From: Firmicutes bacterium M10-2
GTDB taxonomy: Bacteria > Bacillota_I > Bacilli_A > Erysipelotrichales > Erysipelotrichaceae
NCBI GenBank assembly: GCA_000403415.2
Contig: KE159692.1
Coordinates: 531,947-595,946, forward strand
Reading direction: 5' to 3'
Length of the DNA: 64,000 nucleotides
The notes under the pieces are model-generated. The model had not been told where the DNA came from. It saw nothing but the letters and a program-made list of their open reading frames with translations, and made no database searches. Positions 1 through 64,000 of the stretch are shown here, piece after piece (position 1 is the stretch's first letter; every line of letters begins with the position of its first letter). The translations under genes and the position numbers were made by a program.

Positions 1-242
1 TTCGCACCGATCCCTTTAACATTCAAGAGTTTTGTGAAGATCTCATGATCCACTTCGCTGTCAAAGCCGAATAAAATTTGCGAATCCTCGCGTATTTGAT
101 GATAAGTGTATAAAAACAGCGATTTTCCTATTGGATATTTGTATGGATCAGCCACAAACACTTCATACCCGATTCCGTTGACATCTACGATAATCGAGGA
201 TATGCGAATGTGCCGAACCGTCCCTTCTACGAAAGCAATCAT
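1..242 (-). CDS. ruvA: Holliday junction helicase subunit RuvA (partial, N-terminal 80 residues)
   Basis: Starts at ATG 242 behind AAGGAG and runs off the left window edge, so only the N-terminal part is visible. The product begins MIAFVEGTVRHI and contains DVNGIGYEV and LLNVKGIGA, matching the OB-fold domain and the first helix-hairpin-helix of RuvA. In the family RuvA binds four-way junctions as a tetramer and loads the RuvB motor for branch migration; ruvB normally follows and would lie outside the window. It is the last gene visible in the leftmost minus-strand group, 70 bp after the exonuclease gene. Recognition is from the N-terminal signature only. Confidence 0.9.
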   Translation of the reverse strand, partial: MIAFVEGTVRHIRISSIIVDVNGIGYEVFVADPYKYPIGKSLFLYTYHQIREDSQILFGFDSEVDHEIFTKLLNVKGIGA

Positions 243-312
243 AAAAAATCTCCTTTTATATTAAAAATTATATCAGAAATACTGAATTTTTCAAAAAAAC
301 TATAAAAATAAA

Positions 313-1059
313 TTATAGATCGATATCCAACAGTACCGGACAATGGTCGCTGCCCATGATCTTGTCACAAATTTCTACATCTTTTACTTTTTCCTTTAAA
401 GCGGGTGATACAAGCCAATAATCGATGCGCCATCCGTTTCCTGCCTCGCGGCCACGTTCTACATAAGACCACCATGTGTATTTCACCTCTTTAGGATGCA
501 TCAAGCGATAAGTGTCGATTAATTGGTTCAACAAATTTTTTCTGAAGCCCTTTCGTTCTTCATTTGTAAAACCAGTACTTCCTGCCAAAGTCATCGGATC
601 ATATACATCAATGTTTTCGTTTGCGACATTAAAATCCCCGCAAAGCATGACCGGTTTGTCAAGCGAGGCAATATAGGCACCAAACGCTTTATCCCACTTC
701 ATACGATAATCCAATCGTTTTAGCCCTTCTCCTGCATTTGGCGTATAAACATCGACCACATAATATTGATCATATTCCACAGTCAGTACACGCCCTTCAT
801 GATCATGTTCTTCCTTTCCGATTCCGTACCGAACGCTGAGCGGCTCCTCTTTGGCCATGATCAACGTCCCGCTGTACCCTTTTTTTTCGGCGCAGTTCAT
901 ATACACGTACGGATAACCGTTTTCCATTTCGATTTGATCCGCTTGGGCTTTTGTTTCCTGTAAACATACGATGTCGGCATCCATTGCCTCAATTGCTTCG
1001 TTAAACCCCTTTTTTTTGATGGCTCTTATTCCATTGACATTCCATGTTAAAAGTTTCAT
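313..1059 (-). CDS. xth: Exodeoxyribonuclease III / AP endonuclease
   Basis: 248 residues, start ATG at 1059 chosen because GGAGG lies 5 bases upstream; a longer reading would need a TTG start inside that site. The endonuclease/exonuclease/phosphatase fold is clear: LLTWNVNGIRA at the N-terminus, CLQETK (catalytic Glu), VVDVYTPNAG, CGDFNVA (catalytic Asp and Asn), WRIDYWLVS and the terminal GSDHCPV with the catalytic His. Known role of the family: cleaves DNA 5' of abasic sites and trims 3' ends in base excision repair. Full length for the family. It sits beside ruvA and upstream repair genes (uvrC, mutS2), a DNA-repair neighbourhood. Confidence 0.95.
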   Translation of the reverse strand: MKLLTWNVNGIRAIKKKGFNEAIEAMDADIVCLQETKAQADQIEMENGYPYVYMNCAEKKGYSGTLIMAKEEPLSVRYGIGKEEHDHEGRVLTVEYDQYYVVDVYTPNAGEGLKRLDYRMKWDKAFGAYIASLDKPVMLCGDFNVANENIDVYDPMTLAGSTGFTNEERKGFRKNLLNQLIDTYRLMHPKEVKYTWWSYVERGREAGNGWRIDYWLVSPALKEKVKDVEICDKIMGSDHCPVLLDIDL

Positions 1060-1083
1060 CTTTACCTCCAAAAATTTTAAAAA

Positions 1084-1103
1084 AAGAGACCCGAAGATCT
1101 CTC
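1084..1103 (-). terminator. Rho-independent terminator after the phosphoesterase gene
   Basis: On the minus strand GAGATC-TTCG-GGTCTC is followed by a run of T. It lies directly after the stop of the phosphoesterase gene and before exonuclease III, so it probably ends the cvpA-mutS2-uvrC run. Confidence 0.6.
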
Positions 1104-1641
1104 AAAACCGGAACAATCGATGCTTTTTGATCGGTTCTTCTTTTTTCGCATTCGGCCAGTCCTTTTCAAAGATAAGCTCCGCTTCGGCCTGCATTCCCTG
1201 TAAGGTCAAAATCGCATAGCTTGGTTCTTTCCCATCTCTAGGCGACCAAGTTGATCCCGGATTAATCAAAAGCACACCATGGATCCTTTTGATCATTGAG
1301 CAATGTGTATGTCCGAAACATACGATATCGCATTCGTTTTGCTGGGCCATGCGAACCAGTTCATTTTCGCGGTTCATATAGGAACAACGATGAGAATGCA
1401 CAACCATCAATCGATGCTCTCCAACCTTGATGATTTGCTGATCTTTCATATTTCCTGCCGGAAAGAAATCGTTGTTTCCTCTGGCGAAGATCCAATGATC
1501 AAACAATGCCGGATCATCTTCAAGATCTCCGCAATGTATAAATAAATCAGCATCCTTATTCCATTGTTCGATCTTATTAACTAGTTGAGAGGTTCCATGC
1601 GAATCCGACACCACCACTAGCTTGTATTTTCTTTCATCCAT
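1102..1641 (-). CDS. YfcE/MJ0936-type metallophosphoesterase
   Basis: 179 residues. Metal-binding motifs of the calcineurin-like phosphoesterase fold are visible in order: VVSDSHG near residue 10, HCGDLED around 37, RGNND around 54, VVHSHRC near 80 and FGHTHCS near 110, then NPGSTWSPRDG. Family members are Mn2+-dependent phosphodiesterases; the natural substrate is not known from sequence. The start codon overlaps the stop of the upstream VanY-like gene (TAATG), implying translational coupling. Length and motif order are normal, so the enzyme is probably active. Confidence 0.88.
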   Translation of the reverse strand: MDERKYKLVVVSDSHGTSQLVNKIEQWNKDADLFIHCGDLEDDPALFDHWIFARGNNDFFPAGNMKDQQIIKVGEHRLMVVHSHRCSYMNRENELVRMAQQNECDIVCFGHTHCSMIKRIHGVLLINPGSTWSPRDGKEPSYAILTLQGMQAEAELIFEKDWPNAKKEEPIKKHRLFRF

Positions 1642-2690
1642 TATTGGAGTTCCTCCTCGAATTTCATTTCTTCCATCACCTTGTTTTCGTCAAACATTTT
1701 CTTGGCGTTGGATCGTCCGACATAACGCACTAAATACGGCTGATAATAATGACCTGTCTGTTCTTCTTTCCCTTGCGGATAGCGAACGATAAAGCCATAA
1801 CGCCATGCATTGTTTCTGATCCAGTTGATTTTCTCCAATTCCTTTTCATCCAATTCTTCTTCTAATGCTGTATAGTCATTTTCCAAAAACGCTTTATGCT
1901 GCGCAACCAGCTCGTTCCATTTCATACCGCCTTTTAAAACCACCGTATAGCCAAGCTGCTGTTCGTCTTCTCCACCGGAAAATACGTATTGATCGACATA
2001 TTGTCCATATATAATGCTAGCCTTCAAGTACTGGTCAAGAACTTGTTCATAGCTGAGATATCCTGTTTCAATCGCAAGATCATCTTCGTCTTCCATCATT
2101 TTAGCGTAATCTTTCTGCATAGCTTCAAGACCGGCCAAGATATCTTTTTTCACAAATACATCTTGTATGGAAATAAGATCCGCCGGAACATAACGATACA
2201 CCGAAAGATGAGCATTCAAAATAAGAGTAGGATCGCTTGGATCCTGAACAAGATGAACATCTTGATGAAGAACTTGCTCATTTTCGTAAAAAGCGGTCAG
2301 ATCCGCATAAGAATAATGAGATAAATAAGTACTAAGCGACTCTAACGTAAAATTTCCTTTATATTTATTAATAAAATTCACAATGTATTCATTGGATGCA
2401 TCTTGAGTCTTTTTCGCTTTTGAATAATACAAAGTATTGTAAATCGAAAATTCCGGTTCGTTGATAAATTCCAAATATTGATCCGGCTTGATCTGCTGCG
2501 TGATCATATAATCAATTTCTTTTTCATCAAGATGATCGAGAATCACTTGCCGATTTTCATCATTCACATATGGATAACGTGCCAATGGATCGTATTTTTC
2601 ATTCATTTTGTTCAAGCAAACGATCGCAACAAAAGCGCATAAAGCGATCAAAACAATTCGCAAGCTCAAAGTTTTCTTATCGAGTTTCAT
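1641..2690 (-). CDS. Membrane-anchored VanY/M15-like protein lacking the zinc ligands (pseudoenzyme candidate)
   Basis: 349 residues with an N-terminal membrane anchor (about residues 10-26) and a C-terminal region with the skeleton of D-Ala-D-Ala carboxypeptidases: INWIRNNAWRYGFIVRYP, QGKEEQTGHYY, then LVRYVG. In active VanY-type enzymes the zinc ligands sit in SxHxxGxAxD and in a later WH before xRYVG. Here the first motif reads DEQQLGYTVV and the second YQPYLVRYVG, so both His and the Asp appear replaced. The fold may be kept for binding peptidoglycan stems rather than hydrolysing them. Lies between uvrC (15 bp gap) and the phosphoesterase (1-base overlap). The fold assignment rests on the C-terminal signature; the role is unknown. 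Confidence 0.7.
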   Translation of the reverse strand: MKLDKKTLSLRIVLIALCAFVAIVCLNKMNEKYDPLARYPYVNDENRQVILDHLDEKEIDYMITQQIKPDQYLEFINEPEFSIYNTLYYSKAKKTQDASNEYIVNFINKYKGNFTLESLSTYLSHYSYADLTAFYENEQVLHQDVHLVQDPSDPTLILNAHLSVYRYVPADLISIQDVFVKKDILAGLEAMQKDYAKMMEDEDDLAIETGYLSYEQVLDQYLKASIIYGQYVDQYVFSGGEDEQQLGYTVVLKGGMKWNELVAQHKAFLENDYTALEEELDEKELEKINWIRNNAWRYGFIVRYPQGKEEQTGHYYQPYLVRYVGRSNAKKMFDENKVMEEMKFEEELQ

Positions 2691-2705
2691 AGTTTTAATT
2701 ATACT

Positions 2706-4469
2706 TTATCCTTCTTGGGTGTGCAATTGCTCGTAAAGGCGCTTTGCGACATCTTCCGGGACAACTTGAGCAAGCTGTTCGATTGAAGCTTCCTTTATTC
2801 CTTTTAAGGATTGAAATTGTTTCAGAAGTTCTTTTTTTCGCACAGTCCCAATTCCGTTGACTTCGTCAAGAATCGATTTTGTCATTGCTTTGCTGCGGCG
2901 ATTGCGATGATGTTCGATCGCAAATCGGTGCACTTCATCTTGCAGCCTGGTCAACATGAAAAAGAGCGGATCTTCTTTGGACAGAGAAACTTCTTTTCCG
3001 TTTTCAAGCATCAGAGCTCTTGTGTTGTGTTTTTCATCTTTGACAAGGCCTGCAATCGGAAAAGAAAGCATGAGCTGATCGCGGATTTCTTTGGCAGCAT
3101 TGATCTGTGCTACACCTCCGTCGACAATAAGCAGATCGGGCATTGGCTTTTGTTCTTTCAGCAGCCGAAAATACCGGCGATACACAACTTCTTTCATGGA
3201 ATCGATATCGGATCGATAAGAGTCCAAATTGTAATGACGATATTGAGATTTATTCGGCTTGCCATTTTCAAAAACAACAAGACCCGACACATTGTTCGTG
3301 CCTTGAATGTGCGAGTTATCGAAACTTTCGATCGTATGGATCGGCTTGCCGATAATGCGGGATAAATGCTGCATAGCCATATCGAGTTCTTTATCTTTTT
3401 TATAAATAAGCTGAAATTTCTGATCGTGCGCTTCTTTGGCATTTTTGATGACAAGATCGATCAGTTTTTTCTTTTCTCCTCGCTCAGGTGCTTTGACTTT
3501 TACGTTCAAAGCGTTTTCCAGCGCTTCGATATCCGTTTCTTTGGGAACAAGCAATTCTTTGGGTTTCGTGTTGCTGGTGTAGTATTGAACAATAAAACTA
3601 ATAAATGCTTCTTCTTTTTCTTCGTAGATCGGCGTGATGGAAAGCGTTCGTTCGAGCAATTTTCCATCCCGTATAAAAAATCCGTAAAAGCTAATGTACC
3701 CTTTGTCTTCATAATAGCCGAACACATCTCGAGAGATGTGATCTGAAAAATCGATCGATTGTTTTTCTTTGATATGTTCAATATGCACAATTTGATCACG
3801 CAATTCCTTGGCGCGTTCAAACTGAAGTTCTTCGGCAGCTGTCTGCATTTTCTTTCGCAGTTTTTGAAGCACTTCTTCCATATCTCCTTTTAGGAAACGA
3901 ATGACTTGAGTACGAATCCTTCCCACTTCTTTGGGATCGGTTTCCCGAACGCAAGGAGCCAAGCATTGATGCATATGATAATACAGACATGCTTGCTTTC
4001 CTAAAGTGCGGCATTTTCGAATAGGAAAGATCTGATTGACCAATTTTACCATTTCATAGGCTGAGCTGGAACTCGGATAAGGGCCGAAATAACGTGATTT
4101 TTTATTCGTCGGCTTGCGGGATATGCGAACCATAAAATCTTTTTCGCCACTCACTTCGATATACGGATACATCTTATCGTCCATGAACATGATATTAAAA
4201 GGCGGGCGATGCTTCTTGATCAAGTTGATTTCCAGCAGCAGTGCTTCCTTTTCGGATCCGGTCACAATATATTCGAAATCCCGGATATGTGATACGAGTT
4301 TTGTAGTCTTGTTGTTGTGAACCCCCGTAAAATAGGAACGAACACGATTTTTCAGAATCTTCGCTTTTCCGACATACAAAATCTTCCCTTTCTCATCTTT
4401 CATGATATAGCAGCCGGGCTGATCCGGCAGCAACGATAATTTGTCTTGCAAGTGTTTTGAAACTGCCAT
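2706..4469 (-). CDS. uvrC: Excinuclease ABC subunit C
   Basis: 587 residues, near the usual 590-610. N-terminal GIY-YIG nuclease (GCYIMKDEKGKILYVGKAK, residues 19-37), a central UVR motif (LQFERAKELRDQIVHIE near 215), the RNase H-like C-terminal nuclease with ESFDNSHIQG near 382 and LLIVDGGVAQ near 446, and terminal helix-hairpin-helix repeats (LDEVNGIGTVRKKELLK). UvrC makes both incisions in nucleotide excision repair after UvrAB damage recognition. It follows mutS2 by 17 bp with a GAGGAAAC ribosome site, so the two are probably co-transcribed. uvrA and uvrB are not in the window. Confidence 0.97.
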   Translation of the reverse strand: MAVSKHLQDKLSLLPDQPGCYIMKDEKGKILYVGKAKILKNRVRSYFTGVHNNKTTKLVSHIRDFEYIVTGSEKEALLLEINLIKKHRPPFNIMFMDDKMYPYIEVSGEKDFMVRISRKPTNKKSRYFGPYPSSSSAYEMVKLVNQIFPIRKCRTLGKQACLYYHMHQCLAPCVRETDPKEVGRIRTQVIRFLKGDMEEVLQKLRKKMQTAAEELQFERAKELRDQIVHIEHIKEKQSIDFSDHISRDVFGYYEDKGYISFYGFFIRDGKLLERTLSITPIYEEKEEAFISFIVQYYTSNTKPKELLVPKETDIEALENALNVKVKAPERGEKKKLIDLVIKNAKEAHDQKFQLIYKKDKELDMAMQHLSRIIGKPIHTIESFDNSHIQGTNNVSGLVVFENGKPNKSQYRHYNLDSYRSDIDSMKEVVYRRYFRLLKEQKPMPDLLIVDGGVAQINAAKEIRDQLMLSFPIAGLVKDEKHNTRALMLENGKEVSLSKEDPLFFMLTRLQDEVHRFAIEHHRNRRSKAMTKSILDEVNGIGTVRKKELLKQFQSLKGIKEASIEQLAQVVPEDVAKRLYEQLHTQEG

Positions 4470-4486
4470 GTTTCCTCTTTTCTAAT

Positions 4487-6808
4487 TTATTTGAAAGTGA
4501 CGATCGTCGCGCCAAGACCACCTTCGTTCGGTCCTGCCGATTCAAAGCTTTTTACAGTATTTCTCTTTCTTAGATCATCCCAGACTGCTTTGCGAAGTTT
4601 CCCGGTTCCCATACCGTGAATGATCCGCACACTAATTGCTTTATGAACAATGGCCTGATCCAAGTAGCGATCCAATGCATTGAGCCCTTCTTCAACTCGC
4701 ATTCCGATCAAGTTCAATTCGAGTGGAAAACGTTTGGTAATTCGTTCAAGATGAGGTTTTGAGGCGACCTTTTGAACATTTGGCCGTTTCATCTTTTTCA
4801 GTACATTGGTCTTGACATTCACCTTCATTCCGTTGGTGAGAATGGTTGCCTGGTTTTTACGCAGTTCGATGATTTCTCCATGAGAATTGAGCGAATCGAT
4901 ATGCACATAATCCCCTACTTGAAACTTTTCTTTCGCTTCTTTTTCTTCTTTTGGCTTTGGTGCGAGCGCATTGATCTCATGAAGTGATTCAATCTGCTCA
5001 TGAATCTTTACTTGCGGATGTTCCTTCATCTTCGATAAGATGGCTTTTGCTTCTTCGCGCTTTTCATCGAGCATACGTTCGAGTTCCTGTTCGTAATCTT
5101 TCTCGAGCATGTCTTTTTTATTTTGCCATTTTTGTTTTTCAGCTTCCGCTTCTTTCTGAATCGTATGCGCATGCTTGATGAGCGTGTCAAATCGTTCTTC
5201 TTTTTTGAGTACTTCTTTTTGAAGTTTTTCAAGTTGTTCGAGCGCCTTTTGTGACTCTTTCATATTCTCATCTTTATATTGTCTGGCTTGTTCGATAATT
5301 TCCTTTTTTAAATGAAGCTGGGATGCGATCGCAAACGCATACGATCCGCCCGAAATTCCCGGAAGATATTTATAAGTCGGACGTAATGCTTCGATATCGA
5401 ATTCTACGCTGGATACAAGTGTATGAGAATTTGATTTCCCGAATTCTTTGACTTGATCATAGTGTGTAGAAGTAATTATGGTCGATTGTTTTTCGATCAA
5501 ATACGTCAAGATAGCAGTCGCAAGACTTGCTCCTTCCAATGGATCGGTTCCGTTTCCGATCTCATCCAGCAAAACGAAAGTATGTTCGTCACTCACTTGA
5601 CAAATTCGTGCAATCTTTGACATATGCGATGAAAAAGTTGATAAATTGTTTTCGATCGATTGATCATCCCCGATATCAAACCACATCGAACGATACCACG
5701 GAAGGATGGCATCATGAGCAAGAACCGGAAAACCTGCGTGAGACAACACAACAAACAATCCGATTGTTTTCAAAGTAACGGTCTTTCCACCCATGTTAGG
5801 ACCGGAAACCATGAGGCAGTATTGATCTTTTGTACATGAATACGTATTGGGCACGACCGTTTTTTCATCAATCAGAGGATGTCTTGCATATTCAAAACGA
5901 AAGGAATGATCCCGAGTCTGAAATTTCGGAATGCAGCCATCATAGCGCTGAGCCCATTTCGCCCTTGCCATGATGGAATCAAGCATTGTCAACGTTTCGA
6001 GATTGCTTGCCAATACCAAAGCCTGAACGGCGACTTGTTTGGTGAGTTCCTGACAAATTCGTTTTTTTTCTTCTTCGATTTCCAGTTCGAACGTTTGAAT
6101 GCGATTATTGTAGGAAACAAATTCTCGCGGTTCGACATACGTTGCCATCCCGCTTTGACTGCTGCCATGGATCATCCCGCCAAAACTGTTCTTGTCCTGG
6201 GTTTTTGCCAGAACACAAAGACGGCCTTGAAAGCTCGTGATTGTCGTATCCATTAATTTATTGGAATTTTTCTTTACATAATTACGGGCAAAGACAGTCA
6301 GATCAGCTCTTGCGTTTCTAAGTCCTTGTATTTTTCCGGCTAAGATCGCTGTTGCGTTTTCTTTGATATTTCCGCTCAAGTCGATCATTGATTCGATTTT
6401 TTTGCGCAATTTAACACACGGATCCATAGTCGACACGTATTCGAAAAGAAGCGGCTCCCTTTCTTCTTCGAACGCGTTGGCAGCATTGTTGACTGCTGCC
6501 AAAAAAAGTGCGATCGAATTGAGCTCAGTCGGCAAAAGAGTGATCGAACGAGTCGCCGCATCGATATATGGCTGAATGTCGTTCACTCCTCCCATAGAAA
6601 CTTCTTTTCCTAGTCGAACATATTCCATGCCTTCCCGTACGTATTGAAGCTGTTCCTTCGCTTCTTGAATGTTTGTGTAAGGCATGGCTTTTCTAATCAG
6701 ATCAATTGAGCGGGAAAAAGCGCAATAAGCAGCAATCTGCTCAAGGACGTTTGCGTAATCGATCGAGCGATCGAGTTGTTTTTTAAATGCCTGCTTTTTG
6801 TCGTACAT
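4487..6808 (-). CDS. mutS2: MutS2 endonuclease / ribosome-rescue ATPase
   Basis: 773 residues, normal for MutS2. The ABC-type ATPase core has Walker A GPNMGGKTVTLK (about 340), LSTFSSHMSK signature and LLDEIGNGTDPLEG (Walker B, about 415), followed by a long charged coiled coil (about 510-640), a KOW-like stretch and a C-terminal Smr domain with LNLIGMRVEEGLNALD and VRIIHGMGTGKLR. It lacks the mismatch-binding domain of MutS1. Family roles are suppression of homologous recombination and, in Bacillus, splitting collided ribosomes. The start (AAGGAGG, 11 bases upstream) lies inside the end of the cvpA gene, a 26-bp overlap. Confidence 0.96.
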   Translation of the reverse strand: MYDKKQAFKKQLDRSIDYANVLEQIAAYCAFSRSIDLIRKAMPYTNIQEAKEQLQYVREGMEYVRLGKEVSMGGVNDIQPYIDAATRSITLLPTELNSIALFLAAVNNAANAFEEEREPLLFEYVSTMDPCVKLRKKIESMIDLSGNIKENATAILAGKIQGLRNARADLTVFARNYVKKNSNKLMDTTITSFQGRLCVLAKTQDKNSFGGMIHGSSQSGMATYVEPREFVSYNNRIQTFELEIEEEKKRICQELTKQVAVQALVLASNLETLTMLDSIMARAKWAQRYDGCIPKFQTRDHSFRFEYARHPLIDEKTVVPNTYSCTKDQYCLMVSGPNMGGKTVTLKTIGLFVVLSHAGFPVLAHDAILPWYRSMWFDIGDDQSIENNLSTFSSHMSKIARICQVSDEHTFVLLDEIGNGTDPLEGASLATAILTYLIEKQSTIITSTHYDQVKEFGKSNSHTLVSSVEFDIEALRPTYKYLPGISGGSYAFAIASQLHLKKEIIEQARQYKDENMKESQKALEQLEKLQKEVLKKEERFDTLIKHAHTIQKEAEAEKQKWQNKKDMLEKDYEQELERMLDEKREEAKAILSKMKEHPQVKIHEQIESLHEINALAPKPKEEKEAKEKFQVGDYVHIDSLNSHGEIIELRKNQATILTNGMKVNVKTNVLKKMKRPNVQKVASKPHLERITKRFPLELNLIGMRVEEGLNALDRYLDQAIVHKAISVRIIHGMGTGKLRKAVWDDLRKRNTVKSFESAGPNEGGLGATIVTFK

Positions 6809-7211
6809 AGGCGTCTACCTCCTTAAAATATGGGTACACGACGGAGGAATTATACCAAGTTCCGTCGATTGGCAAATAAGACACGATATAAAAAAACAGT
6901 GCAAAGATCACATAGATCCGCACAAGTGCGAAAAACACAGCACCTATGCGGTCCAGCAAAGAAAATACACCATGTTTTTTTGGTAGGATCATTCCTTGCA
7001 GAAAAGCAAGCAGCACGCGTATTCCGATAAAAACGAGCAAAGCGTATGAATCGAGTCCCGGATAGTTTTGAACGATATAAAGGCACAAAAAGACAGATCC
7101 GATCAAACAGATCAGATCACTGATCTGGCGCAGCAACCCTTTTCTCCAAGCGGTAATCAAAGTCGTGATCATAAAGAAGATCAATATAAGGTCAATGAGT
7201 TGTATAGACAT
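6783..7211 (-). CDS. CvpA family membrane protein
   Basis: About 142 residues from Met 7211; an in-frame Met at 7253 would add 14 residues and no strong ribosome site decides between them. Four hydrophobic segments can be read: LIDLILIFFMITTLIT, a short pair around LICLIGSVFLCLYIV, the LLVFIGIRVLLAF stretch and VFFALVRIYVIFALFFYIV. The opening pattern (IDLILI...AWRKGLLRQI) is typical of CvpA/YshB, which precedes mutS2 in many Bacillota. Function is not established beyond colicin V production and cell-surface phenotypes. It is the first gene of the run towards uvrC and is divergent from the sigma-factor gene. Confidence 0.8.
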   Translation of the reverse strand: MSIQLIDLILIFFMITTLITAWRKGLLRQISDLICLIGSVFLCLYIVQNYPGLDSYALLVFIGIRVLLAFLQGMILPKKHGVFSLLDRIGAVFFALVRIYVIFALFFYIVSYLPIDGTWYNSSVVYPYFKEVDAYVRQKAGI

Positions 7212-7325
7212 GCATTCATTGTAAATCATCTTTTCTTCTATTGCAAAACTCAAGAAATCATGTCACCTTTTTGCTGTCTGAATCGTAGTATAGGTGAAAG
7301 ATCTTTCAAAGAAAGTGAGGAACTT

Positions 7326-7807
7326 ATGCGCATACCTGTGGAATGTTTGATTGAATGTTACAAAGACCATTTGTTCGGGGCCGCATTTTCGGTGACGCAA
7401 AACGTAGCCGACGCTCAAGACGCGTCCAAAACACATTCATTCGATATCATCAGTCGTCTGTCGAATTCGAAAACGAGCAACATATTCGTTTATGGCTTTT
7501 TCGCACCGTTTACAATCAGTCAAAAGATATTCGAAAATCATTTTGGAAGCGAAACAAAGTCAGCCTGGATGAAGTGATCGATTTGTATTATCCGGAGCCG
7601 TCAAAAAAGCGGGATTTATTCGAGGCCGTGCTTCGGCTTCCGAAAAAGGAACGCTCGATCCTGCAACTGTATTATTACGAGGACTATTCAATCAAAGAAA
7701 TTGCATCCATCCTCGGATTAAAAGAGCCGACAGCGAAAAAGCGGTTATCTCGTGCCCGCATCTTACTCAAACAAAGATTATTGGAGGATTGGAATGAAGA
7801 CGAATAA
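7326..7807 (+). pseudogene. ECF-type RNA polymerase sigma factor with a frameshift
   Basis: Start ATG 7326 has GTGAGG upstream. The first frame encodes the region 2 opening (CYKDHLFGAAFSVTQNVADAQD); the rest (NTFIRYHQ, HIRLWLFRTVYNQSKD, then region 4 LPKKERSILQLYYYEDYSIKEIA and TAKKRLSRARILLKQRL) is in another frame ending at 7807. The two join if one base is added near 7425-7432 (GACGCGTCC), giving a product of about 160 residues, the usual ECF size. So it is either a true one-base deletion or a sequencing error; region 4 alone is intact. The start of the membrane protein downstream overlaps the stop by 14 bp, the usual sigma/anti-sigma arrangement. Confidence 0.8.
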
Positions 7808-8384
7808 ACAAAAATATAAAGAAACGTTCTCCTCACTGACGTGCATAGAACCTATCGTGATGGAGGAAAGAAAGATGCAAAAACAAAATAAATTTTCAAT
7901 GGCTTTTACGGTGTGCGCTTTAATACTTGTGCTTAGCGGAGGAACAATTTGCTACGCCAATGATATCGGCGGGATCAAAACGATTATCAATGGCTGGTTC
8001 CATGGAGAAAAGATTCAGGTAAATGCCGTCAAAAAAGATGGAATAGGTTATGACTTTTACAAAGATGGCGAAGAAGAGCCGTTCATGGGTGGAGGTGGCG
8101 TGACCTACGATGAATTCGGTAATGAAGTTCCTTTATCGGCAGAGGATGTCTTGGAAAACTCTTCCAAAGTGATCGAGAAGCAGGCGGACGGAAAAGTAGT
8201 TCTTTACGATCACGACCTCTCAATCGACATTACCGATTATTTAAAAGATGGAAAAGCGAAATTAATCGTAGTCAATCATGGCACAACAACCTATTGGAAT
8301 ATCGAAGTGGATGACTATTCGACATCCTTTTCAACCTATTTAGAAGAGCCTGACGATGTCGACGAATATGTTGCTGTTCAATGA
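7794..8384 (+). CDS. Single-pass membrane protein, probable sigma-factor partner
   Basis: 196 residues from ATG 7794, which has GGAGG 6 bases upstream and overlaps the end of the sigma gene. A cytoplasmic N-terminus of about 35 residues precedes one membrane helix (FSMAFTVCALILVLSGGTI) and an acidic extracellular domain with GGGGVTYDEFGNEV and SIDITDYLKDGKAKLIVV. The size, topology and coupling to an ECF sigma gene fit an anti-sigma or co-regulator, but no zinc-binding ZAS motif is visible and the family is not recognised with certainty. The same start could also be re-initiated after translation of sigma region 4. A terminator follows directly. Confidence 0.75.
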   Translation: MKTNKQKYKETFSSLTCIEPIVMEERKMQKQNKFSMAFTVCALILVLSGGTICYANDIGGIKTIINGWFHGEKIQVNAVKKDGIGYDFYKDGEEEPFMGGGGVTYDEFGNEVPLSAEDVLENSSKVIEKQADGKVVLYDHDLSIDITDYLKDGKAKLIVVNHGTTTYWNIEVDDYSTSFSTYLEEPDDVDEYVAVQ

Positions 8385-8412
8385 AAAACCGGAAATTTTC
8401 CGGTTTTTTAGG
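8384..8412 (+). terminator. Terminator of the sigma/membrane-protein operon
   Basis: AACCGGAAA followed by TTTCCGGTT and a T run starts at the stop codon of the membrane protein gene; a strong perfect stem. Confidence 0.85.
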
Positions 8413-8528
8413 ATTCCGGCAGTTTCCCCACAAAACAGTTTTCATCTTTCCGAATTTATTATACCCGCTTTCTTTAGGTTTGCCTCCGGATTGTCTTAAA
8501 AAGAAATAATTTTCATTTTATCGTCATA

Positions 8529-8557
8529 TTGACACTAGACCTCATTTTAGATATAAT
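8529..8557 (+). promoter_or_regulatory. Consensus sigma-A promoter of tRNA-Leu
   Basis: TTGACA (8529-8534), 17-bp spacer and TATAAT (8552-8557): a perfect match to the vegetative consensus, 13 bp upstream of the mature tRNA 5' end. Confidence 0.9.
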
Positions 8558-8570
8558 AATTATGCATTTT

Positions 8571-8655
8571 GCGGAGATGGCGAAATTGGTAGACGCGCTA
8601 GCTTCAGGCGCTAGTGAGGCAACTCATGTGGGTTCGAGTCCCGTTCTCCGCACCA
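8571..8655 (+). tRNA. tRNA-Leu (anticodon CAG)
   Basis: 85 bases with CCA encoded. Acceptor arms GCGGAGA/TCTCCGC pair fully; the anticodon stem CTAGC/GCTAG encloses TTCAGGC, giving anticodon CAG for CUG codons. A long variable arm and the GGTTCGAGTCC T-arm are present, as expected for a class II tRNA. It stands alone with its own promoter and terminator. Confidence 0.95.
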
Positions 8656-8666
8656 TAGTGAATTTA

Positions 8667-8692
8667 GCCCTTATATAAAGGGTTTTTTTTTA
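8667..8692 (+). terminator. Terminator of tRNA-Leu
   Basis: CCCTT-ATATA-AAGGG followed by nine T residues, 12 bases after the tRNA. The stretch from here to about 8837 holds nothing I can support. Confidence 0.75.
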
Positions 8693-8837
8693 CGTGTCGG
8701 ATAAAAGTCGGATATTTATAGCTTTTTTTCTTGAATAAGTGATATTCTATGTACAGAAAGGATGTACATTTTATGGCTGTTAAATGGCAATTTAACGGAA
8801 AAATCTATAAATAGATGGAAAGGCTGGCTTTGCAACA

Positions 8838-8860
8838 AAAAAAGACCCTTTCGGATCTTT
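8838..8860 (-). terminator. Terminator of the PurF-like gene
   Basis: Minus strand AGATCC-GAAA-GGGTCT followed by T7, overlapping the stop codon region of the gene. Confidence 0.7.
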
Positions 8861-10265
8861 ATTCTGTACCATCCCAGCAATAAGTACATAATTCGCATTT
8901 ATCCAAGCCAATCGATTCGATCATATCATCTAACCGGTGATATCTTAAAGAAGTGAAATTCAGGCGTTTCCTGATTTCTTCGCACATATTCGCATATTCC
9001 TTGCTGTCAGGATCAGCGTACTTCTGCAATGTTTCTTTTGAAACATTTTCTCCTTCCAGTTCTTCGATAACCCTTCGTGTAATTAATTCTCTTTCCGAGT
9101 TCGAACGTGAAAAGTTTAAATATTTGCATCCGAACATGATTGGAGGGCAAGCCGGACGGACATGCACTTCTTTTGCTCCGCTCTCATACAAAAACTGGGT
9201 CGTTTCCCCAAGTTGAGTTCCACGTACAATCGAATCGTCAATTAAAAGAAGCTTTTTGTCTTTGATCAGGTCGGCAACCGGAATGAGCTTCATCTTTGCA
9301 ATCATGTTTCTTTGCACTTGATTGGTCGGCATGAAAGAACGAGGCCAAGTCGGTGTATATTTGATAAACGGACGGCTGAACGGAATCCCCTTTACATTGG
9401 AGTAACCGATCGCATGCGCGATTCCCGAATCCGGCACACCGGCTACGCTATCTACTTCCACATCGTCGCGAGCAGCTAGAATCTTTCCGCAACGATTTCG
9501 CATAACTTCGACATTCACCCCTTCATAGGTCGATGTCGGATAACCATAATATACCCATAAGAAAGAACAAACTTTCTTTTGCTCATATGGCTTTTGAAGA
9601 ACTTGCACCTCATTCGGTGTAATCAGATCGATTTCTCCTGCACCGAGATCTTTATAATGAGTATATCCTAAATTCAGAAATGCACTGCTCTCAAATGTCA
9701 CACAGTAGCCGTTTTCTTTTGCTGCAACAATGACCGGTGTGCGACCTTCTTTATCCCGCATTGCATAAATTCCGTCTTTGTTCAACACCAAAATGCTCAT
9801 GCTTCCGTCCACAAGATCCTGTACATACTTTAAACCTTCTACGATCGAATTTTTTTGATTGATCAATGCTGCGATCAATTCGGTCGGATTGATTCCCCCA
9901 ATGCTCATCTCCTGAAAATGCGTCATCCCTTTTTCAAAACAATGAGCCTTTAATCCATCCAAATTGTTGATGCGTCCAACGGTCGAGATCGCAAAGCTCC
10001 CAAGATGAGAATGCAGCAGTAAAGGCTGAGATTCATAATCTGAAATACAACCAATTCCCAAGTTGCCTTCAAACGAATCGAGATCTTTATCGAATTTCGT
10101 CCGGAACGGTGAATTTTCAATATTGTGGATTGCCCGAGTAAATCCTTTATCCCCAAGTACTGCCATTCCCGCTCTTCTCGTTCCTAAATGCGAGTGATAA
10201 TCAATCCCGAAAAACAGATCCAATACGCAACTTTCTTTTGAAGCAACACCAAAAAAACCACTCAT
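8859..10265 (-). CDS. Amidophosphoribosyltransferase-like protein without the N-terminal nucleophile cysteine
   Basis: 468 residues from ATG 10265 (GGAGG 9 bases upstream; a TTG two codons earlier overlaps less well). It starts MSGFFGVASKESC, followed by YHSHLGTRRAG: a class II glutamine amidotransferase fold in which the Cys1 of PurF (CGVFGI) is Ser. The phosphoribosyltransferase half has the PRPP motif LLLIDDSIVRGTQLGE. Cysteines in VCSFLW, FGCKYLNF and the terminal CELCTYC resemble the Fe-S ligands of Bacillus PurF. PurF makes phosphoribosylamine from PRPP and glutamine; with Ser1 the glutaminase activity is uncertain, so ammonia use or another role is possible. No other pur gene is nearby; it has its own terminator. 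Confidence 0.8.
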   Translation of the reverse strand: MSGFFGVASKESCVLDLFFGIDYHSHLGTRRAGMAVLGDKGFTRAIHNIENSPFRTKFDKDLDSFEGNLGIGCISDYESQPLLLHSHLGSFAISTVGRINNLDGLKAHCFEKGMTHFQEMSIGGINPTELIAALINQKNSIVEGLKYVQDLVDGSMSILVLNKDGIYAMRDKEGRTPVIVAAKENGYCVTFESSAFLNLGYTHYKDLGAGEIDLITPNEVQVLQKPYEQKKVCSFLWVYYGYPTSTYEGVNVEVMRNRCGKILAARDDVEVDSVAGVPDSGIAHAIGYSNVKGIPFSRPFIKYTPTWPRSFMPTNQVQRNMIAKMKLIPVADLIKDKKLLLIDDSIVRGTQLGETTQFLYESGAKEVHVRPACPPIMFGCKYLNFSRSNSERELITRRVIEELEGENVSKETLQKYADPDSKEYANMCEEIRKRLNFTSLRYHRLDDMIESIGLDKCELCTYCWDGTE

Positions 10266-10302
10266 GCACAATTTCCTCCCTTTTCTTTTTCCATTCTAGC
10301 AC

Positions 10303-10332
10303 GAAAAGCAAGATCCGAAAATCTTGCTTTAT
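10303..10332 (-). terminator. Terminator of ileS
   Basis: Minus strand AGCAAGAT-TTTCGG-ATCTTGCT plus T run, immediately after the ileS stop at 10336. Confidence 0.85.
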
Positions 10333-10335
10333 TTA

Positions 10336-13065
10336 TTATTCAACTTCTAAAATCTGCGCGCAGCGATCGCATAGACCGTCTTTATGATCGCTTTCCGTGT
10401 AATTCCAGCAACGCGGGCAAACATGTCCTTTTGCTCTTTCAACCTCTACTTCGCATACTTCATATGCTTGTAAAGGACCATTCACGAATTCGACACGCGA
10501 CACGATCAGCCACTGAGCAGGATCCGAAATCAAACGATCGAATAAATCCTTTGTTTCTTCATTGACATGCAGTTTAAGAGAAGCCTCCAGCGACTTTTTG
10601 ATCAAGCCATCTGCACGGGCAATTTCAAGAGCTTTCAATACATCTTTGCGAACCGCAAGCAATTTGTTCATTTCTTCGACAAGTTCATCTCCATTCACAT
10701 CAAGATCAACTTTGACAAATTCACTCAAATGGATCGATTCTTTGTCAAAATGCATAAAATCATTGATTTCTTCTGCTGTATGACAAAGGATCGGAGCCCA
10801 TAAACGAATCAGTACATCCAGACATAAATAAAGAACCGTTTGTACTTGACGACGAGCAGGATCATCTTCGCGTAAAATGTATAAAATATCTTTTGTATAA
10901 TCCAAATAGTAAGCCGATAATTCATTCGTCATGAAATTTGTCAACATGCTTACAACATCCGCAAATCGATATTCATCGTAAGCTTTGATACATTCGTCAA
11001 CGATTTTATTAAGCTTCACTAACACATATTGATTCAATAAAGACAATTCATTCGTCGGAAGAAGATCCTCTTTCGTAAATGTATTGTTATCTAAGTTTGC
11101 CATTAAGAAACGGAATGTATTACGTACTTTTCGATAGTTTTCTGCCACTTGTTTCAAAATGTTTTGCCCCATGGAGCAATCCGCTTGATAATCGACACTT
11201 GTGGCCCACAAACGAAGGATATCTGCCCCGAATTTTTTCGTGATTTCACTTGGTGCCACCGAATTCCATTGTGATTTGGACATTTTCACGCCCTTTTCAT
11301 CCATCACAAAGCCATGCGAAAGCACTTGTTTATAAGGAGTCTGTCCATAAACGGCCGTCCCGACAATGAGCGAAGAGTTAAACCATCCTCGATACTGGTC
11401 GGAACCTTCAAAATAAAGATCTGCAGGATAGCCAAGACCACGCGCAATCATCGCTCCGGTATGCGAAGAACCGGAATCGAACCATACATCCATCGTGTCC
11501 GTTTCTTTTTTGAATTCCCCGTTTGGAGAATGCTCATTCGTATATCCTTCAGGAAGCAGATCTTTCGCATCCTTTTCAAACCAGATATTCGATCCGTACT
11601 GTGCAAACAATTCAGCAACATGATTGAATACTTGCTGATCCATGATCGGCGTATCGTCTTCACCGTAAAAAATCGGAATCGGAACTCCCCAAGCACGCTG
11701 GCGGGAAATACACCAATCCCCACGATCAGCAATCATATTATGCATACGGCCTTCTCCCCAAGCCGGAACCCAAGAGATCGAGTGAATCTGTTCCAACAAT
11801 ACGTCGCGGATCTTATCGATCGAAGCAAACCATTGTGTCGTGGCACGGAAAATGATCGGTTTTTTTGTACGCCAGTCATGAGGATAAGAGTGAGTAATGA
11901 ACGTTAAGTTCAGCAGCGCACCAAGATCATCTAACTTTTTGGTTACGACCTTGTTGGCATCTTCTACATAAAGCCCCTCAAGATCTTCTCCTGTGCTTTC
12001 CATCAATTTTCCTTGTTCATCGACATTGACATCCATTTCCAAACCATAACGCATGCCTGTATTGAAATCATCTACACCAAATGCCGGCGCTGTGTGGACA
12101 CACCCTGTTCCGGCATCTGCCGTAACGTAATCTGCCAATACGACCAAGCTTTCCTTTTCGGGATATAAAGGATGGACGGTTGTGATGTGCTCCAATTCTT
12201 TTCCTTTGAATGTCTTTACAACTTCGTATCGTTCAACATCAAATTTCGGCATCAGATCTTCGACCAATTCATTTAAAACGATCAGTTTTCCATGATCTGT
12301 ATCCACTAGCGCATATTCCATATTCGGATGAAGCGCAATCGCTTTGTTTCCCGGAATGGTCCATGGCGTTGTCGTCCAAATTACGAAATTGACATCATTA
12401 TCCAAAATTCCTTTTCCGTCTTTTACTTTGAATTTTACGAAAATTGTCGGAGATTTGATATCTTTGTATTCGACTTCCGCTTCAGCAAGAGCCGACTCGC
12501 TCGAAGGAGACCAATAAACCGGTTTTAATCCTTTATAGATCAATCCCTCCATAGCCATTTTTCCGAAGATCTTGATTTGTTCTGCTTCAAAATCCTTTGT
12601 CAGCGTGATGTATGGATGTTCGTAATCGCCGATGCTCCCTAAAGCTAAAAAACCGGCCTTTTGTTTTTCGACTTGTTCCATTGCATAGTCGTAGCATACT
12701 TTGCGGAACTCGGCAATTCCCATCTTCTTTCGATCGAATCCGAGTTTGGTCACTGCCGTTTCGATTGGCAAGCCGTGCGTATCCCAGCCGGGAATATACG
12801 GTACTTTATAACCTTCCATATATTTCGACTTATTAATGACATCCTTCAGGATTTTATTGAGCGCATGTCCCAAATGGATATCTCCATTGGCATACGGAGG
12901 TCCGTCATGCAGTACGAAAGGCTTGGCATTCTCATGACGCGCAAGCATCTTATCGTACAGCTGTTCCTCTTTCCAGCGCTGTTGATATTTCGGTTCCTTT
13001 TTCGTTAGATTTCCACGCATTTCAAAGCCTGTTTTCGGCATATGCAATGTGTCTTTGTAATCCAT
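10336..13065 (-). CDS. ileS: Isoleucyl-tRNA synthetase
   Basis: 909 residues from ATG 13065, set by TTAGGAGGG upstream; the longer open frame to 13164 runs through the T-box terminator and is not coding. Class I features in order: LHDGPPYANGDIHLGHALNK (HIGH variant, about residue 57), the CP1 editing domain (TTTPWTIPGN, AFGVDDFNTG), KMSKSQWN (KMSKS, about 590), an anticodon-binding helical domain and a C-terminal zinc finger CPRCWNY...CDRCAQ. It charges tRNA-Ile with isoleucine and edits valine. Expression should be governed by the upstream T-box. Confidence 0.97.
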   Translation of the reverse strand: MDYKDTLHMPKTGFEMRGNLTKKEPKYQQRWKEEQLYDKMLARHENAKPFVLHDGPPYANGDIHLGHALNKILKDVINKSKYMEGYKVPYIPGWDTHGLPIETAVTKLGFDRKKMGIAEFRKVCYDYAMEQVEKQKAGFLALGSIGDYEHPYITLTKDFEAEQIKIFGKMAMEGLIYKGLKPVYWSPSSESALAEAEVEYKDIKSPTIFVKFKVKDGKGILDNDVNFVIWTTTPWTIPGNKAIALHPNMEYALVDTDHGKLIVLNELVEDLMPKFDVERYEVVKTFKGKELEHITTVHPLYPEKESLVVLADYVTADAGTGCVHTAPAFGVDDFNTGMRYGLEMDVNVDEQGKLMESTGEDLEGLYVEDANKVVTKKLDDLGALLNLTFITHSYPHDWRTKKPIIFRATTQWFASIDKIRDVLLEQIHSISWVPAWGEGRMHNMIADRGDWCISRQRAWGVPIPIFYGEDDTPIMDQQVFNHVAELFAQYGSNIWFEKDAKDLLPEGYTNEHSPNGEFKKETDTMDVWFDSGSSHTGAMIARGLGYPADLYFEGSDQYRGWFNSSLIVGTAVYGQTPYKQVLSHGFVMDEKGVKMSKSQWNSVAPSEITKKFGADILRLWATSVDYQADCSMGQNILKQVAENYRKVRNTFRFLMANLDNNTFTKEDLLPTNELSLLNQYVLVKLNKIVDECIKAYDEYRFADVVSMLTNFMTNELSAYYLDYTKDILYILREDDPARRQVQTVLYLCLDVLIRLWAPILCHTAEEINDFMHFDKESIHLSEFVKVDLDVNGDELVEEMNKLLAVRKDVLKALEIARADGLIKKSLEASLKLHVNEETKDLFDRLISDPAQWLIVSRVEFVNGPLQAYEVCEVEVERAKGHVCPRCWNYTESDHKDGLCDRCAQILEVE

Positions 13066-13090
13066 GTCTTTCCCTCCTAATTCAAAAAAT

Positions 13091-13320
13091 AAAAAAAAGA
13101 CGTCCTCATCCAAGGACGCCAAAAACGCGGTACCACCAAGGTTCCCGAGCAAAAGCTCGGACACTTACAGGATAACGGACTGGCCGGAACAACTTACTGC
13201 TTTTTTCAGAAGTTCAGCTTGAAAGGGATACCCTCCACAAGTTCCATCGCACTCTTTCACCAAATCAAGTGCTCTCTGCTCATGGTCCGCTATGGAAGAC
13301 GCGTCTTTCTTTATCGCTTA
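13091..13320 (-). promoter_or_regulatory. T-box leader, isoleucine-specific (ileS)
   Basis: The leader carries the T-box motif AAGGTGGTACCGCG (about 13126-13139), an AGAGAG-type stem I element near 13275, and an ATC triplet in GGGTATCCC at the expected specifier position, matching isoleucine. The terminator hairpin GCGTCCTTGG-ATG-AGGACGT with T8 lies at 13091-13120. Uncharged tRNA-Ile should stabilise the antiterminator. The 5' end of the leader lies only a few bases after the ylmH stop, so its promoter must be inside ylmH or upstream. Confidence 0.93.
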
Positions 13321-13322
13321 TA

Positions 13323-14063
13323 TTAAATGTACTTTTCAAAACGCAGCACAAGCCGGTCTTTTCGTGTCTTATTGACTTCTTCGATCAGATGAAATCGGCC
13401 TACTTTACGAATTGAAACAAAATCATTATTGCACAATTGAATATTTTCATCAAGCACAACATCATTGACTTTAACCATTCCTTGTTTCAGCAGCATTTTT
13501 GCCTTTGCTCTTGAACAATGCGCTAACGCCGCCACGATCGCATCCAGACGCAGCGCTGTGACATTGATCGTGAATTGTTCTCTTTCAACGCGCAAAGTTT
13601 CTTCTACCCTATCCACTTCATAAAACTGCACAGGGTGTCGACCGATCATGGATACATTGGCACAAATATAATCGCTCATGGCCGGCACGCAAAAAATATA
13701 CAACCGATCTTCCTGAACGATCAGATCCCCGATTTGATCCCGCTCAATACCGGCATGCATCAAGACACCCAACAAATCTTTATGACTTAATTTTTTCCCG
13801 AATCGATTGTCGTAATCGGCACGCAGCACACAAACATATCCGTCCGGTTCTTGCTCGTATTGCGATAAAACCGCAATTTTCCGTTCCGCATTGTCATACC
13901 CTCCGTCAAATATCAGAAACAATCGATTTCCTACCATTTTTTTGACAATTTCCTGTTGCGCAAGAGTCAAAAAACACGTAAAAACCTGCTGATGTCGTTT
14001 TTCGCATCGTCCTATACAATCATTTATTTGTGCAATAAACCATTCGTGTCCTTGTCGAATCAT
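13323..14063 (-). CDS. ylmH: YlmH, S4-domain RNA-binding protein
   Basis: 246 residues from ATG 14063 (GGAGG 6 bases upstream). The C-terminal S4 domain is clear: LDAIVAALAHCSRAKAKMLL followed by KQGMVKVNDVVLDENIQLC and DFVSIRKVGRFHLIEE. The N-terminal part resembles the YlmH family (DNRFGKKLSHKDLLGVLMHA, IERDQIGDLIV). YlmH lies in the division cluster of Gram-positives and in Bacillus has a part in rescuing stalled 50S-peptidyl-tRNA complexes. Here it follows sepF after a terminator; divIVA, normally next, is replaced by the ileS T-box. Confidence 0.9.
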   Translation of the reverse strand: MIRQGHEWFIAQINDCIGRCEKRHQQVFTCFLTLAQQEIVKKMVGNRLFLIFDGGYDNAERKIAVLSQYEQEPDGYVCVLRADYDNRFGKKLSHKDLLGVLMHAGIERDQIGDLIVQEDRLYIFCVPAMSDYICANVSMIGRHPVQFYEVDRVEETLRVEREQFTINVTALRLDAIVAALAHCSRAKAKMLLKQGMVKVNDVVLDENIQLCNNDFVSIRKVGRFHLIEEVNKTRKDRLVLRFEKYI

Positions 14064-14079
14064 ACACACCTCCAAGCAA

Positions 14080-14108
14080 AAAAGCCGTCCGTCACGGACC
14101 GGCTTTGG
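14080..14108 (-). terminator. Terminator between sepF and ylmH
   Basis: Minus strand AAGCCGGTCCGTGACGGACGGCTT with T6; a strong GC-rich stem ending just before the ylmH ribosome site. Confidence 0.85.
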
Positions 14109-14127
14109 TCTTTCTGCTTATGATCCT

Positions 14128-14571
14128 TTACGCTTCATCGATTTCATCCGGATCGCCCAAAGAAATGGATCCTGAAACCCCGATTTGCTGTGGCGAGCAT
14201 AAAATAACATTTTGGCCGATTTTCTGAATCTTTCCATCAAGAGCAAATACGACACCTGTTAAAAAATCAATCGTTCTTTGTGCGTATTCACGGTCCAACT
14301 TGTGCAAATTCACAACAACCGCACGTCCTTCTTTCAAGCGCAATCCGACTTCTTCTGCTTCCCCAAAACTTCTTGGTTCAAACAACACCATTTTCGTATT
14401 CGGATTCAATGTTGATGAAGCCGCCTGACGAGTTTTCGGTCTTTCGTATTGGCTTTGAGGTTCTACTTCAACTTCTTTTTTGTGCACTGGTTGAGTTTCA
14501 TATACAGAGTTGTCATCATCACTTTCATCGATCGGAGCGACGAATTCTTTAACTTTATCGATAAATCCCAT
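14128..14571 (-). CDS. sepF: Cell division protein SepF
   Basis: 147 residues from ATG 14571 (AAGGAGG 9 bases upstream; the open frame upstream is the leader). Amphipathic N-terminus MGFIDKVKEFVAP for membrane binding, a variable linker (about 20-60) and the conserved core MVLFEPRSFGEAEEVGLRLK, AVVVNLHKLDREYAQRTIDFLTG, VFALDGKIQKIGQNVILCSP. SepF tethers FtsZ to the membrane and organises the Z-ring. Length is typical. A leader of about 130 bp with a TATAAT at about 14597-14602 lies upstream. Confidence 0.95.
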   Translation of the reverse strand: MGFIDKVKEFVAPIDESDDDNSVYETQPVHKKEVEVEPQSQYERPKTRQAASSTLNPNTKMVLFEPRSFGEAEEVGLRLKEGRAVVVNLHKLDREYAQRTIDFLTGVVFALDGKIQKIGQNVILCSPQQIGVSGSISLGDPDEIDEA

Positions 14572-14757
14572 GTGATAAACCTCCTTATCGTACATAATAA
14601 TTATAACACGTTCCTCGCCAGGCAAGGACCGATGATCCATTTCAACGAACCATTTTTATTGATTATGTAATCTACTTCACTGGAAATCGCAATCTTCGCA
14701 TTGCTTCTATGACTATACCACACAACTTAAAAATTAAAAACATTAAATCACAAAAAA

Positions 14758-14788
14758 TTAAAAAAAGCCTATTTTTTAGGCTTTTGTA
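14758..14788 (-). terminator. Terminator of hpf
   Basis: Minus strand AAAAGCCTA-AAAAA-TAGGCTTTTTTT immediately after the hpf stop. Confidence 0.85.
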
Positions 14789-14794
14789 TATGTA

Positions 14795-15328
14795 TTATTC
14801 GGTTTCGATGAGTCCATATCCTTTATCGTGACGACGATAAACAACCGCAATCTTATTTGTTTCATCATCCGTATAAATGAAGAAATCATGTCCGAGCAAT
14901 TCCATCTTCGTAATCGCTTCGTCCAAGGACATCAATTCAGGAACAAGCGACTTTGTACGAACGATCTCGTCCTCACCCACTTCTTCTTCATCGAACAGTT
15001 CAAGATCGATGAATGCTTCCGAAAGCGGATGACTGCTTTTTTTCGTAATCCGTGTCTTCTGACGTCGAATTTGATCTTCCAATTTGTCAATCGAACGATC
15101 AATCGCCCGATAAAGATCATCATCACTTACTTCCGATCGTAAAATTGCGAACCGTGTAGGAATGGTAATTTCAATTTTTTGTTTTGTAGGATAAGTTCGG
15201 ATCAAAACATTGGCTGTATCTTCGTCATCGATGATGAAGTACTTGTTAAGGACATTCAACTTCTTTTTGATCTTATCGGCAATCGCCTCCGTCACTGTAA
15301 TGTTTTTTCCAACAATATTGATTTTCAT
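14795..15328 (-). CDS. hpf: Ribosome hibernation promoting factor, long form
   Basis: 177 residues from ATG 15328 (AGGAGG 8 bases upstream). N-terminal S30AE domain (MKINIVGKNITVTEAIADKI, residues 1-95), linker, and the C-terminal dimerisation domain with IVRTKSLVPELMSLDEAITK and LGHDFFIYTDDETNKIAVVY. Long HPF joins two 70S ribosomes into inactive 100S dimers in stationary phase. Divergent from the DAHP synthase leader; single gene with its own terminator. Confidence 0.96.
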   Translation of the reverse strand: MKINIVGKNITVTEAIADKIKKKLNVLNKYFIIDDEDTANVLIRTYPTKQKIEITIPTRFAILRSEVSDDDLYRAIDRSIDKLEDQIRRQKTRITKKSSHPLSEAFIDLELFDEEEVGEDEIVRTKSLVPELMSLDEAITKMELLGHDFFIYTDDETNKIAVVYRRHDKGYGLIETE

Positions 15329-15506
15329 ATCCAATACCTCCTAGATCAAATCAGATCTTGTTCGATCTTTTATGGCTTTATTTTATCACAAAATGTACGT
15401 TACGTTAAAACTTAAAGCGCTTTCATTTAAAAAAGACAAAATTACATCCATTTTTGACCGGTTTCTTGACTTGCAAAAAAAATCGTGAATGAAAATGAAA
15501 AATATC

Positions 15507-15535
15507 TTGAAAATTTTTGAAAACTTCGCTACACT
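15507..15535 (+). promoter_or_regulatory. Promoter of the DAHP synthase leader
   Basis: TTGAAA (15507-15512), 17-bp spacer, TACACT (15530-15535). The predicted start of transcription, about 7 bases on, falls on or next to the ATG at 15542, so the first ORF would be leaderless. Confidence 0.65.
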
Positions 15536-15541
15536 TGGTTT

Positions 15542-15577
15542 ATGAATCTAACCTATGTCTTTCGATTTAACAACTGA
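15542..15577 (+). CDS. Candidate leader peptide MNLTYVFRFNN
   Basis: An 11-residue ORF with Tyr at position 5 and Phe at 7 and 9, placed between the promoter and a terminator that precedes DAHP synthase, the first enzyme of Phe/Tyr/Trp synthesis. No ribosome-binding site is seen, consistent with a leaderless start at the predicted +1. Translation speed at the aromatic codons could select between the following hairpins, as in classic pheA-type attenuation. Translation is not proven; the composition and position are the evidence. Confidence 0.5.
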   Translation: MNLTYVFRFNN

Positions 15578-15657
15578 ACATTACCAATCTTCAAACGATT
15601 CCGTTTGAATTTTTGTGTAATGTAGAAAAAGCATTTCTAACATGGAATGCTTTTTTC
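15578..15657 (+). promoter_or_regulatory. Tandem hairpins and terminator: candidate attenuator before DAHP synthase
   Basis: Immediately after the leader stop, ACATTAC (15578-15584) pairs with GTAATGT (15617-15623) and encloses TTCAAACG/CGTTTGAA (15590-15597/15602-15609). Next is AAAAAGCATT (15626-15635) pairing with AATGCTTTTT (15646-15655) and ending in a T run, an intrinsic terminator 33 bp upstream of the DAHP synthase start. Because hpf is divergent, this terminator cannot belong to an upstream gene and must act on the DAHP synthase transcript. Confidence 0.65.
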
Positions 15658-15688
15658 TTTTGAGATTCATATCAAGGAGGAAGAAACT

Positions 15689-16702
15689 ATGATTATTACA
15701 TTAAAAAAAGATGCGCCTCAAATCGAAGTCGATAAACTCATTAAACGCTTTGAAAGCATGGATCTGTCCGTTACATTGATTCAGGGAGCCAACTATAACG
15801 TTTTCGGACTTGTCGGAGATACAAGCAAGGTCGATGAAAAAAACATTCAGGCAAATCCGATCGTGACCAATGTCCAGCGTGTGGCCCAGCCTTATAAGCT
15901 CGCCAACCGTATGTTTCACCCCGAAGATACAATTGTCGATGTCAACGGAATCAAGATCGGCGGAAAGAAAATCGTCCTGATTGGCGGACCATGCTCTGTT
16001 GAAGGAAAAGATCAAATTGTACGAATCGCCAAAGAAGTAAAAGACGCCGGAGCCGATATGCTTCGCGGAGGTGCTTATAAGCCGAGAACTTCCCCTTACG
16101 CATTCCAAGGACTCGGGAGCGAAGGAATCAAACATCTCGTAAAAGCAAGAGAAGAAACCGGATTGCCAATCGTATCCGAGCTCATGTCAATCGATAAACT
16201 GGATGAATTCGTCGAAAATGTCGATATTATCCAAATCGGTGCCCGAAATATGCAGAATTTCGATCTTTTAAAAGCAGTAGGACGAACCAATAAACCCGTC
16301 TTATTGAAACGAGGACTTTGCAATACGATCGAAGAATGGATCATGGCTGCCGAATACATTATGTCAGAAGGCAACCTCAACGTCATATTCTGCGAACGTG
16401 GTATCCGTACATTCGAAACGTATACGAGAAACACACTCGATCTTGCAGTGATCCCAATCATCAAAGAACGCACACATCTGCCGATCATTATCGATCCTTC
16501 TCACGCAGCCGGCGACTATAAACTGATTGAATCCTTATCGCTTGCCGCCATTGCCGCAGGAGCGGACGGATTGATCATCGAAGTTCATGATGATCCGGAA
16601 AACGCATGGTCGGATGGATCTCAAAGCTTGAAGCCGGCCCGTTTCAAAGATCTGATTGCGAAAGGAAAATCAATCGCTCATGTGATCGGGCGCTCTCTAT
16701 GA
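15689..16702 (+). CDS. aroF: 3-deoxy-7-phosphoheptulonate (DAHP) synthase, type I beta with N-terminal regulatory domain
   Basis: 337 residues from ATG 15689 (AAGGAGG). Residues 1-70 (MIITLKKDAPQIEVDKLI, SVTLIQGANYNVFGLVGD) match the small ferredoxin-like/ACT-like domain of Thermotoga-type enzymes that senses Phe/Tyr. The barrel follows with IGGPCSVEGKDQI, GGAYKPRTSPYAFQGLG, KRGLCNTIEEW, CERGIRTFE and IIDPSHAAGDYKL, the PEP/E4P and metal sites. It condenses PEP and erythrose-4-phosphate as the first shikimate step. Overlaps the radical SAM gene by 4 bases (ATGA). Likely controlled by the upstream attenuator as well as allosterically. Confidence 0.95.
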   Translation: MIITLKKDAPQIEVDKLIKRFESMDLSVTLIQGANYNVFGLVGDTSKVDEKNIQANPIVTNVQRVAQPYKLANRMFHPEDTIVDVNGIKIGGKKIVLIGGPCSVEGKDQIVRIAKEVKDAGADMLRGGAYKPRTSPYAFQGLGSEGIKHLVKAREETGLPIVSELMSIDKLDEFVENVDIIQIGARNMQNFDLLKAVGRTNKPVLLKRGLCNTIEEWIMAAEYIMSEGNLNVIFCERGIRTFETYTRNTLDLAVIPIIKERTHLPIIIDPSHAAGDYKLIESLSLAAIAAGADGLIIEVHDDPENAWSDGSQSLKPARFKDLIAKGKSIAHVIGRSL

Positions 16703-17652
16703 ACCAGATCAAGAACAATCCCTTTCCTTATTCGCACACAAATAAGCGTTACTATACCATAGATCATTATTTCCAAAACAAGTACGGACAAAAAGTCGCG
16801 AAAGTTCCGTTGAATGCAGGCTTTACTTGCCCCAATCGTGATGGCAGCAAAGGAGTGGGCGGCTGCTCCTTTTGTTCCTCATACGGTTCGGGAGACAGTA
16901 TTCTTTCCTTTCACGATACATTAAAGTTTCAGTACGAAACAGGATTGGAACGTATGCGTCAAAAATGGCCCGGATGTCTTGGATTCGCGTATTTCCAATC
17001 TTATACCAACACATATGCTCCTTTCCCGGTCCTAAAATCGATCTATGATCCGTTTTTCGAAGACGATTCTGTATCCGGCGTATGCATTGCCACACGAGCG
17101 GATTGCTTAAGCGAGGAGATTGTTGCGTATTTGGATCAGCAAGCACAAAAAAAAGAAGTATGGATAGAGCTCGGGCTGCAAAGCGTTCATGAAAAAACAA
17201 TAGCCTCTTTAAATCGTCAGCATTCCACACAAATCGTATTCGATTGGATAAAGCGTTTAAAAAACACTTCAATTAAGACTTGTGTGCATTTGATCAATTC
17301 ATTGCCTTATGAAAATGAGGAAATGATGCTTGAAAGCGTGCGTCAGGTAGCAAAAGCCCATCCAAATGCAATTAAGATTCACATGCTTCATATTGTGAAA
17401 AACTCTGCATTAGCCACGCAGTATCTTATCCATCCGTTTGCCTTATTGAATAAAGAGGAATACGTTGATCTTGTTGTTCGACAATTGGAGCTCCTTCCGC
17501 AAGATATGATCATTGAACGACTGACCGGAGATGCCATCAAAGAAGAACTGATCGCCCCTTCCTGGACATTAAAAAAGACCATCGTTCTCAATGATATTGA
17601 TAAACGAATGGTCGAGCTCCAAACATTTCAAGGGCGCCTTTACGCGCAATAA
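16699..17652 (+). CDS. Radical SAM protein, TIGR01212/YtqA family
   Basis: 317 residues from ATG 16699, which overlaps the aroF stop as ATGA. The 4Fe-4S motif is the unusual long spacing form seen in this family: CPNRDGSKGVGGCSFCSS (about residues 38-55), then YFQSYTNTYAP, CIATRADCLSEE, WIELGLQSVHEKT and HLINSLPYENEEMM. The family is related to Elp3-like/coproporphyrinogen radical SAM enzymes; the substrate is unknown. Its 3' end overlaps the convergent hydrolase gene by 13 bp. Confidence 0.9.
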   Translation: MNQIKNNPFPYSHTNKRYYTIDHYFQNKYGQKVAKVPLNAGFTCPNRDGSKGVGGCSFCSSYGSGDSILSFHDTLKFQYETGLERMRQKWPGCLGFAYFQSYTNTYAPFPVLKSIYDPFFEDDSVSGVCIATRADCLSEEIVAYLDQQAQKKEVWIELGLQSVHEKTIASLNRQHSTQIVFDWIKRLKNTSIKTCVHLINSLPYENEEMMLESVRQVAKAHPNAIKIHMLHIVKNSALATQYLIHPFALLNKEEYVDLVVRQLELLPQDMIIERLTGDAIKEELIAPSWTLKKTIVLNDIDKRMVELQTFQGRLYAQ

Positions 17653-18551
17653 GATGCGATCCATTTTCTGATCGTCGTAAAATACAATTCAGGATCCTTA
17701 TACCGGGCAATGGCATGTTCTCCGCCTTCGATCAGCAAAAGCTGTTTGGGATAATTAGCGAAATGATACAATTTATACACCATGTATGTTGGCACAAATA
17801 AATCATTTGTTCCATGAATGAACAAAGTCGGAATATTCGAATGTTGAACTGCTCTGAGAGGATTGGCTTCTTTAAAACGAAAGCCGCCTCTCATTTTTGT
17901 AATCAAGTCTGCGATATGAATGATCGGAAATGGAGGTAAATGAGTATTTTGATTCAATTGATAAGAAAATTCATCCCATGCGCTCGTATATCCGCAATCT
18001 TCAATACACGTTTTCACATTGGATGGCAAATTTTTTCCCAAGCTCATCATCACTGTGGCAGCCCCCATTGAAACACCAAACAAAACGATTGAGCAATCGG
18101 GATCGTCCTTAACCAAATCATTGATCCAATCCACCAGATCATCGCTTTCGTAATACCCCATACTTATGGCGTCCCCCTCGCTTTTATTGTGAGCACGCTG
18201 AGATAAGGAAAGAACATTGTAGCCTTCTTCCAAAAAGAAGTCAGCCACATCAACCAGCTCTCCGTTACGCCCCATATACCCATGCATAAGCACAACCCAT
18301 TTCGACGACTTTTGATCGACTTTTATACCATGCAGTTTCAATCCTTGGCGATTCGTCAAATAGACATCTTTCGGATCGTATTGAATAAAGATATTTTCAT
18401 ATTCTCTCGTTCTTTGATCCATGATGATCGGTCCTGTGAGATATTGTTTATCATTTTTCATATGTAGGCAAACGCTGTAAAATACATGACCAATCAAAAA
18501 TAAGAGAGCTCCGATCACAATAAGGATGATTAGAAGAATAATGATCCACAT
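17640..18551 (-). CDS. Membrane-anchored alpha/beta hydrolase
   Basis: 303 residues from ATG 18551 (GAGGTG upstream). One N-terminal membrane helix (WIIILLIILIVIGALLFLIG), then an alpha/beta hydrolase: oxyanion region VVLMHGYMGRNGE, nucleophile elbow LFGVSMGAATVM (Ser about 180), acid region FIHGTNDLFVP and catalytic His in EGGEHAIARY. The family (BAAT/FrsA-like, YqkD type) has unknown natural substrates. A homologue is encoded at 38015-38953. No gene shares its transcript clearly; it lies between the convergent radical SAM gene and tyrS. Confidence 0.88.
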   Translation of the reverse strand: MWIIILLIILIVIGALLFLIGHVFYSVCLHMKNDKQYLTGPIIMDQRTREYENIFIQYDPKDVYLTNRQGLKLHGIKVDQKSSKWVVLMHGYMGRNGELVDVADFFLEEGYNVLSLSQRAHNKSEGDAISMGYYESDDLVDWINDLVKDDPDCSIVLFGVSMGAATVMMSLGKNLPSNVKTCIEDCGYTSAWDEFSYQLNQNTHLPPFPIIHIADLITKMRGGFRFKEANPLRAVQHSNIPTLFIHGTNDLFVPTYMVYKLYHFANYPKQLLLIEGGEHAIARYKDPELYFTTIRKWIASYCA

Positions 18552-18592
18552 AAAAATCACCTCTGAAAGAAGTATATCATTCTATTGATCGT

Positions 18593-18624
18593 AAAAAAAA
18601 CAGAAAGCAAAGCTTTCCGTTTTC
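18593..18624 (-). terminator. Terminator of tyrS
   Basis: Minus strand GAAAGC-TTT-GCTTTC then T8, directly after the tyrS stop. Confidence 0.8.
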
Positions 18625-18628
18625 GAAA

Positions 18629-19861
18629 CTATCCAAGTTCAATGCAGTAATATCTTTTCTTGCCGCGGCGGATAATCAAATCGTTACGAATATACGCATC
18701 TTTTTTCGTGATGATTTGTTCAGGGTCTGTCACCTTTACTCCGTTCAAGGCAATCGAATTCCCCTTGATCCATTCTCGGGCTTCCCGTTTGCTGGAAGCA
18801 ATCTTCGTGCTTATCAGCAGATCAAGCAGCGTCAGGCCTTCAGGCGCGCCGATCTTTTCCATATTCATGATTGCATCTTCTCGCATACTTTCTTCCAGGT
18901 CAGCCAGTTTTCCGCTGAACAAAGCTTGCGTGATCGATAAAGCTGCATTTAATCCTTCGTCTTTATGAAGGTCCCGAACTACTTCGCATGCCAAAGCTTT
19001 TTGTGCTTCGCGCTTATGTGGTTCTTCCTTCAAAGAAGTTTCCAGTCTTTCGATTTCTTCCACCGAAAGGAAAGTAAGTTTTTTCAAATACTCAATGACT
19101 TTATCATCTTCTGTGTTAAACAAAAACTGATATAGTTCATACGGAGATGTTTTCTTCGGATCAAGCCATACTGTCCCTGTTTCGCTCTTTCCGAATTTTG
19201 TTCCATCTGCTTTTGTAATCAACGGCATAGTCAACCCATAGCATTTGACATCATTTCCGCATTTTTTACGAATCAATTCAAGCCCGGAAGTAATATTTCC
19301 CCATTGATCTTGTCCGCCAATCTGCATACGGCAGTTTTTATCTTGATACAAATGAAGAAAATCCAGCGATTGAAGGATCATATATGAAAATTCCGTATAG
19401 CTGATTCCCGAATCAAGACGCTTTTTTACAGTTTCTTTGTTAATCATGTAATTGACATTGAAATATTTTCCGTAGTCACGCAAAAAATCGATCACCGAAA
19501 TATTTTTGGTCCAATCCAGATTGTTAACCATCTCAAAGCCCCACAACGCATCAATTTGTTTGTGCAGCGCATCATAGTTTGCCTGCAAGACTTCGGGAGT
19601 CAGCATATTGCGTTCTCCGGTCGCTTTCGGATCGCCGATAAATCCGGTTGCTCCTCCGACAAGCATGATCGGATGGTGTCCATGCTGTTCAAGTCGTCTT
19701 GCCATCAAAAGAGATGAATAATGACCAATATGCAAGCTGTCTGCCGTCGGATCGGTACCAATGTAAAATGTCAATCCCCCATTATTGATTTCTTCTTCAA
19801 CTTCCGGCGACGTCACGTTGTCGATCAGTCCTCTCCATTTCAATTCATCAAATAGTTTCAT
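18629..19861 (-). CDS. tyrS: Tyrosyl-tRNA synthetase
   Basis: About 410 residues; ATG codons at 19864 and 19861 both lie behind GGAGGAGG, and MKLFDELKWRG is the usual beginning. Class I signatures: FYIGTDPTADSLHIGHYSSL (HIGH), IGGQDQWGNITSG, and TKFGKSETGTVWLD (KMSKS equivalent). The C-terminal S4 domain (ISTKIASSKREAREWIKGN) binds the tRNA. This is the tyrS rather than tyrZ type by motif. Controlled by the T-box upstream. Confidence 0.96.
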   Translation of the reverse strand: MKLFDELKWRGLIDNVTSPEVEEEINNGGLTFYIGTDPTADSLHIGHYSSLLMARRLEQHGHHPIMLVGGATGFIGDPKATGERNMLTPEVLQANYDALHKQIDALWGFEMVNNLDWTKNISVIDFLRDYGKYFNVNYMINKETVKKRLDSGISYTEFSYMILQSLDFLHLYQDKNCRMQIGGQDQWGNITSGLELIRKKCGNDVKCYGLTMPLITKADGTKFGKSETGTVWLDPKKTSPYELYQFLFNTEDDKVIEYLKKLTFLSVEEIERLETSLKEEPHKREAQKALACEVVRDLHKDEGLNAALSITQALFSGKLADLEESMREDAIMNMEKIGAPEGLTLLDLLISTKIASSKREAREWIKGNSIALNGVKVTDPEQIITKKDAYIRNDLIIRRGKKRYYCIELG

Positions 19862-19877
19862 CATATCCTCCTCCAAC

Positions 19878-20075
19878 AAAAAAACGTCCTTAATAAAAGG
19901 ACGTTAAAACGCGGTACCACCTTTTTTCCTGTTCGCACAGGCACTCAAACCTTTAACGCAGGTATACGTCATTTCGAAGCTCCAAGGTGTATTCCATGAA
20001 TCGGTCCGAAACTTTACACCATCCAGTTCCTCTCTTTGCAACCTTCCATCATGTACTTTTTCTTTTCATCGCATT
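19878..20075 (-). promoter_or_regulatory. T-box leader, tyrosine-specific (tyrS)
   Basis: T-box motif AAGGTGGTACCGCG at about 19908-19921, AGAGAG element near 20032, and TAC in GAATACACC at the position equivalent to the ATC of the ileS leader. Terminator AACGTCCT/AGGACGTT with T run at 19878-19904. Uncharged tRNA-Tyr should permit read-through into tyrS. Confidence 0.93.
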
Positions 20076-20081
20076 GAATTT

Positions 20082-20109
20082 ATTATATCGAAAATGGTGC
20101 GAAAATCAA
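20082..20109 (-). promoter_or_regulatory. Promoter of the tyrS T-box transcript
   Basis: Minus strand TTGATT (20109-20104), 16-bp spacer and TATAAT (20087-20082), packed directly after the stop of the patatin-like gene. Confidence 0.75.
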
Positions 20110-20112
20110 CAA

Positions 20113-21402
20113 TCAGAGCTGGAGAAAAATTTGCGCGTTTTCCATCACACGCCACGCTTGTGCTACATAATAGCAGGGTGCGAAGCTTTTCTTCATCTGA
20201 TCAAAGCCCTCTGGCAGATTGCCATGAAAATACACGAGCGCTTCATGGAAAAAGACGACATAATCCTGCACCCCTTTCATTTCCATCGCATCGTACTGCT
20301 TTGGATAGGGAATCTTGTTTGGATCTTCGTAAAAATGACTGAAATGTGCAAGAATCAGACGAATAAAATCTTTAAAATGGTATTGCCGTTCCATCGGGAT
20401 ATCGCATAAGATGCCGAGCACTTCAAGCAGCCGCCCTACAATATATTGAGAAGAATACTTATTTTCAAGAGGAAGCGGTTGATCATGCAAAAAATAAGAG
20501 TACACCATTCGCATCGCATCGTTAAACTGTGTCAGCATACCGATCTGCCCTTCACGAACAAGCATTGCCATGGAAAGCTTTTCCACACGTTGAATGATTT
20601 TCCAATCTTCTTCAAAAAACGTATATAAATATCCCGGCGCTTTATCCAAATACTTCAAAGTTTCAAAATAGCCGGCTCTCATTTCCGGAACAAGATCCTT
20701 TGCTTCAAAATCAAGCACAGAATGAAGTTTTCTAAGAGGTCGGATACGTACATGGGACGTGCAGATCTTATCTACCTGCTCTTGCGGCTCAGCCAAATCA
20801 ACGACAATCAGGCTATTGGCTCCCATTTTTACGCATTGCTCAACCGGAAGAGTCTGCTCATACCCTCCGTCGGCATAATAGTCATCCCCAACCTTGATGA
20901 GCTGGTACGCCGGAAAATAAGCTGTGCTCGAAAACAGCTTGGCTACATAGTCCTTTTCGCTCATTTCGGCTTTTTCGAACGCAACTAGCTTGTTTTGATT
21001 GAGATTGTAGGAAAGACATGCGAAATCGATTGGAGAACTTTTAAATTTCTCAAAATCAAATAGACGTAAATAGTCTTTTTGAAGTCTCGAAATATCAGGA
21101 CCGTCTTTCATAAATTGTTCTAGAAAGCTATTGAAATCACGTTTTAAAAACGATTTTGTATTGTATTGATTCGGATACATAAACAAATTGTCGGAGAGCG
21201 TTGATTGTTTCATATTGGAAATCCAGGGGACCATTAAATCGACTTCGTCTTGAACGACCATTGCGCCAATAAGGGCGCCGATGCTGACACCTGTCACAAT
21301 ATCAAATGTATATCCAAGTTCCTTAAGCGCCATGCACACACCGACTTCATAGCTGCCGCGTGAGCCACCACCACCAAGAACCAGTCCTTTTTTTCCGTCC
21401 AT
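20113..21402 (-). CDS. Patatin-like phospholipase
   Basis: 429 residues with GAGGTGATAGA before the start. Patatin catalytic features are complete: oxyanion loop LVLGGGGSRGSYEVG (residues 7-21), nucleophile VTGVSIGALIG (Ser in GxSxG, about 41) and the Asp of the dyad in DDYYADGGYEQTLPVE (about 175). The C-terminal 200 residues have no motif I know. Homologues hydrolyse acyl esters of phospholipids and act in the cytoplasm or at the membrane. Lies between the polysaccharide genes and tyrS with a 66-bp gap to the glycosyltransferase. Confidence 0.9.
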   Translation of the reverse strand: MDGKKGLVLGGGGSRGSYEVGVCMALKELGYTFDIVTGVSIGALIGAMVVQDEVDLMVPWISNMKQSTLSDNLFMYPNQYNTKSFLKRDFNSFLEQFMKDGPDISRLQKDYLRLFDFEKFKSSPIDFACLSYNLNQNKLVAFEKAEMSEKDYVAKLFSSTAYFPAYQLIKVGDDYYADGGYEQTLPVEQCVKMGANSLIVVDLAEPQEQVDKICTSHVRIRPLRKLHSVLDFEAKDLVPEMRAGYFETLKYLDKAPGYLYTFFEEDWKIIQRVEKLSMAMLVREGQIGMLTQFNDAMRMVYSYFLHDQPLPLENKYSSQYIVGRLLEVLGILCDIPMERQYHFKDFIRLILAHFSHFYEDPNKIPYPKQYDAMEMKGVQDYVVFFHEALVYFHGNLPEGFDQMKKSFAPCYYVAQAWRVMENAQIFLQL

Positions 21403-21468
21403 TCTATCACCTCGATTTCATTATAGCGACCTTAGAATGGAATCGATTTGAAAATGCCCATGAACCTT

Positions 21469-22755
21469 TTATTTGAGTGCGTTAAGAATTTTATAAACCT
21501 TTTTTGCGATATTCGGATAAGAAAATTCGTCTACATATTCTTCTTCTCGGGTAATTGTCACTTTTCCGCTTTGTTTCCATTCCACGTACTTTTCCAAAAT
21601 ATATTGTTTTAATGGCAAATAAGATGTTTCTGAATGGATCGTTTGATAGCAAACCCCTCCTAGTCTGTGTATTTGATCAGCTGCTTCACATTGCTGCTCA
21701 TCCCCTGCCATTAAATACACAATCGGTTTTCGGGCCATCATATATTCATACATTTTTCCGGACCAGACAATTTTTTCTTTTTTACTATTCCAGCCGGCCA
21801 TCACTAAAATGGAGGCTCGGCTTTGAAGTTCCAGGGACTCTTTGCGGGCAATAAAATCATAATTCACAAATAGATTTTCCAGCCGGTATTGTTGAATATA
21901 AGAATAAAACAGTGATAGAGTGGGACCCGCATATTCGATGACCACATCGTTTTGGTCCATTTCGTTGCCCTCTATAAGCTCTTTTATGCATCGAAATAAG
22001 GCATCAAAATCATCGGTAGTGTAAATTGTACCTGTGTATAAAATACGAAATCGATCACACGATTCCGATTGCATGGCTTCTTGTGGATCAAATCCATTTG
22101 TGATTGTGAAAACAGGCTGCATCGGACTTTCAAAAAGTTCAAGATAAGGATTGACTCGAAACAAGCCATCAGCTGGCGCAATCACTTTTTGGGCTTTTCT
22201 TTTTAACCGACCATAGTTTTTTGGATTCCATTCTCGGTACCATTGGTCGCGAAAATCAGCGATCCAGCATAGATCAGGATGCGCCTGCTTCAATTTTGAT
22301 CCGACAAAAACTGTCCAATCCGGTCCATACGATGTAATCAAAAAATCGTATATTTCAATCTGTATTTCTTTTTGAATATATTGCAATACCAATTCTTCGA
22401 TTTTCTTTTGTCGATATAAATCAACCACATTGGAGCAACGTTTTCTTATGGGATCTTTTGTGATGATTTTCTTTGCTCCGGCTTTGATCCATCCGAAAAC
22501 CGAATTCGATTTTAAAGAAAACGGCAACGATACAGCGTAGTAGTGGTCGATCCATATCGCATCTTTCTTCAACAGTTCATCCTCTCGAATCCAGTATGCG
22601 TTTTTTTTTGACTTCTCGAATTCTTTTTTTAGCGTCACTACATCAATTTGCTCAATTTGATTTTTCTTTTTTAAATATTTAATGATCTTTGTCCATCGAA
22701 TCGAAGCAACGGATTGATATGGGACAATCTGCTCGCTAATCACTAAAATTTTCAT
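21469..22755 (-). CDS. Glycosyltransferase (GT4-like)
   Basis: 428 residues from ATG 22755 (GGAAAAG upstream); an alternative start at 22809 would overlap the aminotransferase gene. N-terminal MKILVISEQIVPYQSVASIR, a donor-side domain with FRILYTGTIYTTDDFDAL, YDFIARKESLELQSRASILV and YMMARKPIVYL, the pattern of GT-B fold enzymes of family 4. Acts on sugar nucleotides at the cytoplasmic face of the membrane; donor not known. In the same orientation as and 40 bp after the WbpE-like aminotransferase, so it may transfer the diacetamido uronic acid made by the neighbours (inference). Confidence 0.8.
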   Translation of the reverse strand: MKILVISEQIVPYQSVASIRWTKIIKYLKKKNQIEQIDVVTLKKEFEKSKKNAYWIREDELLKKDAIWIDHYYAVSLPFSLKSNSVFGWIKAGAKKIITKDPIRKRCSNVVDLYRQKKIEELVLQYIQKEIQIEIYDFLITSYGPDWTVFVGSKLKQAHPDLCWIADFRDQWYREWNPKNYGRLKRKAQKVIAPADGLFRVNPYLELFESPMQPVFTITNGFDPQEAMQSESCDRFRILYTGTIYTTDDFDALFRCIKELIEGNEMDQNDVVIEYAGPTLSLFYSYIQQYRLENLFVNYDFIARKESLELQSRASILVMAGWNSKKEKIVWSGKMYEYMMARKPIVYLMAGDEQQCEAADQIHRLGGVCYQTIHSETSYLPLKQYILEKYVEWKQSGKVTITREEEYVDEFSYPNIAKKVYKILNALK

Positions 22756-22795
22756 ATCTTTTCCATTTCTCTTTCTTCTTTTGTTAAACATCAAT

Positions 22796-23920
22796 TTACT
22801 TTGATTCATTAAGCACCCTTTTTATTTTTTCGATTTCCTCTTCCAGCAAATACGCATCAAAAGGAACACTTAAAACACACTGACAAAGTTTTTTCGTGTT
22901 TGAATTGCTTCTCTTTTGTGCAAACAAAGCATTGAATGGTTCGAATGCTTTTTGTTCGCTCAATGGCATAGAATAGTAAATCATTGTTGGAATGCCTGCT
23001 TTATCGAACTGCTTTTGAAGCTCTCGGCGCTCTTGCTGTGTGCGACAACGAATCGTAAACTGTGAACGGACAATCATGCAATTGGGTTGCGCCTTTTGAA
23101 CTGCCTGCTGAATTTGCAGCAGCTGACCTTCATTTCTTTTCATTCGATCGATTTCCGAATTTTTGAAATGCTTTAGCTTCACTCGAAGAATTGCAGCTTG
23201 CATTTCATCAAGTCTGCTGTTCATCCCAATGCGTCTATAGCAAAATTGGTTTTCTTCGCGGCCATGATTCGCGAAAGAGCGGATTTTTTCGGCAATTGCA
23301 GGATCGTTGGTAAACACAGCGCCCCCATCACCATAACACCCCACATTTTTTGCAGGAAAAAAGCTCGTTGTTCCGATAATCCCCAAGCTTCCCGCTTTCT
23401 TCCCTTGATATTCGCTTCCAAATGCTTGTGCCGCATCTTCTATAATTAATAAATCATATCGTTTTGCCACTTTTTCAATGGCTTCATAATCGCATAAGTT
23501 GCCAAACAAATCGACAGTTAAAATGGCTTTGGGATGCCAAGTCATCGTTGCCTGAACTATTTTTATTTTTTCTTCCAGGTCCTTTGGATCCATCGTCATT
23601 GTTTCTATGTCGACATCCACAAAAACCGGGATCGCATTTGCTAAAACGATGGCTTCCGCGCTCGCTACAAATGTAAAATCCGGTACAAACACAACGTCGT
23701 TTTTTTTGATGTCTAACGCTTTGATTGCCAACACTAACGCGTCCGTTCCGTTCGCACACGTGATGCACGAATCGACCCCTACAAAATCGGCTAATTCCTG
23801 TTCTAATATTTTTACATTGGGTCCTTGAATAAAAGTACACGATTCCAACACCTCGGAAAGCTTTTCTTTGATTTCTTTTTTTATCGCTTCACTTTGACGA
23901 TCTAACCGTTTAAATTTCAA
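22796..23920 (-). CDS. DegT/DnrJ/EryC1 sugar aminotransferase, WbpE/WlbC type
   Basis: 374 residues. PLP-dependent sugar aminotransferase features: CANGTDALVLAIKALDIK (phosphate-binding loop, about 56), FVPDFTFVASAEAI, LIIEDAAQAFGSEYQGKKAG (Asp that contacts the pyridine N, about 155) and TTSFFPAKNVGCYGDGGAVF with the Schiff-base Lys (about 186), then NSRLDEMQAAILRVKL. The FIQGPNVKILEQELADF start resembles WbpE/WlbC, which aminate the 3-keto intermediate of UDP-GlcNAcA. The neighbouring dehydrogenase and oxidoreductase-acetyltransferase support this role. Confidence 0.88.
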   Translation of the reverse strand: MKFKRLDRQSEAIKKEIKEKLSEVLESCTFIQGPNVKILEQELADFVGVDSCITCANGTDALVLAIKALDIKKNDVVFVPDFTFVASAEAIVLANAIPVFVDVDIETMTMDPKDLEEKIKIVQATMTWHPKAILTVDLFGNLCDYEAIEKVAKRYDLLIIEDAAQAFGSEYQGKKAGSLGIIGTTSFFPAKNVGCYGDGGAVFTNDPAIAEKIRSFANHGREENQFCYRRIGMNSRLDEMQAAILRVKLKHFKNSEIDRMKRNEGQLLQIQQAVQKAQPNCMIVRSQFTIRCRTQQERRELQKQFDKAGIPTMIYYSMPLSEQKAFEPFNALFAQKRSNSNTKKLCQCVLSVPFDAYLLEEEIEKIKRVLNESK

Positions 23921-24012
23921 TTTTCTCGCTTCCTTTCCTGTTGCTAAAAAAAGCTCTTCTATTTTATAATAAATAAAAGTTTTTTTGGTATATCATTTAA
24001 AGGGGAATTCTT

Positions 24013-25269
24013 ATGTCAACATTGCTTGCGAAAGGAAAGAACATTGGCTTATTTTCTATTTTTTCTTCTTATTCCATCAACAAACTTGTCAGCTTTTTAG
24101 CTAATTTGCTAATCGTGCGCCTATTGAGCATAAATAGTTATGGAATTTACGGCGCTGTTATGAACCTTTACGCTCTTTTTACGTTGTTTTCAGGCTTCGG
24201 TATGGGAAGCTCCGCATTAATCTACGGGTCTGAACAGCGTGATCCAACCCAAAAACATGCGATCCTTGCTTATACGTTTCGATGGGGACTCATCGGGAGC
24301 GTCCTGCAATCGGCAGCCTTTACAGTATACGTTCTTTTCTTACCACTCGGGATCATGGAAATGCAATCGTATGCGCTCTATTTGTTTTTGCTTCCGATCT
24401 TTTCTTTTACTCTCAGCTTCATTCAAATCTTATTTCGGACTCGGCAAAACAATAGGATGTTTGCACGGCTGAATACGCTCCAAGCCATCTTGACGGCCTT
24501 TGGCTCTGTATTCGGGGCTTTTTGCTTTGGGTTATCGGGATTGATTGTCAGCCGTTATCTTACTGTTTTCATTCCGATCGTTTATGGGTTTTCTAAACTT
24601 GAATACCATAAAACGACTGTTGCCTTACCGCAAAATTTAAAGAAAGAAATTTGGGAATTTTCAATCAAATCCGGACTGACTTCGTGTCTGAATCAAATTG
24701 TATGTCTGCTCGATGTTGCCCTTCTTGTCCAGCTGATGAAAGATCCGGTCACGGTCGCCCAATACAAAGTGGCAGCTTCGATTCCCGACAATTTAAATTT
24801 CATTCCGAATACGTTGATGGTCGCTCTTGTTCCTCTTTTTTCTTATCACTTAACCGATCCCGATTGGATGAGGCGCTCATTTAAAAAGCTTTGGCTTGCG
24901 AATTTTTGCGGTCAGCTTTTGCTTCTTTTTCTTCTTTGGAATATCGGTCCGTTTGTCCTCGTTCAACTGTGGGGACCCAGCTATTCGGCATGTATTCCTT
25001 GCTTTCGGATCTTATGTGTCAGCTATTTCTTTTTGGCTGCATTTCGCTTGATGAGCACAAATTTGCTGGCCGTTTATAAAAAAGTTTCCTTTAATTTGAT
25101 GGTGGCTGTTTTTACATGTGTGTTAAATATTTTTCTTGATTTTATTTTGATTCCGAACTTTCACATGATTGGGGCTGCCTGGGCAACTTGCATTAGCGTC
25201 GCTTTTACTTCACTACTTTCTTTTCCTTATTTAAACACATTGATCTTATCAAAAAAGAATCAAAGTTGA
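24013..25269 (+). CDS. Polysaccharide flippase (Wzx/MATE-like, oligosaccharide exporter)
   Basis: 418 residues with AAAGGGGAA before ATG 24013. About 12 hydrophobic segments, beginning SIFSSYSINKLVSFLANLLIV, typical of the MviN/MATE/Wzx group (GIYGAVMNLYALFTLFSGFG, LLAVYKKVSFNLMVAVFTCV). Such proteins move lipid-linked repeat units across the membrane. It is the only plus-strand gene in the polysaccharide block and is divergent from the aminotransferase, convergent with the oxidoreductase fusion (6-bp gap). Confidence 0.85.
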   Translation: MSTLLAKGKNIGLFSIFSSYSINKLVSFLANLLIVRLLSINSYGIYGAVMNLYALFTLFSGFGMGSSALIYGSEQRDPTQKHAILAYTFRWGLIGSVLQSAAFTVYVLFLPLGIMEMQSYALYLFLLPIFSFTLSFIQILFRTRQNNRMFARLNTLQAILTAFGSVFGAFCFGLSGLIVSRYLTVFIPIVYGFSKLEYHKTTVALPQNLKKEIWEFSIKSGLTSCLNQIVCLLDVALLVQLMKDPVTVAQYKVAASIPDNLNFIPNTLMVALVPLFSYHLTDPDWMRRSFKKLWLANFCGQLLLLFLLWNIGPFVLVQLWGPSYSACIPCFRILCVSYFFLAAFRLMSTNLLAVYKKVSFNLMVAVFTCVLNIFLDFILIPNFHMIGAAWATCISVAFTSLLSFPYLNTLILSKKNQS

Positions 25270-25275
25270 TGCTAT

Positions 25276-26865
25276 TCAACTTTGATCTTTTTTACAAATC
25301 TTCTTGCCCGTACGCACATAACTTTGATGGCAGCTCGGACAAGTTAAATCTTCTTTCAGCCGTTCTCCGCATTCGCAAACCCATCCGATTTGTCGTGCCG
25401 GATTTCCGGCCACCAGTGCATGATCAGGAACATCGTGTGTTACAACCGATCCGGCTCCGACAAAACTCCATGCTCCGATTTGACAAGGACAGACAATGGT
25501 CGCATTTGCACCAAGACTTGCGCCTTGAGAAACAACCGTTTTTTCATAACTTTGTTTCGGATAAGGTGTGCGCGGCTTCTTTACATTCGTAAAAACGACC
25601 GAAGGCCCGCAAAAAACATCACTATGCAGTTCAACCCCTTCGTAAACCGACACATTGTTTTGGATCTTCACCCGATCATGAATACGTACAGACGGTCCGA
25701 TGTTTACATTTTGCCCGATAACACAGTTCCTTCCGATTTCCGCATTTTTTTGAATGTGTGTGTAATGCCAAATTTTCGTATTGGATCCAATTTGAACATT
25801 CTCGTCGACAACTGCGGTCGGATGAATGCCTTTGTTTTCTTTCATATCCAGTGTCGAAAATTGCCGCAAAGGAAAAAGAACGGGCACATGCTCATGTGCG
25901 CTTTTATATATGGCCAAAATGACTTCCAGTGCTTTCTTTCCTTCTTTTGCATCAATTAAAGGGCTTCGGTTATTCAGGATTGCCGCTTTCATATCTTGAT
26001 ACACAGCACGATGCCCATTGCCATATTCATTTTCAACCATTTCCTCGCACGTTCGCCTTTCGTCTTCGTTCACTTTCCAATGTTCAATTTTATTTAGCGA
26101 CAAACCACCAAGTTTCACCGTACCTTGGCTGCCGAAAATATAAAAGGTTTCTTCCAAATTTTTTGGATATACATTGCTTGTCCCTTCAATCGTAGCAATG
26201 GCGCCATTCCGAAATTGAATCACAGCCATGCCTACATCTTCTACTTCCAAATCAGGATGCTGACGATTTGCGATTTGTCCAAAAACCGAGGTGACTTCTT
26301 CATCCATCATATACAGCAAAAAATCGATTCCGTGAATACACTGGTTCATCAAACAACCACCGTCCATCGCCCATGTTCCGCGCCAGGAAGCTTGTTTGTA
26401 GTAAGCATCGTTTCGATTCCACCGAACATGGATGGATGCATGAGAAATTGTGCCCAGCTTCTGATTTTGAAGTGCGTTTTTTAAAATTTGAGCACTTGAA
26501 TTAAACCGATTCTGATGACAGATGCCGACTTTCACTCCGTAACGCTTTGCAAAAGCAATGATCGCATCCGCGTCCGAAATCGATAAAGCCATCGGTTTTT
26601 CCACTAAAACCGAATACCCGTTCTCAATGCATTTTAATGCGATTTCCGCATGGGTCCCGCTTGGAGTGCAAATTGCGATCAAATCAAGCTTTATTTTTTG
26701 ACGAAGAAATGATTCCAATTCGGAAAATCGCAAAACCTCTTCATCAAGCAAGTCCAAACGTTGAGGATCGATATCACATACTGCAATGAGTTTGTCGCCA
26801 TTGGCTTTGATGGCTTCCACGTGTTTGCGTGCGATTCTTCCATATCCGATGATTCCTACTTTCAT
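25276..26865 (-). CDS. Fused Gfo/Idh/MocA oxidoreductase and hexapeptide-repeat N-acetyltransferase (WbpB-WbpD fusion)
   Basis: 529 residues. Residues 1-335 form a Gfo/Idh/MocA dehydrogenase: Rossmann motif VGIIGYGRIARKHVEAIK, VLVEKPMALS, GICHQNRFN and GGCLMNQCIHGIDFLLYM. From about 345 a left-handed beta-helix begins (IHPTAVVDENVQIGSNTKIW, IGQNVNIGPSVRIHDRVKI, GPSVVFTNVKKPR), as in WbpD/WlbB acetyltransferases, ending with a zinc-ribbon-like CECG...CPSCH tail. In Pseudomonas and Bordetella these are two proteins that oxidise C3 of UDP-GlcNAcA and acetylate the 3-amino product. Fusion places the first and last of the three C3 steps in one chain. Follows the UDP-sugar dehydrogenase by 24 bp. 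Confidence 0.88.
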   Translation of the reverse strand: MKVGIIGYGRIARKHVEAIKANGDKLIAVCDIDPQRLDLLDEEVLRFSELESFLRQKIKLDLIAICTPSGTHAEIALKCIENGYSVLVEKPMALSISDADAIIAFAKRYGVKVGICHQNRFNSSAQILKNALQNQKLGTISHASIHVRWNRNDAYYKQASWRGTWAMDGGCLMNQCIHGIDFLLYMMDEEVTSVFGQIANRQHPDLEVEDVGMAVIQFRNGAIATIEGTSNVYPKNLEETFYIFGSQGTVKLGGLSLNKIEHWKVNEDERRTCEEMVENEYGNGHRAVYQDMKAAILNNRSPLIDAKEGKKALEVILAIYKSAHEHVPVLFPLRQFSTLDMKENKGIHPTAVVDENVQIGSNTKIWHYTHIQKNAEIGRNCVIGQNVNIGPSVRIHDRVKIQNNVSVYEGVELHSDVFCGPSVVFTNVKKPRTPYPKQSYEKTVVSQGASLGANATIVCPCQIGAWSFVGAGSVVTHDVPDHALVAGNPARQIGWVCECGERLKEDLTCPSCHQSYVRTGKKICKKDQS

Positions 26866-26889
26866 ACGTTTCCTCTTGCTTCTCCTTTC

Positions 26890-28089
26890 TTATTGACTTG
26901 GATCCAAAACTTTTTGAGCATGGGCTTTCACCCAATCAATGTCCAATCCTTCGTACGGAGCACAAAGCACAACAATATCGTAGCAATCGATTTCCTCTAA
27001 AGAAGAAATCGAACACTGTCCTTTCACATTTGAAATAAAGGGATCAAAATAACTTACTTGCGCCCCTTTTTGATCTAACAGATCCCACAAACGAAGTGCC
27101 GGGCTTTCTCGTGTATCCGAAGAATCCGATTTATATCCTATGCCCACCAACAAAACGTGAGCCTGTTTTAAAGAAACTTTTCCAAGCTTGCTTTTTATTT
27201 GCTCTAAAATATGCAGCGGACGACTCTCGTTGATCGCAAGCGCCTGTTTGACTAACGGCATGGAAACACCAAGCTGCTCTGCTTTCCATATTAAATAACA
27301 TGGATCAATGGGTATACAATGCCCTCCCACACCAAGGCTTGGATAAAAAGGTTCATAACCATATGGTTTTGTGGCGGCCGCATCAATGACATCACGTACC
27401 GGCACATGGAGTTGTTCACATAGCTGACTGAATTCGTGGATCAGTGCAATATTCACATTTCGATACGTGTTTTCCAGCAGTTTGCCAAGTTCTGCAACGA
27501 CTGGAGAAGAAACCGGATAAACTGGTGCTTCCAAAATCGATTGATAAAACGCTTGAATAATTTCCAATGCTTCCTTTCCTACTCCGCTCACAAGTTTCGG
27601 AGTGTTGGCAAGATGGTACGTACGATTGCCCGGATCGATTCGTTCCGGACTGAAACCAAGATAAAAATCTCTACCGCATTGATAGCCGGTTTCTTCAAAA
27701 AAAGTTTGAAGGAAAGATTCGGTCATCGAAGGATAAACAGTAGATTCAAGCACAACCGTCATAGACGAATGCATATGGTGGCGAATTGCTTTGCAGGCAT
27801 CCATCACATCTGCAAGATTTGGGTCTTTCTTTTCATCAAGTGGCGTAGGCACACAAATCAATAGGATGTCTCCTTGTGCAATATAGCTCTCATCCCTTGT
27901 CAAAATGAGGCGATCGATCGTTAAGTTTTTCGAAATTCGATCAATCACTGTTTGCTCACAATCGATTCCGATCGTATTGTAACCTTTCTGCGCGCAAAGT
28001 TTTGCGAGTGGCCAACCGACATAACCTAAACCAATCACAACGACTCGCAACGATTTATTTTTTATTTTTTCAATAATTTCTGCTTTCAT
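26890..28089 (-). CDS. UDP-N-acetylglucosamine 6-dehydrogenase, WbpA-like
   Basis: 399 residues. NAD-binding motif VVVIGLGYVGWPLAKLCAQK (about 15-34), ICVPTPLDEKKDPNL, VVLESTVYPSMTES, the GFSPERIDPGN motif, and the catalytic Cys in VGGHCIPIDPCYL (about 262), then LVGIGYKSDSSDTRESPAL. The UDP-sugar dehydrogenase subgroup (WbpA/WecC/TviB) oxidises C6 of UDP-HexNAc to the uronic acid. Paired with the fusion protein and aminotransferase, UDP-GlcNAc is the likely substrate. No clear ribosome site; a MITE-like element sits 40 bp upstream and may have displaced the original promoter. Confidence 0.9.
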   Translation of the reverse strand: MKAEIIEKIKNKSLRVVVIGLGYVGWPLAKLCAQKGYNTIGIDCEQTVIDRISKNLTIDRLILTRDESYIAQGDILLICVPTPLDEKKDPNLADVMDACKAIRHHMHSSMTVVLESTVYPSMTESFLQTFFEETGYQCGRDFYLGFSPERIDPGNRTYHLANTPKLVSGVGKEALEIIQAFYQSILEAPVYPVSSPVVAELGKLLENTYRNVNIALIHEFSQLCEQLHVPVRDVIDAAATKPYGYEPFYPSLGVGGHCIPIDPCYLIWKAEQLGVSMPLVKQALAINESRPLHILEQIKSKLGKVSLKQAHVLLVGIGYKSDSSDTRESPALRLWDLLDQKGAQVSYFDPFISNVKGQCSISSLEEIDCYDIVVLCAPYEGLDIDWVKAHAQKVLDPSQ

Positions 28090-28128
28090 ATTTTTTATTT
28101 TTGAAATAGATATTAAAACAATATCTAA

Positions 28129-28319
28129 CAGGCTGTTGACAAAGTCGATTTTTCAAATCGGCTTTGTCACAGCTTTTTATTTTTCTCCCACAAATGAATA
28201 AAAAAAGAGCAATTTGAGGTATTTAAGTACCTAATATTACTCTTTTTTTAGACCTTTTTACCCACTTTTATTTTATTGAAATTTAATTTTTTCAAAATAG
28301 GTAGTTTGTCAACACTCTG
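28129..28319. mobile_element. MITE-like element, 191 bp, with terminal inverted repeats
   Basis: The ends are CAGGCTGTTGACAAAG (28129) and, read from the other strand, CAGAGTGTTGACAAAC (28319): 13 of 15 positions match. Both sides carry AATATCTAA (28120-28128 and 28320-28328), a 9-bp target duplication. Inside are two hairpins: GACAAAGTCGATTT/AAATCGGCTTTGTC at the left end and a central GAGCAAT...TTACTC stem with GAGGTA/TACCT and flanking A/T runs that could act as a terminator. No ORF. The transposase family is not identified from the ends alone. Confidence 0.8.
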
Positions 28320-28396
28320 AATATCTAAATTCCTTTTTTATTTTATATTACTTATAGACCTTTTGTCACTATCCGAATCAATTCTCTTTCCTCAAC

Positions 28397-28441
28397 AAAA
28401 AAGGAAGCCTTTTTGCATTCAAAGCTTCTCCTTTTTTTATA
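28397..28441 (-). terminator. Terminator of leuS
   Basis: Minus strand AAGGAGAAGC ... GGCTTCCTTTTTT directly after the leuS stop at 28443; imperfect stem with a long loop. Confidence 0.6.
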
Positions 28442-28442
28442 T

Positions 28443-30839
28443 CTACTTGGCAACGATATTAACGACCTTTCCTTTGACGACAATAATCTTGCGGATCGTC
28501 TTGCCTTCCAGAAAACGCTGCAAACTTTCCAAAGCGCAAGCTTCCTGCTTCAGAGTTTCTTCATCTGTATTTGTTGCGGTTTCCATCTTGCCTCGCACTT
28601 TTCCGTTTACCTGAACGACTATCGTAACTTTATCTTGTTTCAATGCATTTTCGTCGTAGGTCGGCCAAGCCTCATATGCAAGAGAATGATCTTTTTGGCA
28701 TACCACTTGCCACAACTCTTCTCCAAGATGCGGAGCAAAGCAGGCAAACATCTTGATAAATCCTTCCGCATATGGTCGATAGATTTTCTTTGCTTTATAG
28801 CAATCGTTGATAAAGATCATCATTTGTGAAATTGCTGTATTGAAATTGAGCGTATCAATATCATGTCCGACTTTCTTTACGGTCGCATTGTACACACGAT
28901 CAAGCTGATGATCATTTTCATCTGTAATTTCAGCCACTTGTGTAAAAAGCCGCCAAACGCGCTCCAGCCATTTTCTTGTTCCGTCAATTCCTTTTTCGGA
29001 CCACGGAAGGCTAGCTTCAAGAGGTCCCATGAACATTTCATATACGCGAAGTGTATCAGCTCCATGGCTTTGCACGATATCATCCGGATTGACAACATTT
29101 CCTCTCGACTTCGACATTTTTTCACCGTTTTCTCCCAAAATCATTCCTTGATGGAACAATTTTTTAAAAGGTTCCGGTGTCGGAAGAATTCCTTGGTCAT
29201 AAAGCACTTTATGCCAAAATCTCGAATACAGCAAATGGAGCACCGCATGTTCTGCTCCGCCGACATACAAATCGACCGGAAGCCAATGTTCGAGAAGTTT
29301 TGGATCTCCGATCATTTCATCGTTTTTCGGATCGATATATCGCAAATAATACCAGCAGCTTCCTGCCCATTGCGGCATTGTGTTGGTTTCCCGAATTCCC
29401 TTTACACCATCAATTTCGACATGCAGGAAATCCGGACAATTGGCTAGCGGACTCTCTCCTGAATCGGCCGGTTTGAAATCTTCGGTTGCCGGCAGTTCAA
29501 GCGGAAGCTCATCAATATCTACTGTGCGCATCGTTCCATCTTCCATATGGATGATCGGAATCGGTTCACCCCAGTAACGCTGTCTTGAAAACAGCCAGTC
29601 ACGGAGCTTGTATGTTGTTTTTGACTCCCCGACCCCATTGGACTCTAACCAATCGATCATTCTTTTGATTGCTTCTTCTTTTCCCAAACCATTGAGCCAT
29701 TCGGAATTGATATGCGGTCCATCCTGTGTATAGGCTTCATTTTCGATTTCTCCGCCTTCTAGGACAGGAATAATCGGAAGATCGAATTTTTTGGCGAATT
29801 CATAATCGCGGGTATCGTGCGCTGGAACTGCCATGATTGCGCCGGTTCCGTAGCTTGCCAACACATAATCCGAAATCCAAATCGGAATTTTCTTTCCATT
29901 GACCGGGTTGATCGCGTAAGCTCCTGTAAACACTCCGGTCTTGTCTTTATTGAGATCTGTTCGTTCCAAATCCGATTTTGTCTGACAAATTAATTTGTAT
30001 TCTTTGACTGCTTCTTTTTGCTCTGAAGATGTAATTTCATCTACGAACGGATGTTCCGGAGCCATGACGCAGTATGTCGCCCCGAACAATGTATCACAAC
30101 GGGTCGTAAATACAGTAAATTCTTTTTCATGTCCGTCGATTTTGAATACAACATTCGCTCCTTGAGATTTTCCGATCCAATTTCGCTGCATTTCTTTGGT
30201 CGATTCCGGCCAGTCGACAAGATCGAGATCCTTTAAAAGTTGTTCTGCATAATCTGTGATTTTCAATACCCATTGACGCATCGGTTTGCGAATGACCGGA
30301 TAGCCTCCACGTTCGCTTTTGCCGTCAATGACTTCTTCATTCGCCAAGACTGCTTTTAATTCCGGACACCAGTTCACAGGGATCTCATCAACATAAGCCA
30401 ATCCTGCATTATAAAGTTGGATAAAAATCCATTGCGTCCATTTATAATACGATGGATCACTGGTTGCGATTTCGCGGTCCCAATCATAGCTAAAGCCAAG
30501 CATCTTGATTTGTTCTCTAAAATGATCGATATTTTGATTTGTAAACAAAGACGGATGATTTCCTGTTTGAATGGCGAATTGCTCTGCCGGCAACCCAAAT
30601 GAGTCAAATCCAATCGGATGAAGCACATTGTATCCTTCCATGCGTTTTTTACGGGCAATGATATCTGTTGCGGTATACCCTTCCGGATGGCCTACATGCA
30701 ATCCGTTTCCGCTTGGATACGGAAACATATCAAGAACATAGTATTTCGGTTTTGAAAAATCAGCCGTATCGGTTTTGAAGGTTTTTTCGTCTTCCCATAC
30801 CTTTTGCCATTTTTTCTCCACTGTTTGATGATCGTACAT
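28443..30839 (-). CDS. leuS: Leucyl-tRNA synthetase
   Basis: 798 residues from ATG 30839; the longer open frame runs back through the T-box core and is not coding. [19 protein letters not shown] start, HIGH region [20 protein letters not shown] (about residue 40), editing domain with [20 protein letters not shown] and [31 protein letters not shown] (about 570), and a C-terminal WPTYDE...[11 protein letters not shown] domain. Charges tRNA-Leu. The protein is at the short end of the bacterial range. Regulated by the upstream T-box. Confidence 0.96.
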
Positions 30840-30862
30840 TCCAATTTCTCCTCTCTCGCAAA

Positions 30863-31072
30863 TAAAAAACGCCCTTATATCATAAGGACGTTGTTCACGC
30901 GGTACCACCTTATTTCCCGCGATTGCGGGCACTCTGTGTTCTTTATCGCAGAACTTACGGATAGTTTTTCTATCAGCTCCCCGATGAGTTCAGCGGTGTT
31001 CATGACAATCTTCCACCATACGACTGCTCTCTATCCATCAACTTTCCACTTACTATTTCGGTTCGATGCGTT
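30863..31072 (-). promoter_or_regulatory. T-box leader, leucine-specific (leuS)
   Basis: T-box motif AAGGTGGTACCGCG at about 30898-30911, AGAGAG element near 31030 and CTC in GAACTCATC at the specifier position, a Leu codon. Terminator AACGTCCTTAT-GAT-ATAAGGGCGTT with T run at 30863-30892. Same architecture as the ileS and tyrS leaders in this window. Confidence 0.92.
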
Positions 31073-31078
31073 AAAAAA

Positions 31079-31107
31079 AACATATCAGATTTTTTGCGTA
31101 TCGTCAA
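31079..31107 (-). promoter_or_regulatory. Promoter of the leuS T-box transcript
   Basis: Minus strand TTGACG (31107-31102), 17-bp spacer, TATGTT (31084-31079). The -35 box overlaps the last codons of comGG. Confidence 0.65.
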
Positions 31108-31484
31108 GATTCGATCGAAACGATTGCATTATCCGAGTAAAAGATCTGCATCTCAAACTGTTTTCCTCGGTCGATATACTGTACTGAAATATACGTTTCA
31201 CAATCCGTAAATTCAACCCGGCAATCGTTGATTTCTTCTTGCTTATAAAGGATGAGCAAACTTTCGTCCCAATGACATTTGCGTACTTTCGTGTTGTTTT
31301 CGATCATATTTTTCGCATGCGATATACAGCTAAGATCCATCGTCGAGCGATGCATCGCTTTCATAAGATCGGCACGCTGTGCACTGTATACACCAATGAG
31401 CGATAAAAACAGCAAAGTGAACAAAAACAAGATCAGCATTGTTTCACTGACATATCCGTTAATACAATTGGTAGATTTCGTCAT
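31104..31484 (-). CDS. comGG: ComGG-like competence pseudopilus protein
   Basis: 126 residues from ATG 31484, which overlaps the end of comGF by 26 bp. Short N-terminus, then one hydrophobic segment (TMLILFLFTLLFLSLIGVY) and a polar domain with paired cysteines. There is no canonical prepilin cleavage site, as in Bacillus ComGG. Assigned mainly by position as the last gene of the comG operon and by topology; sequence alone would not name it. Confidence 0.65.
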   Translation of the reverse strand: MTKSTNCINGYVSETMLILFLFTLLFLSLIGVYSAQRADLMKAMHRSTMDLSCISHAKNMIENNTKVRKCHWDESLLILYKQEEINDCRVEFTDCETYISVQYIDRGKQFEMQIFYSDNAIVSIES

Positions 31485-31863
31485 CCATTTCCATAAAAAT
31501 ACCCTCTTCGTGTTCAAAAAAACGCACATCATCCACATTTTCTTCCAGTATTTCATAGCCTCCCCTTTTGATCAACCGATCTTTGTCTTTCTCGATCGTA
31601 AATTGCTCATGACGGACAACCACTTCCAGATGATCGTCAAAGGTGTCGATCGAAGATGAACTTGCCAAAAAATAACGCAGCTGCAAAATCATCAAATCCC
31701 TTTGAACGCTGTCATGGTTTGTCAGCAATTTTTGAGCGGTCTGCAAATACGCCATACCGATCCCCATACAAATCGTAGTGATCATCAAGGCAAGCAGTAC
31801 TTCTATCATTGTAAAACCATTTTTTTTCGATCTTTTCGATCGAATAGCGGGTGCTTTTTTCAT
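31459..31863 (-). CDS. comGF: ComGF-like competence pseudopilin
   Basis: 134 residues. Prepilin-type leader KRSKKNGFTMIEVLLALMI with cleavage expected after Gly and a conserved Glu at +5, then a hydrophobic helix and a polar domain (YFLASSSSIDTFDD, IKRGGYEILEENVDDVRFFE). Overlaps comGE by 152 bp in another frame and has no clear ribosome site, so it may be translated by coupling. The family builds the transformation pseudopilus at the membrane. Confidence 0.75.
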   Translation of the reverse strand: MKKAPAIRSKRSKKNGFTMIEVLLALMITTICMGIGMAYLQTAQKLLTNHDSVQRDLMILQLRYFLASSSSIDTFDDHLEVVVRHEQFTIEKDKDRLIKRGGYEILEENVDDVRFFEHEEGIFMEMDDEIYQLY

Positions 31864-32017
31864 AAATGGATACAGCCTGAAACGCCAGCATGCACAAGAT
31901 GCTTAAAATAAGCAATCCGAACAACGCATCCTGCAACAGCATTCCGTTTACCGGACGCTCACTCTTCCCATGCCAAGCTGAAATACGATTTTCATTGTTT
32001 GCCGGTCGCTTCGACAT
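31712..32017 (-). CDS. comGE: ComGE-like competence pseudopilin
   Basis: 101 residues, start supported by AGGAGG. Prepilin-like GMLLQDALFGLLILSILCML (about residues 25-44) gives the expected cleavage after Gly and hydrophobic stalk. The last 50 residues lie over the start of comGF in another frame and look less protein-like, so the true end may differ (for instance by a lost stop or frameshift near the A8 run at about 31822-31829). Overlaps comGD by 70 bp. Confidence 0.6.
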   Translation of the reverse strand: MSKRPANNENRISAWHGKSERPVNGMLLQDALFGLLILSILCMLAFQAVSIYEKSTRYSIEKIEKKWFYNDRSTACLDDHYDLYGDRYGVFADRSKIADKP

Positions 32018-32319
32018 TGGCTTGTTCCTCCTTTCGTGATATTTCCGTTCGCATTGTAAGAAAAAGCAAGGGGTGTGCAGGCAATTGGATGAGGAACAGG
32101 TATGGTTTCATCATTGATCCATACTTCGTGTTCCATGATGCGCACTTCGATATCTTCTTTATCGGCATAAGCTTGAAGCTGTGCCTGAACACATTTTTCT
32201 TTGAGTTGTTCCATAAAAAGCGAGAGCGGATCATATTTAGGCATTGAAAGCGTGGAAAGAAGCGCAACGATCAGAAGGACAATCAGCATTTCGGCGAATG
32301 TAAATGCATTAGTTCGCAA
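31948..32319 (-). CDS. comGD: ComGD-like competence pseudopilin
   Basis: About 123 residues. The likely start is TTG 32319 with GGGGAAG upstream, inside the end of comGC; the leader is then LRTNAFTFAEMLIVLLIVAL with cleavage before Phe. The polar domain contains IEVRIMEHEVWINDE and a C-terminal MKIVFQLGMGRV, compatible with ComGD. The exact start is inferred. Confidence 0.7.
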   Translation of the reverse strand: MRTNAFTFAEMLIVLLIVALLSTLSMPKYDPLSLFMEQLKEKCVQAQLQAYADKEDIEVRIMEHEVWINDETIPVPHPIACTPLAFSYNANGNITKGGTSQCRSDRQTMKIVFQLGMGRVSVR

Positions 32320-32620
32320 ACGCTTCCCCGTTGATGATGGAAATTGTCGATCCGTTTGGACACGCATTTTGTCCTTCTTTCAAATAACCTTCAGCAATGA
32401 GCTGATCAATTGATGTTGGCGTATGCTCTTGATCGATTTCATATAAAAGGATTGCAGAATTGACAACTTCTACCAAAGCTCCGCATCCTTTGGTTCGGAT
32501 GATTTTTTCTTTTTGCTGAAGATTTGGCAATGTAAGCAATAAAATGATCGCAATGATCAGCATGACTACGAGCATTTCAAGTAAAGTGAAGCCGTTTCTT
32601 TTTCTTTGTTTCGATTTCAT
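32309..32620 (-). CDS. comGC: ComGC major competence pseudopilin
   Basis: 103 residues with RNGFTLLEMLVVMLIIAIIL, the ideal type IV prepilin signature (cleavage after Gly 10, Glu +5), then LPNLQQKEKIIRTKGCGALV and LYEIDQEHTPTSIDQLIAEG, conserved in ComGC. It is the main subunit of the transformation pilus that binds DNA outside the cell. Follows comGB by 11 bp. Processing needs the prepilin peptidase ComC, not in the window. Confidence 0.93.
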   Translation of the reverse strand: MKSKQRKRNGFTLLEMLVVMLIIAIILLLTLPNLQQKEKIIRTKGCGALVEVVNSAILLYEIDQEHTPTSIDQLIAEGYLKEGQNACPNGSTISIINGEAFAN

Positions 32621-32631
32621 AATTTTTCACC

Positions 32632-33534
32632 TCAAATCGTATATAAGACATTCAATGGCGATAATAGAATTTGATACGCCACGAATACAAGAGCCCCCAC
32701 GCAGGCATAGGAAAGCATTTGAACGCTTCGTACGATTTTTTTAAGCGTAGCTTCCATTTGCTTATGGGTCCGCTTTTGATAAAGAGAAAGCATTTGTTCC
32801 ATTTTCATACTTTCCATCCCCAGTTCGATAAACACGAGCAGATCTTCATCACAATGATTCATCGCTTCTTTCAAGTCATATCCTTGATTTAATTTTTTCA
32901 AGATCTTTTGGACGCACCAGTGCAGTCTTTTTTGTTGCTGTATATGTTTGATGATCGAAAAACACTCTTTTGTGGACAATGAAATTTCAAATAACGGTTT
33001 GAGAATCGTTGCAAGCTGTATGGACATCAGTTTTTTCATAAACGAAAAAGATAAAAAACAACGGTCTATCTTCATTTGGGACGGAAAACAAAACAAGTAA
33101 GCCAGAAAACCGTAAAACAAGATAAGACTGATCATCAAAAGGTCCATGACCCTTTGCAAACAAAACAAAATAAAACGAAGATCATTGGCATAAGCACTCA
33201 TTTGGGGATAGATGGTCTTGGAAAAAAAATAAATCATGGCGTAGGAAAATAAAAACACAAAAACGGAATAGGCAGTTTTTTTCAAAAAATGATAGAAATA
33301 GTTTTGCGAACGATCACAATATTCAATTGCGATCTGATGGGCCTTTTTTAATGAAACAATATCCGACAAAAGGCGAAGAATCGAAAAATAAGGTCCGCTT
33401 CCATCACAAAGAATTTCATTGAGATTTTTTCCTTGTTCAAGCGCTTCAAGAATCTTTTTATGATTTTTAAATGAAAGCTCGATCCTTTTTTTGATAGGGG
33501 TCCCATGATCCCCTAATAAAACAAACATATCCAT
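32632..33534 (-). CDS. comGB: ComGB, polytopic membrane platform of the transformation pilus
   Basis: About 300 residues from ATG 33534, just after the comGA stop; the upstream open frame is a shadow of comGA. Two cytoplasmic PilC/GspF-type domains (LFVLLGDHGTPIKK-like first part; then ISLSTKECFSIIKHIQQQKR) with membrane segments around FVFLFSYAMIYFF, VMDLLMISLILFYGFLAYLF and the C-terminal LSYACVGALVFVAYQILLS. Platforms of this family couple the ATPase ComGA to pilus assembly. Shorter than many homologues (about 340). Confidence 0.85.
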   Translation of the reverse strand: MDMFVLLGDHGTPIKKRIELSFKNHKKILEALEQGKNLNEILCDGSGPYFSILRLLSDIVSLKKAHQIAIEYCDRSQNYFYHFLKKTAYSVFVFLFSYAMIYFFSKTIYPQMSAYANDLRFILFCLQRVMDLLMISLILFYGFLAYLFCFPSQMKIDRCFLSFSFMKKLMSIQLATILKPLFEISLSTKECFSIIKHIQQQKRLHWCVQKILKKLNQGYDLKEAMNHCDEDLLVFIELGMESMKMEQMLSLYQKRTHKQMEATLKKIVRSVQMLSYACVGALVFVAYQILLSPLNVLYTI

Positions 33535-33535
33535 T

Positions 33536-34531
33536 TCATCTTTGCAGATCCATGAGGTCACATTTTGCCTGTTCGTCTTGAATGGATTGATTGTGAATGG
33601 CTCGTTCAATTTCCTGAGCCAACGTTTGATGATCTTTCGGATATTTTTTGTTTCGTAACAAATACAAGAGCTCTTCTTTGTTTGCGATTTCATATACACA
33701 CTCCTTTGTGCCATCCGGCTTTTTGTATAATCTCGAGGCAAACATGCCCGAAAGAATACCTGCCAGTTCAAAGGGCTCGATCCCGAAATCAAACAAGCGC
33801 AGCACTGCTTCCTGAATCGTACCGGCATGTAGCGTAGATACGACCATATGGCCCGATAAAGCCGCATTGACGAGCTTCTTAGCGCAATACGCATTGCGAA
33901 TTTCTCCGATATAAAGGATATCTGGGTCGTGTCGCATCAATTCTTCGATTCCTTTTTCATAACCGAATCCTTCTTGTTCGTTGATCTGAAGCTGTAAATA
34001 TAACGGATCGGCAATTTCGATCGGATCCTCTAAAGATACGATTTTTTGTTTTTCGTTTGTTGCGATTTGATGTAGTATGGCGTGGATTGTAGTCGTCTTG
34101 CCCGAATTTGTGGGACCGCAGGCAATGTAAAGTCCTTGACGAGATCGACATAGAGAATACATAAAAGTGATGGCTTGTGAATTCGAGGTCAACTGTTCGA
34201 TTTTGAGATCGACTTGACAGGACAAAAGCCTTAAAACTGCTGTTTCGACATTTTGATTGTGGATTACAGATAAACGACACTGAATCGGTCTTTGCTGGAT
34301 GAAAATCGTAAATGATCCGGATTGAGGCTCTTTCGGACTCGTGAGATCAAAATCGGCAATAAATTTTAAATAAGACAAGATGGAAGCGTTCCAATGATCT
34401 TGATGGAGATCGATCATCCCATCAAGGGTACGCAATTGAATGGAAAAAGCTTGAGGACGATTGAAGAAATGAATATCGCTTGCTTTTTGCTGGAGAGCGT
34501 AAAGAATAAGTTGTTGGGCTAGCTCGTGCAT
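33536..34531 (-). CDS. comGA: ComGA, traffic ATPase of the transformation pilus
   Basis: 331 residues from ATG 34531 (AAGGGGGAAT upstream). GspE/PilB ATPase: KASDIHFFNRPQ N-terminal motif, Walker A ACGPTNSGKTTTIHAIL (about 140), Asp box VSLEDPIEI, Walker B RHDPDILYIGEIRNA (about 205) and His box SGHMVVSTLHAGT. It powers assembly of the ComGC pilus at the membrane. First gene of a seven-gene operon comGA-GG, all minus strand. Confidence 0.94.
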   Translation of the reverse strand: MHELAQQLILYALQQKASDIHFFNRPQAFSIQLRTLDGMIDLHQDHWNASILSYLKFIADFDLTSPKEPQSGSFTIFIQQRPIQCRLSVIHNQNVETAVLRLLSCQVDLKIEQLTSNSQAITFMYSLCRSRQGLYIACGPTNSGKTTTIHAILHQIATNEKQKIVSLEDPIEIADPLYLQLQINEQEGFGYEKGIEELMRHDPDILYIGEIRNAYCAKKLVNAALSGHMVVSTLHAGTIQEAVLRLFDFGIEPFELAGILSGMFASRLYKKPDGTKECVYEIANKEELLYLLRNKKYPKDHQTLAQEIERAIHNQSIQDEQAKCDLMDLQR

Positions 34532-34582
34532 ATTCCCCCTTTCTAATGATTCCCGTTCCTTGCCTTTGACAAGGATGTACGT

Positions 34583-34610
34583 ATTATAACAAAAAAACAA
34601 AAAGATGCAA
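34583..34610 (-). promoter_or_regulatory. Promoter of the comG operon
   Basis: Minus strand TTGCAT (34610-34605), 16-bp spacer, TATAAT (34588-34583). The -35 element lies inside the terminator hairpin of the upstream phosphatase gene. A small CCTTG/CAAGG hairpin follows in the leader. No competence-specific box was recognised. Confidence 0.6.
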
Positions 34611-34622
34611 ACGCATCTTTTA
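34602..34622 (-). terminator. Terminator of the CpsB-like gene
   Basis: Minus strand AAAGATGCGTTTGCATCTTT followed by a T-rich run, starting at the stop codon at 34623. Confidence 0.75.
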
Positions 34623-35432
34623 TTAGTTTCGAAACCAAGATCCTTTCGATCGAAATATCGGTTTCTTTTCTTCTTTTTTTAGTTGGGGGTCAAGATTCTT
34701 GACCTTCTTATTCAACAGGATCCTTAGAGGATTCTTGTAGAAAAGCTCCTCGGCCCATTCCTCTCCATACTGATCAGTGATGTCTTCGTAAATGTCCGAT
34801 AAAATCTCAACACGATGACCGGAAGCCCGATGTGTATCCGTACAGATCAAATGTGCGTATCCGAGATCAAGAAGCTGTCTGGCGTTGTTTTGTATTGTCG
34901 ACCCATGCAATCCTTGCAAAGATGTACGGTTAATCTGAAAAATATAGCCTTTATTATGCCAGTCTTCGATAATTTCCATATCCAGTCCTTGATGAAAATA
35001 TCGTTCGACATGGGCAATAACCGGAATCATATTACGCACTTCGATTTCATACAATCGATCGTTGAAAGACGAAATCGTATGAATATCACGAGTCACATCG
35101 AATTCACACAGCAAATAACATGTTCCGTTCAAAGTTTGATACCAACCGCGATCAAGCATATCCACGAAAGATTCATTCATGAACATTTCTCCTCCTGCGT
35201 AAATTTTGATATCGTACTTTGCGGCAAGGCTTGCCAATTGTTTCTGACGTTCGAAAATCGCAGCTACGCTTTGTTCGTCAAGCTGGCCGCCAACAAAGTG
35301 CGGAGTCGAGCAGATTGCTACGATTCCGTCTTTTTGTGCTTTCATCAAAGACGTATTGGCATCTTCGAGATTCGGCATTCCGTCATCGATTCCCCAAGCG
35401 ACATGCGAATGCATGTCGATATAGTTAGGCAT
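34623..35432 (-). CDS. PHP-type protein tyrosine phosphatase, CpsB/YwqE family
   Basis: 269 residues from ATG 35432, overlapping the Wzz-like gene by 8 bp. Metal-binding PHP motifs: DMHSHVAWGIDDG (residues 6-18), ICSTPHFVGG, PVIAHVERYF and LICTDTHRASGHR. CpsB/YwqE dephosphorylates the capsule tyrosine kinase and so tunes polymer length. Here the usual kinase gene (cpsD/ywqD) is not next to it. A basic tail (LKKEEKKPIFRSKGSW) extends past the domain. Confidence 0.92.
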   Translation of the reverse strand: MPNYIDMHSHVAWGIDDGMPNLEDANTSLMKAQKDGIVAICSTPHFVGGQLDEQSVAAIFERQKQLASLAAKYDIKIYAGGEMFMNESFVDMLDRGWYQTLNGTCYLLCEFDVTRDIHTISSFNDRLYEIEVRNMIPVIAHVERYFHQGLDMEIIEDWHNKGYIFQINRTSLQGLHGSTIQNNARQLLDLGYAHLICTDTHRASGHRVEILSDIYEDITDQYGEEWAEELFYKNPLRILLNKKVKNLDPQLKKEEKKPIFRSKGSWFRN

Positions 35433-36183
35433 CAAGATCCGGAAGCTGACAAAGAACTGGAATTCCTAAATATTTTTCAGCTTCTTCTTTATTTTTCAAA
35501 CGTTTGTCCAATACGACTTTCAATACAATATAGGCGCATCCGATACCAAATCCCAATACGGCTCCGATCAGAGCATTTCGTTTTACATGAGGTCCGACCG
35601 GCACATAAGAAAGTTTAGGTTGATCGACAATTTCGATGTTGCGCACATTGAGTGTATCCTTCATTTGTTCGATAAACGTGTTGACTGCAGAAGAAACAAT
35701 ATCTTTCGATAATTTCGCATCTTCAGTTACTGCTGTAATTGTTACTAGTGTAGTATTGGTCGTATTTGTTACAGTAATGGCATCTGCTGCTTCTTTTGTA
35801 GATCCGAGCCCGGTATCTTTCGCAACTTGCGACATGATATTGTTTTGCTTGATGAGCGTCATCACATTGTTGACAAGCTTTTCGTTGGAGTTCATGGAAT
35901 TGACATCCACATATCCGGATTCCGAAACCATCGGAGTGAAAAAGATGGATGCGGAAGATGCATATGTTTTCGGGATGAGAAATTTCGTTCCTAATCCGCC
36001 TAAAGTGGCACAAATCACAGTAAGCAATATAAGCATTCCGAGATGTTTTTTAAGGGTTGTCCACAATTCGCGAAGGTCAATCGTTACTTCATCGGAATCT
36101 TCAGTGGATTCTTGATATATAGGTTGTGGTGATGTAAATTGCTGACGTTGCAATGAAAAATTTCGTTTATATTGGTTTGACAT
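35425..36183 (-). CDS. Wzz/CapA-like polysaccharide chain-length regulator
   Basis: 252 residues. Cytoplasmic N-terminus of about 45 residues, first membrane helix (LGMLILLTVICATLGGLGTKFL), extracellular region with SIFFTPMVSES and ITVTNTTNTTLVTITAVTED, proline-rich PKLSYVPVGPHVKRN and second helix (ALIGAVLGFGIGCAYIVLKV), ending EEAEKYLGIPVLCQLPDLD. This is the adaptor that activates the BY-kinase in Gram-positive capsule systems. The kinase gene itself is absent from this locus. Upstream 36184-36342 holds no ORF. Confidence 0.9.
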   Translation of the reverse strand: MSNQYKRNFSLQRQQFTSPQPIYQESTEDSDEVTIDLRELWTTLKKHLGMLILLTVICATLGGLGTKFLIPKTYASSASIFFTPMVSESGYVDVNSMNSNEKLVNNVMTLIKQNNIMSQVAKDTGLGSTKEAADAITVTNTTNTTLVTITAVTEDAKLSKDIVSSAVNTFIEQMKDTLNVRNIEIVDQPKLSYVPVGPHVKRNALIGAVLGFGIGCAYIVLKVVLDKRLKNKEEAEKYLGIPVLCQLPDLDA

Positions 36184-36342
36184 GTGTTCCTTCCCTTCTA
36201 TTTTCCTTTTTTAGTTCAAACACTTAATTTATAACGTACCGTTGATTATTTTAACATCATCAAAGCACGAAAGAAAGAAGGAATTTTAACATATCAAAAA
36301 ATTATACGGAATTTGTTATATACGGCGCGTTATCCGATAATA

Positions 36343-36378
36343 AAAAAAGATCCGAAACTTTTTCGTTTCAGATCTTTC
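36343..36378 (-). terminator. Terminator of the CHAP protein gene
   Basis: Minus strand AAGATCTGAAAC-GAAAAA-GTTTCGGATCTT then T run, right after the stop at 36381. Confidence 0.85.
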
Positions 36379-36380
36379 GG

Positions 36381-37505
36381 TCATTTTTCGATTACCGTTT
36401 GACGATGCAAGTATTTTTTTCTTGACGCCCTTTTTAATGTAACTTTTTTCGTTGTCGTCAGTTCGTTTTGCGAACGGCGAAGCGTGATTTTCTTTTGAGT
36501 TGATGTTTCTTCTTCCAGATCACATACTCCCTTTTTCGGAATTGCGAATACGATATCCGGATAGGTTGCTTTGAATTCATCCCAACGTACTTTATGCACC
36601 CAAATGTTTCCTCCACGCCCATTGAACATCACATTTCCTTCCGAGATCCATACATACTCACCATCAAAAGCTTCGACAAATCCCACGTGTCCGTATTGCG
36701 GCATAAGAGTATTGCGCTCCATGCTAAAGGTTGCTCCGGCTGCCGGCGTACTGCTTAATTCAAATTTATCTCCATGCGCCGCCACAATCTCACGAGCATT
36801 CGTTTTTCCGTTGCCACGTGCTCCCGAATCAAATCCGTATACTTGATAAAAGCGCGCCCATGCAAACCATGTACATTGGCCGACCATAAATGGATTTCCA
36901 TTCCCTAAAAAGCTTGTGAGATTTGCGGTTTTAAAATCATCAAGCTTCATAGCCTTCTTTAAATTTCCCACATATCCTTTGTCCGCTACACTTGCGATTT
37001 TCGATTCCGTTTCTTTGATCTCATGTGAAACGGTCGGCTCTACGACCTCTGCGGCAGGCACATCAACTTTCGGAAATTCGACCTTCGGCATTTCCGTTTT
37101 CGGTTCTTCTTTTTCAGCGGGAACCACATTTAACGATGGTTTATCGCTTGGCTGTTGAGGCAGCTGTGGTTCGCTTGGTTTTTCATCAGGCATTACCGGT
37201 TCTGGTTCAATCGGTTTCGGATCTTCCGGCTGCACAGGAGTCGATCCGCCCGGTTCTTGATCGGGTGTTTCCGGCTGGATAGGTGTCGGTTCACTCTCTG
37301 TGGGTCCGGCAGACTCAATCTCATCAACTGCAACTTCTGTCGTAACTGTATCTTCCGGTATTTCTGTTTCTTCTAAGGTGTGAGTAATTGGAGTCGGGTT
37401 CCCTTCATCCAGCTCATGCGCCATTGCATTGATCGAAGGAAGAATCATTGCGGTGACTTGGCATGAAAGCAGGACCGTAGCAAATCGTTTCCGATTTTTC
37501 TTCAT
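36381..37505 (-). CDS. Secreted CHAP-domain protein (putative peptidoglycan amidase/endopeptidase)
   Basis: 374 residues from ATG 37505 (GGAGG 9 bases upstream). Signal peptide KKNRKRFATVLLSCQVTAMI ending near AMA-HE; then about 110 residues of Pro/Glu-rich linker (PIQPETPDQEPGG, PKPIEPEPVMPDEKP) of the wall-spanning kind; a CHAP domain from about 205 with catalytic Cys in MVGQCTWFAWARF and His in PQYGHVGFVEAF, followed by WISEGNVMF. The basic C-terminal tail with repeated KKITLRRS and KKVTLKRAS may bind the wall. No LPXTG motif. Probable role in cell wall turnover; promoter is separate. Confidence 0.88.
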   Translation of the reverse strand: MKKNRKRFATVLLSCQVTAMILPSINAMAHELDEGNPTPITHTLEETEIPEDTVTTEVAVDEIESAGPTESEPTPIQPETPDQEPGGSTPVQPEDPKPIEPEPVMPDEKPSEPQLPQQPSDKPSLNVVPAEKEEPKTEMPKVEFPKVDVPAAEVVEPTVSHEIKETESKIASVADKGYVGNLKKAMKLDDFKTANLTSFLGNGNPFMVGQCTWFAWARFYQVYGFDSGARGNGKTNAREIVAAHGDKFELSSTPAAGATFSMERNTLMPQYGHVGFVEAFDGEYVWISEGNVMFNGRGGNIWVHKVRWDEFKATYPDIVFAIPKKGVCDLEEETSTQKKITLRRSQNELTTTKKVTLKRASRKKYLHRQTVIEK

Positions 37506-37549
37506 AATCAATTTCCTCCATTCCCTTGAATTTATCAAAGTTCTTTTTT

Positions 37550-37578
37550 ATTATAACTTATCTTTTCTCAATTCCCAA
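37550..37578 (-). promoter_or_regulatory. Promoter of the CHAP protein gene
   Basis: Minus strand TTGGGA (37578-37573), 17-bp spacer, TATAAT (37555-37550), 45 bp upstream of the start codon. Confidence 0.75.
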
Positions 37579-37814
37579 ACATTAAATTAAAAAAATGCGT
37601 ATATAATGGAAATTCTGACAAATTTCGCAATATAAAATCATTCTTCTTTCAAATTCTATAGCATTTTTTCTGAAATAAATTTTCATATTTTTCAACTTTT
37701 TTGCAATATTTTACACATAATTGTATATTATTTATAAACATTTTCCAATTTGTTCACCGTTTTTGTACACATGAATAAAACTAATAGATTGTCAAGTTTT
37801 TTTAGTTAAAAAGA
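37579..37814. other. AT-rich intergenic stretch without recognised gene
   Basis: Very AT-rich sequence between two divergent promoters. Only very short ORFs without ribosome sites are present. It may hold regulator sites for the CHAP gene or the micro-ORF, but I cannot name one. Confidence 0.5.
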
Positions 37815-37842
37815 TTGATTCTTTTAAAAAGTATGCTATATT
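37815..37842 (+). promoter_or_regulatory. Promoter of the 20-residue micro-ORF
   Basis: TTGATT (37815-37820), 16-bp spacer, TATATT (37837-37842). The predicted start near 37850 leaves a leader of about 20 bases containing TGGAGGA. Confidence 0.6.
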
Positions 37843-37871
37843 TAAGATGTAAAAAGTAGATGGAGGAACAT

Positions 37872-37934
37872 ATGATGAACAACAACAATTCAAATTATGT
37901 ATTCGTACTTGTAGGTAAACCTCCTCTTCGTTAA
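37872..37934 (+). CDS. Micro-ORF encoding MMNNNNSNYVFVLVGKPPLR
   Basis: 20 codons with an ideal ribosome site (TGGAGGA, 37861-37867) 4-7 bases before two adjacent ATGs. The peptide has an Asn-rich start, a hydrophobic core YVFVLVG and a basic KPPLR end with a Pro-Pro pair that could slow ribosomes. Its last codons and stop fall in the hairpin GGTAAAC/GTTTACC (37914-37920/37935-37941). The transcript then meets a terminator at 37968-37992. It could be a free micropeptide or a leader peptide controlling the hydrolase downstream; I do not recognise the family. Confidence 0.6.
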   Translation: MMNNNNSNYVFVLVGKPPLR

Positions 37935-37941
37935 GTTTACC
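37914..37941 (+). promoter_or_regulatory. Hairpin with anti-Shine-Dalgarno loop over the micro-ORF stop
   Basis: GGTAAAC and GTTTACC form a 7-bp stem with a 14-base loop beginning CTCCTC. With the preceding C the loop presents CCTCC, complementary to the GGAGG of the micro-ORF ribosome site, so a pseudoknot or alternative pairing is possible. Confidence 0.5.
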
Positions 37942-37967
37942 GATCCGCACGAATAAATAAATACACC

Positions 37968-37992
37968 AGAAGCTGAACGCTTCTTTTTTTTT
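37968..37992 (+). terminator. Terminator between micro-ORF and hydrolase
   Basis: AGAAGC-TGAAC-GCTTCT then T9, ending 23 bp before the hydrolase start. Confidence 0.8.
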
Positions 37993-38014
37993 GCTTTTTG
38001 AATACAATAAAAGT

Positions 38015-38953
38015 ATGAAGAAAAATACAAAACAACTCATCTCTCTTTTGGGATTGGGTGCTGCGGTTGGCAGCCTGATCTTTTTAAATGAAAAAACTTA
38101 CCGGTTCGTATTCGGGCGCAAAAAAAAAGAACTCAAGCCTCCGGAAAATACGACTTTCGATCGAATCGAAGCATACAAAACAAATGTACGTGCCAAACTT
38201 AAAGACCTTGAACAAGAACAATTTGTTCGTATATCCAAAAATAACGAAAAACTTTATGCAACCTTGTATCCGAATACAAAGCCAAGTCATCGATATGTGA
38301 TTTGCGTTCACGGATACCACACCGATGGGATCCATGAATTTTGTGCCTTTGTGCCTTATTATCTCGAACACGGTATGAATGTCCTGCTCATCGATCAGCG
38401 CAGTCATGGAAAAAGCGACGGAAAGGATATTACATTCGGACTCCAAGAAGGAGAAGATTTGCTTGATTGGATCTATTGGCTCATCAAACATTTCGGAGAA
38501 GATATCGAAATCATTCTGCATGGCATTTCAATGGGTGCCGCCACTGTCATGGAAGTCAGCTCGATCGTTCCCGAACAAGTCAAATTTATCGTTGAAGATT
38601 GTGGCTATACAGAAGCAAACAAAGAATTCAAGAGCACACTAAAAATGATGCGCTTACCTACAGGATTTTCTATTTGGCTTTCTTATTTGTTCTTCATACA
38701 CAACCTGCGATTTTTACGCCATATCAAACCAATTGAAGAAGTCGAACATTCTAAAGTACCGATCTTGTTTGTACATGGAAAAAAAGATCCGCTTGTCCCT
38801 TTTGAAATGGCCGAGAAACTTTATGAAATCTGTCCATCTCCAAAGGATCGGCTCTTTGTCGAAAATGCCGAACACGCCCAGTCTTTTTATCTTGAACCAA
38901 AGGCGTATAAAGAAAAACTCGATCAATTTATACAAAAGTATACATCCCACTAA
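38015..38953 (+). CDS. Membrane-anchored alpha/beta hydrolase
   Basis: 312 residues from ATG 38015; no good ribosome site is visible, only AAAAGT. N-terminal hydrophobic anchor (QLISLLGLGAAVGSLIFL), then hydrolase motifs: VICVHGYHTDG, LLIDQRSHGKSDG, nucleophile ILHGISMGAATVMEV (Ser about 176), FVHGKKDPLVPFE (acid) and VENAEHAQSFY (His). Same family and topology as the protein at 17640-18551. It begins just after the micro-ORF terminator, so expression may depend on read-through, or on a TACAAT at 38003-38008 that would give a nearly leaderless mRNA. Confidence 0.88.
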   Translation: MKKNTKQLISLLGLGAAVGSLIFLNEKTYRFVFGRKKKELKPPENTTFDRIEAYKTNVRAKLKDLEQEQFVRISKNNEKLYATLYPNTKPSHRYVICVHGYHTDGIHEFCAFVPYYLEHGMNVLLIDQRSHGKSDGKDITFGLQEGEDLLDWIYWLIKHFGEDIEIILHGISMGAATVMEVSSIVPEQVKFIVEDCGYTEANKEFKSTLKMMRLPTGFSIWLSYLFFIHNLRFLRHIKPIEEVEHSKVPILFVHGKKDPLVPFEMAEKLYEICPSPKDRLFVENAEHAQSFYLEPKAYKEKLDQFIQKYTSH

Positions 38954-39041
38954 AATGAGCAGCGGTAACTATCCGGCGAGGATTAAAAGTTCCGTCAAGT
39001 GTTTTCGCAAGACAGCAGAACCTCTTTCAAAACAAAACAAT

Positions 39042-39074
39042 CTGAAAAAAGCTTGGTTTTTTCCAAGCTTTTTA
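39042..39074. terminator. Bidirectional terminator between hydrolase and HD gene
   Basis: AAAAAAGCTTGG/CCAAGCTTTTT, a perfect stem flanked by A and T runs. It lies next to the stop of the HD-gene fragment on the minus strand and could serve both directions. Confidence 0.75.
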
Positions 39075-39314
39075 TTATATGTGCTTTTCGATATATTGTT
39101 CCACTTCATTGAGGATCCGGTCAATTTGTGCCTGCGCTTTGGTGAAACAAATCTTTTCAAACGGCTGGCGATAATACCTCTGCTCTTTTGCGATCCGAAA
39201 AGATCTTTTAAAATTCAAATCGAAGAAAAAGCCTAAAAATGTCATCCATATATCGAGTTCGGTTTTCCTTTTTTCTTTTTCCACACAACGATGATCCATG
39301 ATCATTTGGTGAAC
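39075..39314 (-). pseudogene. HD-domain protein, C-terminal fragment (split by the IS)
   Basis: 79 residues in frame up to the IS edge, reading VHQMIMDHRCVEKEKRKTE then DIWMTFLGFFFDLNFKRSF and a terminal helix. It continues the HD protein whose N-terminal part lies at 41021-41497: removing 39315-41020 gives one ORF of 238 residues with exact frame. An internal ATG at 39305 could allow a short product but has no ribosome site. Confidence 0.75.
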
Positions 39315-39440
39315 TACCCATTGTCTAAAGCCAATGGGCTTCCTGCTTCATCGACCTCGTAACCTACTATCTCCACAGGCGTAAATTCGGGCTGAACCGT
39401 CCCTATATACATTTCTTTTATGCGATCTGCCGTAATCCTT
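39315..39440 (-). ncRNA. Probable omega RNA (TnpB guide RNA) region
   Basis: In IS605 elements the 3' end of tnpB plus the right end is transcribed into the omega RNA, whose guide is the flanking host sequence. Here that would be the 3' end of tnpB, the right-end hairpin at 39317-39338, and a guide beginning GTTCACCAAATG in the HD gene. Placement is by analogy; the 5' limit is not determined. Confidence 0.5.
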
Positions 39441-40521
39441 CTGCTAAAATATTCTTTGCGGCATTGATATCTCTGTCATGGTATGCCCCACAGGCAGGAC
39501 ATATCCATTCCCTTACGGATAAATCTTTTGTATCGACATTTTGATGCCCGCAATCAGAACACATCTGGCTGCTTGCATAGAATGTATCTATTTTGATGTA
39601 CTGTCTCCCATTCCACACTGCCTTATATTCCAACTGCTTTGTTAATTCGTACCACGACACATCAGATATAGCTTTTGCCAGATAATGGTTCTTTACCATG
39701 TTCTTTATCTGTAAGTTCTCTGAGACGATCACTTGGTTTTCGCTGATCATCCCATGTGACACTTTATGCAGATCATCTTTTCTGGTATTTCTTATCTTCT
39801 CATGGCATAATGCGATTTTCTTTTTCTGTTTGTAATAATTTTTGCTTCTTTTTTCTTTATGGGCCAGCTTCCTTTGCAATTTTGCCAGTTTTTTCTCATA
39901 TTTTCTTATTGTCTTTGGATTCTCATATTTCTTCCCATCGGATGTAATACATAAATCTTTAATGCCTAAGTCCATGCCGATCTTTTTATCTGTATGCGAT
40001 ATCTCACAATGATTTGTTTCTACAAGTATCGACACATAATATTTGCCGTTTGGAACTTGCAAAACTGTCGCCGACTTTATCTGTCCCTCAAATACCCTAT
40101 GGAGTTTTGCCTTCACTTCCTTTAACTTTGGCAGTTTTATCTTCCCATTCTCAAAATCTGCCGCAATATTTCCGTTTGTGAAATTTGTAGTATAAGACTT
40201 ATGATGATCATGTTTGCTTTTGAATTTTGGATAACCGGCGTGTTCTTTAAAAAACTTCCGGTATGCAAAATCCATGTTGTAAATAGCATTCGTCAGGGCA
40301 AATTTGTCTATCTCTCTCAACCAAGTATACGTCTGCTTTAATATCCTGTTGCAGTAATTATTGCAGTCTATTCGGCTGACAGATTTTTTCTCTTTCTCGT
40401 AAGCTTCTTTGCGGTATGCAAGTGTCTGGTTATAAACAAAACGGCAGCAGCCAAATGTTTTTGCAATCTGCACTTTTTGTTCTTTGTTCGGATATATTCT
40501 GTACTTATATGCTTTTAACAC
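39418..40521 (-). CDS. tnpB: TnpB, RNA-guided nuclease of IS605 family
   Basis: 367 residues, apparently intact. N-terminal MLKAYKYRIYPNKEQKVQI, RuvC-like catalytic residues in KIGMDLGIKDLCI (Asp, about 182), VIVSENLQIKNM (Glu, about 268) and HDRDINAAKNI (Asp, about 350), with the zinc ribbon CSDCGH...CPACG between. TnpB is the ancestor of Cas12; it cleaves target DNA guided by omega RNA and helps keep the element. Tandem after tnpA on the minus strand. Confidence 0.94.
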   Translation of the reverse strand: MLKAYKYRIYPNKEQKVQIAKTFGCCRFVYNQTLAYRKEAYEKEKKSVSRIDCNNYCNRILKQTYTWLREIDKFALTNAIYNMDFAYRKFFKEHAGYPKFKSKHDHHKSYTTNFTNGNIAADFENGKIKLPKLKEVKAKLHRVFEGQIKSATVLQVPNGKYYVSILVETNHCEISHTDKKIGMDLGIKDLCITSDGKKYENPKTIRKYEKKLAKLQRKLAHKEKRSKNYYKQKKKIALCHEKIRNTRKDDLHKVSHGMISENQVIVSENLQIKNMVKNHYLAKAISDVSWYELTKQLEYKAVWNGRQYIKIDTFYASSQMCSDCGHQNVDTKDLSVREWICPACGAYHDRDINAAKNILAEGLRQIA

Positions 40522-40560
40522 GTGCTGTCACCGCCTCTCGGTATTCCTAGTCTTGATTCC

Positions 40561-40933
40561 CTATATAGTTCCTTCTGAAACATTACCCACACTACATGCA
40601 AAATATCCATCCGTCCAAAAGGTACGCTCTTTCCGGAAATGTTTTCTGAGATAGTTTGGGTATCTTCTCCAAATGTGATATGTAGTGTAACTTTTCATCA
40701 GGTTTACAATTTTACTTACAGACATTGTCGGCTCTGTTTCTATCCTATAATGGATATGGTCTTTGTCCGTCTCCATAAATCTGATCATCACAGGATGTTT
40801 CCGGCATATCTCATACGAAAGCTGTTTTATATCACCTGATATCTGCTTTGACACAAGAAGTTTCTTTCTATATTTGCATACGGAAATAATGTGATACTGT
40901 AAAAGATATTTGTGCCCGTTTTTTAATTTCCAT
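40561..40933 (-). pseudogene. tnpA: TnpA Y1 transposase of IS605 family, frameshifted near its start
   Basis: ATG 40933 has AGGAAC upstream and gives MEIK, after which an A6 run (40919-40924) shifts the frame. Taking one A away gives NGHKYLLQYHIISVCKYRKK, then SKQISGDIKQLSYEICRKHP, METDKDHIHYRIET (HUH motif is the His pair here) and RTFWTDGYFACSVGNVSEGTI. The final helix that normally carries the catalytic Tyr seems shortened by a TAG. Slippage on A6 could still allow some expression, but immobility is more likely. Confidence 0.7.
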
Positions 40934-41020
40934 GTTCCTGTGTCGTAAGCATAGCATAAATATCCACTTTTTGGCTACCTTACCCCACCGACTAAAGCCA
41001 GTGGGATGCGGTAGCCTTAT

Positions 41021-41497
41021 TTCAAGAGTCACGGAAGAAACTGTTTGTGGATCTTCGCACGCGAAAACCCGAAAAATGTCACATTTATCAGCATCTCGAA
41101 TCATCTTGGCAAACAGCAATTTCTTCTGATCATCCACGTATTCGATATGGTATTTATTATGATTTGCGATCGCGAACAAAATTTGTTCTTTTTCGCCTTG
41201 TGAATATTCTTCTAAAAATTGACTTTCCTGCATGATCGAAACCCCGAGATCTGCATGATCGACACTTTTATGGTCGAGAAAAGTGCCAAATTGTTTTAAT
41301 TGTTCGAACCGGCCAATATCGTGATACAGTGCGATTGTATGTGCGATCTTGCGATCCTGAGCATCGAGTTCAAGCGACGTGCTCAACATATCCATCATCG
41401 TACAAACTTTCATCGTATGTTTGATCTTTAGTTGAATTTTCGGATCATTTGTATCAAAGCGCGCCACATATTGATTCCATTGTGTAATTTCATTCAT
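41021..41497 (-). pseudogene. HD-domain phosphohydrolase, N-terminal fragment
   Basis: 159 codons before the IS edge. MNEITQWNQYVARFDTNDP start, HTMKVCTMMDML with the first His, YHDIGRFEQLKQFGTFLDHK (HD pair), VDHADLGVSIM and NHNKYHIEYV, DADKCDIFRVF, the metal-binding set of HD-type phosphohydrolases. After 41021 the frame runs into IS sequence. The N-terminal part holds the complete HD core, so a truncated enzyme is conceivable. Start overlaps the GH32 gene stop by 8 bp. Confidence 0.85.
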
Positions 41498-42926
41498 TAT
41501 TTTCTATTTTTACCGAATCAAGAGAATGGATTGCTACTGTTCCTTCGCTGGCTGATTCAATCGAGAGATTCATTGCTGTTTTCGGATACATTCTTGAAGA
41601 AAATACGGTCCATCCATTATTGACGAACATCTCAATCGACGAAGTGTCCAGCATGATCTTCAGATCTTTGATCTGATCGATTTCGATTGCGCGCCAATCG
41701 CGTCCGTATCCACTCTCGGCCATACTCATTTTCAATAGCTTTCCATCATAAGAAATTTCGATATCTCCGTACATTTTGATCGTAAAAGGAACACTTTCGT
41801 CAAATTGAATATCCCATTCGATGCATGGGCCGAAATTCGGATCCTTAAAATCACCAATAGTGCTCCTATATGTTTTATCACGCAGATTCTTCAATTCTTC
41901 AATTGGCATTTGATAAATATGTCCGTTTTCGGCATGAAGCTGACGTGGAAGCGTAAAAGCATGCTGCCATCCTTTTTCGATCGTCGGTTCGTTGGTATAC
42001 GTAGCATCCCCCATACCCATCCATCCGAATTGAATACGTCGGCCTTGTTCATCTTCAAAACTTTGAGGTGCGTAGTAATCAAATCCACGATCTAATTCCT
42101 GAAATTTTGAAAAAGTGCATTGTTTTGTCTGAAAATCATAATCCAGTTTACAATATCCGGTCTGGTATATATTTCGATTGTTCAATCCATCTTCTTCCAA
42201 TCCTTGGGGAGAAAAAACCAAGAATAGCTCTCCATCCAGTTCGAAAAGATCGGGACATTCCCACATATAGCCGAAATCCGGAATACTTAATCGATCGAAC
42301 TCTTCCCAATTTTCGAGATCTTCAGACCGATAGATCAGGAGGCAGCCATGACTGTTCACATCACGCCCTCCCAGTACCATATAGTAAATTCCAGATTTTT
42401 TAAAGATTTTCGGGTCACGAACATGACAAGACATATCCGCAGGATAATCCCGATCGGTCATGATTAGTTGCTTTTCTGAATGAGAAAATCCATCCAGACT
42501 TGTAATATGAATCGTATTTTGTTCTCGCCCGTTGTTGCAGTAGTCGTAATCATCTCGATCGAATAGCTTTACGTTTCCTGTGTAAAAGTAATGAATGGTT
42601 CCATCTTCCACAAATGCCGAACCGCTGTATACACCACGTTCGTCATACCGCCAGTCTGCGAATAAAAATGGCTCATGTTCCTTAAATTCGATAAAATCTT
42701 CAGTCGTGTAATGTCCCCAAAGTTTGGTTCCGCCTTGTGGTTCAAATGGAGAATACTGATAGTAAATGTGAAAGATCCCGTCTTTTTCGAAGAGTCCGTT
42801 CGGATCATTGAGCCAGCCCATAGGTGGCTGGATATGAAACTTCAAACGATACGGATCACTTTCGACAATACGTTTTTGCTCGCATTCTTTTTCCATCTTT
42901 TTTTTGTACATTTCTTTTGTCATCAT
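41490..42926 (-). CDS. Glycoside hydrolase family 32: sucrose-6-phosphate hydrolase / beta-fructosidase
   Basis: 478 residues, no signal peptide, so probably cytoplasmic. GH32 motifs: MGWLNDPNGLFEKDGIFHIY (nucleophile Asp about 40), YSGSAFVEDG, HVRDPKIFKKSG (transition-state Asp about 168), MWECPDLFELDG (acid/base Glu about 221), and a C-terminal beta-sandwich (LKIMLDTSSIEMFVNNGWTVFSSR). It would split sucrose-6-phosphate or fructosides. No sugar transporter adjoins; it lies oddly between dfrA and the HD gene in the same strand. Confidence 0.93.
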   Translation of the reverse strand: MMTKEMYKKKMEKECEQKRIVESDPYRLKFHIQPPMGWLNDPNGLFEKDGIFHIYYQYSPFEPQGGTKLWGHYTTEDFIEFKEHEPFLFADWRYDERGVYSGSAFVEDGTIHYFYTGNVKLFDRDDYDYCNNGREQNTIHITSLDGFSHSEKQLIMTDRDYPADMSCHVRDPKIFKKSGIYYMVLGGRDVNSHGCLLIYRSEDLENWEEFDRLSIPDFGYMWECPDLFELDGELFLVFSPQGLEEDGLNNRNIYQTGYCKLDYDFQTKQCTFSKFQELDRGFDYYAPQSFEDEQGRRIQFGWMGMGDATYTNEPTIEKGWQHAFTLPRQLHAENGHIYQMPIEELKNLRDKTYRSTIGDFKDPNFGPCIEWDIQFDESVPFTIKMYGDIEISYDGKLLKMSMAESGYGRDWRAIEIDQIKDLKIMLDTSSIEMFVNNGWTVFSSRMYPKTAMNLSIESASEGTVAIHSLDSVKIENNE

Positions 42927-42954
42927 AATTATTTTTCTCTTCTTTCTCTCTTTT

Positions 42955-43434
42955 TTACTTTCTTATATAGCGTACATGATTTGTTTTTATACCATTATCG
43001 ACGTCTTCGTCAATTATCTCAGTATTAAATTCGTTTGGATCAAAGGCCGGGAAATATACTTGGGCAGTTTTATCTTCTGCATCGATATGTGTTAAGATCA
43101 GTTCTTTGCTATATGGGAGCAGTGAACGATACAACTCTCCTCCGCCAATCACATAAACGTTCTCTTCTGTGCTGCTATATGCATCGAAAAAAGTTTGAAG
43201 ATCGCGAAAAACCTCAATATTTTCTCTTGGTTCCATAGTTTTGGAAATCACGACATGATGACGGTTAGGAAGCATTTTCGGTAATGATAAAAAGGTATTT
43301 CGTCCCATCACAATCGTTTTTCCTTGAGTTGTTTGCCGAAAAAATTTAAGATCTTTCGGCAAATGCCAAATCATTTCATTGTTTTTTCCTAATTCGTTGT
43401 GCTTTCCTATTGCGGCAATTTCAATTAATTTCAT
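42955..43434 (-). CDS. dfrA: Dihydrofolate reductase
   Basis: 159 residues. MKLIEIAAIGKHNELGKNNE, then MIWHLPKDLKFFRQTTQGK with the catalytic Asp, TIVMGRNTFLSLPKMLPNR, VYVIGGGELYRSLLPY and LTHIDAEDKTAQVYFPAFD. It regenerates tetrahydrofolate consumed by thymidylate synthase, whose gene ends 8 bp upstream. The coupled thyA-dfrA order is common. Confidence 0.96.
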   Translation of the reverse strand: MKLIEIAAIGKHNELGKNNEMIWHLPKDLKFFRQTTQGKTIVMGRNTFLSLPKMLPNRHHVVISKTMEPRENIEVFRDLQTFFDAYSSTEENVYVIGGGELYRSLLPYSKELILTHIDAEDKTAQVYFPAFDPNEFNTEIIDEDVDNGIKTNHVRYIRK

Positions 43435-43441
43435 AATTCCC

Positions 43442-44314
43442 TCATTGTGTCAGTTCGAATTTGATTTTTCCCATATGCTCATAATTCAAAAGCTTGACAT
43501 CTTTCAATTCACGACTGTTGTCAAAGTTGTAAAAATCTTTGATTTCCGGATTCAGCCACAATTGCGGTGCCTTCAATGAGCCGTTTTGCTCATAGCGTTT
43601 GATCTGCTCTTGAATTCCGTCAATCTGATTGATATAAATATGTGCATCCTTAATCGACCAATCCAAAGTGCCCGGCTCATATCCGCATACTTGAGCGATC
43701 ATACACAGCAATACCGCGTATTGGGTCACATTAAACGGAAGCCCTAAAGGCACATCGCAACTTCTTTGGTGCACGAGAACATTGAGTTTTCCGTCCGTCA
43801 CATCCCATTCGCTGCTCCACACACAACTTGGCAGTACGGCATTGTCCAATTCGCAGTCCTGCCATAAGGAAATAACACGGCGACGATCTTCCGGATCGCT
43901 TTTCAAAGATTTAATCAATCGATCGATTAATCGATATTTTTTTACGATATATCCATAGGCTGTTCCGATCGTATAAGCGTAGATCGGATCAAAATGTTTG
44001 ATCACCTTGCCTGTTTGATCGTTAAGCCAGTCCCCATTTTCATCGATCATCCATTTATCCCAAATATGGACGTTTCTTTCCTGAAGCCAACGAACATCAT
44101 TCGATTGTTCCTGATAGATCCAAAGCATTTCCAGTACTGCTTGGCGGATAAAAAGCTGCTTTGTTGTCAAAATCGGAAATTCTTCTCCCACATTTAACGT
44201 AAAATGAAATGATGGTATCTTGATCGTATTGACTCCTGTCCGATTTTCGACTTCTTTGCCATCTTTTAAGATTTTCTTGCAAAGATGGATATAAATATCA
44301 TCCCATCTTGACAT
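43442..44314 (-). CDS. thyA: Thymidylate synthase
   Basis: 290 residues from ATG 44314, which overlaps the end of the HAD gene by 17 bp and has GGAGCG upstream. DRTG-like ENRTGVNTIKIPSFHFTLN, FPILTTKQLFIRQAVLEMLW, catalytic Cys in DNAVLPSCVWSSEWDV, VHQRSCDVPLGLPFNVTQYA (dUMP contacts) and DWSIKDAHIYINQID. Makes dTMP from dUMP with methylene-tetrahydrofolate. About 25 residues longer than the 264-residue E. coli form, in the variable region. Confidence 0.95.
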   Translation of the reverse strand: MSRWDDIYIHLCKKILKDGKEVENRTGVNTIKIPSFHFTLNVGEEFPILTTKQLFIRQAVLEMLWIYQEQSNDVRWLQERNVHIWDKWMIDENGDWLNDQTGKVIKHFDPIYAYTIGTAYGYIVKKYRLIDRLIKSLKSDPEDRRRVISLWQDCELDNAVLPSCVWSSEWDVTDGKLNVLVHQRSCDVPLGLPFNVTQYAVLLCMIAQVCGYEPGTLDWSIKDAHIYINQIDGIQEQIKRYEQNGSLKAPQLWLNPEIKDFYNFDNSRELKDVKLLNYEHMGKIKFELTQ

Positions 44315-45158
44315 TGGCGTCACGCTCCAATCGATCCGGATTTGCCGGTAAAATGTAATCATTGACAAAATGGGCTAAAGCATCTTCCTCATTGGTGTAT
44401 TCGGAAACGATATCCGCAATCTCCTTAACGTCATCGCTGGCATTTTTCATTGCGACACCGCACCCTACATATTTCAGCATTTCCCGATCGTTGCTGGCAT
44501 CTCCGAAAGCAACTACATGCTCTGGAGTAATCCCAAAGTGCTCACAAATTTTTTCAATTCCGAATCCTTTATTAATGGCAGGATCGACATATTCATACAA
44601 GTTGTCTGCTGTCGCAAAACTTGTATAATTCGGATTAGAGAATGTGGCTGCACGGGCTTTTACGGCCTCCATATCTTTAGGATCCAAATAAAGAATAAGC
44701 TTGTTTACCTTACGGTTCTTGACAAATTGTTCCAGATCGACAAGGATCTCGTTTTCTCCAAACAATTTTGCATGAGCTCTTGTCGCTTCTGTGGATCGAT
44801 TGACATAGCGATCGTTTCCAACCATAACTTGAAAGATAACATCCATATCTTTGAAGTGTTCCATGATTTCCAAAATCAAATTTCCATCCATTAAATGAAA
44901 TTGGTCTTTTTCTTTGGTGCGCATATCGTAAATGACGCCTCCGTTCATCCCGATCAAAAAGGAAATATCGCTTTCTAATCCCCAATCTTTAACAAGGATT
45001 TGTCCGGATTCTACCGGTCTGCCTGACGCGATTCCGAATAAGATTCCGTGATTCTTTAATTGCTTCATCGCTTCTCTTGTTGCAGGTGTTACTTTTTTTT
45101 CATTGTTCAGCAAAGTCCCGTCAAGATCAGTTGCTACCAATGTAATTGTTTGATTCAT
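44298..45158 (-). CDS. HAD-superfamily hydrolase, Cof type
   Basis: 286 residues. Motif I VATDLDGTLLNNEKKV, motif II GIASGRPVES, motif III LDPKDMEAVKA region and motif IV EHVVAFGDASNDREMLKYVG followed by GVAMKNASDDVKEIAD: a Cof-type (IIB cap) phosphatase, typically acting on sugar or cofactor phosphates. Lies 27 bp after dnaE and overlaps thyA. Confidence 0.93.
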   Translation of the reverse strand: MNQTITLVATDLDGTLLNNEKKVTPATREAMKQLKNHGILFGIASGRPVESGQILVKDWGLESDISFLIGMNGGVIYDMRTKEKDQFHLMDGNLILEIMEHFKDMDVIFQVMVGNDRYVNRSTEATRAHAKLFGENEILVDLEQFVKNRKVNKLILYLDPKDMEAVKARAATFSNPNYTSFATADNLYEYVDPAINKGFGIEKICEHFGITPEHVVAFGDASNDREMLKYVGCGVAMKNASDDVKEIADIVSEYTNEEDALAHFVNDYILPANPDRLERDANVKMG

Positions 45159-45185
45159 AATTTTCCTCCATCAGATGCTATTGTA

Positions 45186-48100
45186 TCACTCATTATCCAA
45201 AGTGACGAATTTCATTTTATTGGCCAAGATCGAGTCTGCCTTTTCCTTTTTCCCATCCACTATGACCAAAGCTCCGGCTTTCAATTCGTCCTTTACCATA
45301 TCGTAAAGTTTTGGCATAATAACAATTTCACCGGATTTTGTTTCATCTTCAACCGTAACAAAAGCCATCATATCCCCGCGTTTTGTTTTATGAGGCTTGA
45401 CACGAACAACACGAACAAGACATTGCACATAACCTAACTGATCTTCAAGAATATTTAATGTAGGAACCAACATAAAACGTTTTCTTCGCAGCGTGCGTAT
45501 TGGATGCTCGCTTAAATAAAATCCGTATACCTCTTTTTCCTTTTGCGCTTTTTCCAACGGATGATCGGCATATTTGATCAATTTCGGTCTAGATGCAATC
45601 TCAAAATTGAAATGAATACTGTCTTTATCTTCAACTTTGACCAAGCTTGCATAGTTCCAAATTTGCGAAAGGTTGTTTCTTAAGGTCGCCCGGGAAATTC
45701 CGAACTCGTCAAAAGCTCCTCCATCAATAAGAGTAAGAATGGTCGCCTCGCGGATTTTGATCGCATTCAGCCGTGCAAAGCATTCAAATACATCTTCGAA
45801 CGGTTTCTTATTCCGTTCTTCAATGATCTTAGGATAAATGCTTTTTCCGATTCCTTTGAGCATTTGCAGCGGCATGCGCAGTGCCCCGTGTTCAATCACA
45901 TAAGTTTCTTGAGAATGTATTATACTTGCCGGTAAAACACGCACATGTCGTTTAGCACATTCAAAAATATATTCTGCGCTTTTTTCCGTTGTTCCGATCA
46001 CGCTTCCAAGCAAACTTTGATAAAAGTAAAGCGGATAGTTGGCCTTGAGATAAGCCATAATGTAAGCTACGCTCGAATAAGCATAAGAATGTGATTTATT
46101 GAATCCGTATTTTGCAAACTGTTCCATGATTGAAAAGATTTGCTCGGCAATATTTTCGGAAATATTTTGCGACATTGCACCTTCGATAAAAGTCTGTTTA
46201 TAGGAATCCATGACTTCTTTATTTTTCTTGGACATCGCTTTGCGTAAAGTATCCGCTTGCGATAAGCTCATTTTTCCGATTTGCTGGGCAACTTGCATGA
46301 TTTGCTCTTGATAAATCATAACACCATATGTTTCCTGAAGAATCGGGCGCAAAGCAGGATGTAAATAATGAATCGTTTCCGGGTGATCTCTTTGTTTCAA
46401 ATAGAGTGGAATATTTTCCATTGGTCCGGGGCGATATAAAGCAAGAGTAACCGATATATCCGCAAAAGTATGGGGCCTTACTTTTCTTAACAAAGATTTG
46501 ATTCCGTCTCCTTCAAATTGAAAAACACCCACTGTATCGGCTTGCGAAAGCAATTCATAAGTTTTTTGATCATCCTTGGGAATCTTGAAAATATCAATTT
46601 CCTGATGAAGTTCTTTTTTTATTTCCTGCAGGATCCGGTCAATTGTTGTCAAATTACGCAATGCGAGAACATCCATCTTAATCAGTCCTAACGGCTCCAG
46701 ATTTTCCATCGTATATTGTGTGGCTTGAATACTGCCCTCAATATGGTAAAGAGGACATACTTCGACAATTGGACGCCGGCTTAAAACAATTCCTGCCGCA
46801 TGGACAGATGTGTGCCTTGGTAATCCTTCCAGACGCTTTGCCTGCTCGTATAAGATTTTCCATTTTTTATTGGAATTGACCATTTTATAAAAGTTCGGTA
46901 CTCCATCGTATGCGCCTTGCAACGTCATAGGAATGCCTTGTATGGAGGGGATCAATCGGGTTATCTGGTCGATTTCCCTTGGTAAGTATCCTAATGCTTT
47001 TCCGACATCTCGCAATACTTGTTTCGCTTTTAAATTTGAAAATGTGATAATTTGAGATACATGATCTTGTCCGTATTTTTCGATTAGATATTGTACGACT
47101 TCTTCTCTGCGATCATCCGGAAAATCGGTATCGATATCCGGCATCGATATACGGGCGGGATTAAGAAAGCGTTCAAACAGCAAATCATTTTCAATCGGAT
47201 CGATATGCGTGATTCCCAGACAATAGGCAACCAATGAGCCTGCCGCACTTCCTCGTCCGGGCCCGACAAGGATCTGTTTTGAACGAGCATAGCGAATCAT
47301 ATCGTACACAATCAAAAAATAGTCCGTAAAGCCCATCGTCGTAATTACATCAAGCTCGTATTCCAGTCGCTGAACATACGCATTGGGTACTTTGCCATTC
47401 ATCCGTTTTAATAATCCGGCCTTACACAATTTGATTAAAAAAGTTTCCGAATCAATACCTAGTTTGTTTTCGAAAATCGGTAATGTGCTCTTTTCAAAAG
47501 GTTCTTGAAGATGGCATTGAGCAGCGATTTGATCACTCATTTCAAGATCTTCGCGAGCATAAAGTCGGCTCATTTGTTCATCATTTCTGAAGAAGCGCTG
47601 ATAAGCAACATCGAGTGATGGATCGGTAACCGGTTTTTGCTTGTCTATGGCTCGCAAAATTTTCAGATCATTGACTTCTTCTGGTTCTAAATACAAAATT
47701 CTCGATAACGCACAAGTTTGAATATCCAATCGGTTCGCCGTATCTTTTAATACAATGTTTAACTTGGACCGGTATTCAGAATCATTCATTGCGATAGATA
47801 CATAAAAATTTTCACTTGCATCTTTTAGGCTTTTCAAATAGTGAATAAGTTTCGCGTCCTCGTCATTTTCAAGGGCTTTCTGGATTCCGTCATCGATCCC
47901 GCTTGTCATAACGATTACATCTTTCTGATACAATCGAAGATCTTCAATGGTAAGTTTTCTTGTAGAACATAATGTCGACATGGCATAAAGTGCCTGCAAA
48001 CCGAGATTTGTCTTTGCAAGCAGCACCAGACCAAGATCAACATCCTCAAATTTAATTTCTGTATCTATCCCAATAATGGGTTTGATTTGATATTGTTTAC

Positions 48101-48254
48101 AAGCCCTTAAAAAGGCAGGAACACCAAAAAGCACGTTGTGATCCGTCAAAGCGACACAACGTTTATTCAGCATCGCCGCTTTCCGGACGAGCTGTTCGAT
48201 TCTTATCGGAGAGTGCAATAATGAATAAGCACTTTGAGTATGTAAATGAATCAT
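45186..48254 (-). CDS. dnaE: DNA polymerase III alpha subunit DnaE
   Basis: 1022 residues from ATG 48254; no clear ribosome site. N-terminal PHP domain (MIHLHTQSAYSLLHSPIRIE, VALTDHNVLFGVPAFL), polymerase core with VGPGRGSAAGSLVAYCLGIT, RISMPDIDTDFPDDRREEVV (catalytic Asps), GVFQFEGDGIKSLLRKVRP, YRPGPMENIPLY, YGVMIYQEQIMQVAQ and FNKSHSYAYSSVAYIMAYLK, then an HhH and OB fold (LVRVVRVKPHKTKRGDMMAF). In Bacillota a DnaE of this type works with PolC in replication. Somewhat shorter than E. coli DnaE (1160). Confidence 0.96.
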   Translation of the reverse strand: MIHLHTQSAYSLLHSPIRIEQLVRKAAMLNKRCVALTDHNVLFGVPAFLRACKQYQIKPIIGIDTEIKFEDVDLGLVLLAKTNLGLQALYAMSTLCSTRKLTIEDLRLYQKDVIVMTSGIDDGIQKALENDEDAKLIHYLKSLKDASENFYVSIAMNDSEYRSKLNIVLKDTANRLDIQTCALSRILYLEPEEVNDLKILRAIDKQKPVTDPSLDVAYQRFFRNDEQMSRLYAREDLEMSDQIAAQCHLQEPFEKSTLPIFENKLGIDSETFLIKLCKAGLLKRMNGKVPNAYVQRLEYELDVITTMGFTDYFLIVYDMIRYARSKQILVGPGRGSAAGSLVAYCLGITHIDPIENDLLFERFLNPARISMPDIDTDFPDDRREEVVQYLIEKYGQDHVSQIITFSNLKAKQVLRDVGKALGYLPREIDQITRLIPSIQGIPMTLQGAYDGVPNFYKMVNSNKKWKILYEQAKRLEGLPRHTSVHAAGIVLSRRPIVEVCPLYHIEGSIQATQYTMENLEPLGLIKMDVLALRNLTTIDRILQEIKKELHQEIDIFKIPKDDQKTYELLSQADTVGVFQFEGDGIKSLLRKVRPHTFADISVTLALYRPGPMENIPLYLKQRDHPETIHYLHPALRPILQETYGVMIYQEQIMQVAQQIGKMSLSQADTLRKAMSKKNKEVMDSYKQTFIEGAMSQNISENIAEQIFSIMEQFAKYGFNKSHSYAYSSVAYIMAYLKANYPLYFYQSLLGSVIGTTEKSAEYIFECAKRHVRVLPASIIHSQETYVIEHGALRMPLQMLKGIGKSIYPKIIEERNKKPFEDVFECFARLNAIKIREATILTLIDGGAFDEFGISRATLRNNLSQIWNYASLVKVEDKDSIHFNFEIASRPKLIKYADHPLEKAQKEKEVYGFYLSEHPIRTLRRKRFMLVPTLNILEDQLGYVQCLVRVVRVKPHKTKRGDMMAFVTVEDETKSGEIVIMPKLYDMVKDELKAGALVIVDGKKEKADSILANKMKFVTLDNE

Positions 48255-48294
48255 GAATTTATCATACCACAGCATATGAAAAAAAGAAGGTGTA

Positions 48295-49221
48295 TCAACC
48301 TTCTTTATTTGCTACTTGAACGAGCTGTTCGATAATCTCATGAACTTGCTGTAAAGATAAATCTTTGATTCCGGAAGCACATTGGTGGCCTCCTCCATGA
48401 TATTTTGTTGCGATCTGACGAATATCCAATGTTTTCGAACGCAACGAAGCATTGTATACATTCGATTCTTTTTCGGTAAATAAAGCCCACACTTTCACTT
48501 CTTCAATATTGGAAAGCACATACACTTTCTCTTTTGCTTCAGAAAATTTCATTCCGTGTTTTTCATAATCCTCAATAGATAAGATTGCGGACAATGTATG
48601 ATCTTTATATACAGCCTTGTTTCGGACCTCATTTTCATAATAAAAATCTTTAAGGGTTATCGCATAATTATTCTCATTCGCAAGTTGAATATCTGTTCCT
48701 TGGCTAACAAGATATCGTGCTGCTTCAAAAGATTGCGGACGAACATTGCTTGTCGTAAAACGAATGTTATCGGCAATAAGCCCTTCATACAGTTTTTGAG
48801 CGGCATCAGTCGGGATTTGTTGTTTCATATATTCAAAATACAAAGCAAGCAATTCGCAAGTGGCGCTCGCTTTATCATCGATCCATTCGATTTGGCCGAT
48901 TGTTTCCACAGGCACATGATGATCGATCCGAATGATCTTCTTTGCCAATAACGCTCTTTGGTCATCAATTCGCTCTCTATTGGCAGTATCAAGAATGATT
49001 GCAAGCGAATTTTTTACGATTTCATCCGTTACTTCGTCCATTTTTTCGTCGGGTGTGCTTGTTCCCAAAATATAAATGTGCTTGTCAGGATATAATGCCT
49101 GCAAAGCATGCTGTATGCCGATTTGCGAACCAAGAGCGTCATGATCGGGATACAGATGGCGGAAGATGCAGATTGTATCTGCTTGCTCAATTGCTTGTCT
49201 AATCTTATTGAGCGTTTCCAT
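48295..49221 (-). CDS. nrnA: DHH/DHHA1 phosphoesterase, NrnA-like oligoribonuclease
   Basis: 308 residues from ATG 49221, overlapping the ackA end by 17 bp. Metal motifs HLYPDHDALGSQIG, LDTANRERI, RIDHHVPVETIG and the DHHA1 signature YHGGGHQCASGIKDL. NrnA degrades nano-RNAs and pAp; some relatives hydrolyse pApA/c-di-AMP products. The exact substrate cannot be read from sequence. Confidence 0.92.
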   Translation of the reverse strand: METLNKIRQAIEQADTICIFRHLYPDHDALGSQIGIQHALQALYPDKHIYILGTSTPDEKMDEVTDEIVKNSLAIILDTANRERIDDQRALLAKKIIRIDHHVPVETIGQIEWIDDKASATCELLALYFEYMKQQIPTDAAQKLYEGLIADNIRFTTSNVRPQSFEAARYLVSQGTDIQLANENNYAITLKDFYYENEVRNKAVYKDHTLSAILSIEDYEKHGMKFSEAKEKVYVLSNIEEVKVWALFTEKESNVYNASLRSKTLDIRQIATKYHGGGHQCASGIKDLSLQQVHEIIEQLVQVANKEG

Positions 49222-50407
49222 TTTTGAGATCCTTGTATGCATCACGAGCTAACATGACCTCTTCGTTTGTCGGAATGACCCAAAGCGCAACTTTTGATCC
49301 ATCTTTGGAAAATTCGACTTCCTTTCCGCGAACGTTGTTCTTTTCCGGGTCGAATTCAGCTCCTAAGCATCCTAATTTTTCACAAATTTTTGCACGGATA
49401 CTAATTGCGTTTTCACCAATTCCTCCGGCAAACACGATCGCATCGCATCCTCCCATCAACGCAAAATATCCGCCAATCGTTTCCACGATACGACTTACAT
49501 ATACTTTTTCTGTAAGGATGGCTTTTTCGTTTCCTGCTTCGATCGCATCTTCAATGTCGCGTGAATCAGAAGAAATTCCTGAAAGTCCTAGCATTCCTGA
49601 TTTTTTATTCAGGATATCATCCAGTTCAGCAGCCGTATATCCATATTTATTTTGAAGGAAGATTAAGATTGCCGGATCGATATCTCCGGAACGTGTTCCC
49701 ATCATCACTCCGGCAAGCGGTGTAAATCCCATCGATGTTTTTAACGATTTTCCGTTTTTTACGGCCGTAATCGATGCACCGTTTCCAAGATGACAAGTGA
49801 TAATGTTCATTTCATCGACTGGTTTTCCTTCGATTTCAGCTAATCGCTCTGTTAAATACTTATGACTTGTTCCATGCATTCCATAGCGACGAATATGATC
49901 GTTTTCATAGTATTCATAAGGAATTGGATAAATGAAGTTTTCTTCCGGCATCGTTTGATGGAAGGCTGTATCGAAAACAAATGTATGGCTTGCTTGCGGG
50001 AGCGCTTCTTTAAACGAACGATAACCTACAAGCCCTGCCGGATTATGCAGCGGAGCCAGCGGGATACATTTTTCGAATTTTTCTTCGGCTTCATCGCTTG
50101 CTTTAACAGAATCTGAATAAAATTCTCCTCCGTGAACCATACGATGTCCTACGGCTTCGATGTCTTCCAGCGAATTGACAACATTATGGGCAATCAAAGA
50201 CTCGATCAATTTTTGGACTGCCACTGTGTGATCCGGGATATTCGTTACTTCTTCAAACTTTTCTCCATTCACTGTGATTGAGAAAATGGAATCATCTAAA
50301 CCAATTCGTTCTACCAAACCTTTGGCGAGAACTTTTTCGCTTGGCATTTCAAACACCTGGAACTTCAAAGATGAACTTCCGGCGTTGACACTCATTACTA
50401 TTGACAT
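49205..50407 (-). CDS. ackA: Acetate kinase
   Basis: 400 residues, full length. MSVNAGSSSLKFQVFEMP (adenine/phosphate site), VGHRMVHGGEFYSDSV, FDTAFHQTMPEENFIYPIPY, HGTSHKYLTERL, HLGNGASITAVKNGKS, GFTPLAGVMMGTRSGDIDPA and FAGGIGENAISIRAKIC. Converts acetyl phosphate and ADP to acetate and ATP, typical for a fermenter. pta is not adjacent. Confidence 0.97.
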   Translation of the reverse strand: MSIVMSVNAGSSSLKFQVFEMPSEKVLAKGLVERIGLDDSIFSITVNGEKFEEVTNIPDHTVAVQKLIESLIAHNVVNSLEDIEAVGHRMVHGGEFYSDSVKASDEAEEKFEKCIPLAPLHNPAGLVGYRSFKEALPQASHTFVFDTAFHQTMPEENFIYPIPYEYYENDHIRRYGMHGTSHKYLTERLAEIEGKPVDEMNIITCHLGNGASITAVKNGKSLKTSMGFTPLAGVMMGTRSGDIDPAILIFLQNKYGYTAAELDDILNKKSGMLGLSGISSDSRDIEDAIEAGNEKAILTEKVYVSRIVETIGGYFALMGGCDAIVFAGGIGENAISIRAKICEKLGCLGAEFDPEKNNVRGKEVEFSKDGSKVALWVIPTNEEVMLARDAYKDLKNGNAQ

Positions 50408-50409
50408 TT

Positions 50410-50724
50410 TTATTCCTCCTGTGTAATTGTGTTGAGCAGATCGTTAAGGGACCGCTTACATTCCTCTAATGTCGTAGACGTTTCTATTATAGAATAAATC
50501 TCCTTCTTGAATTGTAAAAATTTGATGTTTTTTTCGTATTTTTCTAAAAGCTGTAAACCTTTGTGAACTGCATCCATGACTGCGGTTCGCGAAATATTCA
50601 ATTCCTGAGCAATTTCGCTGTAAGAAAGATCTTCTTTCATATAAAGATCCATGATTTCCTGTTGACGCAAAGTCAAAAGAGATCCATATGTATCGATCAA
50701 TTCATTGGCGAGGATATTATTCAT
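50410..50724 (-). CDS. ylxM: YlxM/p13-like HTH protein of the SRP locus
   Basis: 104 residues. TYGSLLTLRQQEIMDLYMKE, DLSYSEIAQELNISRTAVMD and VHKGLQLLEKYE form a sigma-70 region 4-like helix-turn-helix, typical of YlxM. In streptococci YlxM binds SRP components and affects Ffh activity. Overlaps the end of ftsY by 8 bp; ffh is not in the window. Confidence 0.9.
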   Translation of the reverse strand: MNNILANELIDTYGSLLTLRQQEIMDLYMKEDLSYSEIAQELNISRTAVMDAVHKGLQLLEKYEKNIKFLQFKKEIYSIIETSTTLEECKRSLNDLLNTITQEE

Positions 50725-51679
50725 CTTCGAGCCCTTTTGTAATTCCGATCAAGTATGCATTTAAATCAAACGGACGAAGATCTTCCGGCTTTTCTCCAAG
50801 TCCTAAAAAGCGGACTGGAAGATGAAGAAGATCACGTATTGCCATGACGACTCCGCCTTTTGCGGTTCCATCCATCTTTGTCAAGATGATTCCTGTTACA
50901 TTGGTCGCTTCAAGGAAAAGCTTAGCTTGAGAAATGCCGTTTTGTCCGGTTGTCGCGTCAAGAACAAGCCATACTTCATGAGGAGCACCCGGAATTTCCT
51001 TTTCGCAGACCCGATGCATTTTCGAGAGTTCTTTCATAAGATTTGTTTTGTTTTGTAGACGTCCTGCTGTATCTGCAATCATAATATCGATATCGTGCTC
51101 TTTCGCATAACGGCAGGCATCCACCAGCACGCTGCTTGGATCTTGGCCTTGTTTTCCTTTAATGCATGGCACATCAAGTCGATCTGCCCATGTTGCTATT
51201 TGATCAATGGCTCCTGCACGAAATGTATCTGCTGCTGCGACCGCAACTTTTTTTCCTTGTTCTTTATAGTATTCAATCAATTTTGCGCTTGTAGTGGTTT
51301 TTCCGGATCCGTTGACTCCGACCATTAAGATCACGGTCGGCCCTTCTTCGTTTTCGCGGATCTCGTTATCGCTTTCCGAATCGTAAAAATCGTAAAGGAT
51401 GGAAATGAGATAATCTTCCATTGAATCAAAATTTTTAATATTTTTTCCTTCACTTTCAAATCGATCGACAATCTTTTGTGCTGTATGAATGCCTACATCG
51501 CTTTCCAGAAGCAAGATCATGATTTCTTCCAGCAATTCATCATCGATTCCGTGAAAATTATTGGACAAAGTTCTTAGCCGATCCCCAAATGATTTTTTTG
51601 AACGGGAAAGCCCGGTCAGATATTTATCCTTATCTTTATTACGAACAAATGCGTCTTTTATTTTTTGAAAAAATGCCAT
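50717..51679 (-). CDS. ftsY: Signal recognition particle receptor FtsY
   Basis: 320 residues, lacking the long acidic A domain of E. coli FtsY. NG domain: VILMVGVNGSGKTTTSAKLI (G1), AAADTFRAGAIDQIATWADR, IMIADTAGRLQNKTNLMKEL (G3), ILTKMDGTAKGGVVMAIRDL (G4) and FLGLGEKPEDLRPFDLNAYL. It receives ribosome-Ffh complexes at the membrane for co-translational targeting. Follows smc by 3 bp, the standard smc-ftsY-ylxM order. Confidence 0.97.
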   Translation of the reverse strand: MAFFQKIKDAFVRNKDKDKYLTGLSRSKKSFGDRLRTLSNNFHGIDDELLEEIMILLLESDVGIHTAQKIVDRFESEGKNIKNFDSMEDYLISILYDFYDSESDNEIRENEEGPTVILMVGVNGSGKTTTSAKLIEYYKEQGKKVAVAAADTFRAGAIDQIATWADRLDVPCIKGKQGQDPSSVLVDACRYAKEHDIDIMIADTAGRLQNKTNLMKELSKMHRVCEKEIPGAPHEVWLVLDATTGQNGISQAKLFLEATNVTGIILTKMDGTAKGGVVMAIRDLLHLPVRFLGLGEKPEDLRPFDLNAYLIGITKGLEDE

Positions 51680-51682
51680 ACA

Positions 51683-54619
51683 TTATTCCTCCTTTTCTTG
51701 AACGTAGGTGACGGCGTCTTTAAGCTGTACTTTAAGAACTTGAGAAACTCCATCCTGCTGCATTGTCACTCCGTAAAGAGTATCGCACTGTTCCATCGTC
51801 CCTGGTCTGTGAGTCACGACAAGAAACTGAGATTGTCCTCTGAAATGCGATAAATATTTTGCGAAGCGTTCCACATTTCCTTGATCCAGAGCTGCTTCGA
51901 CTTCATCAAAGATGCAAAGAGGGACAAGTCTTGCTTTTAAGATCGCAAACAATACGCTGATTGCGATGAGTGCTTTTTCCCCTCCCGAGAATGACTGGAT
52001 ATTTTTGATGAGTTTTCCTGGCGGCTGCACATCGATATCGATTCCTGTATTCAAGACATCTTCCGGATCCACCATAGACAGTTTGGCTCTTCCTCCTCCG
52101 AACATGGATTTAAATACGGTATCAAGTTCTGTATTGATCTTCGAGAACATTTCGGTAAACTGTTCGGTCATCGTCTGATCCATTTGTTCGATCGCATCCA
52201 TTATTTGCTGGCTCGCTTCAAGGAGATCCTTTTTTTGCGTATCCAGAAAATCAAATCGCTCCTTAATTTCTTCGTATTGTTTCGGTGCATCTAAATTTAC
52301 ATTTCCTAAATGCAGGATCTGATTTCGCAATTCACGCACTTTCTCTTTTGCCGCTTCAATATCAATATCTTTTCGTTTTGTACATGCATATTCATACGTC
52401 ATTTGATAATCGGAATTCAAGCGGTCCAGAGCTCCTTCGAGTTTTGTTCTTTTTTTTGCGATCGTCATTTCACTTTGATGGATTTCCTGAAGGATCACAT
52501 TCATTTCCCGACGCTGTTGACGTATTCCGCTTTCAAGTTGTTCAAGATCTTTCCCTTTATTCATTCGGGTTGTACGCAGCGCGTTCATCTGCGTGGAAAG
52601 ATCATCAATTGTTTGATGAATCTGCGCAATGGACGCTACAAGAGAATCATCGTATGAGTTTTCTTCCTGTTCTTCTTCATCTACGACGAGTTGACTATAT
52701 TCATCTTGCAAAGAGCTGTATTTTTGTTTCTTTACCGATACGATGTTTTCGAGTTTTGCACATTCAATTTGAAGTGCAATAAGCTGTTCTTGTTCTTCAT
52801 CAAGAGATCGTGCCATTTTATGTTGAACAAGAATTGCCCGATCAATTTGATTTTTTTTCTTTTCAATCTTTTGCTTGATTTCTTCTTGTTCTTTATGAAG
52901 GGTCATCGGAGTACTCGGATTTTTATTTTGTCCTCCGGTCATCGCTCCTCCGCTGTGAACCACTTCTCCGTCAAGAGTCACGATTTTTGTCGAATAATGA
53001 AGTCGCTTTGCGCATTCATTTGCACTTTCAAGCGAATCTGTAATAAAAATATTGGCAAGTAGACGATCTCGCACATTGTTGTAGCGAGGATCACATTCAA
53101 CCCATTCATTCGCCCATCCTATGGCTCCTTTTACGCTTTGGGCAATCATCTTGTTTTGAGGGGATGGTATTCTTGGATTCAAGCAGACAGTCAATGGCAA
53201 AAAGGTCGCCCTTCCCGATCGATTTGTTTTTAAAAATCGAATTGCTGCCCGTGCGCTTGCTTCATTTTTCGTAATGATTTGGTACATACTTGCTCCAAGC
53301 GCATTGGAAATTGCCATGGCTTTGTCTTCTTTCGGAATAATCAGCTCAGATACGGTGCCTTCGATTCCTTCCAGACTACGTTTTGCTTCAATGATTGCTT
53401 TTACACCGAATTGATGCTGGTAAGGTTGACGAATCATATTATTTACAATATGCAGTCTGTTTTCAAGTTGCTGTAGAGCGGAACGCTCTTTTTGGATTTG
53501 ATTCGAATGATTCTCAAGTTCTTCTTTTTTTTGATTCAATTTTTTGGCTTGCAAAGCATATTGAGTACGCAGCGCATCGAATCTGGCTTTCCTGTTTTCG
53601 TATTCAAATTTTGCTTCTTTGCGCATTTCATCAAGAGCTGCTTTTTTTTCTTTCAAGTCTGCTACTTGAAGAGTGTACTTTCGCTTTTCATCAAGTTCGA
53701 CTTTTCTTTTTTCAAGCTGGACACTTTCTTCCATCGCCTGTGTGTATTGATGCTGTAAAGACTGCAGAGAGGCATCCAGCTGATAAATTTCCTGTCTTAA
53801 AGAATCGATGTTCGCTTCGTTTTGATGAAGCAATATTTCTTGCTCATTTTGCTCATTTTGCGAATTTGCAATCTCGGCTTCGATTTTTTGAATCGATGTG
53901 TGTAGAGTTTCGACTTCTTCGACGAGGACACTGATTTCGATTTCGAAAAGTTCTTTTTTATAGGCTAGATATTTTTCAGCTTTTTGTGCTTGTTTTTCGA
54001 GCGGACCGATTTGTCGTTCGAGTTCATCGATAATATCTTGGAGGCGCTCAAGATTTTCTTTTGTCTGTTCTAATTTTTGTAAAGACACTTTTTTTCTTTT
54101 TTTATATTTTGCCACACCGGCGGCTTCTTCAAACAATCCTCTTCGTTCTTCTGGTTTGGCATCTGCGAACGATGAAATATTTCCTTGAGAAATAATGCTT
54201 AAAGAATCACGCCCCAATCCGGTATCCATGATCAATTCCTGAATATCTTTTAAACGGCAAGGTGTTTTATTAATAAAGTATCCGGCTTCGTTGTTCGCCC
54301 GATGAATTTGTCGTGTGATTTCGATTTCATCGAACGGGGAATCGAAAACGTGCTTTTCATTATCGAATACCAAGGTAACCTTCGCCATATTGACTTTTTT
54401 TCTTTGTTCGCTTCCTGAAAAGATAATATCCGCCATATTGGTTCCGGAACGCAACGAACGTACGCTTTGTTCTCCGAGAACCCAACGTATCGCATCATTG
54501 ATGTTACTTTTCCCGCAGCCATTAGGACCTACGATTCCGGTTATATCATGATCAAACTGTACAATGGTTTTATCAGCGAAACTTTTAAATCCTTGCAGTT
54601 CGATTCGTTTTAAAAACAT
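51683..54619 (-). CDS. smc: Chromosome partition protein SMC, short-armed form
   Basis: 978 residues from ATG 54619 (GGTAGGTGA upstream), clearly shorter than the about 1186 of Bacillus SMC. N-terminal head GPNGCGKSNINDAIRWVLGE, coiled coil (about 160-390), hinge (GVKAIIEAKRSLEGIEGTVS to VVHSGGAMTGGQ, about 395-550), return coil and C-terminal head IQSFSGGEKALIAISVLFAI, CIFDEVEAALDQGNVERFAK. Head and hinge are complete, so the loss is from the arms. Works with ScpAB in chromosome organisation. First gene of the minus-strand run to the HD gene. Confidence 0.95.
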   Translation of the reverse strand: MFLKRIELQGFKSFADKTIVQFDHDITGIVGPNGCGKSNINDAIRWVLGEQSVRSLRSGTNMADIIFSGSEQRKKVNMAKVTLVFDNEKHVFDSPFDEIEITRQIHRANNEAGYFINKTPCRLKDIQELIMDTGLGRDSLSIISQGNISSFADAKPEERRGLFEEAAGVAKYKKRKKVSLQKLEQTKENLERLQDIIDELERQIGPLEKQAQKAEKYLAYKKELFEIEISVLVEEVETLHTSIQKIEAEIANSQNEQNEQEILLHQNEANIDSLRQEIYQLDASLQSLQHQYTQAMEESVQLEKRKVELDEKRKYTLQVADLKEKKAALDEMRKEAKFEYENRKARFDALRTQYALQAKKLNQKKEELENHSNQIQKERSALQQLENRLHIVNNMIRQPYQHQFGVKAIIEAKRSLEGIEGTVSELIIPKEDKAMAISNALGASMYQIITKNEASARAAIRFLKTNRSGRATFLPLTVCLNPRIPSPQNKMIAQSVKGAIGWANEWVECDPRYNNVRDRLLANIFITDSLESANECAKRLHYSTKIVTLDGEVVHSGGAMTGGQNKNPSTPMTLHKEQEEIKQKIEKKKNQIDRAILVQHKMARSLDEEQEQLIALQIECAKLENIVSVKKQKYSSLQDEYSQLVVDEEEQEENSYDDSLVASIAQIHQTIDDLSTQMNALRTTRMNKGKDLEQLESGIRQQRREMNVILQEIHQSEMTIAKKRTKLEGALDRLNSDYQMTYEYACTKRKDIDIEAAKEKVRELRNQILHLGNVNLDAPKQYEEIKERFDFLDTQKKDLLEASQQIMDAIEQMDQTMTEQFTEMFSKINTELDTVFKSMFGGGRAKLSMVDPEDVLNTGIDIDVQPPGKLIKNIQSFSGGEKALIAISVLFAILKARLVPLCIFDEVEAALDQGNVERFAKYLSHFRGQSQFLVVTHRPGTMEQCDTLYGVTMQQDGVSQVLKVQLKDAVTYVQEKEE

Positions 54620-54699
54620 ATGTTCACCTACCAATCTTTTCTATTATAACATAACTGTAGATTTCACCGGCCTTGAATTTATTGAAGAATGAGTTTAAT

Positions 54700-55368
54700 A
54701 TGCAAGATATGAAAAAAGAAAAAGATTTAATGAAGGAACCTTATCCTTTGACGTTTGGTGAAGAGGTAGGAAACTCGATTTCTCATGGAGTCATGTTTTT
54801 TGTTTTATTGTTCACTTTACCGTATTATGCAATTCGCGCTTACTTAATGGGAGGAACGTTAGAAGCTGTCGGGATTTCTATTTATTTTTTCTGTATGATG
54901 TTCATGTTTGGCGGAAGTTGTTTATACCATTTAATGCCTTATCACACAACTTATAAATATGTATTCCGAAAATTAGATCATATCATGATCCTATTGGCGA
55001 TTGCCGGAACTTATACGCCAATTTGTTTGATTGTATTGAACAATTGGATTGGTTATTTAGTTTTAATAATCGAATGGATAATGGCTATTGCCGGAATCAT
55101 CTTAAAAAGCGTGTCATCCAAGCGACACAAAGTGTTGTCAATGACGATTTACATGATCATGGGTTGGATGGCAATCGTGATTTTTCCAGCCTTAATTGCG
55201 AATACAAATATCGTATTCTTGCTCTTATTAATTGCAGGTGGAGTGCTGTACACGATCGGAACATTTTTCTACGCTCATCCCGAAAAGAACTTTTTCCATT
55301 TTACATGGCATATCTTCATTATTTTAGCGAGCATCTGTCATTTGATTGCAATTCTATACTTTTTATGA
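54700..55368 (+). CDS. Hemolysin III / YqfA-type membrane protein
   Basis: 222 residues from ATG 54700 (the frame is open from 54673; starts at 54709 or 54730 are also possible, no strong ribosome site). PLTFGEEVGNSISHGVMFFV is the family start, followed by about seven membrane segments, GGSCLYHLMPYH and FRKLDHIMILLAIAGTYTPI, and a terminal HFTWHIFIILASICHLIAIL with conserved His. These are PAQR-superfamily proteins with a putative metal site; the role in bacteria is unclear. Confidence 0.9.
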   Translation: MQDMKKEKDLMKEPYPLTFGEEVGNSISHGVMFFVLLFTLPYYAIRAYLMGGTLEAVGISIYFFCMMFMFGGSCLYHLMPYHTTYKYVFRKLDHIMILLAIAGTYTPICLIVLNNWIGYLVLIIEWIMAIAGIILKSVSSKRHKVLSMTIYMIMGWMAIVIFPALIANTNIVFLLLLIAGGVLYTIGTFFYAHPEKNFFHFTWHIFIILASICHLIAILYFL

Positions 55369-55393
55369 AATTTTCGAAAGATCGTATTCTGAT

Positions 55394-55427
55394 GGATCGA
55401 CCAATCCCGGCCGATCCTCTTTTTTTC
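55394..55427 (+). terminator. Terminator after the hemolysin III gene
   Basis: GGATCG ... CGATCC followed by TCTTTTTTT, 25 bp after the stop. Confidence 0.65.
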
Positions 55428-55490
55428 TTTCGCATAACTTCTCTTTCTAAAAAATGCTCCTTGTGGACATTCGTTTTTGAACTAAAATCA

Positions 55491-55519
55491 TTGAAATCAA
55501 TAGTAAACAGTGATATATT
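55491..55519 (+). promoter_or_regulatory. Promoter of tRNA-Pro
   Basis: TTGAAA (55491-55496), 17-bp spacer, TATATT (55514-55519), 8 bp before the tRNA. Confidence 0.75.
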
Positions 55520-55527
55520 AAAGAAAC

Positions 55528-55604
55528 CAGGACGTAGCTCAGCTTGGTAGAGCGCTTGGTTCGGGACCAAGAGACCGTGGGTTCGAATCCCATCGTCCTG
55601 ACCA
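55528..55604 (+). tRNA. tRNA-Pro (anticodon CGG)
   Basis: 77 bases with encoded CCA. CAGGACG/CGTCCTG acceptor stem pairs fully; anticodon stem CTTGG/CCAAG with loop TTCGGGA gives CGG. T-arm GGGTTCGAATCCC is standard. It marks the left border of the accessory block that follows. Confidence 0.95.
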
Positions 55605-55608
55605 CTTT

Positions 55609-55651
55609 AAGCTTAAAAAGATCGCTAACTAAAAGTTGGACGATCTTTTTT
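55609..55651 (+). terminator. Terminator of tRNA-Pro
   Basis: AAAAGATCG ... CGATCTTTTTTTT, 13 bases after the tRNA on the plus strand. The convergent kinase frame runs through it. Confidence 0.75.
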
Positions 55652-56105
55652 TTGAATAATAAATATTCAAGCACTTACCGACATCTCGCCACTGAAGCTT
55701 TTCTGGAATGTCTTGGAACCCTATAAACGCATTTTGTATGGGTTCAAAGTCATCGGATCGAACCGCCATTATGTTTTTGAGTTGCTTCTTCTGCCACTCC
55801 ATTGCCGTATTCCCCGACTTTTCATAAGTGTTGATCGCTTCCATATACAGGCCTCGGTCTAGAATTATTTTTTCATTAGATTTGATCAAGTTATCAGCTT
55901 CAATGAATCGTTTTATTTCTTCTGCAAAATAAAATTTTTGATTATATATTTCTTCTTTATAATTTTTTGATGGTTTTGGGTGTTTTACTCTCCTTCCAGA
56001 TTCTAAAATCATTAAATAGTTTTCTTCTTTAGATAAAAGTTCACATATAGTGGTTTTCCCTGCATTTGATGTTCCCTCTATGATTACTTTTTTTCGTCTA
56101 TTCAT
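55629..56105 (-). CDS. P-loop nucleoside/AAA-type kinase, C-terminus probably altered
   Basis: 158 residues. Walker A VIIEGTSNAGKTTICELL (residues 7-24), LMILESGRRVKHPKP, and KIILDRGLYMEAINTY with the DRx motif of deoxynucleoside-kinase-like enzymes. The last residues (NIYYSKKRSSNF) are encoded inside the tRNA-Pro terminator, so the natural C-terminus was probably lost at the island border. Overlaps the MFS gene by 8 bp and is last in the peptide-HAD-MFS-kinase run. Substrate unknown. Confidence 0.75.
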   Translation of the reverse strand: MNRRKKVIIEGTSNAGKTTICELLSKEENYLMILESGRRVKHPKPSKNYKEEIYNQKFYFAEEIKRFIEADNLIKSNEKIILDRGLYMEAINTYEKSGNTAMEWQKKQLKNIMAVRSDDFEPIQNAFIGFQDIPEKLQWRDVGKCLNIYYSKKRSSNF

Positions 56106-57300
56106 TCGACACCTCCTCCAATGAATCTTGACTCGTTAAATAAAACGCGCCGATTACTCCAAGGACGATCACAAACAGAAATACCATCAATTGATTATAA
56201 TTTCCTCCAAAAAAATGGATGACCGCACCCGCCAAGATTTTTCCGCATCCTGAAGTATTGAGAAACAAAGTGGTCGTGATTCCTACTTTGTTGACAGGAA
56301 CTATTTTTTGAAAAAAAGGAAGTCCCAATCCAATCAAGATCGAATAGTAAATTGCTTTTAAACAATAGCAAAAAATCATTCCTATTTTACTGCTGGTTCC
56401 CATATACATCAGGACAAAGATCCCGCAAACAATAAATCCGGCGTTTAATAAAGTTCGAATAGATATTTTACTAATCAGTTTAGCCCATAACAGCATGAAT
56501 GGAATTTCTAATAAAGAAGTATAACCGTTTAAAATTCCAATCCATTGGTTGGTAAAGCCATACCTTTCCGTTAAATACAAAGGGAAATAATTATCAGCAC
56601 ATGCATTGACTGTTTGAATACATATAAAAATCAAGAAGAACAAAATCAATCTTTTCATAGCCCCCGCCTCGTTAGAAGAAGCCTTCAAAGTTTTTTCCTC
56701 TACATTTTGAATTTCTGATTTTTGATTAAAATAGACAATGAAACTTAAGATAAAACTAATCAAAATCAAAAAACCGGCTGCATAAAAAATCGTTTGAAAT
56801 TTCGAAACCGACAAGATAAATCCCCCAACACTTGGTCCGATCACCCAGGCTGCGGAAATCAACGTGCGAAGTTTTACGATCATCGCCTCCACTTGTTCCG
56901 CGTTTTTTTCCTCTTTTTCAAATCTCTCATAACTTAAAGCAAAGATCTGGGGAACGATACACGAACTCAAGCTCATTAAAACGCAAGAAACAAGAAGTAT
57001 GGTCGCGAAGCTTTTACTCACCCCATATATAAAATAAGAAATGATTCCTGCCAGCATTCCCAGGTATAAAATAGACTTTCTTCCGATTTTTTGGTCGGAT
57101 AAATAGCCTAATATGGAAGAAATCACTAAATTGCAAATGGAGCTTGCCGACAAAAACAAGCCGATTTGTTTTTCTGACGCATTCAAAACCTGAAATAAAT
57201 AGAGGGATTGAAACGGAAGCGCAAGTGCCATAGCAATAGATACAAAAACGAGAATCGAGCCAATCATTAAAAATTGCGTTCCACTATTCTTCACACTCAT
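56098..57300 (-). CDS. MFS transporter, SetA-like efflux type
   Basis: 400 residues with 12 hydrophobic segments. MIGSILVFVSIAMALALPF, GLFLSASSICNLVISSILGY followed by LSDQKIGRKSILYLG (the MFS loop 2-3 motif), and WVIGPSVGGFI (motif C-like, seen in exporters). Resembles sugar or drug efflux permeases. Overlaps HAD by 17 bp and the kinase by 8 bp, so the three are translationally linked. Exported compound unknown; a link to the peptide pheromone circuit is inference. Confidence 0.88.
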   Translation of the reverse strand: MSVKNSGTQFLMIGSILVFVSIAMALALPFQSLYLFQVLNASEKQIGLFLSASSICNLVISSILGYLSDQKIGRKSILYLGMLAGIISYFIYGVSKSFATILLVSCVLMSLSSCIVPQIFALSYERFEKEEKNAEQVEAMIVKLRTLISAAWVIGPSVGGFILSVSKFQTIFYAAGFLILISFILSFIVYFNQKSEIQNVEEKTLKASSNEAGAMKRLILFFLIFICIQTVNACADNYFPLYLTERYGFTNQWIGILNGYTSLLEIPFMLLWAKLISKISIRTLLNAGFIVCGIFVLMYMGTSSKIGMIFCYCLKAIYYSILIGLGLPFFQKIVPVNKVGITTTLFLNTSGCGKILAGAVIHFFGGNYNQLMVFLFVIVLGVIGAFYLTSQDSLEEVSNE

Positions 57301-58015
57301 TTTTCAACACCTCTAACAACTCTTTTAGATTTTCAACGGTAAATATGTCCGATTCTTCCTTTTGATGAATCCAAACCGGTGTCATTCCTGCATTTCGAGC
57401 GCCGACAATATCCGCGTTAAAATCATCTCCAACAAACCAGATTTCTTTCGAATGAATGTTTTCACCCAGGATTTGATATATTTTCTGTTTCACTAATTTG
57501 AAAAGATAGGGGTGAGGTTTTCGAAATCCATAATTAGCGCTTGACATAACAAAATCGAAATCAATACTTGGAAAAAACTCCTTCAATCGCTCGGCTAACC
57601 TTTGAGAGCTAAAAGATAAATTGCTTACAACCGCCATTGGAATATTGTTTCCCTTTAACCACTTTAAAAGTGTTTCACTTCCTGATATTCTTTCGCCCGG
57701 AGCAGCCGCGTCCCAAAAAATAGTTTCCGATTCTTTCGGGTCGATTCCAATTTCTACGCCAAAATATTCATAAATATAATTTTGAAACTGATAATTATGA
57801 ATCTCCAAATACGAATTTGGAACTTTTCCATCTTGATACCTTCGATACTGCTTTGTCGCTTGATAGGCAATCTCCTGAATTTCTTCAGCGCTTGTATTGT
57901 TCGAGTTCACAAGCGGATTGGCAAGGATCGCTTTTGTTCCTTCCAAAGGATAAAAAAATTTTTCATGAATCAAAGTTTCTCCATAATCAAAAACAATAAA
58001 TTTTGGTTTTTTCAT
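57284..58015 (-). CDS. HAD-superfamily hydrolase
   Basis: 243 residues, AAAGGAG before ATG 58015. Motif I KFIVFDYGETLIHE (nucleophile Asp), motif II AVVSNLSFSS, Lys in NYGFRKPHPYLFKLV and motif IV IWFVGDDFNADIVGARNAG. A helical cap lies between motif I and II (subclass I). The second position after the nucleophile is Gly where most phosphatases have Asp, as in some relatives. Starts 28 bp after the peptide gene in the same strand. Substrate unknown. Confidence 0.9.
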   Translation of the reverse strand: MKKPKFIVFDYGETLIHEKFFYPLEGTKAILANPLVNSNNTSAEEIQEIAYQATKQYRRYQDGKVPNSYLEIHNYQFQNYIYEYFGVEIGIDPKESETIFWDAAAPGERISGSETLLKWLKGNNIPMAVVSNLSFSSQRLAERLKEFFPSIDFDFVMSSANYGFRKPHPYLFKLVKQKIYQILGENIHSKEIWFVGDDFNADIVGARNAGMTPVWIHQKEESDIFTVENLKELLEVLKNECEE

Positions 58016-58043
58016 CTCATTCTCCTTTCATTGAACTTCTAAT

Positions 58044-58190
58044 TTAAAGTTTTCCATTGCCTAGTCCAAATGGATTTTGTTCAGTACAACAATTATCCAA
58101 TTTTTTGTGAATGTCGCAATATTGAGGCGTATCCACCAAATTTAACAAAACCGCATTTAAAATAAAACTCATAATCAAAATTTTTTTCAT
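58044..58190 (-). CDS. 48-residue secreted peptide, candidate pheromone precursor
   Basis: Start ATG 58190 follows GGAAGGTGG; stop at 58044. The peptide opens MKKILIMSFILNAVLLNLVD (a short positively charged plus hydrophobic secretion signal), continues with a Cys-containing middle (YCDIHKKLDNCC) and ends NPFGLGNGKL. A tiny Sec-type precursor divergent from an HTH-TPR regulator is the hallmark of PlcR/PapR and TprA/PhrA pairs, where the C-terminal 5-10 residues are cut, exported and re-imported by oligopeptide permeases. It heads the HAD-MFS-kinase run. Pheromone status is inference. Confidence 0.7.
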   Translation of the reverse strand: MKKILIMSFILNAVLLNLVDTPQYCDIHKKLDNCCTEQNPFGLGNGKL

Positions 58191-58212
58191 TATTCCACCT
58201 TCCTTTCATTCG

Positions 58213-58233
58213 ATGGTAATATAATAAAACCAT
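58213..58233. promoter_or_regulatory. Inverted repeat before the peptide gene (possible operator)
   Basis: ATGGT and ACCAT separated by 11 AT-rich bases, 23 bp upstream of the peptide start. Spacing of one to two helical turns suits a dimeric regulator. Confidence 0.4.
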
Positions 58234-58316
58234 ATTCACCCCTTTACAAAAGGATAGTATATTATAATCAAATAATTGTCATTGTTTATTTTGAGCAAAA
58301 AACAGATAAATAATTC

Positions 58317-58329
58317 AACCTAATAGGTT
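58317..58329. promoter_or_regulatory. 13-bp palindrome before the regulator gene (possible operator)
   Basis: AACCTAATAGGTT, perfect 6-bp arms around one A, 30 bp upstream of the regulator ATG at 58359. A candidate autoregulatory site. Confidence 0.45.
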
Positions 58330-58358
58330 TAGTTTCAGTGCAATTTAAAAGAGAATAT

Positions 58359-59617
58359 ATGAAAAAGTTTAACAAAGTCTTATTTTATCGGCTCTATATA
58401 ATACATTTGCGTCAATATTATGAAATATCTCAGCGAGATTTAGCGAAAAGTCTCGAAATCAACAACAGTTCTTTGAGCAAAATCGAGGCTGGCAAACAAG
58501 AAATGGATGAAAAAACTTTTAAAAAAGGAATAAAATATTTTGAAACCATTGATTCTGAATTTCATTTTTCATTCGATCTCTCTTTGATAGACGATGCGGA
58601 TGAGTTTGTCTTCAAATGTATCCAAGCTTTGATCTTCGTTACTTATGAATCTTCTATGTATAAAATCAAGGATTTTCTAAATTGTTCAAAATACAGGGAT
58701 TCCTTTGCCTTCTTTCATTGTCTGGTTGTTCAAAATATACTTGACTGCATTCAGGAAAAAGATTGTATGGAATCCACTCAATATTTGATAGACTCAAAAT
58801 TTTTTATCGACCCTCGATATTATGCTATCTTATATGATTTAAATGGTGTGTCAGTCTATCCAAAAAACAACCAGATATTTCAAAAACAAATTCAATCTTT
58901 TCAAAAAGCTCTTGGTTTTTGTCATGGAGCAAATTGTGAAGGTCTGAGGGGACTGATTCTTTATCACCTCATTCTTATTCATAAGCAATATAAATGTTTA
59001 GGCGCTTTTCAATATTTGGAAGAATGCGAACACAGTTTCGAAAGAGCTGGTTATTATATGCTAAATTAAACAAAGGAAGCATCTATATAAAACTTGGTCT
59101 TTATCCTCTAGCCGAAGAAATTTATAAGAATCTTGAGCATAGTCAAACCCAAGTAGAAGAACGGGATGTTCTCCCCCTTGTATTTGCCAATTATTCCTGG
59201 TGTTCCCTCCTGCAAGGGAAATACAAAGAAGCGATAGAGAAAGCCCGAAAAGCGAAACGATTAGGCAGCCGCTTTCCCGACATTTATATCACCTTCGCGT
59301 ATGGCTACTACAAACTGGGTGATATACAATCGGCCGAACATGCGATTACTCATTTCCGACATTCTTTTTCATCCAAGCCACGTGTGAGTTTCATCAACTC
59401 GTTTTTTACCGTACTGGAACGTGTTATGGAGGACAAGATTGTGCCGGACTATTTGATCGAACACCTTTTCAAAAAACTGCCCGACTTTCAGGATGTGGAT
59501 CTTGAGATGGTGTTGTATCCCCTGTTATCAGACTACTATTGTTCCCTGGGTTCGTTTCAGGAAGCGTATCGCATCCAAAAACGCTGGAATGACTATTTGC
59601 AGTTTGCGAATCTTTAA
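58359..59617 (+). pseudogene. RRNPP-type (Rgg/PlcR/TprA-like) HTH-TPR regulator with a frameshift
   Basis: From ATG 58359 (AAAAGAGAA upstream; a GTG at 58338 is an alternative). Residues 10-65 form an XRE-like HTH (RQYYEISQRDLAKSLEINNS, SLSKIEAGKQEMDEKTFKKG), followed by helical TPR-like repeats. The first frame ends at 59069; the rest (KLNKGSIYIKLGLYPLAEEI, LLQGKYKEAIEKARKAKRLG, FAYGYYKLGDIQSAEHAI) continues in another frame to 59617. One base gained or two lost near 59050-59065 (TTATTATATGC) rejoins about 419 residues, a little longer than PlcR (285) or Rgg. So the gene is freshly broken or misread. Confidence 0.8.
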
Positions 59618-59696
59618 AAGAAAAAGGGGCTGTAACGAATCAATGTCATTTAGTTAAAAGCTTCCGTGACATGATGGACTCTGATCTGCGTTTAGT

Positions 59697-59732
59697 TAAG
59701 CTCTGGATTCTATGGATCCGGAGCTTTTCTTC
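59697..59732 (+). terminator. Terminator-like hairpin after the regulator
   Basis: AAGCTC-T-GGAT ... ATCC-G-GAGCTT then TTCTTCT. 59733-59855 holds no gene I can support. Confidence 0.6.
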
Positions 59733-59855
59733 TCTCCTATCATGTGTTCAATGTATAATTTGTATTTTTCCGCCACGACGAAAAGACAATTTTTGTTTTC
59801 TAAAAAATTACCTTCTTTCTGTTGTTTCGGTTAAAATGTTCTTGGAATATTGCCG

Positions 59856-61010
59856 TTACGCTGGTCTATATTGAAATGGGTGGACCCGCTGGGATTTCAT
59901 ATTCCGTTTGTTACTGCGATCTGGTCGTATCGGGACCAGATCCTTTTTTATCCGTTCCTCGAGTTTTCCAGCGCTGATCTTCCTTTTCAGAAACAATCGA
60001 ACATTTGTGACGCCTGTCGTAAATGAAGGATCAAACGGGCATAGATTTCCTGATGGATGTATTTTCTTTTTCTCGAATGAAAATCGAGCATGCCTACGGT
60101 ATATTTCAAAGTCCGGAACCCCACTTCTTCGTTCCAGCGCTCTTCCATCGTAAACTCAGGGCCCAGGTTCGTGATCAGGCATTCATATTTTCCTTTTTCG
60201 ATTTCGATCCGGACTACACGGAGTTTCAATTTGTATTCTTGCGCTCCTCCTTTTGGCATGGATTGAAATTCAGTACTCCACGGCAGATAACGATATACAT
60301 CCCGGTTCTCCTTCACTTCGTTTGTTTGTTTTCGAGTCAGGATGATCTCTACATCTTTATCAAATGTCTCCTCTGAAAAATCAAAGGTGGATAAGATCCC
60401 GTTTGATTCGACATCTTTGACTCGGATGATGAATTTTTGGTTATTTTCAATACAATATGCGAATGTATCCTATTTCTCGAAGCCTCGATCCGCGCAGAGG
60501 ATGGATCTCTGTGGATAAAAATGATTCTTGACCATTTCCTTGAGCGCGTTGAGATGCAGCTGTGAATAAGGCTTGCCCGACTTCACGGTGCATAACGTTT
60601 CCTGATCAGAGGGATCAAAAGGGATATTGACATCCGATCCGTCCATCGCGATCACGTGATAACCACGAAACAAAGATGGCGAGGGAGTGAAAGACATAAG
60701 ATGGAGGATACGAAGGAAAGCTTTCGGATCCAGTTTTTCACGCTGCTGGCTAAAAGCGGAACGTGTCACTTCGGTCGTAGTCCCTTCAAAGAAAGTTGTA
60801 AGTTCGGTATTCAAAGAATGAGATCCCATTTGAATGATCAAAGGAATCAGTGTTTTTGGCGGAAGTTTCCGATTGCGGGAAAAATCCGAAAGCGGATTCG
60901 AACAATAACAGGAAATATTGTCGACAACAGATTGTACGGCGAAGTCGAATTGACGACGGACTTCAAGCAAAGAATCATGAGACTGTGAAATAAACGCCTC
61001 AAAAACACAA
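59856..61010 (-). pseudogene. IS4-type DDE transposase, decayed
   Basis: Reading frame from about 61010 (no ATG; FISQSHDSLLEVRRQF) through LPPKTLIPLIIQMGSHSLN, HVIAMDGSDVNIPFDPSDQE (first catalytic Asp) and SILCADRGFEK (second Asp). A TAG at 60470-60472 interrupts it, then it continues YCIENNQKFIIRVKDVESNG and YIHQEIYARLILH (Glu region) to a stop near 59987; a shifted frame supplies the end (DLVPIRPDRSNKRNMKSQRV). One nonsense codon plus one frameshift make it inactive. It lies between the regulator and the rRNA operon terminator. Confidence 0.82.
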
Positions 61011-61012
61011 AA

Positions 61013-61045
61013 AAAGCCCTACTCCTTTAAGTAAGGCTAAAAAAA
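61013..61045 (-). terminator. Terminator of the rRNA operon
   Basis: Minus strand AGCCTTACT-TAAAGG-AGTAGGGCT with one G.T pair, followed by T7, directly after 5S rRNA. Confidence 0.85.
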
Positions 61046-61049
61046 AAGA

Positions 61050-61163
61050 CCCGGCAACGTGCTATTTTCGCAGGCGCAAGGCCAACTATCGTCGCCGCTG
61101 GGGTGCTTAACTGCTGAGTTCGGAATGTATTCAGGTGTCTCCATCCCGCCTTCGTCACCGGAT
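61050..61163 (-). rRNA. rrf: 5S ribosomal RNA
   Basis: About 114 bases. Conserved internal parts CCGAACTCAGCAGTTAAGCA and the helix ends CCGGTGAC/GTTGCCGG are present. Follows 23S by about 80 bp with no tRNA in the spacer. Ends are approximate. Confidence 0.93.
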
Positions 61164-61242
61164 CTTCTTTTGCTCGATCCCTCAAAACCGACATCCACTC
61201 TTCTCTCTTACACTTCTTTCGTCTCTTTGGCAAGTCGCGGGC

Positions 61243-64000
<2,758 letters not shown>

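Follow-up and report, generated by a model that had tools for sequence, protein, structure and literature searches.

The window analysed here is a 64,000-nt stretch of contig KE159692.1 from Firmicutes bacterium M10-2, and it holds a short operon, headed by a small ORF, between a tRNA gene and a divergent, split regulator gene. The features are as follows.

55528-55604, + strand: tRNA-Pro(CGG), found by ARAGORN and Rfam; border of the locus
55629-56105, - strand: small P-loop kinase-like protein (AAA_18/AAA_28-like in Pfam, just below the gathering cut-off)
56098-57300, - strand: MFS transporter, like the SET sugar-efflux group (PF07690, E 6.7e-39)
57284-58015, - strand: HAD-family hydrolase, YjjG/YfnB-like (PF00702/PF13419); first cargo gene
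58044-58190, - strand: propeptide ORF of 48 aa with an ATG start, MKKILIMSFILNAVLLNLVDTPQYCDIHKKLDNCCTEQNPFGLGNGKL
58191-58358, no strand: divergent intergenic region, with candidate operator TTTGAGCAAAAAACAG at 58290-58305
58338-59069, + strand: regulator fragment 1, 243 aa (HTH_3 in Pfam), with an HTH and about four TPR-like helix pairs
58994-59617, + strand: regulator fragment 2, 207 aa, in a different frame, with the C-terminal TPRs (TPR_2 above cut-off in Pfam)

The regulator gene, which starts at 58338 (GTG) or 58359 (ATG) and ends at 59617 on the + strand, is thus spread over two frames. On the other strand, a ribosome site (AAGGAAGGTGG) stands immediately 5' of the peptide ORF, the HAD gene starts 28 nt after the peptide stop, and the following genes overlap, HAD and MFS by 17 nt, MFS and P-loop by 8 nt. 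The 3' end of the P-loop gene reaches into the palindromic terminator after tRNA-Pro, and its product is possibly truncated. Every element named in the preliminary description (peptide ORF, regulator, HAD, MFS and P-loop) lies where it had been placed, in agreement with Pfam apart from the marginal P-loop score.

The small ORF in isolation is at chance level, because 117 ORFs of at least 30 aa overlap the same 11 kb; it gains significance because its homologues adjoin homologous regulators. Of these homologues (family A2/A5), seven further recognisable copies lie in the same genome, while Erysipelotrichaceae bacterium OPF54 has two and another genus four; peptide-regulator adjacency is seen in the M10-2 genome, in OPF54 and in G005. 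In almost every case the family peptide comes first in its operon, and an HTH-TPR regulator stands back to back with it. Identity by codon position across the family is 0.49/0.57/0.38, so that the third position has diverged, and 478 of 987 shared residues use different codons. This bias, together with co-variation between regulator and peptide, bears out the earlier reading of the ORF as coding, and on these alignments we regard it as a real member of a repeated peptide family. One class-wide match, in G526, is antisense to a coding gene and was taken as chance; the G262 profile matches at C7 and C68 are weak and have another gene context. At C1:189117 there is a relic peptide that has no regulator and is missing both cysteines.

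MKKILIMSFILNAVLLNLVDTPQYCDIHKKLDNCCTEQNPFGLGNGKL combines a hydrophobic, signal-like N-terminus, a C-x2-H...D-x-C block and a Gly-containing tail. The family signature is PxCxxHHxxDxCW followed, close to the C-terminus, by PxGxxxG; the C, H, D and C are invariant, and the window peptide is without the conserved W and the second H. A conserved C-terminus behind a variable middle had been expected: PxGxxxG is indeed kept, but the middle Cys-His-Asp-Cys-Trp block, which the preliminary description passes over, also belongs to the most conserved part. Such a block is unusual in a propeptide, and since we know of no counterpart in described RRNPP propeptides, the trimming of a tail from this one is an assumption. 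Secretion, for the window peptide and the family alike, was called by a crude hydrophobicity rule, the whole of the call being a basic N-terminus with a hydrophobic core.

How general is the pairing? Across the order, a small secreted ORF lies directly upstream of 27 of 55 HTH-TPR regulators as against 9 of 205 control genes (Fisher p = 3e-14, for data that are phylogenetically non-independent), and eight of the nine control positives are the same peptides reached from the operon (cargo) side. Paralogous regulators with no visible peptide also occur (L023, L025 and L028). In a small sample of 11 related pairs with short alignments, peptide distances follow regulator distances for the whole peptide (Mantel r = 0.55, p = 0.003) and for the tail (0.42, p = 0.0035), the signal region giving about 0. 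Both this genome and its relatives have homologous small ORFs next to homologous regulators, which upholds the proposed pairing of a secreted propeptide with an RRNPP-type HTH-TPR regulator.

The pairs also have intergenic sites in common. The 16-mer TTTGAGCAAAAAACAG lies immediately 5' of hexamers that resemble a promoter of the peptide (58288-58261 or 58282-58254, - strand) and occurs exactly once in the M10-2 genome and once in OPF54, there at the same place beside the orthologue, both times in a peptide-regulator intergenic region. With one mismatch it recurs upstream of a truncated paralogue at C1:51060. The palindrome TATTTTCGAAAATA is found exactly three times in the 2.4-Mb genome, all three in peptide-regulator intergenic regions. 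By their placement, both sequences are clade-specific candidate operators.

The protein modelled was the intact OPF54 relative of the regulator (L104; pLDDT 90.3), which gave an HTH and 18 TPR-like helices, or nine pairs. Top structural matches in the PDB include pheromone-bound Rap (TM 0.5-0.63) and NprR, of which 4gpk and 5dbk are within the top 50. The fold alone is not diagnostic, because in Foldseek eukaryotic TPR proteins (LGN) rank level with Rap, and a sequence-profile search of the PDB gave HTH and generic TPR matches, with NprR not among them. Searches with the regulator returned one weak HTH match in viral contigs and none in plasmids, and so no link to mobile elements.

What, then, do such pairs control? 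The HAD protein falls under the TIGR02254 equivalog cut-off, with about 27% identity to YjjG; the MFS protein falls under that of TIGR00899 (8.8e-46), with 26-27% to SetA/SetB. No relatives of the HAD protein were found in the genome contigs. For the MFS protein, neither 60 relatives (E<=1e-20) nor 395 genomes of the class (E<=1e-30) yielded a related sequence; over the relatives, class, plasmid and phage searches as a whole, only remote SetA/SetB relatives came up. The P-loop protein had zero matches in relatives, class, plasmids and phages. At tRNA-Pro, a search for repeats that would mark a duplicated attachment site gave low-identity ones only. Some other copies carry a radical-SAM RiPP maturase, a precursor and an exporter, the precursor sitting between the other two. 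The HAD-MFS-kinase set, which the preliminary description had made part of the system, is therefore on this comparison a local cargo, one of several unrelated ones, and not the conserved part.

We think it probable that the peptide gene and its divergent HTH-TPR neighbour together make up one of the duplicate copies of an Erysipelotrichaceae pheromone cassette of RRNPP type, which switches interchangeable cargo. The gene anatomy, the homology, the repeated pairing, the common intergenic sites, the co-variation and the predicted fold are what the analysis shows; export, trimming, import, binding and the sign of regulation are inferred as follows. In intact copies, a propeptide of 46-52 aa would be made with a hydrophobic export signal, secreted, and cut down to a short peptide from its C-terminus, around PxGxxxG[D/N/K][E/K]. 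This peptide would be brought back in through an oligopeptide permease (the genome encodes four oligopeptide-binding proteins, PF00496) and would dock in the regulator's TPR groove. The regulator, encoded divergently, may then act at the operator in the shared intergenic region and switch the peptide-led operon, with positive feedback and cargo expression as the outcome. The cargo differs between copies, from RiPP maturase, precursor and exporter to the HAD-MFS-kinase set of the window.

It is tempting to extend this to the window itself, for which a self-sensing circuit had been proposed. The core idea of peptide and regulator stands, but the receptor is split. Fragment 1 is 49% identical to the intact 428-aa OPF54 regulator and fragment 2 is 51% identical to its C-terminal part; at the frame break, near 59057, the window gene is 13 nt shorter than its relative. 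Because of this gap the window copy probably no longer senses, and it is probably not a working circuit; most likely its operon, own sensing lost, is now uninduced, unregulated or answered by a paralogue. A still functional window copy, in which either the truncated HTH fragment regulates constitutively or a receptor from a paralogous pair answers NPFGLGNGKL and drives HAD-MFS-kinase in trans, is a possibility we consider doubtful. The site at 58290 is whole and has the same sequence as in OPF54, the genome has other truncated HTH fragments, one with this operator (C1:51148, 146 aa), and receptors without peptides of their own exist (L023, L025). However, among the regulators of the genome no intact receptor of this clade came up as a close relative, the next best full-length one having 37% identity, and the peptide motif is partly eroded.

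The small peptide could instead be the product, as precursor of a RiPP or bacteriocin; its Cys/His core would then be modified by, for example, a neighbouring radical-SAM enzyme, and the HTH-TPR protein would be a local regulator. The conserved Cys-x2-HH-x2-D-x-Cys-Trp core would suit this, as would L027 and L031, where the peptide and maturase genes share about 26 nt and the operon that the peptide gene heads includes an ABC exporter. Yet the L031 maturase operon has a separate precursor, MKELVIGRNIQEKIQAKLNYMNGGAGGHNCHCGS, as does L028, which makes the divergent peptide dispensable as a substrate; we rejected that role as a general explanation. The core is also kept with no maturase nearby (the window, C21, C1:610k and OPF54 copy a), the peptides start with a Sec-like signal, not with a RiPP leader, and the residues after the signal co-vary with the regulator, all of which makes the product reading improbable. 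Very improbable, in our view, is that the peptides are secreted metal-binding or redox-sensitive molecules whose metal or thiol state, not cell density, is read by the regulator. The invariant C, H, D and C fit, and in other genera regulators of this type have unrelated Cys/His-rich secreted peptides next to them (H-x-H...C-G; E-C-E-C; CxCxxC), but metal transport genes do not recur among the cargos seen, and the tail co-varies too, not the Cys/His block alone. Frequent as short ORFs with start codons are here, an untranslated ORF beside an ordinary regulator is scarcely conceivable given homologues next to homologous regulators, third-position divergence and differing codons.

The pheromone cassette thus appears to belong to a branch of bacterial peptide signalling about which little is known, each pair driving a different gene set. 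Erysipelotrichaceae are common gut bacteria, and the literature searched has essentially no description of their peptide signalling. A single genome apparently encodes six or more peptide-regulator cassettes that differ in their tails, share operators within clades and are in some cases connected to new radical-SAM RiPP clusters. Should these work as proposed, synthetic tail peptides would turn on silent clusters, and a receptor family that is well studied would have in the Cys/His block a new feature in need of explanation. A more ambitious version, an undescribed RRNPP branch in which metal- or disulfide-type Cys/His blocks make the signal metal-, redox- or maturation-gated and six or more private channels each own an interchangeable operon, is speculative and rather unlikely.

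Among known systems, the RRNPP_detector signature (PMC10075063) offers a first comparison. The family shows four of its five parts, namely a small propeptide (48 aa here, 46-55 aa elsewhere, for a range of 10-100 aa), TPRs (TPR_2 in fragment 2 and the nine-pair model), receptor size (intact regulators of 415-457 aa, for 250-500 aa) and adjacency (in the window, divergent direct neighbours 148 nt apart); secretion, the fifth, comes from the crude rule. The window copy, with ORFs of 243 and 207 aa, falls outside the receptor range. Neither the main text of that paper nor its list of the families in which biosynthetic clusters are linked names Erysipelotrichaceae. NprR/NprX and Rap/Phr of Bacillus are alike in their HTH and nine TPR-like helix pairs in about 415-457 aa, and the L104 model, a nine-TPR fold with an N-terminal HTH as in NprR, resembles the nine-TPR clan of NprR, Rap and QssR (PMC12700828). 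However, identity to NprR/Rap is only 12-16% in structural alignments, and here the pheromone gene is divergent, heads the target operon and encodes a propeptide with a conserved Cys/His block.

TprA/PhrA and TprA2/PhrA2 of Streptococcus pneumoniae (PMC5436883) likewise combine a regulator, a small propeptide with a C-terminal Gly/Asp-containing peptide, and a linked peptide-antibiotic cluster. TprA is a five-TPR receptor of clan A (PMC12700828), in contrast to the nine pairs of the Erysipelotrichaceae model. No sequence family link between TprA/PhrA and the cassette was found. To our knowledge, PhrA has no conserved Cys/His block. The Rgg/SHP RaS-RiPP operons of streptococci differ in that SHPs are short and hydrophobic and exit by PptAB (PMC13361665), whereas the propeptides here are longer and hydrophilic past the signal; the receptor is of a different family, with no Rgg model among its Pfam or NCBIfam matches, and in the cassette the cargo operon begins with the pheromone ORF. 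Even so, these operons also link a pheromone-regulator pair, divergent in groups I and II, to radical-SAM RiPP genes, in many paralogous pairs per genome, as here (PMC13361665).

All of the elements that the preliminary description had placed in the window (G000:C12:531947-595946, in a genome of 2.41 Mb and 22 contigs that is congeneric with Erysipelotrichaceae bacterium OPF54 [G001, BQKD01000001.1]) were found: a peptide ORF; the HAD, MFS, and P-loop genes, which come after it in the same orientation and overlap slightly; and an HTH-TPR regulator gene divergent from them. The regulator gene is broken into two ORFs in different frames.

58044-58190, minus strand: peptide ORF, good ribosome site
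58338-59069: regulator part 1, HTH and first TPRs
58994-59617: regulator part 2, rest of the regulator, another frame

The two parts are 49% and 51% identical to an intact OPF54 relative of 428 aa, and DNA alignment with this relative shows a 13-nt gap near 59057, which may be real or may come from misassembly. Because the first fragment of the split receptor retains the HTH and only ∼4 of the 9 repeats, peptide control has probably been lost in the window copy. Split transposase-like ORFs with no Pfam match (59987-60970) lie between the regulator and an rRNA operon. The kinase-like ORF terminates inside a palindromic terminator 3′ of tRNA-Pro(CGG) (55629-55660), a position that would fit replacement of its 3′ end at a junction.

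The window's own genome (G000) holds ∼10 relatives of this regulator, and flank inspection found peptide ORFs back to back with, and divergent from, several of them. A profile search from five peptides gave 8 places in this genome, 2 in OPF54, and 4 in another genus (G005). Almost every match lies divergently beside a regulator, so the proposed pair does recur in relatives; the exceptions are a relic without a regulator whose two cysteines are both gone (C1:189117) and a peptide at a contig end (G005:C47). Another genome, G237, has a further pair with a fragmented regulator. Beyond the order, no family member was found, the one marginal match being antisense to a coding gene. Aligned peptides have a hydrophobic N terminus, an invariant block C-x2-H-x3-D-x-C, mostly in the form PxCxxHHxxDxCW, and a PxGxxxG tail ending with D/N/K and E/K. 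Of the anticipated pattern, a conserved C terminus after a variable middle, the first part stood, but the middle holds the invariant Cys/His block. Identity by codon position within this peptide family is 0.49/0.57/0.38; different codons encode 478 of the 987 identical residues. Two intact regulators of the same clade (L023:6423-7727 and L025:5811-7184, the latter divergent from an MFS gene) have no recognisable peptide and are possible eavesdropper receptors.

We gathered regulator-like ORFs from 316 genomes of the order, fetched their flanks, and applied one fixed small-ORF rule (30 to 90 aa, ribosome site, basic start, hydrophobic core, hydrophilic tail). Such an ORF lies ≤350 nt upstream of 27 of 55 long regulators, compared to 9 of 205 other genes taken from these loci (Fisher 3e-14, for loci related to one another); 8 of the 9 control matches are ORFs already counted beside a regulator, viewed from the gene they lead. 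In other genera, different peptides, likewise Cys/His-rich, occupy the same position, with no Pfam match. These unrelated secreted ORFs of other Erysipelotrichales genera, each immediately upstream of an HTH-TPR regulator, are as follows.

Genus g67 (L117, L118, L119, L121, L122, L123, L150): ACEALSN...CTINDDGECEC
Further loci: L125, L128, L132, L139; L126, L138
Genomes G026, G284, G161: CTHVHTEECGENG... and HVHDENCG...
Genome G087: KPCVYEEDGTLSKDSPIPC

Regulator and peptide distances are correlated (Mantel r 0.55, p 0.003, n = 11). The correlation is 0.42 (p 0.0035) for the part of the peptide after the Cys/Trp block and about zero for the signal region. Such a pattern would be expected of a receptor-ligand pair, though the sample is small. 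A model of the OPF54 regulator from five sequences (pLDDT 90.3) has an N-terminal HTH and eighteen helices paired as nine TPR-like repeats, which suits the nine-TPR clan (PMC12700828) and not the five-TPR PlcR/TprA/Rgg clan. The Foldseek top 50 of the PDB includes phage Rap with pheromone (TM 0.5 to 0.63), RapJ, and NprR with NprX, as well as eukaryotic LGN; at the sequence level, no link to any solved RRNPP receptor is visible.

Shared motifs mean that the intergenic region very probably holds a regulator site. The palindrome TATTTTCGAAAATA has exactly three occurrences in the genome, one in the intergenic region of each of three copies (C1:610k, C16:171k, C16:178k), and a version with a single mismatch lies in the corresponding region of OPF54; since the pair on C16 arose by recent duplication, there are fewer than three independent occurrences. 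A second motif, TTTGAGCAAAAAACAG, is common to the window, where it adjoins promoter-like hexamers directed at the peptide, and the OPF54 relative. It occurs once per genome, and with one mismatch also upstream of a truncated paralogue. L024:7061-7541 (G000:C1:51 kb), with a 146-aa truncated regulator and a TTTGAGCAAAAAAC operator but no peptide, is another decayed cassette.

In the examined copies, the peptide leads a set of co-directional genes whose make-up differs between copies: HAD-MFS-kinase in the window, maturase and exporter in L027. In the OPF54 locus L031, a radical-SAM/SPASM maturase comes after the peptide; the NCBIfam families most similar to it are PapB, SCIFF, and CcpM, all scoring below cut-offs. 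Next come a precursor-like ORF distinct from the peptide, ending NGGAGGHNCHCGS, and an ABC exporter whose nearest match is GggC. L031:8154-11317 and L028:7235-10350 both carry a radical-SAM/SPASM maturase, a 34-aa precursor-like ORF (MKELVIGRNIQEKIQAKLNYMNGGAGGHNCHCGS; MKEIIITEKVVKDLKEKEELLHGGAIGANCSCEM), and an ABC exporter, a RiPP type unmatched by NCBIfam precursor models. The window MFS resembles SET sugar-efflux carriers, with no relatives found in 60 related genomes (E ≤ 1e-20) or 395 genomes of the class (E ≤ 1e-30). The HAD resembles YjjG-like phosphatases, and the kinase-like protein has no relative closer than generic P-loop kinases. We can only guess that a sugar- or nucleotide-phosphate is dephosphorylated and then exported.

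In L022 (G000:C21; 7144-8680 and about 9940-10719), the 5′ part of the regulator is duplicated together with the intergenic region and the peptide (98.6 to 99.3% identity across two 290-nt blocks). The second copy has only a regulator fragment, and its downstream genes are different: the cassette has been duplicated onto new cargo. The neighbouring cassettes of L027 (G000:C16; 7263-8510 and 14172-15419) are 98.5% identical over 813 nt that cover the 3′ end of the regulator and the flank downstream of it, and 92% identical in the upstream region, but differ in between, a pattern suggestive of gene conversion or a recent duplication. In OPF54, identical regulator C-terminal fragments at G001:C1:2285926, 2356932, and 2427938, spaced exactly 71,006 nt apart, may reflect a 71-kb unit in three copies or an assembly artefact.

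Given the observed gene pairing, shared intergenic sites, predicted fold, and co-variation, RRNPP-type signalling is the best-supported reading. By analogy with PlcR, NprR, TprA, and Rgg (PMC10075063, PMC9765709, PMC5436883, PMC13361665), from which we also infer the sign of regulation, the peptide would be exported, trimmed to a C-terminal peptide, imported by an Opp-like permease (the genome encodes four PF00496 proteins), and bound in the TPR groove of the regulator, which would act at the intergenic operator. No literature joining RRNPP with Erysipelotrichaceae was found among papers open without subscription, and the main text of the RRNPP surveys consulted does not name the family. RRNPP signalling as a kind is already known, as are RRNPP-linked RiPP clusters; what is unusual here is that the propeptides have a conserved Cys/His block and that a single genome carries so many parallel cassettes.
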